Shown here: positions 1-27,605 of the stretch, piece by piece | Position numbering within the stretch: position 1 is the stretch's first letter | How the letters are laid out: each line of letters opens with the position of its first letter | Virus record (IMG/VR): IMGVR_UViG_3300040806_001064 | Location: 1 to 27,605 of that record | DNA from: a virus | Direction: 5' to 3' (one strand) | DNA length: 27,605 nucleotides | The notes under the pieces: model-generated | Database searches by the model: none | What the model saw: only the letters and a program-made list of their open reading frames with translations | What the model was told of the DNA's origin: nothing | Made by a program: the position numbers and the translations under genes

Positions 1-448
1 AGTTATCGTCATAACATTCAAACATTGAATATTCGGCGTGACGTACCCAAGGCTTGTCACCTATAAGTCTGCCCAAGAAGTCGTGTGGATCATAACTACC
101 AGCGTGCCAGAGACCACCAATGCGAATGTTAACACCCAGTAACTCTGCCATGTAGCGTAGTTGTATAACTGTAGGATTCCAGGCATCAGTATATAAAAAA
201 TAATCGCCATTTTTGATTTCGCCATTACAGAACATTTCTCCAATAGTTTCAAGTTGTTTACTTTTATATACATTAGTGCCTCCAAAGTTAAGAAACGCCC
301 CAGGTGTTGTTGCCTGAGGCGTCTCTCCTCCACTAATAACTTTAACATCTATATTGATATATTTCTTCAGTTGATTAGGAAGGTGTTCTTTCCATTGCTT
401 AGTATAGCGTGTATCTACTGCTTCAATATCAACAATATAGACTGTCAT
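1..448 (-). CDS. Conserved-looking hypothetical protein, C-terminus cut by window edge
   Basis: Open frame from an ATG at 448 running off the left edge (about 149 codons seen). The start follows a good Shine-Dalgarno (AAAGGAG) in the short gap after the next gene. The protein begins MTVYIVDIEAVDTRYTKQW and has a region with YFLYTDAWNPTVIQLRYM near residue 85-102, followed by a Gly/His-rich stretch (IRIGGLWHAGSYDPHDFLG). This looks like a soluble alpha/beta protein with no signal peptide or membrane segment. I do not recognise the family with confidence; the alternating hydrophobic strands and the nucleotide-binding look of the middle region could fit a glycosyltransferase-like fold, but no catalytic motif is certain. 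Confidence 0.75.
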   Translation of the reverse strand, partial: MTVYIVDIEAVDTRYTKQWKEHLPNQLKKYINIDVKVISGGETPQATTPGAFLNFGGTNVYKSKQLETIGEMFCNGEIKNGDYFLYTDAWNPTVIQLRYMAELLGVNIRIGGLWHAGSYDPHDFLGRLIGDKPWVRHAEYSMFECYDDN

Positions 449-450
449 AG

Positions 451-714
451 TTATTTTCTCCTTTGAAAATTAGTTTTTCTACGTTCGCCATTAAATGGCT
501 TACGTTCACCATTAGCAACCCAACGTGGGCGTTTGCCTTTAGTAAAGCCGACGTACATACGCCATGCTTCGCTTTTGTTGTTGTACAAATCACGTTCGTC
601 AAACATGAAAGACCGCTTGTAACCAATTGTCCAAGCACGAGCGCAGAACTCTTTAAACTTCTCAAGATCTGCATGGACCTTGTCATAGGCCTCTTTATTA
701 AACTTAATTGACAT
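451..714 (-). CDS. Small basic hypothetical protein (87 aa)
   Basis: Eighty-seven residues with a very basic C-terminal third (KGKRPRWVANGERKPFNGER and on to QRRK), and an N-terminal half predicted to be helical (NKEAYDKVHADLEKFKEFC). The start ATG at 714 is preceded by AAGG. It sits in a 2 bp gap from the previous gene and 12 bp from the PTPS-like gene upstream, so it is co-transcribed. The positive tail suggests nucleic-acid binding, but this is only inferred from charge. A competing 134-residue frame at 429-833 on the same strand overlaps it and the next gene and is rejected. Confidence 0.7.
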   Translation of the reverse strand: MSIKFNKEAYDKVHADLEKFKEFCARAWTIGYKRSFMFDERDLYNNKSEAWRMYVGFTKGKRPRWVANGERKPFNGERRKTNFQRRK

Positions 715-726
715 TTTACTTTTACC

Positions 727-1182
727 TTAAAGTTTTGCATACTCAATATGGGCACCGTTCTCTCCATCTTCGGAGACATCGATGTGGACTTCTCGTCCAG
801 GGTGTTTAGCAATAATTTGCTCGTACAAATCATCTGCCATCATTTCACAACTTTTATAATCTAGTTCTACGGTACCATCTTGGTATAACCTCTCTAGCCA
901 TCGTTTGAATTGAATAAATTCGATATCACGATCGTTGTGTGTCACTGTAATACCGACCTTAAAATGGAATATGTGTCTGTGGGGATAACCCAAAAACGAA
1001 ACATCATATTCGTCACCTGTTGCAAGACTAGGATCATCTAGTGCCGCAGGATACTTATGGATACCTTCTTTCTTGAAAGTTACCCAAATCATACGCTTTG
1101 CATTTTTCATAATTGCCTTTTCGTTATCTTGTTTCATCATTCTTAATATATAATTGTGATAAGATTCTCTTGTATTGTTCAT
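727..1182 (-). CDS. Possible 6-pyruvoyl-tetrahydropterin synthase / QueD-like protein
   Basis: 151 residues. Several features resemble the PTPS/QueD fold (in QueD: 6-carboxytetrahydropterin synthase, a step toward 7-deazaguanines): an isolated His in HKYPAAL (residue 42), an H-x-H pair in PHRHIFHFKV (68 and 70) followed by a beta strand, then a helix with SCEMMADDLYEQI (111-123) where PTPS proteins have the conserved T/S-x-E-N-L helix, and a final strand ending VSEDGENGAHIEY (136-148) where PTPS proteins carry a catalytic Glu. The three His could be the zinc ligands. Length fits (QueD about 120-150 aa). The first 30 residues are extra; an alternative start at Met31 exists. Neighbour two genes away is a transglycosylase-like DpdA protein, which supports a deazaguanine role. 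The family assignment is from memory of motifs only and remains tentative. Confidence 0.75.
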   Translation of the reverse strand: MNNTRESYHNYILRMMKQDNEKAIMKNAKRMIWVTFKKEGIHKYPAALDDPSLATGDEYDVSFLGYPHRHIFHFKVGITVTHNDRDIEFIQFKRWLERLYQDGTVELDYKSCEMMADDLYEQIIAKHPGREVHIDVSEDGENGAHIEYAKL

Positions 1183-1184
1183 TA

Positions 1185-1213
1185 ATAATACAACCTTTCT
1201 TACTCATTGTCAA
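1185..1213 (-). promoter_or_regulatory. Candidate sigma-70 promoter (TTGACA-17-TATTAT)
   Basis: On the minus strand TTGACA at 1213-1208 is followed after exactly 17 bp by TATTAT (1190-1185). The -35 box overlaps the last codons of the 1200-1727 gene. The -10 box lies only 2 bp from the ATG at 1182, so a transcript from here would start just inside the 1182 gene and would favour an internal start (Met15, Met16, Met25 or Met31). It may therefore mark a later true start, or be a chance match. Confidence 0.35.
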
Positions 1214-1727
1214 CCGGAATATCATCTTTATATTTGGACCAGTTAGTAAATTTTGAACGATCCATTAAGTCGTGTAGGCTATGACACCATACACCTGGAT
1301 TAGATTGTTCAAAACCTTTGTCGTCAATCTTAACCATTGTGTTATAATTCCATTGTTCAATATATGGAATTACTACACGTAGTTGTGGAATAAAATTATC
1401 ATATTCAATTAATCCACCTTCTAAGAACCATTCTAAATTAATAGTACTTGGAATATCTAATGAACACATATACCCTTCTTTTAGAAACTGTGTAATATAT
1501 GTTTCCCAATTATCAAAGTCTTCTTCTGTAACAGGATTATATGAATGATTAGCACCAAAGAAGATATGCTTACATTTGTTTTTATGATAACAATCAAAAA
1601 TGTCATCGTCATCTTGAATACCAGTAACAAACAATGTTTTTAATCCGAATGCAGGAGTCTTTTCAACTTCTACACCTGTAAACAAAATTATGTCTTCTGA
1701 TGTGCCTGTAGAGTAATCACGTTTCAT
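1200..1727 (-). CDS. Hypothetical protein (175 aa)
   Basis: Soluble, acidic protein of 175 residues beginning MKRDYSTGTSEDIILFTGVE. Two Cys (CYHKNKCKHIFFGANHS, about residues 46-62) precede a long helix-rich part and a hydrophobic strand region (PQLRVVIPYIEQWNY). No signal peptide or membrane segment. I do not recognise the family. It overlaps the small gene upstream by 11 bp, and lies between the PTPS-like and DpdA-like genes, so a role in base-modification precursor supply is conceivable by position alone. It lacks the CxxxCxxC cluster of radical SAM enzymes, so it is not an intact QueE. Confidence 0.75.
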   Translation of the reverse strand: MKRDYSTGTSEDIILFTGVEVEKTPAFGLKTLFVTGIQDDDDIFDCYHKNKCKHIFFGANHSYNPVTEEDFDNWETYITQFLKEGYMCSLDIPSTINLEWFLEGGLIEYDNFIPQLRVVIPYIEQWNYNTMVKIDDKGFEQSNPGVWCHSLHDLMDRSKFTNWSKYKDDIPVDNE

Positions 1728-1896
1728 TTGTTTGGTCCTTCTTGAGTTTTTCGATTTGTTCTTTGATGTGCAACTTTTCTTTTTTCATCTTACTGAGCAT
1801 AGGATCGTCTATATATCTACTATAACATAACTTAATCTCATTGTCAAGATCTTTATGTTTTCTAATTAAACTTTCAATCCTTGTTTGATCACTCAT
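1717..1896 (-). CDS. Small DUF465 / YdcH-like helical hairpin protein (59 aa)
   Basis: A 59-codon gene in what otherwise looks like a 170 bp gap. The ATG at 1896 lies one base after the stop of the DpdA-like gene, and its stop overlaps the start of the next gene by 11 bp. The protein starts MSDQTRIESLIRKHKDLDNE and continues with a charged heptad-like helix (LSKMKKEKLHIKEQIEKLKK). The pattern of L-x-x-K-H-x-x-L-D-x-x-I, then a turn with DDPM, then L-K-K-x-K-L-x-I-K-E-Q-I fits the DUF465 (YdcH) family of short antiparallel coiled-coil proteins, whose function is unknown. SD support is an AGGAG within the end of the upstream gene. Likely translationally coupled. Confidence 0.7.
   Translation of the reverse strand: MSDQTRIESLIRKHKDLDNEIKLCYSRYIDDPMLSKMKKEKLHIKEQIEKLKKDQTNET
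1819..1847 (-). promoter_or_regulatory. Candidate sigma-70 promoter inside the DUF465 gene
   Basis: TTGACA (minus strand 1847-1842), a 17 bp spacer, then TATAGT (1824-1819). It sits inside the coding sequence of the 59-residue gene and about 90 bp upstream of the start at 1727, so it could give an extra early transcript of the genes to the left. The same 17 bp spacing is found at the other strong promoters of this window, which raises confidence somewhat, but chance within coding sequence cannot be excluded. Confidence 0.4.
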
Positions 1897-1897
1897 T

Positions 1898-3439
1898 CTA
1901 AGACTCCTCTAGTTCTTTAAGTTTATCCTCTTCTGCATCAGTAAAAACACCATCATCATGTGTAACTTCTTCTGTAGTTGTAGATTCATCTACTTCAAAA
2001 AGATTATCAAAATACGTTTGTGCATTAACAGTCTTTTTACCAATTGCTCCTCTAGTTCCTGGTATAGACATCCAGAATCTTGAAAACTCTTCAACTACCG
2101 CGTTTGCTGTGTCTCTGTTGTCAGTTGCAAATATTGCTTCCACAATATCTCTAAAAAACAACCTGTCAAAGCGTTCTTCGACAAGCATCGCAGGAACTCT
2201 TCCCGCATCATATTCTCTGTTTGCTTCTTGTACTGCATTAATGTGACTCCATACATTATGACCCATTTGGATCGCATAAGAAAAACTATCCCATGATGTT
2301 TTTCCTTCTTTACCTATTTTATTTAGGTCGCCTGGTGCATAGATACAAATATCTTTTGCTTGAAGATTTGCTGTAATTGGCGAATCTTTAAAACTACTAT
2401 GCTTACCTTCTCTTACAAATGCTTGACTAAACGGAGTTGTATCAGTTGCAAATGCCTTATTATCAATACTAGGCACCATTCTGTACACCCACTTTTTTCT
2501 ATCCTGTGTTTCAAGTTCACAATAAATTTGACCATTAGCAGTTGCTAAGAACGGACTAGCACAGTCAAATGTAATCATAAAGTTTTCATTATGATACTTT
2601 CGAACTGCTCTTTGAATGTCAGTTAGTAGTGTCGCCCATTCTAGTTTTGATGTACCCAAGAAGTGCATTACATCATGTAAACCTTTTTCAAGTAATCCAT
2701 CAAATCGTAATGCTACTAGACGTTTAAGTACTAGATGCACATCACACATATTCTGACCACCCATTGACCACCCATTAAAGTGATCTGTATATTTCTTAGG
2801 ATCGCAGTAGTCTTTCATCTGCTGGTACCAATCTTCTGCGTCAGCGTGATTTTCACCTTGTAGTACGTTTAGGAACTTACAAGCACCTGTACGATTCTTC
2901 ATAAAGTAATCGTTATTAATGCGTGTAGCATTTACAGCATCTTGATAGTTGTCAATACCTGTTGCTTTTGCACCAGCAGGTGAACGTGCCACCCAAGCCG
3001 GAATATCAAGGATCATTCCATAGTCCATATAAGCATCCATCCACGCAAGAACTTGTTCACGTTTCTTTTTTGCTTTAGGACAATTAGGATCTTTCCAATC
3101 ACCTTCCCATACGCCCTTACCAATCTGGAATCCACCCGAGTCACCTAACAACCAACTGTTGTTACGATCTCTGTTACGGATCATATCTTCTTTAGGTGCG
3201 TCCTTGTTAATATCAAGTTCTGCGTGTCCTGCGGAATATAGACTCCATTGATAATTGAATAGTCCTTTTTGTTTGTTAAACCAATTAAGACTTTCCATTT
3301 CGTTGTTTGGAAAAGGAATACGACTTTTGTCTACGTATTCTTCACGACGTTGCTTACCGATAAACGTAGCATAGAAGCCACTAATTGCCGGAAGAAAGGT
3401 TGCGTAGTCTTTTTGTTCTTTTGTTAAGTCGGTATTCAA
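1898..3439 (-). CDS. dpdA: tRNA-guanine transglycosylase-like protein, DpdA type (DNA 7-deazaguanine insertion)
   Basis: 513 residues. Signature elements of the TGT fold appear in the right order: GDSGGFQIG around Asp100 (TGT has DSGGFQ with the first catalytic Asp), LNVLQGE at 190-196 (TGT: GIVQGG), WSMGGQN at 224-230 (TGT: AIGGL), HFLGTSKLEW at 259-268 (TGT: YLMGVGTP), and MITFDCASPF with Asp292 at the place of the nucleophilic Asp. The C-terminal zinc cluster of bacterial TGT (CxCxxC) is not visible, as expected for the divergent DpdA group. Phage DpdA proteins exchange guanine in DNA for 7-deazaguanine bases and so protect against restriction. The start is TTG at 3439, preceded by AGGAG. 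The last 30 residues are acidic and low in complexity. Whether the substrate is DNA rather than tRNA is inferred from the phage context and length. Confidence 0.8.
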   Translation of the reverse strand: MNTDLTKEQKDYATFLPAISGFYATFIGKQRREEYVDKSRIPFPNNEMESLNWFNKQKGLFNYQWSLYSAGHAELDINKDAPKEDMIRNRDRNNSWLLGDSGGFQIGKGVWEGDWKDPNCPKAKKKREQVLAWMDAYMDYGMILDIPAWVARSPAGAKATGIDNYQDAVNATRINNDYFMKNRTGACKFLNVLQGENHADAEDWYQQMKDYCDPKKYTDHFNGWSMGGQNMCDVHLVLKRLVALRFDGLLEKGLHDVMHFLGTSKLEWATLLTDIQRAVRKYHNENFMITFDCASPFLATANGQIYCELETQDRKKWVYRMVPSIDNKAFATDTTPFSQAFVREGKHSSFKDSPITANLQAKDICIYAPGDLNKIGKEGKTSWDSFSYAIQMGHNVWSHINAVQEANREYDAGRVPAMLVEERFDRLFFRDIVEAIFATDNRDTANAVVEEFSRFWMSIPGTRGAIGKKTVNAQTYFDNLFEVDESTTTEEVTHDDGVFTDAEEDKLKELEES

Positions 3440-3451
3440 ATTATTCTCCTA

Positions 3452-3651
3452 TTATCCAAAGGCTTTAATTGCTAAAAGCGGAACAAGCCAAGGATAAACT
3501 AAATGTTCTATTAGTTCGTATATTACTAATACTGTTAATAATATTGCCCATAGTTTACTTGTCTTTGCTTTGTTACTAACATATGTAAACACCTTTGAAT
3601 GTGCTTTTCCTATTTTGTCTATTAAGCCTGGCTTTTTATTTTTTTCGTCAT
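3452..3651 (-). CDS. Small membrane protein with an apparent -1 frameshift near the start
   Basis: An ATG at 3651 with a good SD (AAGGA, spacing 5) opens a frame that stops after nine codons. If one base is re-read in the run of seven A (minus strand, 3645-3639), the frame becomes NKKPGLIDKIGKAHSKVFTY and continues through one clear transmembrane helix (LWAILLTVLVIYELI) to a TAA at 3452, about 66 residues in all. In the long frame itself no ATG, GTG or TTG exists upstream before a stop, so the gene needs either a missing A in the assembly or real slippage. It sits in the 219 bp gap between clamp and DpdA-like genes. Function unknown. Confidence 0.55.
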
Positions 3652-3657
3652 TTATCC

Positions 3658-4386
3658 TTACTTGGTTTGTGCAGGAAGAATATAATTGTATTCTGCCAAA
3701 CCACTGTCAACAGTAAGTTGCATAGCACCCTGATCGGAAATGCTCATAGTAACCTTACCATCTAAGTTTAAAATTGCTTGTACCTGTGCTACAGGCCAAG
3801 ACCATGAATGCTTCAGTGTAGTATTAACATCTGTTGCAAACACAAAAGTACCAGCGTGTGAACTTGCATCACCAAAACTAAACACTAGATTAGTACCATC
3901 TGTTTTAACACTAAACACATTTTCTTCTGTGTGTGCCGCACTCATTAACTTCATACGCTGAATAGCCGCGATTGATGGCTCAACTACAACGTCCCAAGCC
4001 GCACCTTTAAACTTAACAGTCTTAAGTTTCTCTTCGATGATTTGCTTATTCATAAAGCGATAATCATTTTCAAAGTCGCCTGTTGCATTTTCAAAGTGAA
4101 TATGTGTTGGAACTGTTTCGCCGTTGCGGTCTGCTTCAACTACATCAATCTTAGCATCCTTTTGATACTCTGGATTCTTTAAGTGCAATGCTAACTTTTC
4201 TAAATTAGGCATACCAAATGTGCCTTTAAATTCACTAATTGGTGTTTTAGTTTGCGAACTTAAAATCACTGAACGATCTTCTGCCATTGATTCGATACTA
4301 GTATCGGTTTCGCTTGTTACCTTCACAATGTTAAGAAAACCTAACGAATGTGTGTGGGCAACGATGTCTTGTAAAATGTCTTTCAT
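3658..4386 (-). CDS. 45: DNA polymerase sliding clamp (gp45-like)
   Basis: 242 residues, close to T4 gp45 (228 aa). The overall pattern matches gp45 proteins of marine T4-like phages: an N-terminal helix (LQDIVAHTHSLGFLNIVKV), the strand segments SVILSSQTKTPISEFKGTFG and MPNLEKLALHLKNPEYQKD, a central linker, and C-terminal beta strands typical of ring clamps. In T4 the trimeric clamp tethers gp43 to DNA and also activates late transcription by contacting gp33 and gp55. Here it lies four genes downstream of the polymerase. It has its own strong sigma-70-type promoter and an AGGAG SD just before the ATG. Its start overlaps the stop of the epimerase gene by 4 bp. Confidence 0.85.
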   Translation of the reverse strand: MKDILQDIVAHTHSLGFLNIVKVTSETDTSIESMAEDRSVILSSQTKTPISEFKGTFGMPNLEKLALHLKNPEYQKDAKIDVVEADRNGETVPTHIHFENATGDFENDYRFMNKQIIEEKLKTVKFKGAAWDVVVEPSIAAIQRMKLMSAAHTEENVFSVKTDGTNLVFSFGDASSHAGTFVFATDVNTTLKHSWSWPVAQVQAILNLDGKVTMSISDQGAMQLTVDSGLAEYNYILPAQTK

Positions 4387-5153
4387 GATTTATCTCCTAT
4401 TGTTACATTATATTTAGAAAAACTGGTTTTGTCAAGTGTTTTCTCTTGGTTTAGATAATCTAATATGCCAATTTCTGATTTCCAACCTAAATCAAATAAT
4501 TCTGTTGGATTGGCTAGATTATCATCTAGTTCAAAGTCATTACCTGAACGCATAGGAACATCTAGTCCCCAAACGTCTGCAATGTCTTTTAAATGTACAG
4601 ATGTACCTGTACCTACATCAATTACTCCTGTAACACTAGAACTTAACAGTACAGTAATTGCTTTACACACATCTGAAACGTGTATAAAATCTCTTTTATG
4701 GTTATTAATATATGTTACTTCATTCCTTAACAACTTAGGAATAAACATTTCTGGTCTTTTATCTCCACCATAAACTGTTCTAAATCTTAATCCTAAACTG
4801 TTATTTGGTGCAATATGTTCCATAGTAAATTTTGTTAGTGCATAAGGATTACGATACGGATCAATAGCAGTACTTGAACTAGCATAAATTATCTTAGTAC
4901 TTGGAAAAGCATCAAATAATCTTTTAGTTGCTTCTACATTATTATACCAATATTCTTTAGGCTCTTTAATACTTTGTCTTACTCCGCTTTTTCCAGCAAG
5001 GTGTACAATAACATCTACATCATAATCTAAGTCACAGGTATTTAGGTCTTTGCCTAATAAAAGGTCTATAAACTGTAATTCGTGAATACCAATCCAATAC
5101 TTTTTAAGTATTGAACCAATTAGACCTTCACTACCTGTTAATAAAATTTTCAC
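4383..5153 (-). CDS. NAD-dependent epimerase/dehydratase (extended SDR)
   Basis: 256 residues with a Rossmann start MKILLTGSEGLIGSIL (T-G-x-x-G-x-x-G motif at 6-13), a DVIVHLAGKSG segment (VHLAG is typical of extended SDRs), the serine region IIYASSS, and the active-site YALTK (Y-x-x-x-K). Short for the family (usually 300-340 aa), mostly at the C-terminal substrate domain. Likely acts on a nucleotide sugar, perhaps for host-surface or phage glycan changes; substrate unknown. The start is GTG at 5153, with GTGA overlapping the stop of the glycosylase gene. The clamp promoter lies inside its last codons. Confidence 0.8.
   Translation of the reverse strand: MKILLTGSEGLIGSILKKYWIGIHELQFIDLLLGKDLNTCDLDYDVDVIVHLAGKSGVRQSIKEPKEYWYNNVEATKRLFDAFPSTKIIYASSSTAIDPYRNPYALTKFTMEHIAPNNSLGLRFRTVYGGDKRPEMFIPKLLRNEVTYINNHKRDFIHVSDVCKAITVLLSSSVTGVIDVGTGTSVHLKDIADVWGLDVPMRSGNDFELDDNLANPTELFDLGWKSEIGILDYLNQEKTLDKTSFSKYNVTIGDKS
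4407..4435 (-). promoter_or_regulatory. Consensus sigma-70 promoter for the clamp gene
   Basis: TTGACA (4435-4430), a spacer of exactly 17 bp, and TATAAT (4412-4407), all perfect matches, 20 bp upstream of the gp45 ATG at 4386. The predicted leader is about 14 nt and contains the AGGAG. This would give high early expression of the clamp separate from read-through of the upstream genes. Confidence 0.8.
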
Positions 5154-5542
5154 GCTGTTAACTCTTCCTCAATATATCTTTTAAGTTCATGGTCGCCTAC
5201 GTTTTCAGGTATTTCATTTTTATAAAAAAGTCTATAACTGTCAGAACCGTACTTACCAATGCCATATAATTCTGTAGCATCTTTACCGTCCCAATCTTTA
5301 AACTGTTCGCTCATTCGATATAATCTTTCTGCTCGAACGTGTCGCATACCAAGGGGAGCAATTACTTCTTCTATTTCGTTGCGTGTTGCGTGTAGTAGAC
5401 TTGAGTGCGTAGGCCACTTGGCAAAGAACTTAGGTAGTACTGCCTTTACTTGTTTACGATTTGTTAGGTTCAAACAAATAACACCTACCATATGTTGCCA
5501 TACGTTGTCTACTTGTTGCTGTACCATTAAATCATCACGCAT
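5150..5542 (-). CDS. HhH-GPD DNA glycosylase, MBD4-like
   Basis: 130 residues from the preferred ATG at 5542, which overlaps the cupin stop by 8 bp; earlier in-frame ATGs at 5557, 5584 and 5602 lie deeper in the cupin gene. The sequence follows the glycosylase domain of eukaryotic MBD4: an N-terminal helix (VWQHMVGVICLNLTNRKQV), then PLGMRHVRAERLYRMSEQF (MBD4: PLGLYDLRAKTIVKFSDEY), the helix-hairpin-helix ELYGIGKYGSDSYRLF (residues 91-106) and GDHELKRY with Asp117 in the place of the catalytic Asp. MBD4 removes T or U from G mismatches. It lies in the replication block two genes downstream of DexA and near the polymerase. Function here (mismatch repair, uracil removal, or handling of modified bases) is inferred. 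Confidence 0.75.
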   Translation of the reverse strand: MRDDLMVQQQVDNVWQHMVGVICLNLTNRKQVKAVLPKFFAKWPTHSSLLHATRNEIEEVIAPLGMRHVRAERLYRMSEQFKDWDGKDATELYGIGKYGSDSYRLFYKNEIPENVGDHELKRYIEEELTA

Positions 5543-5864
5543 CGTATCTCTTTCCATCGAATACACATACAAAGTATAATTCATTGTCACCTGCGTGTAC
5601 ACGATGAAATACTCCGTCTTTAATTAGTACAGTGTCACCTGGGCATACACTAAACGTTTCATCGTCTAATTCCATAGTGCCTATGCCTCCTAAGAACAAA
5701 TAAACTTCTTCTTGTCCTTTGTGTTTATGTCCTGTTGTACTTTTGTTAGGATTTAATCTGGTTGAACTTACAATAAGATTTTTTAATTCTTTATTATCTT
5801 TTACAGTATAGCGATCGTCTTCCTTAACTACTTCACCGCCAATATCCCAGTTTCCGTATTTCAT
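5535..5864 (-). CDS. Small cupin-domain protein
   Basis: 109 residues forming one cupin barrel. Cupin motif 1 is seen as TGHKHKGQEEVYLFLGGIG (G-x-H-x-H plus a later Glu and Gly), and motif 2 as GDTVLIKDGVFHRVHAG (G-D-x-x-x-x-x-x-G-x-x-H). Three His and one Glu could bind a metal. Single-domain cupins may be sugar isomerases, dioxygenases or ligand binders; nothing here picks one. Because the SDR epimerase gene is two genes away, a role in sugar nucleotide conversion is possible. ATGA overlap with the DexA stop at 5861-5864. Confidence 0.8.
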   Translation of the reverse strand: MKYGNWDIGGEVVKEDDRYTVKDNKELKNLIVSSTRLNPNKSTTGHKHKGQEEVYLFLGGIGTMELDDETFSVCPGDTVLIKDGVFHRVHAGDNELYFVCVFDGKRYDA

Positions 5865-6403
5865 TTTTTTACTCCAAAGTGTTTATAGGATTTTTGTACA
5901 CACTTCGCTTGATAGAAACAATCAGCAAGTGCATTATGCAAACTTTCTTGAATATCTTTTCTTGGATCGTATGGCATCATAGAAAACAATGTTCTACTAT
6001 CTCTAATTTGCCAGTAGTTCCACGGGCAAGGTTTTCCAATATTCTTATAGAAGTTTTGTAATATTGTAAAATCAAATGTAGGACCTTGACACCAAATGTA
6101 ATCTAATCCTACACACCATTTATTAAGTTTCTTTGTAAGACTATCACAAGTAACACGTTCGTGGTTATCTCCAAACGCTTCATCTTGGATTTCTTGTGGT
6201 TGTTTTGACCACCAAGCAAGAGTGTTATTATCAATACTTCTGCCATATGTTTCTGTTTGTTCTTCAACATCGCAACGTAGGTATAATGGTGTGTGTGGCT
6301 CAACTTCGGAAAATGGATCAAACTTTACAGCACCGATAGTCATTATAACACTATCAGGTTCAACACCAAGTGTTTCTAAATCTATCATTCCATGAGTAGC
6401 CAT
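5861..6403 (-). CDS. dexA: DEDDh-type 3'-5' exonuclease, DexA-like
   Basis: 180 residues. Exonuclease motifs are clear: MIDLETLG at residues 6-13 (first Asp and Glu of DEDDh), GPTFDFTILQNFY near 107-119 (second Asp), and HNALADCFYQA near 157-167 (His and last Asp). The TLAWWSKQ and DSRTLF segments match T4 DexA and the related Rv2179c-type nucleases. T4 DexA is a DNA exonuclease with a non-essential role in recombination; related proteins act on RNA. The ATG directly follows the polymerase stop (TAA ATG) and uses a GGAG within the last polymerase codons as SD, so the two are translationally coupled. Confidence 0.85.
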   Translation of the reverse strand: MATHGMIDLETLGVEPDSVIMTIGAVKFDPFSEVEPHTPLYLRCDVEEQTETYGRSIDNNTLAWWSKQPQEIQDEAFGDNHERVTCDSLTKKLNKWCVGLDYIWCQGPTFDFTILQNFYKNIGKPCPWNYWQIRDSRTLFSMMPYDPRKDIQESLHNALADCFYQAKCVQKSYKHFGVKK

Positions 6404-9076
6404 TTATTCTCCAAAATCGAATAGGTTGTTGAATGTATTCTTTTGCTTAGTACTTTCTAAGTCATAGTTTAGAACACCAATTAAGTTTCCTAGTTTGTTG
6501 TCGATGATAGTTTCTTCCATTGCATCACCATCAAACGGAAGGTCTTTAAACCATTGTGGCAAATGCATTTCATCAACCGGGTATGCAACACTTGTATAAC
6601 CCATTGGGTTTTGTTTTAGTTTACAAACAATAACTTTCATACCGTCTACAATCTCTTGGCTGTAACGATCACCGTTCATACGTTTTAATGTGTTCCAGTT
6701 AATACTTGCTCGCACATGGCCCGGCATATTTGCTTTGCCTTGCTTTTGTTCAAGACGCTGATAGTGTCCGATCTTGTTTGCACGTTTAGGTGAACCTTTT
6801 TCCCAACCTGGACGACTCTTAAACTCTGTCCTAAAGGCTGTAATGCTATCAAGGAGTTTGTCTTGGTCTGCTTCTTGTAACACCATAAGTAGTAGTTCAC
6901 TTAAGAAGTCCTGCATAAACACTGGTGTATCCGAACGTTTAAGATCAAGACCCATTGCTTTTACTTTACCTTCTTTACCGTTGACGTCCATACGTTCGCC
7001 TTCGTTATCGTAAATTAAAGCCGCATAACGTTTCTTAGTAATAAACAAGCCTGATTCAGCAACAATTTCTCTACCTGCCGCAATAACGTCTGCTCTGCTT
7101 GCCGGACAGTGGAATACATCGTGCATAAACTTACTAAATGATTTGTTTGCCTGTTCACAAACTTGATCATAAAGTGCAATTACATTTTCTTTAGTCCAAG
7201 AAATTTTCCCTTCACTAATTTCTTTTTGTAAGATAGGAAACGCACTAAAGTAACAAGAGTCAGTATCTCCGTAGATAATAGATTTACCTACATGATTGTA
7301 TTCTCCTGTAATTGTTTTGTTTACTTCTGCACTCATGTGCTTAACAATTTGTCTACCTGTTAGTGTAGTTGATTGGCCAATACGTGGGTCAAAAAAGCGA
7401 CAACCAGGATTAAGAATAGCACCATATAGACTGTTAAGATTAATCTTTTTGACCAACTGTCGTTTGTCCCAAAAAGCGATTTCAGTTTTATTGCCTGCAT
7501 CAATGGCTTTCTTTTTCATTCCTTGAAGTTCTTTACGTTCACTATACCAGCGTTTTAGTAGTCCAGGAATAACACCTTCTTTTTCGTGAGTGAAAATAGT
7601 TCCGTTAGCACTTAGCATCCAAGGATTATTACTGTCATAGATTATTTTGTGTATCTGTGCACCGCTTAGTACATCTGATTCGCCGTTTTCCCAATCAACT
7701 GTAATAGACACATCACGTCTTTGTTCTTGTACAGCATCAAATTCAATAGTACCAAATCGTCCTTCCCAAGCCGCCGCAAATGATTTTTTCTTTAGTCCCA
7801 TTTGCTCGCCTAGATATTTGTTTGTTAATTCAGGACGTAGTTGTCCTACAATAGTTGCAGGATCCATATTCAATGCACGAATTACACTAGGATACAGCGA
7901 GTTCAAATCCATTGAGCCAATCCATTTATGTACCCCTACTTTAGGATATGCAACATATGCACCTGCGGCAGGATCACTACCTGGTTCACGTTTTACTCTG
8001 TTAGGAACTTGAAAGCCACGTCTGTGTGCTTCGTTAATAATACCTTGCTCTGTAACTGCAACAGCACCCATAGTGGTCTGTAGCAAAACTGTATTTGCAT
8101 GAGCAAGTTCGTTTGATAAGTCAATGAACTTTAATTTTTGGTCCAACTTGTCCAGTAGTGCAACGTCTTGTCTGTTGTACTCAATGAACGTTCTGAAGTC
8201 ATTGTTATAAAGTTGATCGAGCGTACCTTCGTAAACAGTTTTTCGCTCGCCAACTTCCATTTCGCCAATGGCATCAAGTCGGTAAGTGTGTCTTTCTTCA
8301 TATGTGTATTTACGATATAATTCCAAACTATCTAAATGCACTCTGCCTATTAGGTCATAGGTTTCTTGTTGCCTTCCGAATTTTTCGTATTCACGTTTCT
8401 TAGGAAATTGATCAAACAAACAAAAACGTCTAGTATCATCTTTGCTTAATACTTTTGCTACACGGTTTACAGTATAAGGAATATCATAGCCTTCGCTGTT
8501 CCAGCCTGTTAAGATATCTGCATCTTGTATTAGATCTAAGAATGTTTTAAGCATCTCGCCTTCGTCATCAAACAGAACAACATCCTTGCCCCATTCTTTA
8601 CATTCTTCTTTTGCTTGCTCCATTGTAAGAGTCTTCGGCGGAACAGCAAGTGTAATAAGTGCGTCCATCCATTGTAAATGTACAGTGATTGCAGTGATTG
8701 GCATAAACGGATCACTAGGATCAGCAAAGCCACGTTCTGGATCAAAATCTGTCTCAATGTCAAAGAAACAAACATTTAAGTTTGGAGCATCGTGATTGAG
8801 ATAATTTTCACTTAAACATTGAAAGATAGGATTAATATCGCTTTCAAACAATTCTTTGTTTTTATTAATTGCTTGTTCTTTGCGAAAGTCTTTTGTGTTT
8901 TTAGAAATAATTCTATTTAGAGGATCTCCATAGATACTTTTATATTTGCCTCTAGGATCCTTATAGTAAAAAGTATATTTTACTGGGAATTCTGAATATG
9001 TTCGCTTACCTTCTTTGCGTTCTACTACGCGAATCAAGTCTGCATTGCGATCAAAAAATGCGTCTACGTAACTCAA
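6404..9076 (-). CDS. 43: Family B DNA polymerase (gp43-like)
   Basis: 890 residues, almost the size of T4 gp43 (898). The N-terminal 3'-5' exonuclease is seen as CFFDIETDFD (Asp106, Glu108), the later GWNSEGYDIPY and EYNRQDVALLDKL. Polymerase motif A is DLNSLYPSVIRALNMDP, motif B is KKINLNSLYGAILNPGCRFF, and motif C is YGDTDSCYF; KKRYAAL follows. The C-terminal tail NTFNNLFDFGE is an aromatic/acidic peptide like the clamp-binding tail of gp43. There is no intein and no split. The start is TTG at 9076, preceded by a strong SD (AGAAGGAG); no ATG is available upstream in frame. A small hairpin lies directly before the SD (separate entry) and may allow self-repression as in T4. Confidence 0.95.
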   Translation of the reverse strand: MSYVDAFFDRNADLIRVVERKEGKRTYSEFPVKYTFYYKDPRGKYKSIYGDPLNRIISKNTKDFRKEQAINKNKELFESDINPIFQCLSENYLNHDAPNLNVCFFDIETDFDPERGFADPSDPFMPITAITVHLQWMDALITLAVPPKTLTMEQAKEECKEWGKDVVLFDDEGEMLKTFLDLIQDADILTGWNSEGYDIPYTVNRVAKVLSKDDTRRFCLFDQFPKKREYEKFGRQQETYDLIGRVHLDSLELYRKYTYEERHTYRLDAIGEMEVGERKTVYEGTLDQLYNNDFRTFIEYNRQDVALLDKLDQKLKFIDLSNELAHANTVLLQTTMGAVAVTEQGIINEAHRRGFQVPNRVKREPGSDPAAGAYVAYPKVGVHKWIGSMDLNSLYPSVIRALNMDPATIVGQLRPELTNKYLGEQMGLKKKSFAAAWEGRFGTIEFDAVQEQRRDVSITVDWENGESDVLSGAQIHKIIYDSNNPWMLSANGTIFTHEKEGVIPGLLKRWYSERKELQGMKKKAIDAGNKTEIAFWDKRQLVKKINLNSLYGAILNPGCRFFDPRIGQSTTLTGRQIVKHMSAEVNKTITGEYNHVGKSIIYGDTDSCYFSAFPILQKEISEGKISWTKENVIALYDQVCEQANKSFSKFMHDVFHCPASRADVIAAGREIVAESGLFITKKRYAALIYDNEGERMDVNGKEGKVKAMGLDLKRSDTPVFMQDFLSELLLMVLQEADQDKLLDSITAFRTEFKSRPGWEKGSPKRANKIGHYQRLEQKQGKANMPGHVRASINWNTLKRMNGDRYSQEIVDGMKVIVCKLKQNPMGYTSVAYPVDEMHLPQWFKDLPFDGDAMEETIIDNKLGNLIGVLNYDLESTKQKNTFNNLFDFGE

Positions 9077-9091
9077 ATTGTTCTCCTTCTA

Positions 9092-9109
9092 TACCATTTT
9101 AGGCTGGTA
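9092..9109 (-). promoter_or_regulatory. Possible autogenous translational operator hairpin before gene 43
   Basis: Minus-strand RNA reads UACCA, an 8-nt loop GCCUAAAA, then UGGUA: a perfect 5 bp stem with an 8 nt loop, one base before the SD UAGAAGGAG of the polymerase. In T4 and RB69, gp43 binds a hairpin of 5 bp and 8 nt placed just upstream of its own SD and blocks translation. Geometry matches; loop sequence differs. The left arm could also pair with the adjacent UGGU at 9116-9113, giving an alternative shorter hairpin. A 5 bp stem is weak evidence by itself. Confidence 0.45.
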
Positions 9110-9124
9110 AATACCAAATCGTTT

Positions 9125-9397
9125 TTAGCCGACGATACTATATAAGTGCTTACTAATACCATAAACATATATTATTGTAAGCGTTCCGTTTAAAACAATC
9201 AATGACTTTTCTTTCCAAAGTAGTCCTACAACTGTCCAAAGTGTAGAAGCAATACCAAATACGTATGTTGCATACATTTCATTTGGAAATAATGAAAGTA
9301 GTGCCGCCGCTGTTAGCAATATTGCAGTTGACAACCATGCTAACGGTTGGTATGGTTTAGGTTGAGTTTTTAATTGTTTTAAAGTATTCTTTGTCAT
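9125..9397 (-). CDS. Small multi-pass membrane protein (90 aa)
   Basis: About 90 residues from the ATG at 9397, chosen over the ATG at 9412 because AAGG lies 7 bp before it. Three hydrophobic stretches: PLAWLSTAILLTAAALLSLF, YATYVFGIASTLWTVVGLLW and LIVLNGTLTIIYVYGI. The N-terminus is Lys-rich and probably cytoplasmic. The arrangement (S/T-x-W-x-x-x-G-x-x-x-x-x-x-x-I-x-x-N) recalls small YgjV-like inner membrane proteins, but I cannot name the family. It overlaps the HAD gene by 41 bp. Confidence 0.7.
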   Translation of the reverse strand: MTKNTLKQLKTQPKPYQPLAWLSTAILLTAAALLSLFPNEMYATYVFGIASTLWTVVGLLWKEKSLIVLNGTLTIIYVYGISKHLYSIVG

Positions 9398-9668
9398 TTT
9401 GTGCCTTATCATCTATCCATATATCGTAATGAGGTTTGCCAAATCTTAAACTGTGATATTTGACGCCCCATTTGTTAAGTTGCCTAATTGTAAATTCTTC
9501 CCAGTCCTTGCCTGAGTTTGCGCCTCTTGCTGTCCAGTAATGTATTTCATTGCCTTGCTCATACAGTTCATTAAAATGTTTAATTCTTTCAGCATCAGGT
9601 TCACTAATTTCATATTTACTGTTATTATTATAGCAAATTGTTCCATCAATGTCAACCATATATTTCAC
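9357..9668 (-). CDS. HAD-superfamily phosphatase-like protein
   Basis: 103 residues with a minimal HAD core: MVDIDGTIC (D-x-D at residues 5-9), HYWTARGA (motif II Thr), and a motif IV region in GKPHYDIWIDDKA (D-D). No cap domain. Such short HADs occur next to sugar or nucleotide genes in phages and capsule clusters; the substrate is unknown. In T4-like phages, small HADs may also act as polynucleotide 3' phosphatases, but the kinase half is not here. It lies 1 bp downstream of the next gene and overlaps the membrane protein gene. Confidence 0.8.
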   Translation of the reverse strand: MKYMVDIDGTICYNNNSKYEISEPDAERIKHFNELYEQGNEIHYWTARGANSGKDWEEFTIRQLNKWGVKYHSLRFGKPHYDIWIDDKAQNDKEYFKTIKNST

Positions 9669-9669
9669 T

Positions 9670-10107
9670 TTATTGTCCTCTAATGTTCCTAAATTTCATA
9701 TTTTGGGGATATTCGTTGTAATATCCTTTTTCTAAAAGTTTGTTACTTGCTTCTTTAGTTTCATCTAATTTTTGGATAACGAAGAATCTAATACTTGGAT
9801 CATTTAAATCATTTTCATAATCCATATATTTGTATTCAATAAACAGTAAGTTCTTGTCTAAAAAATACTTTGTTCTACATAATCCAAAAAGTTCTTCACC
9901 TTCGTTCAAATCATTTACATCATGTAGTATTACTAACACAGCATGGTTATCATCGATGTTATAATCAAATTCAAACATAACTTTCATTACATCTAAATAT
10001 TGATCGGTATGAAAACGTTTTACACGACTATTAGCCCAAGGACATCTTCCTTTAGATAGTTCTAGCAAATGCTTATCTAACCAAGTATCTACTTTACCAA
10101 TATCCAA
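9670..10107 (-). CDS. Hypothetical protein (145 aa), TTG start
   Basis: 145 soluble residues, MDIGKVDTWLDKHLLELSKG at the start, then CPWANSRVKRF, a strand region (HAVLVILHDV), and a basic end (MKFRNIRGQ). The only start that fits is TTG at 10107, with GGAG 6-7 bp before it, inside the end of the upstream membrane gene (14 bp overlap). No family recognised. TTG starts recur in this phage (polymerase, DpdA-like), which supports the choice. Confidence 0.7.
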   Translation of the reverse strand: MDIGKVDTWLDKHLLELSKGRCPWANSRVKRFHTDQYLDVMKVMFEFDYNIDDNHAVLVILHDVNDLNEGEELFGLCRTKYFLDKNLLFIEYKYMDYENDLNDPSIRFFVIQKLDETKEASNKLLEKGYYNEYPQNMKFRNIRGQ

Positions 10108-10378
10108 TTGCTACTCCAAAACCAAATACGTTTACAACAGCAAAGTATAAAGTTAGTAGCATAGGCCATGCAAGATGGCGTCTGTAATACGCATATACAC
10201 CCGTAAGCGACCCTATAAAGAATCCAGGATATACAATAGTCATATCAGGAGCATATGCTGTAAAAGCAAGTGTAAGACTAGCCGCTACAGTAAATATAAA
10301 ACTAACTAGTTCAAAATAAAATGCAACTTTGTCTGTGTGATAACTGTGTGACCAAAAGTTTATTATGCGAGTATACAC
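10094..10378 (-). CDS. Small membrane protein (about 94 aa), GTG start
   Basis: Three hydrophobic segments: FELVSFIFTVAASLTLAFTA, IVYPGFFIGSLTGVYAY and WPMLLTLYFAVVNVFGFGV. The start is set to GTG at 10378 because AAGG precedes it by 6 bp and it lies directly after the DsbA-like stop; a TTG 21 bases earlier (10399) would extend it by seven residues. Function unknown. The ending AIGYW overlaps the next gene. Confidence 0.65.
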   Translation of the reverse strand: MYTRIINFWSHSYHTDKVAFYFELVSFIFTVAASLTLAFTAYAPDMTIVYPGFFIGSLTGVYAYYRRHLAWPMLLTLYFAVVNVFGFGVAIGYW

Positions 10379-10379
10379 T

Positions 10380-10643
10380 TTAAACCTTATCTTTACCAAC
10401 AGTTACTACTAGAGTTTCTAAATCGTCAAACTCATCAGCAACCTTGTGCCAATCTCCTTTGTGTGCAATTTTGATTGCTTTGTTGATTAAAGCAGTTTTG
10501 ATATCTAATTCTTCTGCTACTGCTTTTACTGTTTCTTTTAAGCCTTCCTGTAGATCTTCAATTTCTCGAAGTACAGTTGCACCTTCGTTAACTAGTCTTT
10601 CTAGTTTGGCTTTTTCGTCGGCGCCATATGTTCTGTCTGACAT
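10380..10643 (-). CDS. dsbA: DsbA-like double-strand DNA-binding protein
   Basis: 87 residues, almost entirely helical: MSDRTYGADEKAKLERLVNE, then VLREIEDLQEGLKETVKAVA, ELDIKTALINKAIKIAHKG and a C-terminal DDLETLVVTVGK. T4 DsbA (89 aa) has the same layout, with ELGVDGKMFNRLLALYHK matching the ELDIKTALINKAIKIAHK helix. T4 DsbA binds double-stranded DNA near late promoters and modulates late transcription. The gene has an AGGAG SD and follows rubrerythrin by 1 bp, so it shares the early promoter. Assignment rests on pattern and size. Confidence 0.65.
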   Translation of the reverse strand: MSDRTYGADEKAKLERLVNEGATVLREIEDLQEGLKETVKAVAEELDIKTALINKAIKIAHKGDWHKVADEFDDLETLVVTVGKDKV

Positions 10644-10644
10644 T

Positions 10645-11067
10645 CTATTCTCCTTTGTAAGCGTCTAGTGTTTTTTGAAATTTACCTGCGTGTGATTTCT
10701 CTGCTTTTGCAAGTGTTTCAAACCAGTCAGCAATTTCTTCAAAGCCTTCGTCTCTGGCTGTTCTTGCCATACCTGGGTACATATCTGTGTACTCATGGAT
10801 TTCACCTTTGATAGCAGATAAAAGGTTTTGCTCTGTATTACCCATAGGTTCGCCAGTTGCTGGATCACCTACTTCTTCTAAGTATTCTAAGTGACCGTGT
10901 GCGTGACCTGTTTCACCTTCTGCTGTGCTTCTAAATACCTGTGCTACTTCATTAGCACCTTCGATATCTGCTTTTTGAGCAAAGTATAAGTATCTTCTAT
11001 TTGCTTCTGATTCGCCTTGAAAAGCGGCTCTTAAGTTGTCTTTTGTTTTGCTGTCTTTTAAGTTCAT
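10645..11067 (-). CDS. Rubrerythrin-like (erythrin) di-iron protein
   Basis: 140 residues of a four-helix ferritin-like domain. Di-iron ligands are in place: Glu19 ([11 protein letters not shown]), Glu52 and His55 ([11 protein letters not shown]), a Glu in [11 protein letters not shown] (about 89-97), and Glu123 with His126 ([10 protein letters not shown]). The rubredoxin CxxC domain of full rubrerythrins is absent, so it is of the short 'erythrin' type. Bacterial homologues reduce hydrogen peroxide using iron. In a phage it might protect against oxidative stress or handle iron during infection. It has its own near-consensus promoter and AAAAGG SD, and leads a short operon with the DsbA-like gene. 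Confidence 0.9.
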
Positions 11068-11104
11068 AAATTACCTTTTAAGTTATATCTTATTAAGTTG
11101 TAAT

Positions 11105-11133
11105 ATTATATATTCACTTACAGCGGAAGTCAA
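11105..11133 (-). promoter_or_regulatory. Sigma-70 promoter for the rubrerythrin operon
   Basis: TTGACT (11133-11128), 17 bp spacer, TATAAT (11110-11105); the leader to the ATG at 11067 is about 31 nt and carries AAAAGG. The preceding bases ACTTGAC are shared with the clamp and dnaJ promoters. This separates the early block on its left from the late-type block on its right. Confidence 0.8.
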
Positions 11134-11138
11134 GTGTT

Positions 11139-11735
11139 TTATTGAGACATTGTAAATAAATCAAAATATCTTTTAGTCCACCATTTTTCATTTTCTCGAC
11201 TGTCAAATACAATATTTTTGGTAGCAGGGTGATTTTCTCTTTCACGATATCGTACTTTGACCGGACCAGCATCGTGCCAAACATCTGCCTGTCGGTTTAC
11301 TATAAATCCTCTTGGTGCAGTTGCTCCAAATTGTTTTTGGAACGGTAATTGAGCAAAGTCTAAAATCCACTTTGGTGTTACTACTACTTGATGCGTAGCA
11401 ACCATGCCTCCGTGTTCGTGGTTATTGTAACCAACTTTTGCATTCCAACCTTTTGTAGGATGTTTAATATCTACTTCGTATTGTTTTATGTGTGCTTCAA
11501 TTCCGTGAAGTCTTAATATTCTTCTTAGTATTTGTGACAGTAATATACATTGGTTGCCAATGTCATACAGCATATCCATTTGATACATTCTGCAATACAC
11601 TGTTACAAGCCTATAATCTAAATCAACAACATCTTTACCAACGGCTAAACTATAATCCTCTGGATCAATATCCCAGTCTGGATCAAACTTTATAAGTGAG
11701 TTAAAGAGTACTCGACCTTGTTCGTCAACGTTCAT
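11139..11735 (-). CDS. Transglutaminase-like cysteine protein (putative)
   Basis: 198 residues. A Cys in GNQCILLSQILRRILRLHGI begins a long helix (as the catalytic Cys does in the transglutaminase-like/papain-like fold), followed by a strand with ATHQVVVTP (His) and WILDFAQLP (Asp), giving a C-H-D order typical of the transglutaminase-like superfamily. Substrate unknown; such domains may be peptidases, cross-linking enzymes or inactive binders. The start ATG at 11735 follows GGAG. A late promoter box lies about 110 bp upstream, which suggests late expression and perhaps a virion or lysis-time role. Confidence 0.65.
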   Translation of the reverse strand: MNVDEQGRVLFNSLIKFDPDWDIDPEDYSLAVGKDVVDLDYRLVTVYCRMYQMDMLYDIGNQCILLSQILRRILRLHGIEAHIKQYEVDIKHPTKGWNAKVGYNNHEHGGMVATHQVVVTPKWILDFAQLPFQKQFGATAPRGFIVNRQADVWHDAGPVKVRYRERENHPATKNIVFDSRENEKWWTKRYFDLFTMSQ

Positions 11736-11855
11736 TGTGTTTCTCCACAGTTAATCTTTCCGTTAACAATGAGTGAACTGAACATTACTGTAACGTCACC
11801 TTATGTAAAAATAAGTCACCGTCAATCAGTATTAACGTATAGATATTTATGAAAG
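11736..11855. other. 120 bp intergenic leader with late promoter and small repeats
   Basis: Reading the minus strand, a late box (11851-11844) is followed by a leader with two copies of GGTGAC flanking a weak 5 bp hairpin (CTTAT/ATAAG), and then a 17-codon frame (ATG at 11785, MFSSLIVNGKINCGETQ) whose TGA overlaps the ATG of the downstream gene. The short frame has no clear SD and may be fortuitous or a coupling leader peptide. Confidence 0.35.
11844..11851 (-). promoter_or_regulatory. T4-type late promoter box CATAAATA
   Basis: CATAAATA on the minus strand, about 110 bp upstream of the transglutaminase-like gene. It matches the late core TATAAATA in seven of eight positions and the other boxes of this block. 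Confidence 0.55.
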
Positions 11856-12506
11856 TTAGGTATCGAGGGTTTCGTCTTTTGACTTGTATGCCCAATCGTC
11901 AGTATGACCCACTGACCATTTTGGTGTGTTTTCTACAGTGTAGTTTTGAGTGCATACTTTGAAGTCTGGAGTTTTAGCACTTGGGTTTACAAGACTTTGA
12001 TCAGTCCAAACAATTCTATTATTTGGTTGAGCGGCAAACTGTCCATTGTCAAGTTTAATAACATTGAATGTTTTGTGTTCGGGATCGTGTTCTGAAAAGT
12101 TTGTGTTAAGAGTATTGTTATCTCTGTGGCAACTATCAATAGTAAATACATATTCTCCTTTATGCATTTTTCTATCTTTACCAAAGAATTCACAGTCGCA
12201 TAACATAGGCTTTTTAATTACTGTAATGTCGTAATCAAAGCAATCCCATATTTGTAGTGTATCTAATGGAAGTTGATTATCTTTATCGTAATCTTCTTTC
12301 CATACAAATGCTGAAATAGGTAGTTTGTCGTATAATGCACCGTATTCTGTTAGCAATGTTTCAAAGTAGAATGCTCTACTTTCAATGCTTTTTACAGATA
12401 TCCATATGCCTGGAGTAAGTTCACCGTGACCTTTTTGGTGATCGTAGAGGTATTCTTTCTTTACGTATACTTCGACGGGTGGTAGATTATGCACTAAAAA
12501 AGACAT
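11856..12506 (-). CDS. Conserved hypothetical protein of marine T4-like phages (216 aa)
   Basis: 216 soluble residues starting MSFLVHNLPPVEVYVKKEYL. Characteristic pieces are HGELTPGIWISVKSIESRA, FYFETLLTEYGALYDKLPIS and DTLQIWDCFDYDITVI. I recall closely similar proteins in cyanophage and other marine T4-like genomes, always without a function. Mostly beta, acidic, no signal peptide. A late promoter box lies 30 bp upstream and GAGGA serves as SD, so a late role (virion or assembly) is likely but unproven. Confidence 0.8.
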   Translation of the reverse strand: MSFLVHNLPPVEVYVKKEYLYDHQKGHGELTPGIWISVKSIESRAFYFETLLTEYGALYDKLPISAFVWKEDYDKDNQLPLDTLQIWDCFDYDITVIKKPMLCDCEFFGKDRKMHKGEYVFTIDSCHRDNNTLNTNFSEHDPEHKTFNVIKLDNGQFAAQPNNRIVWTDQSLVNPSAKTPDFKVCTQNYTVENTPKWSVGHTDDWAYKSKDETLDT

Positions 12507-12535
12507 AAGAATCCTCGGTTAAACTTGTTACAATG

Positions 12536-12543
12536 TATTTATG
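12536..12543 (-). promoter_or_regulatory. T4-type late promoter box CATAAATA
   Basis: CATAAATA, followed by a leader of about 25 nt with GAGGA before the ATG at 12506. The spacing is ideal for a late transcript of the 216-residue gene. Confidence 0.65.
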
Positions 12544-12576
12544 TGAAAGTGTTAGAGTGGAAGGTAGTTTAGTGAA

Positions 12577-13131
12577 CTACATCTTAACGCAGTTGTCTAC
12601 TGTTTTGCCACCTTTTTTCTTGGTGCCCATACGCTTGTAGCCTTTCCAGCATACTTTACCGTCAACACCTTTTTGCTTTTCTTCAGGCAATGTAGTATAA
12701 CTTGGATTGCCACATTCAGAGCAAATACTTAATTTGCTTTCTAACATAGATGCTAAAGAAGATTTATAAGATTCGTCTTTCTTTTCTTCTTTGTCTTTGA
12801 CAGCCTTTTTCATTGGCTCTTTTTTATCACCGTCTTTGTCAACGTCAAGAAAGTCTGGTTTTGATTTCTTTGCTTCTTGCACTTCGTCGAATTTAGTTTC
12901 ATAATCCATATGATGATATACTGAACTAATATAATCAGCGGCTTTAGTAATTTTTGATTGCACCCAACCCTCAAGACCTTCTGCTTCACTTACATTTTTC
13001 ATCATATCGTGAAGTTTAATTGCATACTTGGCAACTTTGTACAGTTCTGCACGTGCCATTTGTACTTCGTGGTCTGACTCAGCCTTGTATGCTAAATCTG
13101 CTAATCCTTCTTTAAGTTGTTTTGCTTTCAT
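12577..13131 (-). CDS. Modular late protein with helical N-domain and Cys-rich basic tail
   Basis: 184 residues. The N-terminal leader MKAKQLKEGLADLAYKAES is followed by a helical module (VQMARAELYKVAKYAIKLHD through EGWVQSKITKAADYISSVYH) found, as I recall, in many marine phage proteins. A Lys/Glu/Asp-rich linker (about 88-125) leads to a C-terminal module with Cys pairs (ICSECGNPSY, KVCWKGYKRMGTKKKGGKTV, ending NCVKM), possibly a small zinc-binding or DNA-binding tail. The N-terminus is amphipathic like the leaders of its neighbours. A late-type box lies 5 bp before the ATG. Function unknown; a capsid-internal protein is a reasonable guess. Confidence 0.75.
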   Translation of the reverse strand: MKAKQLKEGLADLAYKAESDHEVQMARAELYKVAKYAIKLHDMMKNVSEAEGLEGWVQSKITKAADYISSVYHHMDYETKFDEVQEAKKSKPDFLDVDKDGDKKEPMKKAVKDKEEKKDESYKSSLASMLESKLSICSECGNPSYTTLPEEKQKGVDGKVCWKGYKRMGTKKKGGKTVDNCVKM

Positions 13132-13136
13132 AATAG

Positions 13137-13144
13137 TATTTACC
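13137..13144 (-). promoter_or_regulatory. Late-type box GGTAAATA directly before a start codon
   Basis: GGTAAATA, then five bases, then the ATG at 13131. If used as a late promoter the transcript would begin at or next to the ATG. The AAAAGG that overlaps its left end could instead be an SD with a long (11 nt) spacer for read-through transcripts. A nearly identical 20 bp segment precedes the ATG at 13964. Confidence 0.45.
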
Positions 13145-13964
13145 TTTTAACTGTTGCTCCGCCCATTAATCCGTTATCAATGTCTAACGCATTCTTGGCT
13201 GTACCGTCTTTGTTTTTCTTTTGTGGTGCTTTAGGCAAACCTTTTGAATCCTTTGGTCTATGTCCGTATGCTTGTGCTGGATTGGCTACCGATGCAATAT
13301 TACCAGCGGAAGTTGCTCCTGCTGTTGCTGTCTCAGTTTTAATACCAGCAAGTGCCTTCATTTCATTTGCAAAATCTGATGCTTGATTCTGTTGTGTATT
13401 TGATGCACCTGAAACTAATTTTGCTAACTGCATAATATGATCTGCTTCGTCTACTGGTTTATCTTTTTCTAATGATGCTTTACGCTTCATTAGTTCTTTT
13501 TTAAGTTCTGGATCTTTTGATGTGTTTGGATCTGCTTGTAAATCTTGTATTGCTTTTGACTTAGCATTGTAATCATCTTTGTCTTTAGTTGGTGTATAGT
13601 TAGATGATTCTGGAGACGCTTGTTGCGTTCCTCCTGCTTTTTCTGCTTGCTTAACTAACATCATAAACTTCTGACGCATTGCTTGATCGCCGAGAATAGT
13701 TGATAATTGCTTTGCAAATGGAGCAATCTGTTTAGCAAGGTTACCTTGTAATGCACCACCTGATGCAAGTTTATCTAAACCCTTTGCCATCATAGCACCT
13801 GAGCCACCTTTAGCACCCATAGCCGCCCCTGCCATCTTTGCACCTTGTGCTGTTTTTTGTTGTTGCTGTGGATTAGCATCTTTTACAGCATCAGCCGCTT
13901 GTGTTGCAGGTTGTTCACCGCCTGGTACTGGCGCTTCTTTTAATGTTAGTTCTCTCAGTTTCAT
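13140..13964 (-). CDS. Low-complexity Ala/Gln/Lys-rich late protein, possible internal head protein
   Basis: 274 residues. The N-terminus MKLRELTLKEAPVPGG contains L-K-E before Ala, which fits the (L/I)-x-E cleavage rule of the T4 prohead protease after a capsid-targeting leader. The body has Ala/Gly/Gln-rich segments (QTAQ- and GAKMAGAAMGAKGG-like), a helical part (LAKQIAPFAKQLSTILGDQA, MRQKFMMLVKQAEKA), a charged central linker, and an unstructured basic end. No enzyme motif. In composition it resembles phage core or internal head proteins. A late box lies five bases before its ATG. Confidence 0.75.
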   Translation of the reverse strand: MKLRELTLKEAPVPGGEQPATQAADAVKDANPQQQQKTAQGAKMAGAAMGAKGGSGAMMAKGLDKLASGGALQGNLAKQIAPFAKQLSTILGDQAMRQKFMMLVKQAEKAGGTQQASPESSNYTPTKDKDDYNAKSKAIQDLQADPNTSKDPELKKELMKRKASLEKDKPVDEADHIMQLAKLVSGASNTQQNQASDFANEMKALAGIKTETATAGATSAGNIASVANPAQAYGHRPKDSKGLPKAPQKKNKDGTAKNALDIDNGLMGGATVKR

Positions 13965-13968
13965 AATA

Positions 13969-14184
13969 CTATTTACCTTTTTTGCCGCCCTTCATGTTAG
14001 CACACCAGTGGTACATTTTGCCCTTTTCGCCACCATACTTACTTGCTTTTGCTCTTAAACTACTTACACTACCTTTGCAACTTGCTCCGGCTTTTTTGAC
14101 TCTGCCTGGACGTGATTTACCCTTTTTCTTACCGTCTGCAAAGTTTTCTTGTACGCTTATTTTTATTAATTCACGTAGTCTCAT
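13969..14184 (-). CDS. Small very basic protein (71 aa), possible packaged DNA-binding protein
   Basis: 71 residues beginning MRLRELIKISVQENFADGKK, a leader like those of the neighbours (V-Q-E could be a processing site). The rest is Lys/Arg/Gly-rich with KSRPGRVKKAGASCKGSVSS, LRAKASKYGGEKGKMYHWCA and a KKGK end; two Cys and one Trp-Cys recur in related marine phage proteins as I recall. No SD of note, but the ATG overlaps the stop of the upstream gene by 14 bp. Its charge suggests DNA contact within the capsid. Confidence 0.7.
   Translation of the reverse strand: MRLRELIKISVQENFADGKKKGKSRPGRVKKAGASCKGSVSSLRAKASKYGGEKGKMYHWCANMKGGKKGK
13970..13977 (-). promoter_or_regulatory. Late-type box GGTAAATA directly before a start codon
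   Basis: GGTAAATA followed by five bases and the ATG at 13964, the same geometry as at 13137 and 18336. Part of a 20 bp segment (13962-13981) that differs from 13129-13148 by a single base. Confidence 0.45.
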
Positions 14185-15601
14185 GTCGTTTTAATCCGAT
14201 AATAAGTCTATATGCATTAGGATCATCACTGTATTGTTCGTCATACTGTGCATCTTTGTATCCGTCAGCATCTTGTACATCATATCCAAGACGTTTTAGT
14301 TGTTTTAGCATATATGATCTTTCTTTATCTCCACCATAAAACTGCACCATAATATCAGGATCATCTGGATTCATATCATTTGGATCAATATCTTTAATGT
14401 TGGCCATATTAGTACCAAGTTTTATAAAGTCGTAATCTGCATCTGATTTAACTAATGATGTATTTTTAGGATTAGGAATTAATTCGCCTTCGTCAACTGA
14501 TTCATCTTTTTTAAGAGCATCTGATCTAAATGCTTTATCGGTTCCTATTTGTCTTGCTAATGCTCTGCGCTTTTTAATTTTGTCTTGTACACTATCTTCT
14601 TCTGGTGGACGTTTCTTTTTAATAGTTGCAGTCTTAGGACGCTTAGTAGCAAAGCCTAAAATTTCTGCAATTTCTTCATTGCGCTCTGGGGATATATAGT
14701 CTGCTAGTTGAGTAGCAGTTCTTTCAAACTTATGATCTTTGTGTTTAAATCCAACACCGCCAGCGGCTTCCCACTTGCTTACATTTTGTCCGAAATCGTC
14801 AATTAAAATGTTTGGAGTACCATCTGGTTGTTTTGCATATGCTTGTTTGTCTGCTGTGATAATAACTTTCTTAGGTGGAAACACTTTTAAGTATTTTGCA
14901 ATCCATTCACGCTTGTGAGGTTCTGCTTTAGGGTCTCCTGCTAATGGAGCAGATAAAATATTGTATTCACCTTTAATCTTTTTAATAATAGCCAGTAACT
15001 TACCAGCATTTTTAGTAGGCTTTAATGATAACCAAAAGTCGTCTTTGTCTCTAATTTTTTGTAGTGCTTGATCAACATTTTTAATCTGTTTCCAATCACT
15101 AACGCCCATCATCTTAGTCCATTCCCCAAAGAAGTCAACAAGAACACCATCCATGTCTACATAGATTTCACTTGCTGATGCTAGTTCTTTAGATTCTTTT
15201 GCCATCTTGGTTGCTGTTGCATACATAACTGCTTCTGCATCATCACCGTAGCGTTTTTTAAAATCTTTCTTGTTCTTTTTCATACCCTTGACGTATTTTT
15301 CTTTATCTTTTTCTTCGCCTTTGGTTAATGAACGTTCTTCAACACTTTCAGCCATGCCTAAGTTAAACAGTACGTTTGTTTTAGAACCTTTTACTTTTTT
15401 AGATAGTGTAGGTGGACGTCCGTCTTTGTCTACTTTAAAGCCAAACTTACCTGCTTCTTTAGAAATAGAATTTGTATCAACATCAGCAGTAGTGTTTACA
15501 CCTTTTACAATACGTCCATCCTCTGCTACTTTATGATAGTGTTTGAAACTATTAGGTTTTGGAATTTTATTAGCGATATCTTTCAGATCTAAAAACTTCA
15601 T
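14171..15601 (-). CDS. Multi-domain late protein with a HAD 5'-nucleotidase-like domain
   Basis: 476 residues. Residues 1-20 form a leader (MKFLDLKDIANKIPKPNSF). Residues 90-135 are a Lys-rich helical module (SLTKGEEKDKEKYVKGMKKN, then RYGDDAEAVMYATATK) that I associate with many marine phage proteins. A HAD domain follows: IYVDMDGVLVDFFGEW with Asp149 and Asp151, YNILSAPLA (motif II), KVIITADKQAYA (motif III Lys), and NILIDDFGQNVSKWEAAGG (motif IV), like the deoxyribonucleotidases. The last 150 residues are a basic linker and a separate alpha/beta domain (DIMVQFYGGDKERSYMLKQL) of unknown role. Overlaps its neighbours at both ends (ATGA at 15598-15601). Fusion of a nucleotidase to capsid-type modules is unusual. 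Confidence 0.8.
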   Translation of the reverse strand: MKFLDLKDIANKIPKPNSFKHYHKVAEDGRIVKGVNTTADVDTNSISKEAGKFGFKVDKDGRPPTLSKKVKGSKTNVLFNLGMAESVEERSLTKGEEKDKEKYVKGMKKNKKDFKKRYGDDAEAVMYATATKMAKESKELASASEIYVDMDGVLVDFFGEWTKMMGVSDWKQIKNVDQALQKIRDKDDFWLSLKPTKNAGKLLAIIKKIKGEYNILSAPLAGDPKAEPHKREWIAKYLKVFPPKKVIITADKQAYAKQPDGTPNILIDDFGQNVSKWEAAGGVGFKHKDHKFERTATQLADYISPERNEEIAEILGFATKRPKTATIKKKRPPEEDSVQDKIKKRRALARQIGTDKAFRSDALKKDESVDEGELIPNPKNTSLVKSDADYDFIKLGTNMANIKDIDPNDMNPDDPDIMVQFYGGDKERSYMLKQLKRLGYDVQDADGYKDAQYDEQYSDDPNAYRLIIGLKRHETT

Positions 15602-15816
15602 TTTTTACGTCCTCTAAATTGAGGCATACCGCCTGTCATGTGTGGTAAACTAAACCACAGTTTAAACCAATCTGGATCACCAGGCTTGATTCCTTTTTCT
15701 CTTTCAATACGTCTTTTTTCAGTTCCGGTAATAGATAGATTTTCATCAACAGGTTGCAGTCCTTTAAAGGCATATTCTCCAACTCCTGCTAATTTTTTAA
15801 GTGTATCTAAGTCCAT
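15598..15816 (-). CDS. Small hypothetical late protein (72 aa)
   Basis: 72 residues, MDLDTLKKLAGVGEYAFKGL at the start, then TGTEKRRIEREKGIKPGDPD and WFKLWFSLPHMTGG before a basic end. The E-K-G-I-K-P-G-x-x-x-W-F-x-L-W-F-S-L-P motif recurs, as I recall, in marine T4-like phage proteins, without function. TAATG coupling with the upstream nucleotidyltransferase gene and ATGA coupling with the downstream gene. Confidence 0.7.
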   Translation of the reverse strand: MDLDTLKKLAGVGEYAFKGLQPVDENLSITGTEKRRIEREKGIKPGDPDWFKLWFSLPHMTGGMPQFRGRKK

Positions 15817-16763
15817 TACACCGCCTTAAGTTCTGCTTTAAATTCGTCTTCTAAGTCACGTAAATGTTTTTCGTCTGGCTCGAAGTTCTTAATAACATCT
15901 TTCATCTTTTCTTTGTCGCCGTCTGCGGCAATTAATTGGTCATATAATTTCTTACCACCATATAGTGCCATTGCTACGCCAACAGCAGGTAAGCCGTATT
16001 TTACTATACCTCTTACTATAGGAAGATCTAAGTATTCTTTTACAGTTTCAATAGCATCTGCAATCCAACTAATACCTTTCCATGCCGCAACACTAAAAGT
16101 AATTAACCATTTATTATCATAAAGGAACTTTGCTATTTTTAAAGCCATACTTCCTACTGACACAATGTTTTCATCTAAACTTTCATTATTGCCTAAGATG
16201 CCTTTTAGTTTATCAAACATCTTTTTAGCATATGGTTTAGCAGATTTAGTAACACCTTCTTCGAATGATGCAAAATCATCATCTATTACGTATTGTCTTA
16301 GTTTACTAGCACTCATTCCTGTAGCATCATCTGCATCTGGGTTACGTGATAAACGTTGAAAGTTAATTGAATTAAATTTAAACATACCGTGTGTTGATTC
16401 AACACCATTATATTTTTCTAATACTTTACCTAACTTATCTTCACCTTCAAAAAACGTAACGTCAGTGTACCCTCTGCGATATAAATCTACAGCGGCAAAC
16501 ATAATATTTTTAGCAAGTTCGATATTAATGTCTGGGAAACTTTTCTTAGCCCAGTCTAATTTTTCTTGTGCTTGTAATGGATCTGAAGGCGGTTTTGCAA
16601 TGCGATCAGTTAAGAATAAAATAGCATCGCCTGGACCTTGTTTAAGTGCTTCTACAAGAAGACCATGACCGGTTGTTGCGGGATTAAGTCTGCCTAATGC
16701 AAAACTAACTTCTTTGTCTCCTGCTTCTATTACAGGTTTATCAAAGACTTCTCTTAAGAACAT
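15816..16763 (-). CDS. Nucleotidyltransferase-like (NMNAT/cytidylyltransferase fold) protein with hydrophobic C-terminus
   Basis: 315 residues. A leader MFLREVFDKPVIEAG (possible cut after I-E) precedes VSFALGRLNPATTGHGLLVE, in which T-x-G-H (residues 30-33) is the ATP-binding signature of the HxGH nucleotidyltransferase superfamily. GMSASKLRQYVIDDD stands where ISSTxIR is expected. After about residue 200 come two hydrophobic segments (WLITFSVAAWKGISWI, IVKYGLPAVGVAMALYGG) and a charged C-terminal helix. The enzyme could make NAD or a nucleotide-sugar; the membrane-like tail is unusual for such enzymes. TAATG couplings on both sides. Leader and operon suggest a virion-associated protein. Confidence 0.8.
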   Translation of the reverse strand: MFLREVFDKPVIEAGDKEVSFALGRLNPATTGHGLLVEALKQGPGDAILFLTDRIAKPPSDPLQAQEKLDWAKKSFPDINIELAKNIMFAAVDLYRRGYTDVTFFEGEDKLGKVLEKYNGVESTHGMFKFNSINFQRLSRNPDADDATGMSASKLRQYVIDDDFASFEEGVTKSAKPYAKKMFDKLKGILGNNESLDENIVSVGSMALKIAKFLYDNKWLITFSVAAWKGISWIADAIETVKEYLDLPIVRGIVKYGLPAVGVAMALYGGKKLYDQLIAADGDKEKMKDVIKNFEPDEKHLRDLEDEFKAELKAV

Positions 16764-17101
16764 TAATACTCGCCTTCTTTAAATGCGTTTACTTCTTCGT
16801 CAAAAATCTTTTTAGCAAGTGCTTTTCTTTCATCCATAGTAAACATTTTATTACTGTCATATGGTAGATCATATTTCTTAATATATGTATCAACTCCTTG
16901 ATCAATCATTGGTAAAATAAAACCAAATGCTTTATCGCTATCGCCTTTGTTATAACATTCTTGACATTTAGCCATAGTAGGATAATATTGTGTTCTATAA
17001 AATTGAGTATCATCACGCATATAACATTGTAGATCGTCTTCAACATTAAACCTAGGTTTATTGTCGTCCATCTTATTGTTTAGTATATCATCTATATTCA
17101 T
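16763..17101 (-). CDS. Hypothetical protein (112 aa)
   Basis: 112 acidic residues beginning MNIDDILNNKMDDNKPRFNV, with several Cys and Tyr (LQCYMRDDTQFYRTQYYPTM, AKCQECYNKGDSDKAFGFIL) and a helical C-terminus. No known motif apart from a CxxC. The gene lies between two members of the leader-bearing group and is coupled to the next by TAATG. Function unknown. Confidence 0.7.
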   Translation of the reverse strand: MNIDDILNNKMDDNKPRFNVEDDLQCYMRDDTQFYRTQYYPTMAKCQECYNKGDSDKAFGFILPMIDQGVDTYIKKYDLPYDSNKMFTMDERKALAKKIFDEEVNAFKEGEY

Positions 17102-17107
17102 GTTTGT

Positions 17108-17662
17108 CTACCATTTCCTACATGACCAATAACGAGCCTTTGTTCTTGGTCCTGGGTTATCACAGTTGTGTCTTGCTCTAAAACTCTTACGCCTTTTTGG
17201 GTTTGATTTTTTGATACGCATATCAGGGTCACCAAAGTTAACTTTAACTACATTACCTTTTGGATTCTTTACGTATACTTTAAACTTCTTAACATCACCC
17301 TGCATTGGCTTGCCTAGTTTAACTTTACGTCCTTGGTATTCTGCTTCGTCTACTACATCATCTTCGTTAAACCAAAGGTCCCCATATGCTTCATAAAAGT
17401 CGTCACTATCATATGTTTCTTCATCAATATTAGCAAGTTCTCTGATTCTATTTAATTCATTATTGGAATCTTCTTTAGAAAATTGCGACATTTTCTTTAT
17501 GTTATCCAATGCGGCTTTTTCTGCTTTATCTTTGCTATAACCTTTAGGTTTTCCGCCACCGGAGCCTACGGATAATTTTCGAGGCTTGCCACTTACAGCA
17601 TCTGCGTCACGCTGTTTATCATATTCTTCTTCAGCAAGGTAATCTCTAAATTTTTTAGTCAT
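17108..17662 (-). CDS. Late modular protein with basic Cys/Trp-rich C-terminal module
   Basis: 184 residues. N-terminus MTKKFRDYLAEEEYDKQRDA resembles the capsid-targeting leader of T4 internal proteins (MKTYQEFIAEA), with L-A-E before Glu as a possible protease site. The middle is low in complexity (GSGGGKPKGYSKDKAE). The C-terminal 40 residues (MRIKKSNPKRRKSFRARHNC, DNPGPRTKARYWSCRKW) form a basic module with two Cys that I recall at the ends of many marine T4-like phage proteins. A late box lies about 35 bp upstream with an AAAGG SD; it leads the operon down to 12577. Confidence 0.75.
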   Translation of the reverse strand: MTKKFRDYLAEEEYDKQRDADAVSGKPRKLSVGSGGGKPKGYSKDKAEKAALDNIKKMSQFSKEDSNNELNRIRELANIDEETYDSDDFYEAYGDLWFNEDDVVDEAEYQGRKVKLGKPMQGDVKKFKVYVKNPKGNVVKVNFGDPDMRIKKSNPKRRKSFRARHNCDNPGPRTKARYWSCRKW

Positions 17663-17695
17663 ATGATGTACACCTTTATATTACATATTATAAAG

Positions 17696-17703
17696 TATTT
17701 ATC
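17696..17703 (-). promoter_or_regulatory. T4-type late promoter box GATAAATA
   Basis: GATAAATA on the minus strand, followed by a leader of about 27 nt with AAAGGTG before the ATG at 17662. It heads the longest run of leader-bearing late genes. Confidence 0.65.
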
Positions 17704-17712
17704 ACAGTTTGC

Positions 17713-17979
17713 TTATACAGAGATTTCGATATCGAACTTAGAAAACCCTAAATCAAACAGTCTATTTGCTACTTTTTCAGCAATCTCGTTTGATTGTGCT
17801 TCGTCTAATGGTTTATGTGTTTCAACAACTAGAACAGTTTCGCCTTTTTCGGATTCATAAATTTCATAGTGGGTTTCGGATTCTGTTAACGCATTGTCAG
17901 AACAATTAATAACATTCTCAGCAACGATAGAGTCTACATCTTCTTCTAACTTGGGCCAAACTACTGTAATTGAATGCAT
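17713..17979 (-). CDS. Small acidic hypothetical protein (88 aa)
   Basis: 88 residues, very acidic, alternating strands and helices (MHSITVVWPKLEEDVDSIVA, THYEIYESEKGETVLVVETH, SNEIAEKVANRLFDLGFSKF). No motif recognised. AGGAG precedes the ATG. Lies 9 bp downstream of the 113-residue gene and probably shares its late promoter. Confidence 0.7.
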   Translation of the reverse strand: MHSITVVWPKLEEDVDSIVAENVINCSDNALTESETHYEIYESEKGETVLVVETHKPLDEAQSNEIAEKVANRLFDLGFSKFDIEISV

Positions 17980-17988
17980 ACTATTCTC

Positions 17989-18330
17989 CTAATGGTTTAA
18001 CAAGATACTATTAATAGTGCCATCAGTGTACACTACTTTTGCTCTTAACCAAACAAAGTTACCTGTAAAGTTAGCAAATTTGCTTGCTGTTTCTTGTGAT
18101 GCTGTATATGTGTCCACACTAAACCAATCAGATTCTGTTGGTTCAGTTGCTAAAGTTCCTTGGATACTAATAGTTCCAGTTAGACCGGAAACGTTATACT
18201 GTACAGTATGAATACCGTCAGCACGACCGTAGTATCCGTCACCTTTAAACTTCTCACCCGTGATAGTTTCTACAGTACTATCTCCTGGGTGTGTATTTGC
18301 TGATAAAATTATTTCACTATTACTTGGCAT
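17989..18330 (-). CDS. Beta-rich probable virion protein (113 aa)
   Basis: 113 residues, Thr/Ser/Gly-rich and almost all beta strand: GIHTVQYNVSGLTGTISIQG, then DWFSVDTYTAS and TGNFVWLRAKVVYTDGTINS. The pattern looks like a small decoration or fibre-associated domain of the type common in phage virions, a judgement from composition only. A late box (GATAAATA) lies five bases before the ATG; no SD is visible. Confidence 0.7.
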   Translation of the reverse strand: MPSNSEIILSANTHPGDSTVETITGEKFKGDGYYGRADGIHTVQYNVSGLTGTISIQGTLATEPTESDWFSVDTYTASQETASKFANFTGNFVWLRAKVVYTDGTINSILLNH

Positions 18331-18335
18331 ACAAC

Positions 18336-18343
18336 TATTTATC
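18336..18343 (-). promoter_or_regulatory. Late-type box GATAAATA directly before a start codon
   Basis: GATAAATA between the clpA stop and the ATG at 18330, five bases from the ATG. There is no purine-rich SD, unlike the similar sites at 13137 and 13970, so a leaderless late transcript is a real possibility here. It marks the border between the early clpA cassette and the late block. Confidence 0.5.
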
Positions 18344-18347
18344 AGTT

Positions 18348-20600
18348 CTATGCAGTTACAGTTTGTTTTTCAACAACAACATCAAGGTTAATTTTACCTT
18401 CTTTAGCATCAATATTTAAGTGACCGCCGTTCTTAAGATCGCCGAATAATAAGATTTTACTTAAATCTTTCTTAATTTCTTTATCAATAACACGCTGTAA
18501 AGGTCTTGCACCCATCTTACGATCAAACCCTTTATCTACTAGATAATCAATAGCATCATCAGTAACAGTAACAGTTACATTTTGTTCAGTAAGCATTTCT
18601 TTAAGTTCAACTAAAAACTTACCTACAATTTTAATCATTGTATTCTTTTCAAGATTACCAAATTTTACAACACCATCTAATCTGTTACGGAATTCTGGAG
18701 CAAAAAACTTTTTAAGTTCTGTATCTTCATACTCACGTTCGTCTTCTTCGCCAAATCCGATAGTATTCTTTTCTGCTTCAATAGCACCTAAGTTTGTTGT
18801 TAAGATCAGTACACAATTTTTACCGTCTGCTTCTTTACCATTTGAACCTGTAATTTTACCATTGTCCATAAGTTGTAGTAAGATTTGTGAAACATCTGGA
18901 TGTGCCTTTTCAATCTCATCAAGTAATAGTACACAGTTAGGATGTTCTTGTAATTTTGTAATCAATAAGCCTGCATTGTCCTCAAATCCTACATATCCTG
19001 GAGGTGAACCAATTAACTTTGCCACCGAATGTTTTTCTTGATACTCTGACATATCAAAACGTACAAGTTTAACACTGAGTTGATCTGCAAGTTGTTTTGC
19101 TGTTTCTGTTTTACCAACACCTGTTGGACCCATGAATACAAATGAACCGATTGGTTTTGTATCAGGTTTTAATCCTGCTTGAGCAACAAGAATCTTATCT
19201 ACAATATCATCGATTGCAGAGTCTTGGCCAAATACAACTTTCTTAAGATTGCCTTCAAGAGTTGCTAGGTTACTTGTTTCTTTTTGTTGTACTTGCTCTG
19301 GCGGTAGATTTACAACTTTAGCAAGTTCAAACTGGATTTCTTCTTTACCAACAATCTTATCGCCTTCAACTTTCTTTAAGTTAAATCTTGAACACGCTAA
19401 GTCAATCAAGTCAATTGCTTTATCTGGCAACTTCTTATCTGCTTGATACTTGACACTTAACTTAATTGCAGTATCAATTGCTTCTTCTGTAATAGTTGTT
19501 TTATGGAATTCTTCGTAGTATTTTTTGATACCTTCTAAAATACTTTTAGTTACACTTGCAGTAGGCTCGCCTACTGTAACTCTTTGGAATCGACGCATTA
19601 ACGCACGATCCTTTTCAAAGTACTTTCGATACTCTTCCCAAGTAGTTGAAGCAACAACTTTAATATCACCTTTACCTAATGCTGGCTTTAGCATATTAGC
19701 AAGATCATTTGAATTGCCCTGGCCGCCGGCACCAGCACCGTTAATCATGTGTGCTTCGTCGATAAACATAATAGTCTTGCCTTGCTTTTTAATACCAGCC
19801 ATAACAAGTTTAAAACGTTCTTCAAAATCTCCGCGATACTTACTACCTGCAAGCATAGCACCAATATCAAGGTTATAAACTTTATATTCTTGTAAAAACT
19901 CCGGCACTGCTTTGTTTACAATATTCCAAGCAAGTCCTTCTGCAATAGCAGTTTTACCAACACCTGGATCACCTACTAGTAACACATTGTTCTTTGAACG
20001 ACGTCCTAGTGCAAGTGCAATAGTTTCTAATTCATCAGTTCTTCCAATTACAGGGTCAACATTATTCTTGGCAACTTCTGAATTAAGGTCAGTTGTAAAC
20101 TCACGTAATGCTTTTTGACCAAGTGTACGCATTTCTTCATCTTCGTATGCGTTATCTACTTCGCTATTAAGATACTCTGCAAATTCTTCTTTTTTAATTC
20201 CTGCTTTTTGAATGTAGTAGTATGCAAAACTTTTCTTTTCATTAAGAATACTTAGGAATACATCTGTAACTTCAATATGGTGACGTCCATTAAACAGAAC
20301 TTGTGTAAACGCTCTATTTAGAACACGTTCTACTGTTGCAGTCTTTTTAGGTTTAAACTTTTTATTTTCTGCTTCAACAGGTAAAGTAATATCTTCTAAT
20401 TCATTCTTTAAATAATTTTCAATATTCTTTTTAATAAATTCAGGATCAGCACCTACACCTGCAATTAAGTTACAGAAATTATCTGAACAGAGCATTGCAA
20501 AAAGAACGTGTTCAAGAGTTACATACTCGTGATTAAGTTTCTTAGCATCGCTAACTGATTTATCAAATACCGATTGTAGTTCGTCGCTTGGTTCAACCAT
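18348..20600 (-). CDS. clpA: ClpA-like AAA+ unfoldase
   Basis: 750 residues, nearly the length of E. coli ClpA (758). An N-terminal Clp repeat domain (about 1-145) is followed by AAA module 1 (Walker A GDPGVGKT 210-217, Walker B IMFIDE 277-282, RRF arginine region near 336-338) and AAA module 2 (GPTGVGKT 491-498, LLLDEIE 558-564, FRNRLD 637-642). There is no ClpB-type middle coiled coil. NTIGFGEED at 612-620 carries the I-G-F tripeptide at the position of the ClpP-docking loop (IGL in E. coli ClpA). No ClpP or ClpS gene is present in this window, so it may pair with host ClpP. Overlaps the PDF stop by 8 bp; belongs to the dnaJ-def-clpA transcript. Confidence 0.92.
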   Translation of the reverse strand: MVEPSDELQSVFDKSVSDAKKLNHEYVTLEHVLFAMLCSDNFCNLIAGVGADPEFIKKNIENYLKNELEDITLPVEAENKKFKPKKTATVERVLNRAFTQVLFNGRHHIEVTDVFLSILNEKKSFAYYYIQKAGIKKEEFAEYLNSEVDNAYEDEEMRTLGQKALREFTTDLNSEVAKNNVDPVIGRTDELETIALALGRRSKNNVLLVGDPGVGKTAIAEGLAWNIVNKAVPEFLQEYKVYNLDIGAMLAGSKYRGDFEERFKLVMAGIKKQGKTIMFIDEAHMINGAGAGGQGNSNDLANMLKPALGKGDIKVVASTTWEEYRKYFEKDRALMRRFQRVTVGEPTASVTKSILEGIKKYYEEFHKTTITEEAIDTAIKLSVKYQADKKLPDKAIDLIDLACSRFNLKKVEGDKIVGKEEIQFELAKVVNLPPEQVQQKETSNLATLEGNLKKVVFGQDSAIDDIVDKILVAQAGLKPDTKPIGSFVFMGPTGVGKTETAKQLADQLSVKLVRFDMSEYQEKHSVAKLIGSPPGYVGFEDNAGLLITKLQEHPNCVLLLDEIEKAHPDVSQILLQLMDNGKITGSNGKEADGKNCVLILTTNLGAIEAEKNTIGFGEEDEREYEDTELKKFFAPEFRNRLDGVVKFGNLEKNTMIKIVGKFLVELKEMLTEQNVTVTVTDDAIDYLVDKGFDRKMGARPLQRVIDKEIKKDLSKILLFGDLKNGGHLNIDAKEGKINLDVVVEKQTVTA

Positions 20601-21114
20601 GTGTTAAAAATTCCTTATATTTTTTTAATAATTTTTGTTGTTTTTTCTTAGCCATATCTAGTTTAAGTTTACTTACACGGTCAATATAGTTAATACCGTA
20701 TAAGTGGTCAAACTCATGTTGAAAGATTCTAGCATTCCAGCCTGTAAACTCTATTGTACATTCTTTTGCGTTACTGTCAATGAACTTTGCTACCAAAGCC
20801 TGGGCTCGTGTTACTTTAAAAAACAAACCCGGAAAACTTAAACAGCCTTCTTCACCTGTAACTTTTTCTTCAGACACTGCTTCTATTGTAGGATTAATAA
20901 TAGCAAACGGCTTATCATATCCTTCAAGACCTTCTGGCTCCATTACAAAAATTTTAGCATCTAACCCAACTTGATTAGCACTTAGACCAACACCTTTGTG
21001 CTTGTCCATAATTTCAATCATCTGCTTTTCAATGTCTTTTGCATCAAGTTTATCAAAGTCAAATGGTTTAACTTCTTTGTCTAACCATTCATTTGGATGA
21101 TATACTAATTTCAT
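20593..21114 (-). CDS. def: Peptide deformylase
   Basis: 173 residues with all three PDF motifs: GVGLSANQVG (41-50), EGCLSFPG with the metal ligand Cys91, and QHEFDHL with His133, Glu134 and His137. It removes the formyl group from new proteins. Some marine phages carry PDF, often shortened; this one is near full length, with a basic C-terminal helix (KLKLDMAKKKQQKLLKKYKE) which in bacterial PDFs helps ribosome binding. ATGA coupling with dnaJ. Confidence 0.93.
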   Translation of the reverse strand: MKLVYHPNEWLDKEVKPFDFDKLDAKDIEKQMIEIMDKHKGVGLSANQVGLDAKIFVMEPEGLEGYDKPFAIINPTIEAVSEEKVTGEEGCLSFPGLFFKVTRAQALVAKFIDSNAKECTIEFTGWNARIFQHEFDHLYGINYIDRVSKLKLDMAKKKQQKLLKKYKEFLTHG

Positions 21115-21947
21115 TTAATTTTCCTAATTAATTCAAGTTGGTCTTCAGTAAGATTTTTTGTAATCTCTCCGTTAATTTTTAAGTAAATGTTGCCTGATAA
21201 TCCAGTATTGTAATCAGGTAGTCCGTGTCCTCGAATACTCATTACAGTTCCTGGCTGTGTGCCTCTTGGTATGTTTATACTTATAGTTTTTCCGTTAGGT
21301 ATATCTAAATTTGTGGCTGTTCCTAACATTAAATCGAACACATTGATTTTAATGTCAGTATGCAAGTTAAAGCCGTCTACATTGAAGTTTGGATGTCTAA
21401 GTATTCTAATTTTAACATTTAAATTACCTTTTGGTAAATTTGGAATACTATCATCTCCTAGTCCTTGATAACGTATAGTATCTCCGTGCCTTGCACCTTT
21501 TGGAATATCTATATTAACTGTTTGTTCTCGACCGGATCTTGTTTTAAAAGAGGCTATCACACCTTTACCGTTATATACATCTTCAAGTGAAATATCACAA
21601 GCAATAGTAACATCAGCATTTTGTTGTCGCTGTCTACGTTGTTGAAACCCTCCACCAAAAAATGTAGAAAACAAATCATTTACATCACCATCAAACTGGA
21701 ACCCGCCAGGTCCTCCAAAACCTTGTTGTTGGAATCCTGCTTGTTGTGGATCAGCAGTTCCAAATTGGTCGTACATTTGTTTCTTTTGTGGATCTTTTAG
21801 TGTTTCGTAGGCTTCTTTTATTTCAACAAATTTTTTCTGATCACCACCTTTGTCGGGATGATGCTGTGCCGCAAGTTTACGGAAAGCAGTTTTAATATCT
21901 TTTTCGGAAGCGTTTTTAGAAACGCCTAATAAGTCATAATAATCCAT
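21111..21947 (-). CDS. dnaJ: DnaJ/CbpA-type Hsp40 co-chaperone
   Basis: 278 residues. J domain with HPD (His30-Pro31-Asp32, in AAQHHPDKGGDQ), then a Gly/Phe/Gln-rich linker (GTADPQQAGFQQQGFGGPGG, LFSTFFGGGFQQRR), then two C-terminal beta domains (GARHGDTIRYQGLGDD, GTQPGTVMSIRGHGLPD). No CxxCxGxG zinc finger, so type II, CbpA-like. It stimulates DnaK; no DnaK gene is in this window, so the host DnaK is a likely partner. First gene of a three-gene cassette whose promoter places the start of the RNA at or next to this ATG; no SD is visible. Confidence 0.92.
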   Translation of the reverse strand: MDYYDLLGVSKNASEKDIKTAFRKLAAQHHPDKGGDQKKFVEIKEAYETLKDPQKKQMYDQFGTADPQQAGFQQQGFGGPGGFQFDGDVNDLFSTFFGGGFQQRRQRQQNADVTIACDISLEDVYNGKGVIASFKTRSGREQTVNIDIPKGARHGDTIRYQGLGDDSIPNLPKGNLNVKIRILRHPNFNVDGFNLHTDIKINVFDLMLGTATNLDIPNGKTISINIPRGTQPGTVMSIRGHGLPDYNTGLSGNIYLKINGEITKNLTEDQLELIRKIK

Positions 21948-21953
21948 AGCACT

Positions 21954-21982
21954 ATTATATACTTAGTTTAGGCGTTTGTCAA
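21954..21982 (-). promoter_or_regulatory. Perfect consensus sigma-70 promoter for dnaJ-def-clpA, probably leaderless
   Basis: TTGACA (21982-21977), 17 bp, TATAAT (21959-21954), then only six bases (AGTGCT) to the ATG at 21947. With the usual 6-7 bp from -10 box to start site, the RNA would begin at the A of the ATG. It lies in the 38 bp gap between dnaJ and the lysis region. Confidence 0.85.
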
Positions 21983-21985
21983 GTA

Positions 21986-22315
21986 TTACTTGTCTGACTT
22001 TTTGCTTGAACCTGTATAAAGACCAAACCAAGCCGCACCAGCACCAACTACGATACTAACCAAGCCTGATTGTTCCATTGTTGGATTAGGTAATTCCATA
22101 TACCAAACTACAACTTTGTATAATAGAACAATGTATGTTGTAATGAATACTCTTGGAAAAATTCTCCAACTATCAACTGCACGAGCCAAATGTATTAATC
22201 TTGCATATGGATTTGGTCCTAGATCTTTTACACTTGTGTCAACTTCTAATTCAACTGATACTTTTTTTGAAGCAGAATTTTGATCTGCTGGTACTACAAT
22301 CTTATCGTCACTCAT
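21986..22315 (-). CDS. Membrane protein, holin candidate (109 aa)
   Basis: 109 residues: a charged N-terminal tail of about 45, then two hydrophobic helices (IFPRVFITTYIVLLYKVVVW and SGLVSIVVGAGAAWFGLYTG) and a short basic end (SSKKSDK). The A-x-W-F-G-L-Y-x-x-G ending of the second helix is like putative holins of marine phages, as I recall. Position in the lysis region supports a holin or holin-associated role. ATGA overlap with the upstream gene at 22312-22315. Confidence 0.65.
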   Translation of the reverse strand: MSDDKIVVPADQNSASKKVSVELEVDTSVKDLGPNPYARLIHLARAVDSWRIFPRVFITTYIVLLYKVVVWYMELPNPTMEQSGLVSIVVGAGAAWFGLYTGSSKKSDK

Positions 22316-22596
22316 TTCTTTTTGCCCTCTAGTTTATCTAGACGAGACTCAATCTCGTCAATCTTTGAAGTTATCTTAGGATACTTTACACGCCAAGCAT
22401 TTGGATCATTTTGTAGCCAAGTCCAACCCCAACGTATTGCTAAGTATTCTAAGGTAGCATCAAACTTTTGTACGCCCCATGTTGCCATTCTTGTGTCTTT
22501 AAACCAGAACAAAAATGCGGCACCTAGTAATGACCCTGCAATACTAGTATAAATCCAAAGACGGTCGCCCGCCATCTGTGTAATCATTTCCCACAT
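22312..22596 (-). CDS. Single-pass membrane protein of the lysis region (94 aa)
   Basis: 94 residues: one N-terminal transmembrane helix (LWIYTSIAGSLLGAAFLFWF), a Trp-rich middle (WGVQKFDATLEYLAIRWGWT) and a C-terminal coiled coil (ITSKIDEIESRLDKLEGKKK). Preceded by GAGAGGG and a late promoter box, so it heads the last two genes of the lysis region. Could be a holin partner, antiholin or unrelated membrane protein. Confidence 0.65.
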   Translation of the reverse strand: MWEMITQMAGDRLWIYTSIAGSLLGAAFLFWFKDTRMATWGVQKFDATLEYLAIRWGWTWLQNDPNAWRVKYPKITSKIDEIESRLDKLEGKKK

Positions 22597-22620
22597 AATA
22601 ACCCTCTCGTTTTATATGTG

Positions 22621-22628
22621 TATTTATC
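22621..22628 (-). promoter_or_regulatory. T4-type late promoter box GATAAATA
   Basis: GATAAATA on the minus strand, about 24 bp before the ATG at 22596. It overlaps the stop codon of the 24-residue frame. Confidence 0.6.
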
Positions 22629-22698
22629 GATTAGTGTTTGCTATAAGAAGATATAATAAGAAAGCAGTTAATACAGTGAAATAGAATAGAGCACACAT
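22624..22698 (-). CDS. Tiny hydrophobic peptide (24 aa), possible lysis-region microprotein
   Basis: A 24-codon frame, MCALFYFTVLTAFLLYLLIA followed by NTNR, almost all one transmembrane helix. Its ATG at 22698 comes three bases after the stop of the small lipoprotein gene, which would allow translational coupling; there is no own SD. The rest of the 100 bp gap holds only the late promoter. Function is not known; membrane peptides of this size in a lysis region might tune holin action. May be fortuitous. Confidence 0.35.
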   Translation of the reverse strand: MCALFYFTVLTAFLLYLLIANTNR

Positions 22699-22701
22699 AA
22701 T

Positions 22702-22869
22702 TTAAAAATTACACTTAATATTGGCTTTAGGAGTTACGTTTTTTCTTATAGTTTCAGTGTCTGTAGGAAGACCATCTACATTAACACCAGGGTTTACCTT
22801 ACAACTAGATTTGTTAGCACAACTACTTAGAAGGAGTAGTATTAGTATCAGGCTTAACTGCGTCTTCAT
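22702..22869 (-). CDS. Small lipoprotein overlapping the o-spanin gene (55 aa)
   Basis: 55 residues in a frame shifted relative to the gene upstream. The signal peptide MKTQLSLILILLLLSSCANK carries the lipobox L-S-S-C at Cys17. The mature part is about 38 residues with two more Cys (KSSCKVNPG and IKCNF) and a Pro/Thr-rich middle, the size of lambda Rz1. It overlaps the 3' end of the lipoprotein gene at 22823-23203 by 47 bp, much as Rz1 overlaps Rz. No obvious SD. Could be an additional spanin component or an exclusion lipoprotein. Confidence 0.6.
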   Translation of the reverse strand: MKTQLSLILILLLLSSCANKSSCKVNPGVNVDGLPTDTETIRKNVTPKANIKCNF

Positions 22870-23203
22870 AATAAACAATAATTTGCTTTTGTTGTTCTAT
22901 GTATCTACGAAGTTCAGCAAAATTTAAAGATAGGTTTTCGTAGTCTTTTACACTGATAGCAATGTATGCGTCAGCGCCATTCTTGGCTTCAAATTCTTTT
23001 ATAAACTCTTCGTAGTTCTCTTTTGAAACCACATAGATCTTAACATCGTTCAGTTGAACCGGCTTAGGTTGTGCAACGATAGGTACTGTTGTTTTTACCG
23101 TATTAGTTACTGTTACTATCTTTGGTTCCGGAGTCAGTAGACTGCATCCCGTTGTCAGGAGCAGTGATAGACTCAAGATCATCCCATAACTTATTAGTCG
23201 CAT
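22823..23203 (-). CDS. Lipoprotein, putative outer-membrane spanin (o-spanin)
   Basis: 126 residues from ATG at 23203 (AAAAGAGA precedes it; an upstream ATG at 23221 lies in front but gives a less typical signal peptide). The signal peptide MRLISYGMILSLSLLLTTGC ends in the lipobox L-T-T-G-C at Cys20. After a Pro/Val linker (PEPKIVTVTNTVKTTVPIVA) come LNDVKIYVVSKENYEEFIKE and SVKDYENLSLNFAELRRYIE with EQQKQIIVYYE, a helical region. It overlaps the inner-membrane spanin gene by 101 bp in another frame, the typical i-spanin/o-spanin layout. In the lysis model the two link inner and outer membranes and fuse them. Confidence 0.75.
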   Translation of the reverse strand: MRLISYGMILSLSLLLTTGCSLLTPEPKIVTVTNTVKTTVPIVAQPKPVQLNDVKIYVVSKENYEEFIKEFEAKNGADAYIAISVKDYENLSLNFAELRRYIEQQKQIIVYYEDAVKPDTNTTPSK

Positions 23204-23528
23204 TTTGCATTCTCTTTTCAATCAAACCTGGCTTCTTGTTAGCCAAGTGTGTTAGATTATGTTTTTGTAGAGTAGCACGAAGTTCATCTCCATACTTCTC
23301 TGCTTTTTGTAAATCGGTACTTAGTTGCATATTCAACTCGTTTATACGTAAATTTTCTGATCTTTCAAGTTTAAGACTTGATTCACTAACCTCAAGGGCA
23401 ACTTCCATTTTTGCTACATTTGCTCTAGCAATCTCTAAGTTTTTTTGCAAGTTCTTAACATATAGGAAAGCACCTCCAGCAGTTGCTAGAAGTATTAAAA
23501 TCATTACAATTCGAATTGAACTAAACAT
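23103..23528 (-). CDS. Inner-membrane spanin (Rz-like, i-spanin)
   Basis: 141 residues: N-terminal transmembrane helix (IVMILILLATAGGAFLYVKN) followed by a long periplasmic coiled coil (LEIARANVAKMEVALEVSES, NELNMQLSTDLQKAEKYGDE) and a Ser/Thr/Asp-rich end. This type II topology with coiled coil matches Rz proteins. It comes 6 bp after the endolysin gene and overlaps the lipoprotein gene. Confidence 0.8.
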   Translation of the reverse strand: MFSSIRIVMILILLATAGGAFLYVKNLQKNLEIARANVAKMEVALEVSESSLKLERSENLRINELNMQLSTDLQKAEKYGDELRATLQKHNLTHLANKKPGLIEKRMQNATNKLWDDLESITAPDNGMQSTDSGTKDSNSN

Positions 23529-23534
23529 TCTTAA

Positions 23535-24062
23535 TTATTCAGCCATCTCAATTGCTTTTTCTTTAGTAGCATTTACTCTTGAAGTCCAACCGTTTCCAAA
23601 AGTTTTAAATGTTGCTAATGACTCGTAGTATTCTTGTCTAATTTTCGAATATTCATTAATTGCATTTGTAATGCCATTTGCTTCAACATAACCTTGTGCT
23701 TTAGAAATAGTGTTAGGACCAATCCAGCCATCTACTTTAGCACCAACCATCATTTGTAAAAACTTAGTTGCTCTGTGTCTTCCACTATTTACACACATAT
23801 CAAACACTGCAAGGTCTAAACCTTTAGGAAGGTCGTCAGCAAGAATGCCTGCCCAGTAATTCTTTTTATAAATTGGTGTTACGTCTACTTCTGTAAGATT
23901 TTTAATTTTTTCTTTAGTAACTACTTTGCCAAACCAATCTTCATAAGTTTGTTTAGTAATGCCCATATTAGTTGCACCGCCTGGGTCTTTAGGATGATCA
24001 ACGTAACCACCTTCGTGTTCAAGAATAACTCTTAAACAGTTTTTAAAATTGTCTTTTGCCAT
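23535..24062 (-). CDS. Endolysin, glycoside hydrolase family 108-type muramidase
   Basis: 175 residues. The GH108 signature is at the N-terminus: ILEHEGGYVDHPKDPGGATN with catalytic Glu17 (E-G-G-Y) and GITKQTY. Conserved helices follow (LPKGLDLAVFDMCVNSG, RATKFLQMMVGAKVDGWIGP, where D-G-x-x-G-P is the peptidoglycan-binding part). It cleaves peptidoglycan at the end of infection. No signal peptide, so a holin should be needed. GAGG precedes the ATG; a CATAAATA box lies about 150 bp upstream inside the next gene. Confidence 0.9.
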   Translation of the reverse strand: MAKDNFKNCLRVILEHEGGYVDHPKDPGGATNMGITKQTYEDWFGKVVTKEKIKNLTEVDVTPIYKKNYWAGILADDLPKGLDLAVFDMCVNSGRHRATKFLQMMVGAKVDGWIGPNTISKAQGYVEANGITNAINEYSKIRQEYYESLATFKTFGNGWTSRVNATKEKAIEMAE

Positions 24063-24067
24063 AGTTT

Positions 24068-24778
24068 TTAACCTCTTTTCACAATTAATGAATAACCGCT
24101 ATTTTCTAGCACTAGTTTCTTACCATACTTAGTAATATTATAATCACCTAAGTACTTGGTAAGATAAATGACTTCTGCAAAGCCATTGATGTCTAATGCT
24201 TCATTGATATTTATGTCTTTGGTTTGTCCAAAGTCTACTACTTTGAATAAAACCGGATCCATAAAAGCGTTTTTTATCTTTAGAGTGTGTTCATCTAGCA
24301 TAACTACATCTTCAGCATAACTGTTGTTAAAAAAGTTTTTGTAGTTATCCATATTATTTTCATTCACTCTAATGTCGTAAGCGTCATGATCTGTTGGGAC
24401 CATTTCTGCTAGGTTGTTTACAGATGCCTCGTGGCTTCTGAAACCTTTATAGTATCGAAACTTCATCTCTTCAAGTCCACATATCTGTTTAATACCATCT
24501 AGCATTTCACTAATGTTTCCTGGGGCTTCTTTATTTCTTTCAAGTTCGACAAAGACTTTATACATACCGTCACTTTGCTCACCGGTTGTTTTGTCTGCGT
24601 CTAATACGAAGGGATATCCTTTTTCGATAAAATTCTCTAAATCTTCAGCACTACCTTCATTCTTTGTAGAAAAACTAATAACAATGACATCCTTGTCATC
24701 GCCCATTTTACTTTTAAATGAATCGATTTCAAAGATTGCATCAACTAGATTTTGTAAGTCGTTTTTCTTTAATCCCAT
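24068..24778 (-). CDS. Conserved-looking hypothetical protein (236 aa)
   Basis: 236 soluble acidic residues. Starts MGLKKNDLQNLVDAIFEIDS; includes KDVIVISFSTKNEGSAEDLE, then VLDADKTTGEQSDGMYKVFVE and SEMLDGIKQICGLEEMKFRYY, and a later part rich in strands. I do not recognise a named family, though proteins like this appear in marine T4-like phage genomes. TAATG coupling with the gene upstream, SD GGAG within it. Confidence 0.75.
   Translation of the reverse strand: MGLKKNDLQNLVDAIFEIDSFKSKMGDDKDVIVISFSTKNEGSAEDLENFIEKGYPFVLDADKTTGEQSDGMYKVFVELERNKEAPGNISEMLDGIKQICGLEEMKFRYYKGFRSHEASVNNLAEMVPTDHDAYDIRVNENNMDNYKNFFNNSYAEDVVMLDEHTLKIKNAFMDPVLFKVVDFGQTKDININEALDINGFAEVIYLTKYLGDYNITKYGKKLVLENSGYSLIVKRG
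24208..24215 (-). promoter_or_regulatory. Candidate late promoter box CATAAATA inside a gene
   Basis: CATAAATA within the coding sequence of the 236-residue gene, about 150 bp before the endolysin ATG. It could give separate late expression of the lysis genes, but a chance match in AT-rich coding sequence is possible. Confidence 0.35.
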
Positions 24779-25305
24779 TATACTGCTCCTTCTGCCGGAG
24801 CCTCTGGTGCCGCCATTTCTGCAGGTTGAGCATTTGCATCTGGTGCAGGAGTTTGTTCTACCCCTGGTTCGTTTGCCATATCTAGCATTTCGTTATAACC
24901 ACTATAAATGTCTACAATTAATTTCTTAGGCATAGCAATTTCAACTACCCAAATTTCTTCTCTATCTAGTTTGCCTTTTTTAGTACCTGGACGAATGTCT
25001 CCCGGTGTTTTAATTTTGCGTGGTTTTAAGATATGATCTTTTTTGTATGAAATTTTACAGTCGTAATCTAGAAGTCTTTTGCCGCCCATTGGATCAGGCA
25101 TTTTATCTCTTGGCCACATAAACGAACAAATTACCCAATGACGTTTAATACCAGGACCGGCTACTAATTCACCATCTTCCCAGTTATCATAAACATATAA
25201 ATCTAATTCGTCTAATACACGTTCAAAATCCTTAAGAACTTGAAACGCAGTATCGCTTTCGTAAATGTTCTGAATGTTTCTAATTACTTCTAATACGTCT
25301 TTCAT
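24778..25305 (-). CDS. Hypothetical late protein with Pro/Ala-rich tail (175 aa)
   Basis: 175 residues: a helical start (MKDVLEVIRNIQNIYESDTA), a Trp-rich beta part (RHWVICSFMWPRDKMPDPMG), a basic segment (HILKPRKIKTPGDIRPGTKK), and a flexible end of about 30 residues rich in Pro, Ala and Glu (EQTPAPDANAQPAEMAAPEA). No family recognised; a virion component is plausible. A GATAAATA box lies about 27 bp upstream. Confidence 0.75.
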   Translation of the reverse strand: MKDVLEVIRNIQNIYESDTAFQVLKDFERVLDELDLYVYDNWEDGELVAGPGIKRHWVICSFMWPRDKMPDPMGGKRLLDYDCKISYKKDHILKPRKIKTPGDIRPGTKKGKLDREEIWVVEIAMPKKLIVDIYSGYNEMLDMANEPGVEQTPAPDANAQPAEMAAPEAPAEGAV

Positions 25306-25331
25306 ATGATATTTCCAATCTACTGTATACT

Positions 25332-25339
25332 TATTTATC
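25332..25339 (-). promoter_or_regulatory. T4-type late promoter box GATAAATA
   Basis: GATAAATA on the minus strand in the divergent intergenic region, with a leader of about 26 nt to the ATG at 25305. It heads the late run that ends in the lysis genes. Confidence 0.65.
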
Positions 25340-25409
25340 AGGATTACATCTATATGTATGTAGTTTTGTTTCTGTACATATTGCTAAATATTTTTGTAGA
25401 GTGCAGAAT

Positions 25410-25429
25410 ATATAGCGCCTACGCTATAT
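25410..25429. repeat. Perfect inverted repeat upstream of phoH
   Basis: Arms of eight bases (ATATAGCG and CGCTATAT) around a 4-base loop CCTA. In RNA this is a stable small hairpin 42 bases before the phoH ATG; in DNA it could be an operator. There is no T-run after it, so it is not a typical terminator. Confidence 0.6.
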
Positions 25430-25471
25430 TAATGCAGTACTACGTATATTTTATCCATAAAGGAGGACTGC

Positions 25472-26203
25472 ATGGGTGCAAAAAGAAAGTCTCGTCAGAG
25501 ACATGACTACAACAAAAATAACGTTGTAGAAATCAATAATTTTCTTTCTCAAAAGAAAAAAGAAGTCAAAATCCTACCAAGAAACATAAACCAAGAAACA
25601 TACTTACTAAACTTGTTAGACCCGTCGAAGGACATAGTCTTTGGCATCGGGCCGGCAGGCACGGGTAAAACCTTACTGGCTGTGCAAACGGCTGTTAAAC
25701 TGTTTAAGGAAGGAAAAGTTGACAAGATTATTGTTACCAGACCGGCTGTTAGTGCAGACGAAGATTTAGGGTTTTTACCAGGTACGCTAGAACAAAAAAT
25801 GGCACCGTGGACAAGACCTATATTTGACGTATTGCGTGAGTATTTTGATGCGGCACAAATCACAGGCATGATTGAAGAAGGCATTATTGAAATCGCCCCT
25901 CTAGCATATATGCGAGGACGAACATTTAAAAATGCATTTATTATTGCAGATGAAATGCAAAACGCAACACAAAATCAAATGAAGATGTTATTAACACGTT
26001 TAGGTGATTATTCTTACATGGCTGTTACAGGAGACTTGGCACAGGCTGATAGATTAAAAGATAACGGATTAATTGATTTTTGTAGGCACTTAGAACATCA
26101 TGGTCGTGCAGACAGACTTAGTGTAGTAGAATTTGAAAGAGGTGATATTGAACGACACGAGGCTGTTAAAGAAGTTCTAGAAATTTATGGTGATGTTTTT
26201 TAA
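25472..26203 (+). CDS. phoH: PhoH-like P-loop ATPase
   Basis: 243 residues. Walker A GPAGTGKT follows DIVFGI; IIVTRPAVSADEDLGFLPG is the family signature; Walker B is AFIIADEMQNA; later AVTGDLAQADR is also typical. A basic N-terminal tail (MGAKRKSRQRHDYNKNN) precedes the core. PhoH is common in marine phages; its role is unclear (RNA-related ATPase; linked to phosphate stress in bacteria). It is the only plus-strand gene here, has an AGGAGG SD, and its stop overlaps the end of the convergent gene by 4 bp. Confidence 0.93.
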   Translation: MGAKRKSRQRHDYNKNNVVEINNFLSQKKKEVKILPRNINQETYLLNLLDPSKDIVFGIGPAGTGKTLLAVQTAVKLFKEGKVDKIIVTRPAVSADEDLGFLPGTLEQKMAPWTRPIFDVLREYFDAAQITGMIEEGIIEIAPLAYMRGRTFKNAFIIADEMQNATQNQMKMLLTRLGDYSYMAVTGDLAQADRLKDNGLIDFCRHLEHHGRADRLSVVEFERGDIERHEAVKEVLEIYGDVF

Positions 26204-26967
26204 TCGCCTGGAAGTTCGGTATCATGAGCATCAACAGTATATAACTTTTTTGCTTTAACCCATTTAATCCAGCCTGCATAAGTCATTTTGTGTAGGCTGG
26301 ATATTGCCCACTGACGTTTCATAACTGTTTCGTCTAGTTCCATAGTTCTTGCAACTAGGTGTTCTCGCTTAAACGGAATAACCTGTACAAGAGGTTCTCC
26401 CATTTTAATTGTTGTTGGCTTAATTTCTTTAAGCATAATATTAATAGGACTTTGCGGTGCTCCTAAATCGTGATCCATTACACCAGGAACTGCTTCCCAG
26501 TTCTTACCTTCATGATAATACATTGGCAAGTACAAAGTACTCCATCCTGGTTGATTCCAAGTAAACCACGGATTATCTAATTTAACTGCTCCTCGTACTT
26601 TAAATTTACCGTTCATAAAGCCATGTAACTGTTCAGATGGGTGATAAGCATCATTGTACATTGGATCACTGTATCGAGTTTCTATATGCTCTCCGTCGGG
26701 AGATGGCATAATTTCAATATCACACCAAGCAGGAATAACATATCCCATACTCATATAATCTGTAATTCCAGGGCAGGCTCTGATAGTTTTTTTATGATCA
26801 ATATTATGATCACCCTTTTCGCCTATTGACGGAATGCTTTTAAACTTATCTGGAAAGAACTTACTCGCAGGTTGTATAGGTGAATATTTACGTACACCCC
26901 AACTTTGACAAGCAAAGTTAATTACTGGTTTATCTTTTTTGAATAAGTTTTTAATAAAATTTATCAT
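26200..26967 (-). CDS. Conserved-looking hypothetical protein (255 aa)
   Basis: 255 residues. A short basic amphipathic N-terminus (MINFIKNLFKKDKPVINFAC) is followed by a Trp/Pro/His-rich, beta-type body: ACPGITDYMSMGYVIPAWCD, NPWFTWNQPGWSTLYLPMYY and GEPLVQVIPFKREHL. The pattern suggests a jelly-roll or cupin-like fold but no metal motif is clear. I do not recognise the family. ATGA overlap with the dCMP deaminase stop at 26964-26967; converges on phoH with no visible terminator between them. Confidence 0.75.
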   Translation of the reverse strand: MINFIKNLFKKDKPVINFACQSWGVRKYSPIQPASKFFPDKFKSIPSIGEKGDHNIDHKKTIRACPGITDYMSMGYVIPAWCDIEIMPSPDGEHIETRYSDPMYNDAYHPSEQLHGFMNGKFKVRGAVKLDNPWFTWNQPGWSTLYLPMYYHEGKNWEAVPGVMDHDLGAPQSPINIMLKEIKPTTIKMGEPLVQVIPFKREHLVARTMELDETVMKRQWAISSLHKMTYAGWIKWVKAKKLYTVDAHDTELPGD

Positions 26968-27395
26968 ACTTTAGTAACTGCTACCTTTGATTTTTCTAAG
27001 AATTCAATTCCGTCGTTACTACGATAGTTATCCTTGTAATATACTGTGCTAATACCACTCTGGTATATTAGTTTTGCACATTCTAAGCAAGGACTATGTG
27101 TAACAAATAATGTAGCATCATTACCACTTTCGTTTGATTTTGCCAATTTAGCAATCGCATTTGATTCTGCGTGAAGTACTTCTGGTTTAGATCTTAAAAC
27201 AGGAGATCCTACGTCATCTATTCTAATTAAGTCTTCACACTCATTATCCCAGCCACTAGGCATACCGTTGTAACCAATAGAGATAATTCGATCATCCTTT
27301 ACAACAATCGCACCTACGTTCAAACGTTTTGCTGAACTGAGATTAGCAAATGTTTTGGCTACCTCCATATAAGCATTAATGAACTTCTGTTTCAC
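26964..27395 (-). CDS. cd: dCMP deaminase
   Basis: 143 residues with the zinc-dependent deaminase motifs: LHAESNAI with His75 and Glu77, and HSPCLECAKLI with Cys103 and Cys106. NVGAIVVKDDRIISIGYNGM and GWDNECED match dCMP deaminases. It makes dUMP for ThyX, the gene upstream. The start is GTG at 27395, inside the end of thyX (20 bp overlap), with AGGA as SD. Confidence 0.9.
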   Translation of the reverse strand: MKQKFINAYMEVAKTFANLSSAKRLNVGAIVVKDDRIISIGYNGMPSGWDNECEDLIRIDDVGSPVLRSKPEVLHAESNAIAKLAKSNESGNDATLFVTHSPCLECAKLIYQSGISTVYYKDNYRSNDGIEFLEKSKVAVTKV

Positions 27396-27605
27396 TTACA
27401 AGATCCTTTGCTAATGGAAAAATTTCTGCAATAACTTTAGCACAAGCATGAGCAATATCCATATGCTCTTTTTGTGTGCCGTTAGCACCACGTAATTCAA
27501 TGTAGTGAATCCAACTACGAAGTGTACCATTCATATACAATCGTGTCTTAGTACAACCTTCTGGTAATACTGCACGAGCCTGTTCTTTTGCAATACCGTT
27601 ATCAA
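27376..27605 (-). CDS. thyX: Flavin-dependent thymidylate synthase ThyX, C-terminal part
   Basis: The last 76 codons of a gene that enters from the right edge. GIAKEQARAVLPEGCTKTRL, then NGTLRSWIHYIELRG and QKEHMDIAHACAKVIAEIFP match the C-terminal half of ThyX (nucleotide-binding Arg in R-S-W-x-x-Y-x-x-L-R, and the Q-x-E-x-x-x-I-A helix). ThyX methylates dUMP using folate and FAD. With dCMP deaminase it forms a dTMP supply pair. Confidence 0.88.
   Translation of the reverse strand, partial: DNGIAKEQARAVLPEGCTKTRLYMNGTLRSWIHYIELRGANGTQKEHMDIAHACAKVIAEIFPLAKDLVSETEVH

Follow-up and report, generated by a model that had tools for sequence, protein, structure and literature searches.

The genes dnaJ, def, and clpA lie in tandem on the minus strand of the window, the 27,605-nt stretch of viral DNA analyzed here, which is a 27.6-kb fragment of its phage genome. 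Comparative sequence analysis indicates that this block is a real and old unit. We consider it probable that the cassette is a single transcription unit and a proteostasis module of jumbo-phage-type myoviruses, read early by the host RNA polymerase in the clade to which the window belongs. The cassette comprises the following features:

21954..21982, minus strand: sigma70-type promoter TTGACA-N17-TATAAT of dnaJ-def-clpA (12/12 match)
21947-21111, minus strand: dnaJ, an ORF of 278 aa
21114-20593, minus strand: def, an ORF of 173 aa
20600-18348, minus strand: clpA, an ORF of 750 aa

These coordinates agree with the overlaps of 4 bp between dnaJ and def (21111-21114) and 8 bp between def and clpA (20593-20600) that the initial annotation had given, and the upper edge of the feature which it delimited, 21982, is the first base of the perfect promoter. 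The catalytic and docking motifs of DnaJ, Def, and ClpA are all intact in the window and are also conserved in relatives.

Scattering of the three genes among related phages, which the initial annotation had named as the case against a cassette, is not what we found: dnaJ is located directly upstream of clpA in all 78 untruncated viral loci seeded with clpA and in all 40 loci seeded with dnaJ. The content of the slot between the two genes varies. It holds def in 47 of the 78 clpA-seeded and in 40/40 dnaJ-seeded loci, whereas 31 of the 78 cassettes lack def and one 358-kb phage carries it elsewhere in its genome, outside the cassette. Thus, the trio holds as a unit for the fixed dnaJ-clpA pair, with def as an optional member. 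Whenever def is adjacent to these genes it occupies the same slot, and the ClpA tree implies no fewer than 14 gains or losses of it; many phages carry clpA alone or def alone. The dispensability of def in the unit counts against an early module. The adjacency exceeds chance: every untruncated relative shows it, and the 75 bacterial clpA loci do not, neither dnaJ nor def being found there within 6 kb; this also contradicts the acquisition of a whole bacterial operon. Three independent seeds (clpA, dnaJ, and def) and the distant phages speak against adjacency by chance or among near-identical contigs only. The distances of clpA, dnaJ, and def are correlated (r 0.75-0.84), consistent with joint inheritance. 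The viruses bearing the cassette are aquatic and soil viruses of the jumbo-phage type that infect different bacteria.

DnaJ matches the Pfam families DnaJ (6e-23) and DnaJ_C (1e-31) and consists of a J domain with the HPD motif, a disordered G/F linker (residues 69-105), and the C-terminal domains I and II. Among the 97 aligned DnaJ rows, HPD is kept in nearly all and the CxxCxG zinc-finger motif was found in none. The AlphaFold model (pLDDT 82) gave Thermus thermophilus DnaJ/Hsp40s as top Foldseek matches. This domain layout is that of class B (Hsp40 type II), and the dnaJ product is therefore predicted to be a class-B-like J-domain protein. Assignment to class A, the bacterial equivalog, was rejected since the CxxCxGxG zinc finger is missing and TIGR02349 scores 217 bits where at least 377 are required.

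Def can be assigned to the peptide deformylases by its family scores (Pfam Pep_deformylase, 8e-45; TIGR00079, 132.9 bits with a cut-off of 103.95) and by the three catalytic motifs GxGxSANQ, EGCLS, and HExDH, all present in the window protein. EGCLS occurs in 66/66 Def rows, and HExDH in all except one truncated or gapped row. Def shares its catalytic motifs with the viral deformylases of S-SSM7 and Vp16, but those reported so far have shortened C-termini (PMC5591237), whereas a long basic C-terminal tail is retained in 72 of 73 cassette Defs. The nearest PDB structure is plant PDF1B (3cpm), with an alignment reaching residue 168; because the tail aligns that far, we rejected classification as a short-tailed viral enzyme (type 4 or Vp16-like, without the alpha-3 helix).

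ClpA matches AAA_2 (4e-54) as well as ClpB_D2-small, AAA_lid_9, and Clp_N, and can be aligned over its full length with 1ksf, the ClpA of E. coli (638 bits). It has an N domain and two AAA+ rings without an M domain, and both Walker A/B pairs, the arginine fingers, and the pore loops are intact and conserved. The ClpP-docking loop reads TIGFG in the window and conforms to [IVLM]G[FLYMI] in 154/154 phage ClpAs checked. A ClpB-type disaggregase can be dismissed given the absent M domain and the IGF loop. The best NCBIfam model is the ClpA equivalog TIGR02639, yet its score of 871 bits lies below the cut-off of 993; we therefore term the product ClpA-like, a two-ring unfoldase with ClpP as its predicted partner. 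In a tree the phage protein is separate from the six bacterial ClpAs included. Architecture and docking loop are common to the E. coli ClpAPS N-degron protease, and the ClpP and ClpS proteins of relatives have the residues expected; here, however, clpA is coupled to dnaJ and def rather than to clpS.

The -10 element of the cassette promoter ends 6 nt upstream of the dnaJ ATG, and the dnaJ-def-clpA mRNA is therefore predicted to be leaderless; no Shine-Dalgarno sequence was found before dnaJ. Perfect promoters with a 17-nt spacer were observed three times in the window, with 0.02 expected. For a perfect match at 9655, which is internal to an ORF, coincidence within coding sequence is the probable explanation. 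Matches of at least 10/12 ending 5-8 nt before the ATG are present in 26 of 84 distinct upstream regions of relatives, 24 of them scoring at least 11/12 (0.02% of shuffles), and the position is kept in the distant clades L162 and L166 despite unrelated spacers. Such a TTGACA-17-TATAAT element at a conserved place is that expected of an early, host sigma70 promoter. In def-less loci, clpA has its own sigma70 promoter of at least 11/12 in 13 of 30 cases (0.3% of shuffles), frequently where the gap is about 50-90 nt. The early transcription proposed initially is thus supported by sequence for the window clade, but does not extend to all relatives: about half of the distinct ones have an ATAAGTA box resembling the late motif before dnaJ instead, and in the Sinorhizobium phage Phosso the genes continue from the spanins. 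This box counts against the early-module view, and pure late timing is possible in other clades. For the window clade we rejected purely late expression because the exact TATAAATA consensus is absent, GATAAATA occurs before the flanking genes, and dnaJ has the perfect sigma70 element.

The neighborhood of the cassette contains the following features:

17989..18330, minus strand: o113, a virion-structural-type protein just downstream of the cassette (phrog_13657/14467)
18336..18343, minus strand: GATAAATA, late-type promoter lying 5 nt upstream of the ATG of the following gene and forming the downstream boundary of the cassette
21986..22596, minus strand: o94 and o109, small proteins of membrane type encoded upstream of the cassette (hydropathy, conserved order)
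22621..22628, minus strand: GATAAATA, late-type promoter before o94-o109
22823..24062, minus strand: lysis genes for a GH108 endolysin, an i-spanin, and an overlapping o-spanin

Hydropathy gives one hydrophobic segment for o94 and two for o109. The o113 profile matches gp185 of Pseudomonas phage PA5oct (7e-24), a homolog annotated as structural by MS/MS. At the downstream boundary, GATAAATA or CATAAATA is present in essentially all relatives listed. The cassette thus sits between lysis and virion genes whose promoters are of the GATAAATA type, which is T4-late-like; in the window clade the perfect sigma70 promoter belongs to the cassette alone. A location between genes for lysis and for the virion is also compatible with a late role, and this counts against an early module. 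A sliding-clamp identity for the gene at 3658-4386 was not confirmed by family searches.

Individual parts of the cassette are already known in jumbo phages; the initial annotation had called each gene known in some phages, but did not know of the trio as a unit. Our literature search likewise yielded no description of the trio, of its promoter, or of the combined set. In Agrobacterium phage Atu_ph07, gp293 (DnaJ) lies directly upstream of gp292 (ClpA) as in the window, spanin-type genes precede dnaJ, an o113 homolog is nearby, and ClpP (gp676) and ClpS (gp708) are encoded; unlike in the window, def was not found and a 73-nt gap with a sigma70-like promoter precedes clpA. A proteostasis role has been suggested for this phage, and the dnaJ-clpA adjacency is not discussed in the accessible parts of that paper (PMC6102473). 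Phosso (PV764938) has dnaJ-def-clpA in the order of the window, but its dnaJ shares 1 bp with the o-spanin gene and is not preceded by a sigma70 box. Sinorhizobium phage AP-J-162 has neighboring gene numbers for deformylase (gp154) and DnaJ (gp155), and in the accessible text the trio is not presented as a unit for either Sinorhizobium phage (PMC11242549). PA5oct shares the order phoH, two virion genes, dnaJ (gp187), clpA (gp186), and the o113-type structural gene, and differs in lacking def, in a shorter DnaJ (229 aa), and in the absence of a sigma70 box near the dnaJ ATG.

The initial annotation had suggested, as one example, that the cassette could adapt host ClpP and DnaK, which is half of the picture: several cassette-bearing genomes encode intact ClpP and ClpS, and two relatives have their own DnaK, while most cassette phages searched lack it. 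ClpA, ClpP, and ClpS occur together in several relatives, among them the L043, L012, and L164 contigs, Phosso, and Atu_ph07, and ClpS is encoded by many relatives. Neither ClpP nor ClpS was seen in the fragments closest to the window (156 and 80 kb), a further point against the module reading. No phage GrpE was found in eight genomes. Assigning hosts from MAG bins was abandoned; phage-like contigs fell into Marinimicrobia, Pelagibacter, Rickettsiales, and archaeal bins, showing the binning to be unreliable.

An early proteostasis module is the most likely role suggested by these sequence features. DnaJ would bring clients to DnaK, usually that of the host and sometimes phage-encoded; Def, with its basic ribosome-type tail, would deformylate the burst of nascent phage proteins; and ClpA would unfold selected proteins and feed them, partly through ClpS, to ClpP of the host or, in several relatives, of the phage. 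Together, these activities would tilt folding and degradation in favor of the phage, beginning early in infection. We infer the early timing, the leaderless translation, the partner binding, and the joint action of the products.

Alternatively, the cassette might serve virion assembly and maturation, with DnaJ and ClpA folding or remodeling structural proteins and Def trimming mass-produced capsid and tail proteins, and might lie among virion and lysis genes because it acts with them. The virion genes o175/o236 and o113 flank the cassette in the window, Atu_ph07, and PA5oct, spanin genes immediately precede dnaJ in Phosso and Atu_ph07, late-promoter-like ATAAGTA or GTAAATA boxes occur in roughly half of the distinct relatives, and assembly roles have been proposed for phage DnaJ and ClpA (PMC7824862). 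We regard this reading as unlikely, as the window-clade cassette, in contrast to the adjoining virion genes, is preceded by a sigma70 promoter of its own, def-less clades have one right before clpA, and the docking loop retained in all 154 ClpAs, together with the ClpP and ClpS of several of these phages, points to degradation. Lower still is the probability that DnaJ hijacks or inhibits host DnaK and alters the sigma32 response, with Def and ClpA as passengers of an early transcript. The precedent is Rki of RB43, an early-expressed phage J-domain protein which, according to the accessible text, binds DnaK and stabilizes sigma32 (PMC3486835), and the scarcity of phage DnaK would fit. However, the window DnaJ has retained its linker along with the two C-terminal substrate domains, whereas Rki is described there as having no generic co-chaperone activity and, unlike the window DnaJ, is not linked to clpA or def; moreover, two relatives encode DnaK, and the almost invariant linkage of dnaJ with clpA speaks against passenger genes.

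Two further readings appear very improbable. The module might remove or decoy host defense proteins, through ClpAP(S) degradation or competition with the host DnaJ needed by bNACHT25; this DnaJ dependence and the suggestion itself are cited in PMC12619734, and the proposed early timing would fit. No defense link was found, though: the PADLOC matches of ClpA seem to reflect general resemblance among AAA proteins, for which reason we also rejected the cassette as a defense system, the other five proteins scanned gave no match, and Def has no obvious role. It seems equally far-fetched that three useful, unrelated housekeeping helpers share a promoter for convenience and without joint action. The repeated gain and loss of def, its occurrence elsewhere in a genome, and the phages with clpA or def alone favor this reading, but the fixed dnaJ-clpA adjacency and the constant slot of def contradict it.

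Until now, phage chaperone and protease genes have been catalogued singly, as accessory functions whose use is unclear. Their arrangement in a fixed dnaJ-(def)-clpA unit under a host-type promoter makes them one testable system, for which Phosso, Atu_ph07, and PA5oct are cultivated models. The question to be addressed is whether protein quality control passes to large phages at an early stage, and whether DnaK and ClpP come from the host or the phage. More tentatively, some jumbo phages might own a near-complete co- and post-translational quality-control line (DnaK, DnaJ, Hsp20, Def, ClpA, ClpP, and ClpS) that replaces or out-competes the host chaperone and N-degron systems, the dnaJ-def-clpA operon being its conserved core, which host RNA polymerase would transcribe into a leaderless mRNA to give early products. 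One 365-kb cassette contig encodes ClpP, ClpS, DnaK, and Hsp20.

The initial annotation described tightly coupled dnaJ, def and clpA genes. The ORFs are confirmed, with overlaps of 4 bp and 8 bp, and family searches concur with the names:

21947-21111, minus strand, dnaJ (ORF, family searches)
21114-20593, minus strand, def (ORF, family searches)
20600-18348, minus strand, clpA (ORF, family searches)

The alignment of the window ClpA with E. coli ClpA spans both ends, Def aligns with deformylases of plants and bacteria, and DnaJ resembles Hsp40s in both sequence and fold comparison. DnaJ lacks the zinc finger and is class-B-like. Since ClpA and DnaJ score below the NCBI ClpA and bacterial-DnaJ equivalog cut-offs, respectively, they are accurately called "ClpA-like" and a "class-B J-protein". 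Earlier papers report DnaJ, ClpA, ClpP, ClpS and Def each in phages and suggest proteostasis or assembly roles (PMC6102473, PMC11242549, PMC7824862, PMC12619734, PMC9723584). In the open-licence library that was searched, we found no paper that treats dnaJ-def-clpA as a unit or describes its promoter.

Searching phages for the order dnaJ-def-clpA, as had been proposed, showed that it recurs in clpA-, dnaJ- and def-seeded scans, which share contigs and near-copies, so that their counts are not independent events. Among the best 80 loci of the clpA-seeded IMG/VR scan, two are truncated upstream of clpA; dnaJ lies immediately 5' of clpA in 78/78 of the others, with def in between in 47 and absent in 31. 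The trio was present in all 40 untruncated loci of the dnaJ-seeded scan, and the def-seeded scan recovered it in 28/28 loci of one block (L143-L170, identity about 45% or above) and in three more distant loci, the majority of the remaining phage deformylases lying outside any trio. Among distant named phages, Sinorhizobium phage Phosso has the window's order, and Agrobacterium phage Atu_ph07 and Pseudomonas phage PA5oct have dnaJ-clpA. GAP32 and Vibrio phage 2.275.O carry clpA but neither dnaJ nor def. Neither gene occurred within 6 kb of clpA in 75 bacterial clpA loci. The three proteins tend to diverge together (r 0.75-0.84 between their pairwise distances, without a neighbour-gene baseline). 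Several deep lineages of the ClpA tree have def, whose presence or absence switches no fewer than 14 times across the tree, a count that fits gain and loss alike; the pattern reads best as repeated loss out of a fixed slot. One contig (L043) has a def-less cassette and a separate def elsewhere.

The window contains three perfect sigma70 sites with a 17-nt spacer, where 0.02 would be expected, and all three are on the coding strand. One lies inside an ORF and is probably coincidental; another (21954-21982, minus strand) ends 6 nt 5' of the dnaJ ATG. Among 24 genes examined, dnaJ, o113 and the i-spanin gene have no recognisable Shine-Dalgarno; from this and the sigma70 spacing, the dnaJ mRNA is predicted to be leaderless. 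The 84 distinct dnaJ upstreams sort as follows: 26 have a sigma70 site (at least 10/12) ending 5-8 nt before the ATG, 24 of them scoring at least 11/12 (shuffles: 0.02%); 37 have ATAAGTA-N5-ATG, four GTAAATA, six a hairpin with Shine-Dalgarno and 11 none of these. The sigma70 sites span several clades with unrelated spacers. Where def is missing and dnaJ and clpA stand about 50-90 nt apart, clpA often has a sigma70 site of its own (at least 11/12 in 13 of 30 def-less loci; shuffles: 0.3%). The flanking genes o94 and o113 are preceded by GATAAATA-type boxes, so the cassette differs in promoter type from its late-type neighbours, both in the window's clade and in several more. The 5-nt spacing of the o113 box (GATAAATA-N5-ATG) is kept in essentially all relatives, and the o113 mRNA is predicted to be leaderless and late. 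Promoter type would accordingly make the cassette early and its neighbours late, a timing we infer from sequence. ATAAGTA-N5-ATG also precedes a ferredoxin-like gene (L095, L099, L102, L103) and a phrog_7084-type gene (L006, L007, L103, L106) and may therefore be a separate promoter class.

Upstream of the cassette lie the virion-type genes o175 and o236, an endolysin, i-spanin and o-spanin genes and two small membrane-type genes; o113 (17989-18330, minus strand) follows directly. Homologues of o175, o236 and o113 flank dnaJ-clpA in PA5oct, where products of the o175 and o113 types carry a structural annotation from MS/MS, and spanin genes lie directly 5' of dnaJ in Phosso and Atu_ph07. The small membrane-type proteins o94 and o109 (21986-22596) sit between spanins and dnaJ; by topology, o109 is a holin candidate.

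The ClpP-docking loop is kept in 154/154 phage ClpAs and the HPD motif in nearly all DnaJs. We surveyed larger genomes and cassette-bearing contigs for partners; absence from fragments weighs little. Intact ClpP occurs in Phosso, Atu_ph07 and eight contigs (L012, L033, L043, L056, L061, L164, L201, L214), the catalytic Ser, His and Asp being read directly except in L201 and L214 (family score). ClpS occurs in Phosso, Atu_ph07 and contigs L009, L012, L033, L043, L056, L078, L164 and L214, and retains residues that we take, from E. coli ClpS, to form the N-degron pocket. As assembled, L009 (117 kb) and L164 (365 kb) carry a DnaK-Hsp20-ClpS cluster, L164 together with ClpP and the trio. GrpE was not found in the eight genomes searched. 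At loci L131 (6948-10284) and L310 (9-3297), the conserved dnaK-hsp20-clpS cluster is followed by a gene that by eye looks like a heme oxygenase.

The best-supported reading, which we hold to be fairly probable, is an early proteostasis module. DnaJ would recruit DnaK; Def, which has a basic tail, would process nascent chains at the ribosome; and ClpA with ClpP, often with ClpS, would remove selected proteins. Formyl-Met can serve as a degradation signal in bacteria (PMC4745127), so extra Def could shield phage chains while ClpA clears others, although such coupling is speculation. A virion assembly module, which the virion-type neighbours favour and the distinct promoter speaks against, is an unlikely alternative. 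A hijack of DnaK by DnaJ, like that by the RB43 J-domain protein Rki, seems improbable. We give very little credence to a counter-defence function, and equally little to three unlinked helpers, a reading that the changeable def favours and the recurrent order opposes.

By its DNA polymerase, whose closest named relatives are those of Phosso and Atu_ph07, the window phage, represented by a 27.6-kb fragment, stands near alphaproteobacterial jumbo phages. Phage-like, cassette-bearing contigs also occur in bacterial and archaeal MAGs (L223-L227), one of 335 kb in a Marinimicrobia bin; these are likely mis-binned phages. The window further encodes a rubrerythrin (10645-11067) and a member of a PHROG named ferredoxin (11856-12506), both redox-type accessory genes, and a 513-aa protein (1898-3439) whose DSGGFQ by eye recalls tRNA-guanine transglycosylase/DpdA, with zero Pfam or PHROG matches.

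In one clade (L108, L109, L110, L118, L120), a conserved hairpin at the dnaJ start encloses the Shine-Dalgarno (AAAGGATTGCTTAAGGAGGATCCTTT; L108 7960-8001), with one compensatory change in L118 (GGAT/ATCC to GCAT/ATGC); it is possibly an RNA thermometer or translational operator. A TTGCTTAA element directly 5' of AAGGAG, ahead of dnaK and hsp20 in two phages (L310, L131), resembles the element ahead of dnaJ in this clade.

Follow-up and report, generated by a model that had tools for sequence, protein, structure and literature searches.

A ClpA-type unfoldase from a fragment of a Rak2-like jumbo phage genome, probable motor of a phage-encoded ClpAPS protease

The clpA locus and the phage it comes from

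The stretch of DNA analysed here (the window; 27,605 bases, which make up the entire IMG/VR record IMGVR_UViG_3300040806_001064, a fragment) carries a clpA gene that overlaps a peptide deformylase (PDF) gene, which in turn overlaps a dnaJ-like gene (Table 1), and extends 7.0 kb upstream of clpA. The encoded protein matches the phage ClpA family phrog_4871 over its full length (806 bits, residues 6–745 on positions 10–760 of 764) and contains the elements by which ClpA is recognised, namely a Clp_N domain, two AAA+ modules equipped with pore loops and both Walker motifs, and an IGL/IGF loop in D2. TIGR02639 covers its residues 6–731 unbroken, with the ClpB models being split in two, which indicates that the protein lacks a ClpB- or ClpC-type middle domain. 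Because both NCBIfam equivalog cut-offs, which are the naming thresholds for bacterial ClpA, are missed (TIGR02639, 871 vs. 993 bits; NF008263, 712 vs. 1350 bits), the protein is referred to as ClpA-type and not as the bacterial equivalog, although ClpA is still its top model in both profile lists.

Table 1. Coordinates of the clpA gene, its encoded domains and docking tip, and the adjoining genes in the window
Feature	Position	Strand	Description
clpA	18348..20600	-	750 aa; two AAA+ modules and Clp_N domain, without middle domain
N-domain, divergent	20166..20600	-	residues 1–145; PF02861, E 3.3e-10
D1 AAA+ module	19281..20105	-	residues 166–440; Walker A GDPGVGKT, Walker B FIDEAH, pore loop KYRG
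D2 AAA+ module	18396..19280	-	residues 441–735; Walker A GPTGVGKTE, Walker B LLLDEIEKA, pore loop GYVG, FRNRLD
IGF tripeptide, tip of ClpP-docking loop	18753..18761	-	residues 614–616; codons ATC GGA TTT
PDF gene	20593..21114	-	PF01327, E 8e-45; 8-base overlap with clpA
dnaJ-like gene	21111..21947	-	PF00226 and PF01556; 4-base overlap with the PDF gene

Identity to E. coli ClpA, which is 42.1% overall, amounts to 21.6% in the N-domain vs. 48.2% in D1 and 49.7% in D2, in agreement with the initial annotation, where the N-domain had been called divergent and a change in substrate or adaptor choice had been envisaged; with a phage ClpS present in relatives, co-divergence with an adaptor of the phage's own is as good a reason for this as a new substrate choice. 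The N-domain has pLDDT values of mostly ~85–93 within an AlphaFold2 monomer model that is weak as a whole (pLDDT 72.7, pTM 0.39; loop 604–625 below 50), and a Foldseek search with this weak model matched ClpA and ClpC chains at RMSD values above 10 Å.

The best matches of the family B DNA polymerase of the window are found in Rak2-like jumbo phages, with identities of 49.4% to Phosso (469 kb) and 45.6% to Atu_ph07 (490 kb) and further matches in Rak2-like phages of ~350 kb. At the level of gene order, the 92.6–120.0 kb region of metagenomic record G002 (156.6 kb) is colinear with the window (36 ORFs matched, median identity 79.4%), and the order of many window genes is shared by record G027 (357.6 kb; 25 of 42 ORFs matched). 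Judged by these core genes and gene orders, that is the polymerase, a DnaJ-PDF-ClpA series arranged as in Phosso and the order common with G027, the window is a piece of a Rak2-like jumbo phage genome; it is likely to represent less than one tenth of that genome, so that the absence of a gene from it means little.

Among 46 related records, a subset of the best 80 ClpA relatives that was mostly picked for length, PDF is present in 29 and lies at most 120 bases from clpA in 28 of these; in PA5oct and Atu_ph07, DnaJ adjoins ClpA without a PDF in between. The gene order suggests a proteostasis module, in which newly made chains would be deformylated, Hsp70 recruited and proteins unfolded for degradation.

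Two other genes of the window may be mentioned. One (1898–3439, minus strand) encodes a 513-residue protein, 91% identical to its counterpart in G002 and without a match in Pfam, PHROG or the PDB, whose DSGGFQ motif is reminiscent of DpdA DNA-modifying enzymes and of tRNA-guanine transglycosylases. The other (10645–11067, minus strand) is a rubrerythrin-like gene, an unusual cargo for a phage, with a homolog in G010 (135944–136378) that is located far from clpA.

Conservation of the docking tip

In a phmmer alignment, the IGF tripeptide of the window protein falls on IGL 617–619 of E. coli ClpA (1ksf). Excerpts of two published studies describe how flexible loops of E. coli ClpA, made by residues 610–628, dock in clefts of the ClpP ring (PMC9663308, PMC7707817), the docking motif being IGL in ClpA and IGF in ClpX (PMC7707817). 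As translated, the tip of the window protein has the ClpX-like form.

At least 600 IMG/VR stretches encode relatives of this ClpA, of which the best 80 were taken for alignment. The tip reads [I/V/L]GF in every one of these best 80 of at least 600 (76 IGF, 3 VGF and 1 LGF), and within the same set the mean conservation of the tripeptide is 0.984, vs. 0.698 for the preceding 8 residues and 0.572 for the following 10. Its codons vary synonymously among the best 80, both at G615 (GGA 34, GGC 29, GGT 10, GGG 7) and at F616 (TTT 59, TTC 21). The Walker A/B pairs, pore loops and arginine fingers are also retained in these relatives, with mostly conservative changes, and a single one has FVEEAH as its D1 Walker B motif.

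The combination of a conserved tip, synonymous codon variation and variable flanks indicates that the tip is kept at the protein level, and selection probably retains it for docking to a peptidase of the ClpP type; the window protein itself is likely to dock onto such a peptidase. These data are in line with two statements of the initial annotation, which had placed the tripeptide at the site of the ClpP-binding loop and had proposed that the loop is under selection for peptidase docking.

ClpP and ClpS in isolate phages and metagenomic relatives

Neither ClpP nor ClpS was found in the 27,605 bases of the window, and the earlier remark that it encodes no ClpP therefore stands for a fragment of this size. 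A profile made from 21 ClpP sequences and used without a positive control also matched nothing in 37 records, consisting of the window and 36 clpP-negative relatives.

A different picture is offered by isolate phages. Seventeen ClpA-bearing isolates, with genomes of 287–490 kb (that of Vibrio phage 2.275.O being partial), were chosen with the aim of having one per distinct kind from the 60 that were listed of 164 matching records, some of which are ClpB or fragments. ClpP (PF00574) is above the cut-off in all 17, the best ClpP of each retaining the Ser-His-Asp triad, and ClpS (PF02617) is matched in all 17 and above the cut-off in 16. Five large phages without a ClpA above the cut-off (T4, phiKZ, P-SSM2, HTVC008M and phage G) served as controls; ClpS is present in none of them and ClpP in one, phage G, beside weak Clp-ATPase matches. 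In this Bacillus phage (record W22, 187823–189573), ClpP is directly followed by the weak matches, which lie in a 449-residue frame, an arrangement that is likely to be a phage ClpP-ClpX pair.

Among the 46 related metagenomic records, ClpP is found in 10 and ClpS in 8, and all 8 ClpS proteins retain N34, D35, M40 and H66 (E. coli numbering), residues that we take to have a role in N-degron binding. All 10 clpP genes share the strand of clpA and lie 28.8–65.4 kb upstream of it. When the records are grouped by their extent upstream of clpA, clpP is found in 8/8 records reaching at least 50 kb, 9/13 reaching at least 40 kb and 1/27 reaching less than 30 kb. The encoded ClpP is canonical in 8 of the 10 (50–64% identity to E. 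coli ClpP), and the other two, G007 and G009, have mutually identical divergent ClpP-like proteins (22% identity to E. coli ClpP) and no other ClpP; among the 8 records reaching at least 50 kb, 6 have a canonical and 2 a divergent protein.

Four records that reach 42.7–44.5 kb upstream are without clpP, including G002 (83% ClpA identity), which has none in its 156.6 kb. As proof of a clpP-free lineage G002 is ruled out, since it ends 43.5 kb upstream of clpA, at the clpP region, and a homolog of a gene near its terminus (155579–156151) is found in G014 ~2.2 kb before clpP. The clpP of G010, however, sits in a block that is absent from the corresponding place of G002, so that the latter is uninformative on the matter and not supportive.

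A marker gene near the end of G002 (154007–155332) was used to find 80 loci, 33 of which have at least 5 kb upstream; a ClpP lies within that stretch in 25 (17 above 300 bits; 8 at 158–213 bits, taken as divergent) and none in 8. Over their whole lengths, the records of these 8 loci contain a single divergent ClpP (G048), and the 7 that are without ClpP, including G049 (93 kb), count against universality of clpP. Another record, G047, which belongs to the lineage of the closest relatives, has a marker gene 91% identical to that of G002 and comes from metagenome 3300026085, as does the best match of the window ClpA (L001); it encodes a canonical ClpP (272.9 bits, triad retained, 116 identities to E. 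coli over 194 aligned residues) as well as a divergent one. Furthermore, a tree of 28 ClpA sequences groups the window with L027 and L021 (support 95/96), and the records of both have a canonical ClpP.

Tip, cleft and the probable partner of the unfoldase

The [IVL]GF tip is found in Phosso, PA5oct and Atu_ph07 and in all 80 metagenomic ClpA sequences (the best 80 of at least 600), and the hydrophobic cleft of the canonical ClpPs of this group is mostly retained. Twelve isolates, 11 from enterobacterial hosts plus XbC2 (Xanthomonas), have an altered tip (LGM, MGM, VGM, MNM, IGG, IGV or IGM) within a loop that is 1–2 residues shorter, and their ClpPs differ at positions 82 and 114, presumably docking-cleft positions, with L114 replaced by G and F82 by N, C, S or Y. 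Vibrio phage 2.275.O (tip IGV) and XaC1 (tip VGF) have M in place of F82 and T in place of L114; XaC1 therefore combines an aromatic third tip residue with an altered cleft, whereas in RaK2 a ClpA with an IGV tip goes with a ClpP that has Y at position 82. Because the tip state changes twice on the ClpA tree and the pattern comes mainly from one clade, the covariation of tip and cleft is suggestive only. The pattern fits docking of each ClpA on the ClpP of its own phage, with XaC1 and RaK2 as cases that are not neat. A tentative extension, which we would not put forward as the expected outcome, is that the Rak2-like phages with ClpA have a ClpAPS of their own insulated from that of the host, tip and cleft having changed together, the pairs of some clades being orthogonal and ClpS providing a substrate choice of its own. 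Should the covariation reflect selection, these would be natural pairs for studying how docking specificity evolves in AAA+ proteases.

As a whole, the comparisons argue with good confidence that the window protein serves as motor in a ClpAPS protease encoded by the phage itself. The ClpA hexamer would take its substrates directly or via phage ClpS, pull them through two pore-loop rings and hand them to a ClpP tetradecamer docked via the IGF loops, with the clpP and clpS genes expected tens of kb upstream, beyond the 27.6-kb fragment. We infer that the window phage carries both genes and that their products would pair with its ClpA, in a role that may consist in turning over proteins or in controlling their quality while a long infection proceeds. 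This reading has against it that the window shows neither gene, that the four records with 42.7–44.5 kb upstream and the 7 marker-gene records are without clpP, and that the ClpP-like gene of G007 and G009 is a divergent one.

The initial annotation had instead favoured, as the simple model, capture of the host ClpP, in which a phage with ClpA only would dock its IGF loops on the bacterial peptidase and redirect it to new substrates, and had named a clpP gene elsewhere in the phage genome as the observation that would speak against it. Such a gene is present in all isolates examined and in the related records that extend far enough upstream, the genome of the window itself being visible only as its 27.6-kb fragment. 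Although a canonical tip could fit a bacterial ClpP cleft, and clpP is absent from both the window and the 156.6 kb of G002, the presence of ClpP in 17/17 isolates and in 8/8 related records reaching at least 50 kb upstream led to this model being rejected as unlikely, and it leaves unexplained the 12 isolates, 11 of them with enterobacterial hosts, in which a tip that is neither IGF nor IGL accompanies an altered phage ClpP cleft. Partial recourse to the host is easier to accommodate: the ClpA tip and ClpP cleft of the window's group are close to the bacterial form, and it is conceivable, if somewhat doubtful, that phage ClpA has two peptidase partners, phage ClpP and, in cases of a canonical cleft, host ClpP as well, giving mixed complexes. 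Such dual docking is compatible with a phage-encoded ClpAPS, and the confidences attached to the two are not meant to sum to one.

A peptidase-independent function, in which ClpA would remodel virion proteins as an assembly chaperone and the phage ClpP would be a head maturation protease and not its partner, appears improbable. It can draw on the virion structural genes that flank clpA in enterobacterial-type relatives, on some records that call ClpP a 'head maturation protease' and on a translocase or assembly role of ClpA proposed in the excerpted text of Iyer et al. (PMC7824862), but a docking tip preserved in 80/80 relatives (the best 80 of at least 600) would be useless without a peptidase, the canonical phage ClpPs are 50–64% identical to E. 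coli ClpP and keep most of the cleft, and the second, divergent ClpP-like gene of Phosso and G047 could be the maturation protease instead.

Compared with known systems, the window protein resembles the E. coli ClpA of ClpAPS (1ksf, 6uqo and the 7uiv series) in domain order, ATPase modules, pore loops and loop position, and differs from it in having IGF instead of IGL and in being encoded in a phage operon with DnaJ and PDF. The same architecture is found in the ClpAs of Phosso, Atu_ph07, PA5oct, RaK2, GAP32 and CBB, all Rak2-like jumbo phages, although these ClpAs are 37–42% identical to that of the window; those of the phages that are among the listed polymerase matches have a related DNA polymerase B. 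For Atu_ph07, Attai et al. 2018 (PMC6102473) list DnaJ together with ClpX, ClpA, ClpB, ClpS and a proteolytic subunit, and they describe high conservation of ClpA across most of the Rak2-like phages; six Clp ORFs are also mentioned for a Sinorhizobium jumbo phage in an excerpt of PMC11242549. Phage ClpA, ClpP and ClpS are thus already published, and none of the listed papers and excerpts that describe them was found to say that ClpA comes with all of them in the Rak2-like group; the regular presence of ClpP and ClpS with ClpA and the apparent covariation of loop and pocket are modest additions.

The idea of a phage that steers a Clp protease is common to this work and to Iyer et al. 2021 (PMC7824862), part of whose text reports ClpP in some jumbo phages and states that several others 'instead' have ClpS, which would probably serve the host ClpAP, with AMM43882.1 as the cited example. 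This protein is the ClpS of phage CBB, which also encodes ClpP (AMM43669.1) and ClpA (AMM43800.1); because both are carried beside the cited ClpS, the contrast between ClpS and ClpP, as worded in that part of the paper, is corrected. The host-capture story for the window gives way to a testable one, in which the phage would have a regulated protease of its own.

Two features of the ClpP sequences themselves deserve mention. Five phage ClpPs (L084–L088, the clpP products of G036, G014, G010, G033 and G031) have in common a 10-residue insertion that directly follows the catalytic histidine and would fall in the handle region, where they read MIHR instead of MIHQP and PA5oct has MIHRASG. In addition, L089, L090, L153, L293 and L294 form a second, divergent ClpP-like family (~91–94 bits to PF00574), which occurs in the ClpA-bearing phage group either alone or alongside a canonical ClpP and may act as a ClpP substitute or as a maturation protease.

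Follow-up and report, generated by a model that had tools for sequence, protein, structure and literature searches.

Six bases ahead of its start codon, the dnaJ gene of this virus carries a perfect sigma-70-type promoter that would make the A of the AUG the first base of the RNA, and the sequence of that promoter, once transcribed within a longer RNA, would fold with the opening codons of dnaJ into a hairpin around the AUG. We regard as probable the whole explanation, in which dnaJ is expressed from a leaderless mRNA and the hairpin enclosing the AUG silences read-through RNA. Comparison with related loci argues for the geometry and conservation of the promoter, for a wider class of leaderless genes to which dnaJ belongs, and for conserved pairing in the hairpin. 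Both the class and the conserved hairpin in read-through RNA had escaped a preliminary description of this DNA, in which the leaderless dnaJ mRNA was proposed.

The stretch of DNA analysed, referred to here as the window, is a virus record of 27.6 kb with 36% G+C that contains T4-type genes for DNA polymerase, PhoH and endolysin. The closest cultured polymerases to that of the window are those of Sinorhizobium phage Phosso (49% identical) and Agrobacterium phage Atu_ph07 (46%), and the dnaJ promoter arrangement is a trait of a marine family of bacterial viruses. The dnaJ gene (21111–21947, minus strand) encodes a protein of 278 residues that belongs to the DnaJ (Hsp40) family, with a J domain containing the HPD motif (PF00226, 6e-23) and a DnaJ C-terminal substrate domain (PF01556, 1e-31); H30, P31 and D32 are invariant in the DnaJ alignment. 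The match to the Pfam J domain begins at residue 2, aligned with profile position 1, which confirms this start codon and rules out one further downstream, a finding that the preliminary description had named as incompatible with its proposal. In frame on the 5′ side of the ATG there is one stop codon (TAA) and no start codon. The gene forms a cluster with those for peptide deformylase and a Clp ATPase (18348–21947) that is also present in Sinorhizobium phage Phosso, and Agrobacterium phage Atu_ph07 likewise has dnaJ beside clp.

Read on the minus strand, the promoter consists of the −35 hexamer TTGACA (21977–21982), near-invariant in sigma-70-type relatives, a 17-nt spacer (21960–21976) and the −10 hexamer TATAAT (21954–21959), conserved in relatives, with AGTGCT (21953–21948) separating the −10 box from the ATG (21945–21947). 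Both hexamers match the consensus at all 12 positions, as had been described, and the spacer is within the 16–18 nt that define a sigma-70-type promoter, although this consensus is that of sigma-70 and may not be that of the host polymerase. Counted from the −10 box, the A of the dnaJ ATG (21947) is base seven and has a T before it, the usual start point of sigma-70 RNA polymerase, and it is the predicted transcription start. From the sequence we infer the actual 5′ end of this RNA and its early timing. The upstream sequence contains no Shine–Dalgarno motif ahead of the ATG, again in agreement with the preliminary description, and the gene thus has the AUG start without Shine–Dalgarno that marks leaderless genes. 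Within the 13.6 kb scanned, the dnaJ site is the sole match at 12 of 12 positions. A further perfect sigma-70-type promoter (4407–4435, minus strand) has an ordinary leader, with AGGAG before the ATG at 4386, and provides a leadered contrast to dnaJ. Another perfect TTGACA-17-TATAAT (9627–9655, minus strand) lies within a region coding for a VDIDGTI motif and recurs in relatives; it is probably a by-product of the protein motif.

Searches with DnaJ yielded 41 and later 80 loci, which together represent 57 distinct start regions, the window included. Sigma-70-type −35 and −10 boxes occupy the same positions as in the window, with the fixed 6-nt gap, in 20 of the 57, and 18 of these 20 match the consensus at 11 or more of 12 positions. 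A T4-like late motif, TAAGTA or TAAATA, is found at exactly −11 to −6 in 29 of the 57 loci, usually as GATAAGTA five bases before the ATG, a position that likewise sets +1 on the AUG. Another six loci have a strong Shine–Dalgarno instead. The comparison of upstream regions that the preliminary description had suggested therefore reveals a fixed promoter-to-ATG spacing across the 57 distinct loci, exact in 49 of them. Since the late motif replaces the sigma-70 promoter at the same distance, the type of promoter evolves and the leaderless geometry stays constant. Together with the distribution of leader lengths described below, the fixed gap and the equally placed late motif support the proposal that the RNA starts at the dnaJ start codon. 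At dnaJ of the cultured relatives Atu_ph07 and Phosso there is no such promoter. Within the promoter spacer (21960–21976, minus strand), a TAAGTA-like stretch beside the −10 box is kept in the sigma-70 clade beyond the needs of the outer stem, and is perhaps a relic of the late motif. The ATAAGTA just upstream of TATAAT in this clade was considered as a second, late promoter and rejected, the peak at −19 apparently arising from dnaJ alone.

The same geometry occurs at other genes. We predicted leader lengths over 1,296 gene starts in 19 related contigs, counting early promoters at 11 or more of 12 matching positions. For early promoters the predicted leader was 0 nt in 35 cases and 1 nt in one, with none at 2–12 nt and the remainder at 13 nt or more; for late promoters it was 0 nt in 39 cases and 1–3 nt in two, with none at 4–10 nt and the remainder at 11 nt or more. 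Six promoter sites altogether fell just inside the open reading frame. Leaders are therefore either absent or long enough to hold a Shine–Dalgarno, and the nearly empty gap between 0 and 11–13 nt indicates that leaderless genes form a real class served by early and late promoters. Consistent with these counts, ATAAATA before first-ATG starts in the 19 contigs has a broad mode between −41 and −23 and is also sharply concentrated at −12, where 37 cases stand beside fewer than three at each of −13 and −11; TATAAT and TTGACA peak at −12 and −35, respectively. The leaderless families are orthologous rather than independent and amount to about five early and eight late families.

This gap in leader lengths bears on the possibility that an AT-rich phage genome simply yields promoter-like strings and that their spacing from the ATG is accidental. 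Loose promoter matches in the 13.6 kb are indeed not commoner than in shuffles (39 versus 47), but perfect sites number 3 in the window (spacers 15–19) against 0 in backward-read controls and 96 against 7 in 26 related contigs, and the late leaderless geometry occurs 47 times against 3 in controls. With the exact spacing at most dnaJ loci in addition, chance, already disfavoured, is scarcely credible.

Leaderless genes of the early type are mostly enzymes and include dnaJ, a DNA polymerase III alpha-like fragment and a cytidylyltransferase-like gene. Those of the late type include a 113-residue gene with a weak match to a virion structural family and further genes that are likely, by sequence, to be structural. 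In the window, the 113-residue gene has GATAAATA (18336–18343, minus strand) 5 nt upstream of its ATG (18330), and this geometry is repeated in 19 contigs. The motifs GATAAATA and GATAAGTA ahead of likely structural genes resemble the T4-type late promoter TATAAATA, which is used with the gp55 sigma factor, and one relative has a gene for a gp55-like late sigma. Here, however, the late motif is often placed for a leaderless start, whereas the T4 genome has no peak at −12; genome-wide, the jumbo relatives Atu_ph07 and Phosso have no clear excess of the late leaderless pattern. A search of a limited body of literature gave no account of late promoters placed for leaderless starts in T4-like phages. 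A stand-alone protein of 173 residues in L051 (G008), with orthologues, matches the DNA polymerase III alpha NTPase domain (PF07733) and has a leaderless early promoter.

Upstream of dnaJ, a small conserved gene (21986–22315, minus strand; phrog_10198, of putative function) ends 3 bp before the −35 box. Between its stop codon and the box there is no terminator-like site, and the two small genes that precede dnaJ have a late-promoter-like motif in front of them, GATAAATA (22621–22628, minus strand), recognised by its sequence. Owing to these three features, we infer read-through RNA from the adjacent lysis-region genes into dnaJ. Such an RNA would contain the promoter sequence as RNA, which would pair with dnaJ codons 2–10 to form a long hairpin around the AUG, and with the AUG enclosed in this way the read-through RNA should go untranslated. 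RNA made from the sigma-70-type promoter of dnaJ itself would begin with the A of the AUG and lack the 5′ arm; its AUG would be exposed at the 5′ end, from which this mRNA without a Shine–Dalgarno would be translated. The promoter would thus have two roles, as a start site and, in longer transcripts, as a silencing arm in the form of RNA, and DnaJ would probably be made only from its own promoter. As the read-through RNA likewise has no Shine–Dalgarno, its translation may be inefficient even if no hairpin forms.

The outer stem of the hairpin is an inverted repeat. Its 5′ arm, AAACGCCTAA (21968–21977, minus strand), extends from the end of the −35 box into the promoter spacer, and its 3′ arm, TTAGGCGTTT (21920–21929, minus strand), lies in dnaJ codons 7–10. 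In the predicted fold, the −10 region pairs with codons 2–6 as an inner hairpin (21930–21965, minus strand) with the AUG in its apical loop, and the fold predicted for the read-through RNA of the window has an energy of −22.4 kcal/mol (z −3.8). Across 18 sequences and the 13 pairs of the stem, both sides have changed in 11 cells, a number reached by 0 of 500 shuffles, and the covariation is 0.195, compared with at most 0.083 for slid stems; a single stem pair switches between G–C and A–U (AAACGCC/GGCGTTT versus AAACACC/GGTGTTT). Covariation was not clear in the first 16 sequences and became clear after more divergent loci were added. Native upstream and coding sequences fold better together than swapped combinations, in the sigma-70 class and the late class each (0 of 2,000 permutations), these permutations, like the shuffles, ignoring kinship among orthologues. 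Synonymous recoding weakens the fold on average, with a mean z of −1.6 and −1.5 in the two classes compared with −0.6 for the Shine–Dalgarno type. In the swap comparison dnaJ is an outlier among 38 gene families, with a z of −3.7; the next family has −1.8 and most are near or above zero.

A different hairpin, AGTAGTCCATGCGAT-AAGTA-ATTGTATGGACTACT, is found in six late-type relatives. Its covarying stem of 15 bp is 98.9% paired, with compensatory changes, and includes the AUG itself; at sigma-70-type loci the AUG has a mean pairing of 0.34 and is surrounded by the hairpin, in a loop, more than it is base-paired. The late-type loci L033, L040, L137 and L180 have a weak hairpin.

The location of one arm between the −35 and −10 boxes, with the arm centres 53 bp (about five helical turns) apart, would also suit a DNA operator, at which protein binding or looping across the two sites controls the promoter. 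This is highly improbable, because one-sided changes in the stem core are all G–U-compatible in the dnaJ-sense RNA, sense RNA of the sigma-70 clade folds far better than antisense (z −5.1 versus −1.8), and late-type relatives retain an enclosing hairpin whose sequence and spacing are far from those of the sigma-70 type. In the late class, sense and antisense RNA score equally well in pairing, so that neither strand is favoured there.

If the structure acts as RNA, it could serve the upstream transcript: with dnaJ still leaderless, the hairpin would protect the 3′ end of the lysis-gene RNA or be a processing site, for example for RNase III, and enclosure of the AUG would be incidental. Such a function is unlikely. 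The hairpin does follow directly on the upstream stop codon, and its length would suffice for RNase III; the 3′ arm, however, sits in dnaJ codons, the hairpin persists where the upstream gene is a different one (L034–L036, L007 and L013), and in the second hairpin type the AUG itself is base-paired. The absence of a U-run after the 3′ arm led us to reject an intrinsic terminator.

A third possibility is that longer transcripts provide most of the dnaJ expression, in which case the promoter would not be the main start and the hairpin would regulate this chaperone gene from the 5′ region, for instance as an RNA thermometer. Start-region hairpins are frequent in heat-shock genes, and that of dnaJ is conserved. 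We nevertheless consider this very unlikely, given the near-perfect promoter with its fixed geometry, its exchange in relatives for an identically placed late motif, and the presence of the same leaderless geometry at other genes without a hairpin. An RNA thermometer is a structure in the 5′ untranslated region of the main transcript that pairs the Shine–Dalgarno; in dnaJ the promoter is part of the structure, and melting would free no Shine–Dalgarno, so the hairpin does not have this form.

Silencing of read-through RNA, the reading we prefer, has precedents for its parts, as leaderless mRNAs and silencing by a hairpin that contains the promoter are each already known. Leaderless translation in phages has usually been met as single cases such as lambda cI, whose leaderless mRNA, transcribed from the sigma-70 promoter PRM, begins at the A of the AUG. 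That case concerns one repressor gene, whereas here the class comprises several genes, early as well as late, and dnaJ has a hairpin in addition. In lambda, the longer PRE transcript is better translated than that of PRM, the opposite of what we propose for the dnaJ read-through RNA. The translation starts of T4 genes e, soc, 49 and I-TevI are covered by a fold in longer transcripts; a promoter is located within the DNA for the 5′ strand of this fold, so that this strand is missing from the short transcript (PMC3014915). The dnaJ locus shares both features, with a conserved hairpin over the translation start in the longer RNA and a short RNA predicted to lack the 5′ strand. The T4 genes differ in having a late promoter and a short transcript with a leader and ribosome binding site (PMC3014915). 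In the window, by contrast, the short transcript has neither late promoter nor Shine–Dalgarno, the promoter is of the sigma-70 type, the mRNA is predicted to be leaderless and the gene is dnaJ; by these comparisons the dnaJ hairpin works like the T4 gene e type and is not a member of it. In Deinococcus–Thermus, a −10 motif about 6–7 bp before the start codon, the distance seen at the phage dnaJ, gives reporter-supported leaderless expression; these are bacteria, mostly with no −35 box, and neither a late-promoter class nor a silencing hairpin was described (PMC12340547). In the limited literature searched, we found neither the combination of leaderless start and hairpin nor an early and late leaderless class in this lineage.

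Slightly more probable than not is a broader ‘leaderless-only’ mode, in which early and late promoters are set for AUG-first mRNAs, the dnaJ promoter sequence in longer RNA silences the start codon, each RNA is translated or not according to its start point, and dnaJ lineages have exchanged early and late promoters with no loss of either the leaderless start or the silencing hairpin. If a T4-superfamily lineage does make AUG-first early and late mRNAs, leaderless translation would be a phage-wide strategy, and start codons and transcription starts would be predictable from sequence alone. The dnaJ hairpin offers a testable case in which one stretch of DNA would be both a promoter and, once transcribed, the silencer of its own gene.

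Hairpins as a general trait of leaderless genes were rejected, as the other families lack them and the 113-residue family is borderline (swap z −1.8); this last gene may share the silencing logic. In the window and in orthologues of the 113-residue gene, GCATA at the end of clp can often pair with TATGC at the gene start. At dnaJ loci of another clade (L030 before 3001, L039, L029, L031, L041 and L150), a small hairpin, GGATtgcttaaggaggATCC, has a strong Shine–Dalgarno in its loop, and in L039 its two arms change together (GCAT/ATGC).

Follow-up and report, generated by a model that had tools for sequence, protein, structure and literature searches.

Disruption of the outer membrane by tailed phages is usually described as the job of one or two proteins, and the locus analyzed here raises the question of what a further lipoprotein gene, lying directly behind a pair of overlapping spanin genes, contributes to it, and whether this short frame is a gene at all. 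The window, by which we mean the whole 27.6-kb record that was analyzed, is an incomplete genome of a marine virus of bacteria; of the named phages, Kyanoviridae give the closest DNA matches, for example Methylophilales phage Melnitz and Pelagibacter phages. Its minus-strand lysis cluster runs in the order GH108 endolysin, i-spanin, o-spanin, the second lipoprotein (lp2), a short hydrophobic frame (TM24), o94, o109, and DnaJ-like and deformylase-like proteins, the last two named by eye from their sequences. The features on which the analysis rests are:

23535..24062, minus strand: GH108 endolysin, 175 aa; Pfam PF05838 (E = 1e-29) and phrog_315 (E = 1e-49).
23103..23528, minus strand: i-spanin, 141 aa; Rz-like spanin family phrog_739 (E = 1.9e-11).
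22823..23203, minus strand: o-spanin lipoprotein, 126 aa from the ATG at 23203; Rz-like spanin family phrog_812 (E = 2.1e-14).
22823..22869, minus strand: 47-nt overlap of o-spanin and lp2, seen in the sequence and in the junctions of relatives.
22702..22869, minus strand: lp2, second lipoprotein, 55 aa, ATG at 22869 and stop at 22702; identified by its family and by dN < dS.
22624..22698, minus strand: TM24, open hydrophobic frame of 24 codons, ATG at 22698 and stop at 22624; probably not a gene.
22621..22628, minus strand: GATAAATA late-promoter-like motif, overlapping the TM24 stop.
22312..22596, minus strand: o94, with one N-terminal transmembrane segment and a C-terminal coiled-coil-like part (by eye).
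21986..22315, minus strand: o109, with about two transmembrane segments; phrog_10198, a family of unknown function (E = 3e-22).

An earlier note made from the letters alone had described this chain of small genes, and its coordinates and descriptions proved correct. The overlaps measure 101 nt between i-spanin and o-spanin and 47 nt between o-spanin and lp2. The note's assignment of an i-spanin followed by an o-spanin-like lipoprotein is borne out by the two family matches listed above. The pair has the features of a two-component spanin: the i-spanin carries an N-terminal transmembrane segment, a likely coiled coil and an Rz-like family assignment, and the o-spanin, for which the ORF list holds an alternative upstream TTG start at 23221 and which has 245 confirmed relatives on viral contigs, carries a lipobox (TTGC) in an overlapping gene. 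According to our cysteine census the i-spanin contains no cysteine and the lipobox Cys is the only one in the o-spanin, leaving both subunits without a periplasmic cysteine, a feature present in ~96% of known pairs that is common rather than strictly defining. Further downstream, o109 is a candidate holin; in Vibrio phage KVP40, a distance of ~2.8 kb separates its homolog and the annotated spanin. In several related clusters (L077, L004, L011, and others), the place of o109 is taken by small holin-like proteins with about two transmembrane segments; they have an EF-hand-like loop, DTNGDG (Pfam EF-hand E = 0.03, below the cut-off), and might bind calcium.

Our analysis identified lp2 as a genuine gene under selection. 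Homologs were gathered by profile search, by two DNA-pattern scans and by searching with o-spanins of a second type that has diverged from that of the window, yielding 29 distinct proteins on 55 viral contigs besides the window; these counts come from IMG/VR, depend on the search patterns and refer to loci chosen by similarity to the query. When every frame of 190 loci was scored with the lp2 profile, family members reached E ≤ 1.2e-9 (1e-9 to 4e-27) and the next frame E = 0.21. Among 28 aligned distinct proteins (the 29th, from L100/L104/L109/L110, is not in the alignment, its GTG start having escaped the script), the lipidated Cys, a second Cys, a Pro four residues past it, a third Cys and a Phe as the last residue (forming a C-terminal C-x-F) are invariant. 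No stop or frameshift of the kind that would speak against a gene was found, the frame being open in 55/55 contigs, and in close pairs dN is far lower than dS, indicative of purifying selection, with the mature part included. This mature part overlaps no other gene, and the L126/L127 pair differs there by 8 synonymous changes to 1 non-synonymous change. Between the window and its nearest relative, the lp2 DNA is identical, whereas o-spanin, i-spanin and TM24 differ.

The suggestion that the second lipoprotein is real and easily missed in annotation also holds: searches of lp2 against PHROGs, Pfam and NCBIfam returned no family match beyond the signal peptide or chance. No match was found in known phages by tblastn with two lp2 variants, and none in ~85,000 cellular genomes by a narrow pattern scan that covered the TTT-TAA ending only and is a weak negative. 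The lp2 product is a very small membrane-anchored protein, not described so far, whose conservation extends to many relatives.

The 24-residue transmembrane peptide that had been proposed to follow lp2 was not borne out as a gene. The TM24 frame, which starts 3 nt past the lp2 stop, is confined to the window and a single near-identical relative, 2/3 substitutions between them change the residue, and no ribosome site is evident by eye. In simulated random 105-nt spacers of the same composition, a transmembrane-like ATG frame of ≥24 codons appeared in 0.6% of cases (1.8% when GTG and TTG starts were allowed). The GATAAATA motif at its end is separated by 24 bases from the o94 ATG, and NATAAATA occurs seven times on the minus (coding) strand of the window and not once on the plus strand. 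These late-promoter-like motifs lie at 25339, 24215, 22628, 18343, 17703, 12543, and 11851, several of them shortly upstream of gene starts. TM24 is therefore probably a spacer holding a promoter, its frame open by chance (~0.6-2% in the simulation).

A spanin pair of one of two diverged types, that of the window and the second type used in our searches, lies directly upstream of lp2 in 47/55 other contigs; in the remaining eight, lp2 is located elsewhere (seven contigs, L087-L093) or the sequence begins just ahead of it (L117). Relative to the o-spanin stop, lp2 overlaps, abuts or starts just 3' of it (-59 to +6 nt), with one exception at +177 nt. In window-type loci, lp2 starts 47 nt ahead of the end of the o-spanin stop, and in second-type loci at -59, -44, -41, -1, 0, or +1 to +6, the +177 case also belonging here; junctions at -1 and 0 are typical of coupled translation. 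In the window, the o-spanin TAG (22825-22823) falls inside the lp2 lipobox codons AGT-AGT-TGT, and every long overlap likewise places this TAG within the lipobox codons, so that double coding is confined to the lp2 signal peptide and mature lp2 starts where the o-spanin ends. The equal junction geometry in two spanin types suggests that lp2 is a module that was exchanged or re-fitted at this point. Downstream, o94 is the usual neighbor of lp2, which thus sits between o-spanin and o94; this association is strong but confounded by phylogeny, and relatives lacking lp2 can have o94 ~30 nt past the o-spanin.

Two other genes were observed in related clusters. A CHAP-domain-like gene (Pfam CHAP E = 2e-4 for the L013/L015 version, just below the cut-off) is inserted ahead of o94, downstream of o-spanin or lp2, in L013, L015, and L018. 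In second-type clusters (L085:2907-3134; L100, L113), an acyl-carrier-protein-like gene lies between the endolysin/Zn-ribbon gene and the i-spanin; it scores above the Pfam PP-binding cut-off and has Glu or Asp in the position of the phosphopantetheine serine (GADEFD, GDDFD).

Regarding its distribution, lp2 is an accessory gene, cleanly missing from close relatives. It was found in 8/82 window-type loci (relatives of the window o-spanin) and in 28/67 second-type loci, and mapping its presence on the o-spanin trees gave three changes for the window type and five for the second. Since many relatives have the spanin pair alone, lp2 is dispensable. In the L087-L093 contigs, the lp2 homolog (L087:3989-4195) is located away from any detected spanin and is followed by a Zn-ribbon-like gene, with PAAR and baseplate-like genes downstream. 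These contigs are fragments, and the five that were searched yielded no phrog_739, phrog_812, type-B o-spanin, or phrog_315 endolysin.

The lp2 protein of the window has a signal peptide (residues 1-16), a lipobox LSSC at residues 14-17 and a mature part of 39 aa (residues 17-55; 35-52 aa across the family) with Cys17, Cys23, Cys53, and the terminal Phe55. AlphaFold predicts with moderate confidence (pLDDT 76, pTM 0.31) a hairpin with strands at residues 22-31 and 45-54, and in this model Cys23 and Cys53 sit at the strand ends, where a disulfide between them may close the small hairpin. Against the PDB, the model gave no fold match at E ≤ 0.001 and the sequence gave no match. Because lp2 could not reach across the periplasm at this length and the C-terminal region common to o-spanins is missing from it, lp2 itself is unlikely to function as a spanin.

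Our tentative preference, at a little under an even chance, is that lp2 serves the spanin/lysis module as a late accessory targeted to the outer membrane. Its translation would be joint with that of the o-spanin; the protein would then be delivered to the outer membrane, on its inner leaflet, fold into the Cys23-Cys53-closed hairpin and take part in lysis there, most simply as a helper or modulator of the outer-membrane step of the i-/o-spanin pair. A role in this step is favored by the position of lp2 in the lysis cluster, and the recurrence of lp2 behind spanin pairs of two diverged types at tight o-spanin spacing, its invariant residues and the purifying selection on its non-overlapping mature part are all in line with it, as is the fact that the i-spanins of the two lp2-associated types differ in their cysteines (0 vs. 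2). The patchy distribution, the L087-L093 lineage without a detected spanin, and a cysteine layout equal to that of superinfection-exclusion lipoproteins argue against it. We consider doubtful the more demanding version, in which the spanin system has lp2 as its third component: a disulfide-closed outer-membrane lipoprotein that would attach either to the o-spanin or to the outer membrane and that these phages would require to disrupt this membrane efficiently.

The main rival to a lysis role is receptor masking, a possible though less than probable function in which lp2, as a superinfection-exclusion or lytic-conversion lipoprotein like T5 Llp, T1/N15 Cor and Rtp45, would be made late and bind an outer-membrane receptor from the periplasm, so that progeny avoid debris and infected cells. 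Both Llp and Rtp45 are small lipoproteins known to act in exclusion from the periplasm; Rtp45 has a mass of ~6 kDa and a single disulfide (PMC9586334, PMC12685063). The build of lp2 is also that of T5 Llp, T1 Cor, and N15 Cor: the lipidated Cys is followed after a few residues by a second Cys, and a third lies within 2-4 residues of the C-terminus. By our rough estimate, however, this layout would arise by chance in ~1/15 two-cysteine peptides of this size, which makes it weak evidence; hhalign found no homology of the mature parts (probability 0.1%), and single-sequence comparisons of lp2 with Llp, Cor, and Rtp45 align the signal peptides only. The accessory distribution, the lineage encoding lp2 near baseplate-like genes, and weak phrog_1119 (Cor) matches in 4/29 members (best E = 0.016) are consistent with receptor masking, whereas in the window and most other contigs lp2 adjoins spanins and not a receptor-binding protein gene. 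With a shared cysteine layout but no homology, receptor masking stays a serious rival.

We regard it as unlikely that lp2 is a second o-spanin sharing the i-spanin, or the source of a covalent (disulfide) link that its cysteine-free pair lacks. The absence of periplasmic cysteines from both window subunits prompts the idea: according to a spanin survey, such pairs make up ~4% of two-component spanins and compensation by an unidentified lysis factor is possible, and lambda Rz1 likewise has a Cys soon past its lipid Cys, at position 29 (PMC6139136). However, at least 34 distinct cysteine-free window-type pairs occur without lp2, and second-type pairs, whose i-spanin carries two cysteines, often have lp2 as a neighbor; cysteine compensation by lp2 was rejected, as the census revealed no association. 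Matches to Rz1-like families are weak (best E = 0.006) and involve the signal-peptide end where coordinates are given, one extending to residue 45 of 60, and lp2 does not resemble the o-spanin C-terminal region.

Bacteriocin-release (colicin lysis) lipoproteins are small and similar in size to lp2, and this likeness in size and lipoprotein nature would fit a protein that perturbs the outer membrane alone, for instance via phospholipase activation. We hold this to be very improbable, since the family searches gave lp2 no match and two invariant cysteines and a C-x-F end are not known as features of the bacteriocin-release lipoproteins.

Returning to lp2 as an accessory of the lysis module, the window resembles the overlapped spanins T4 PseT.3/PseT.2 and lambda Rz/Rz1 in having an i-spanin with an N-terminal transmembrane segment, an overlapping o-spanin lipoprotein gene and an adjacent endolysin; it differs from both in the third gene, lp2, and in a spanin pair without periplasmic cysteine. 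Two lipoproteins behind one i-spanin had been called a non-standard arrangement, and we agree that it is unusual in the open-access literature: the spanin survey covers two-component and unimolecular spanins, and in the text of it that was searched there is no mention of an extra lipoprotein or of second or multiple spanins (PMC6139136). The Melnitz and Pelagibacter phage HTVC008M spanin regions encode a related i-spanin (phrog_739), joined in Melnitz by a phrog_812 o-spanin, and have no lp2; their spanins are annotated as hypothetical proteins. In Melnitz, the overlapping pair is QZI94767/QZI94768 (MZ577097.1 24173-24908; L081:3450-4185; phrog_739 E = 5e-17, phrog_812 E = 5e-15); the Melnitz paper proposes curli pores for lysis control, and a search of its accessible text found no mention of this pair (PMC9004378).

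As a small outer-membrane lipoprotein, lp2 falls into the same class as T5 Llp, T1/N15 Cor, and Rtp45, and Llp and Cor share its Cys pair near the start and end of the mature protein. Unlike lp2, these proteins are encoded at receptor-binding or tail-tip genes, and their mature parts are dissimilar and, in Llp, T1 Cor, and N15 Cor, longer (59-62 aa vs. 35-52 aa in lp2). Because lp2 is short, shares part of its frame with another gene and has no entry in the family libraries searched, it may have been overlooked elsewhere. A conserved third lipoprotein behind the o-spanin, associated with two diverged spanin types in T4-like marine phages, would add a player to the outer-membrane step of lysis; alternatively, it would mean that these phages bundle receptor masking with lysis.
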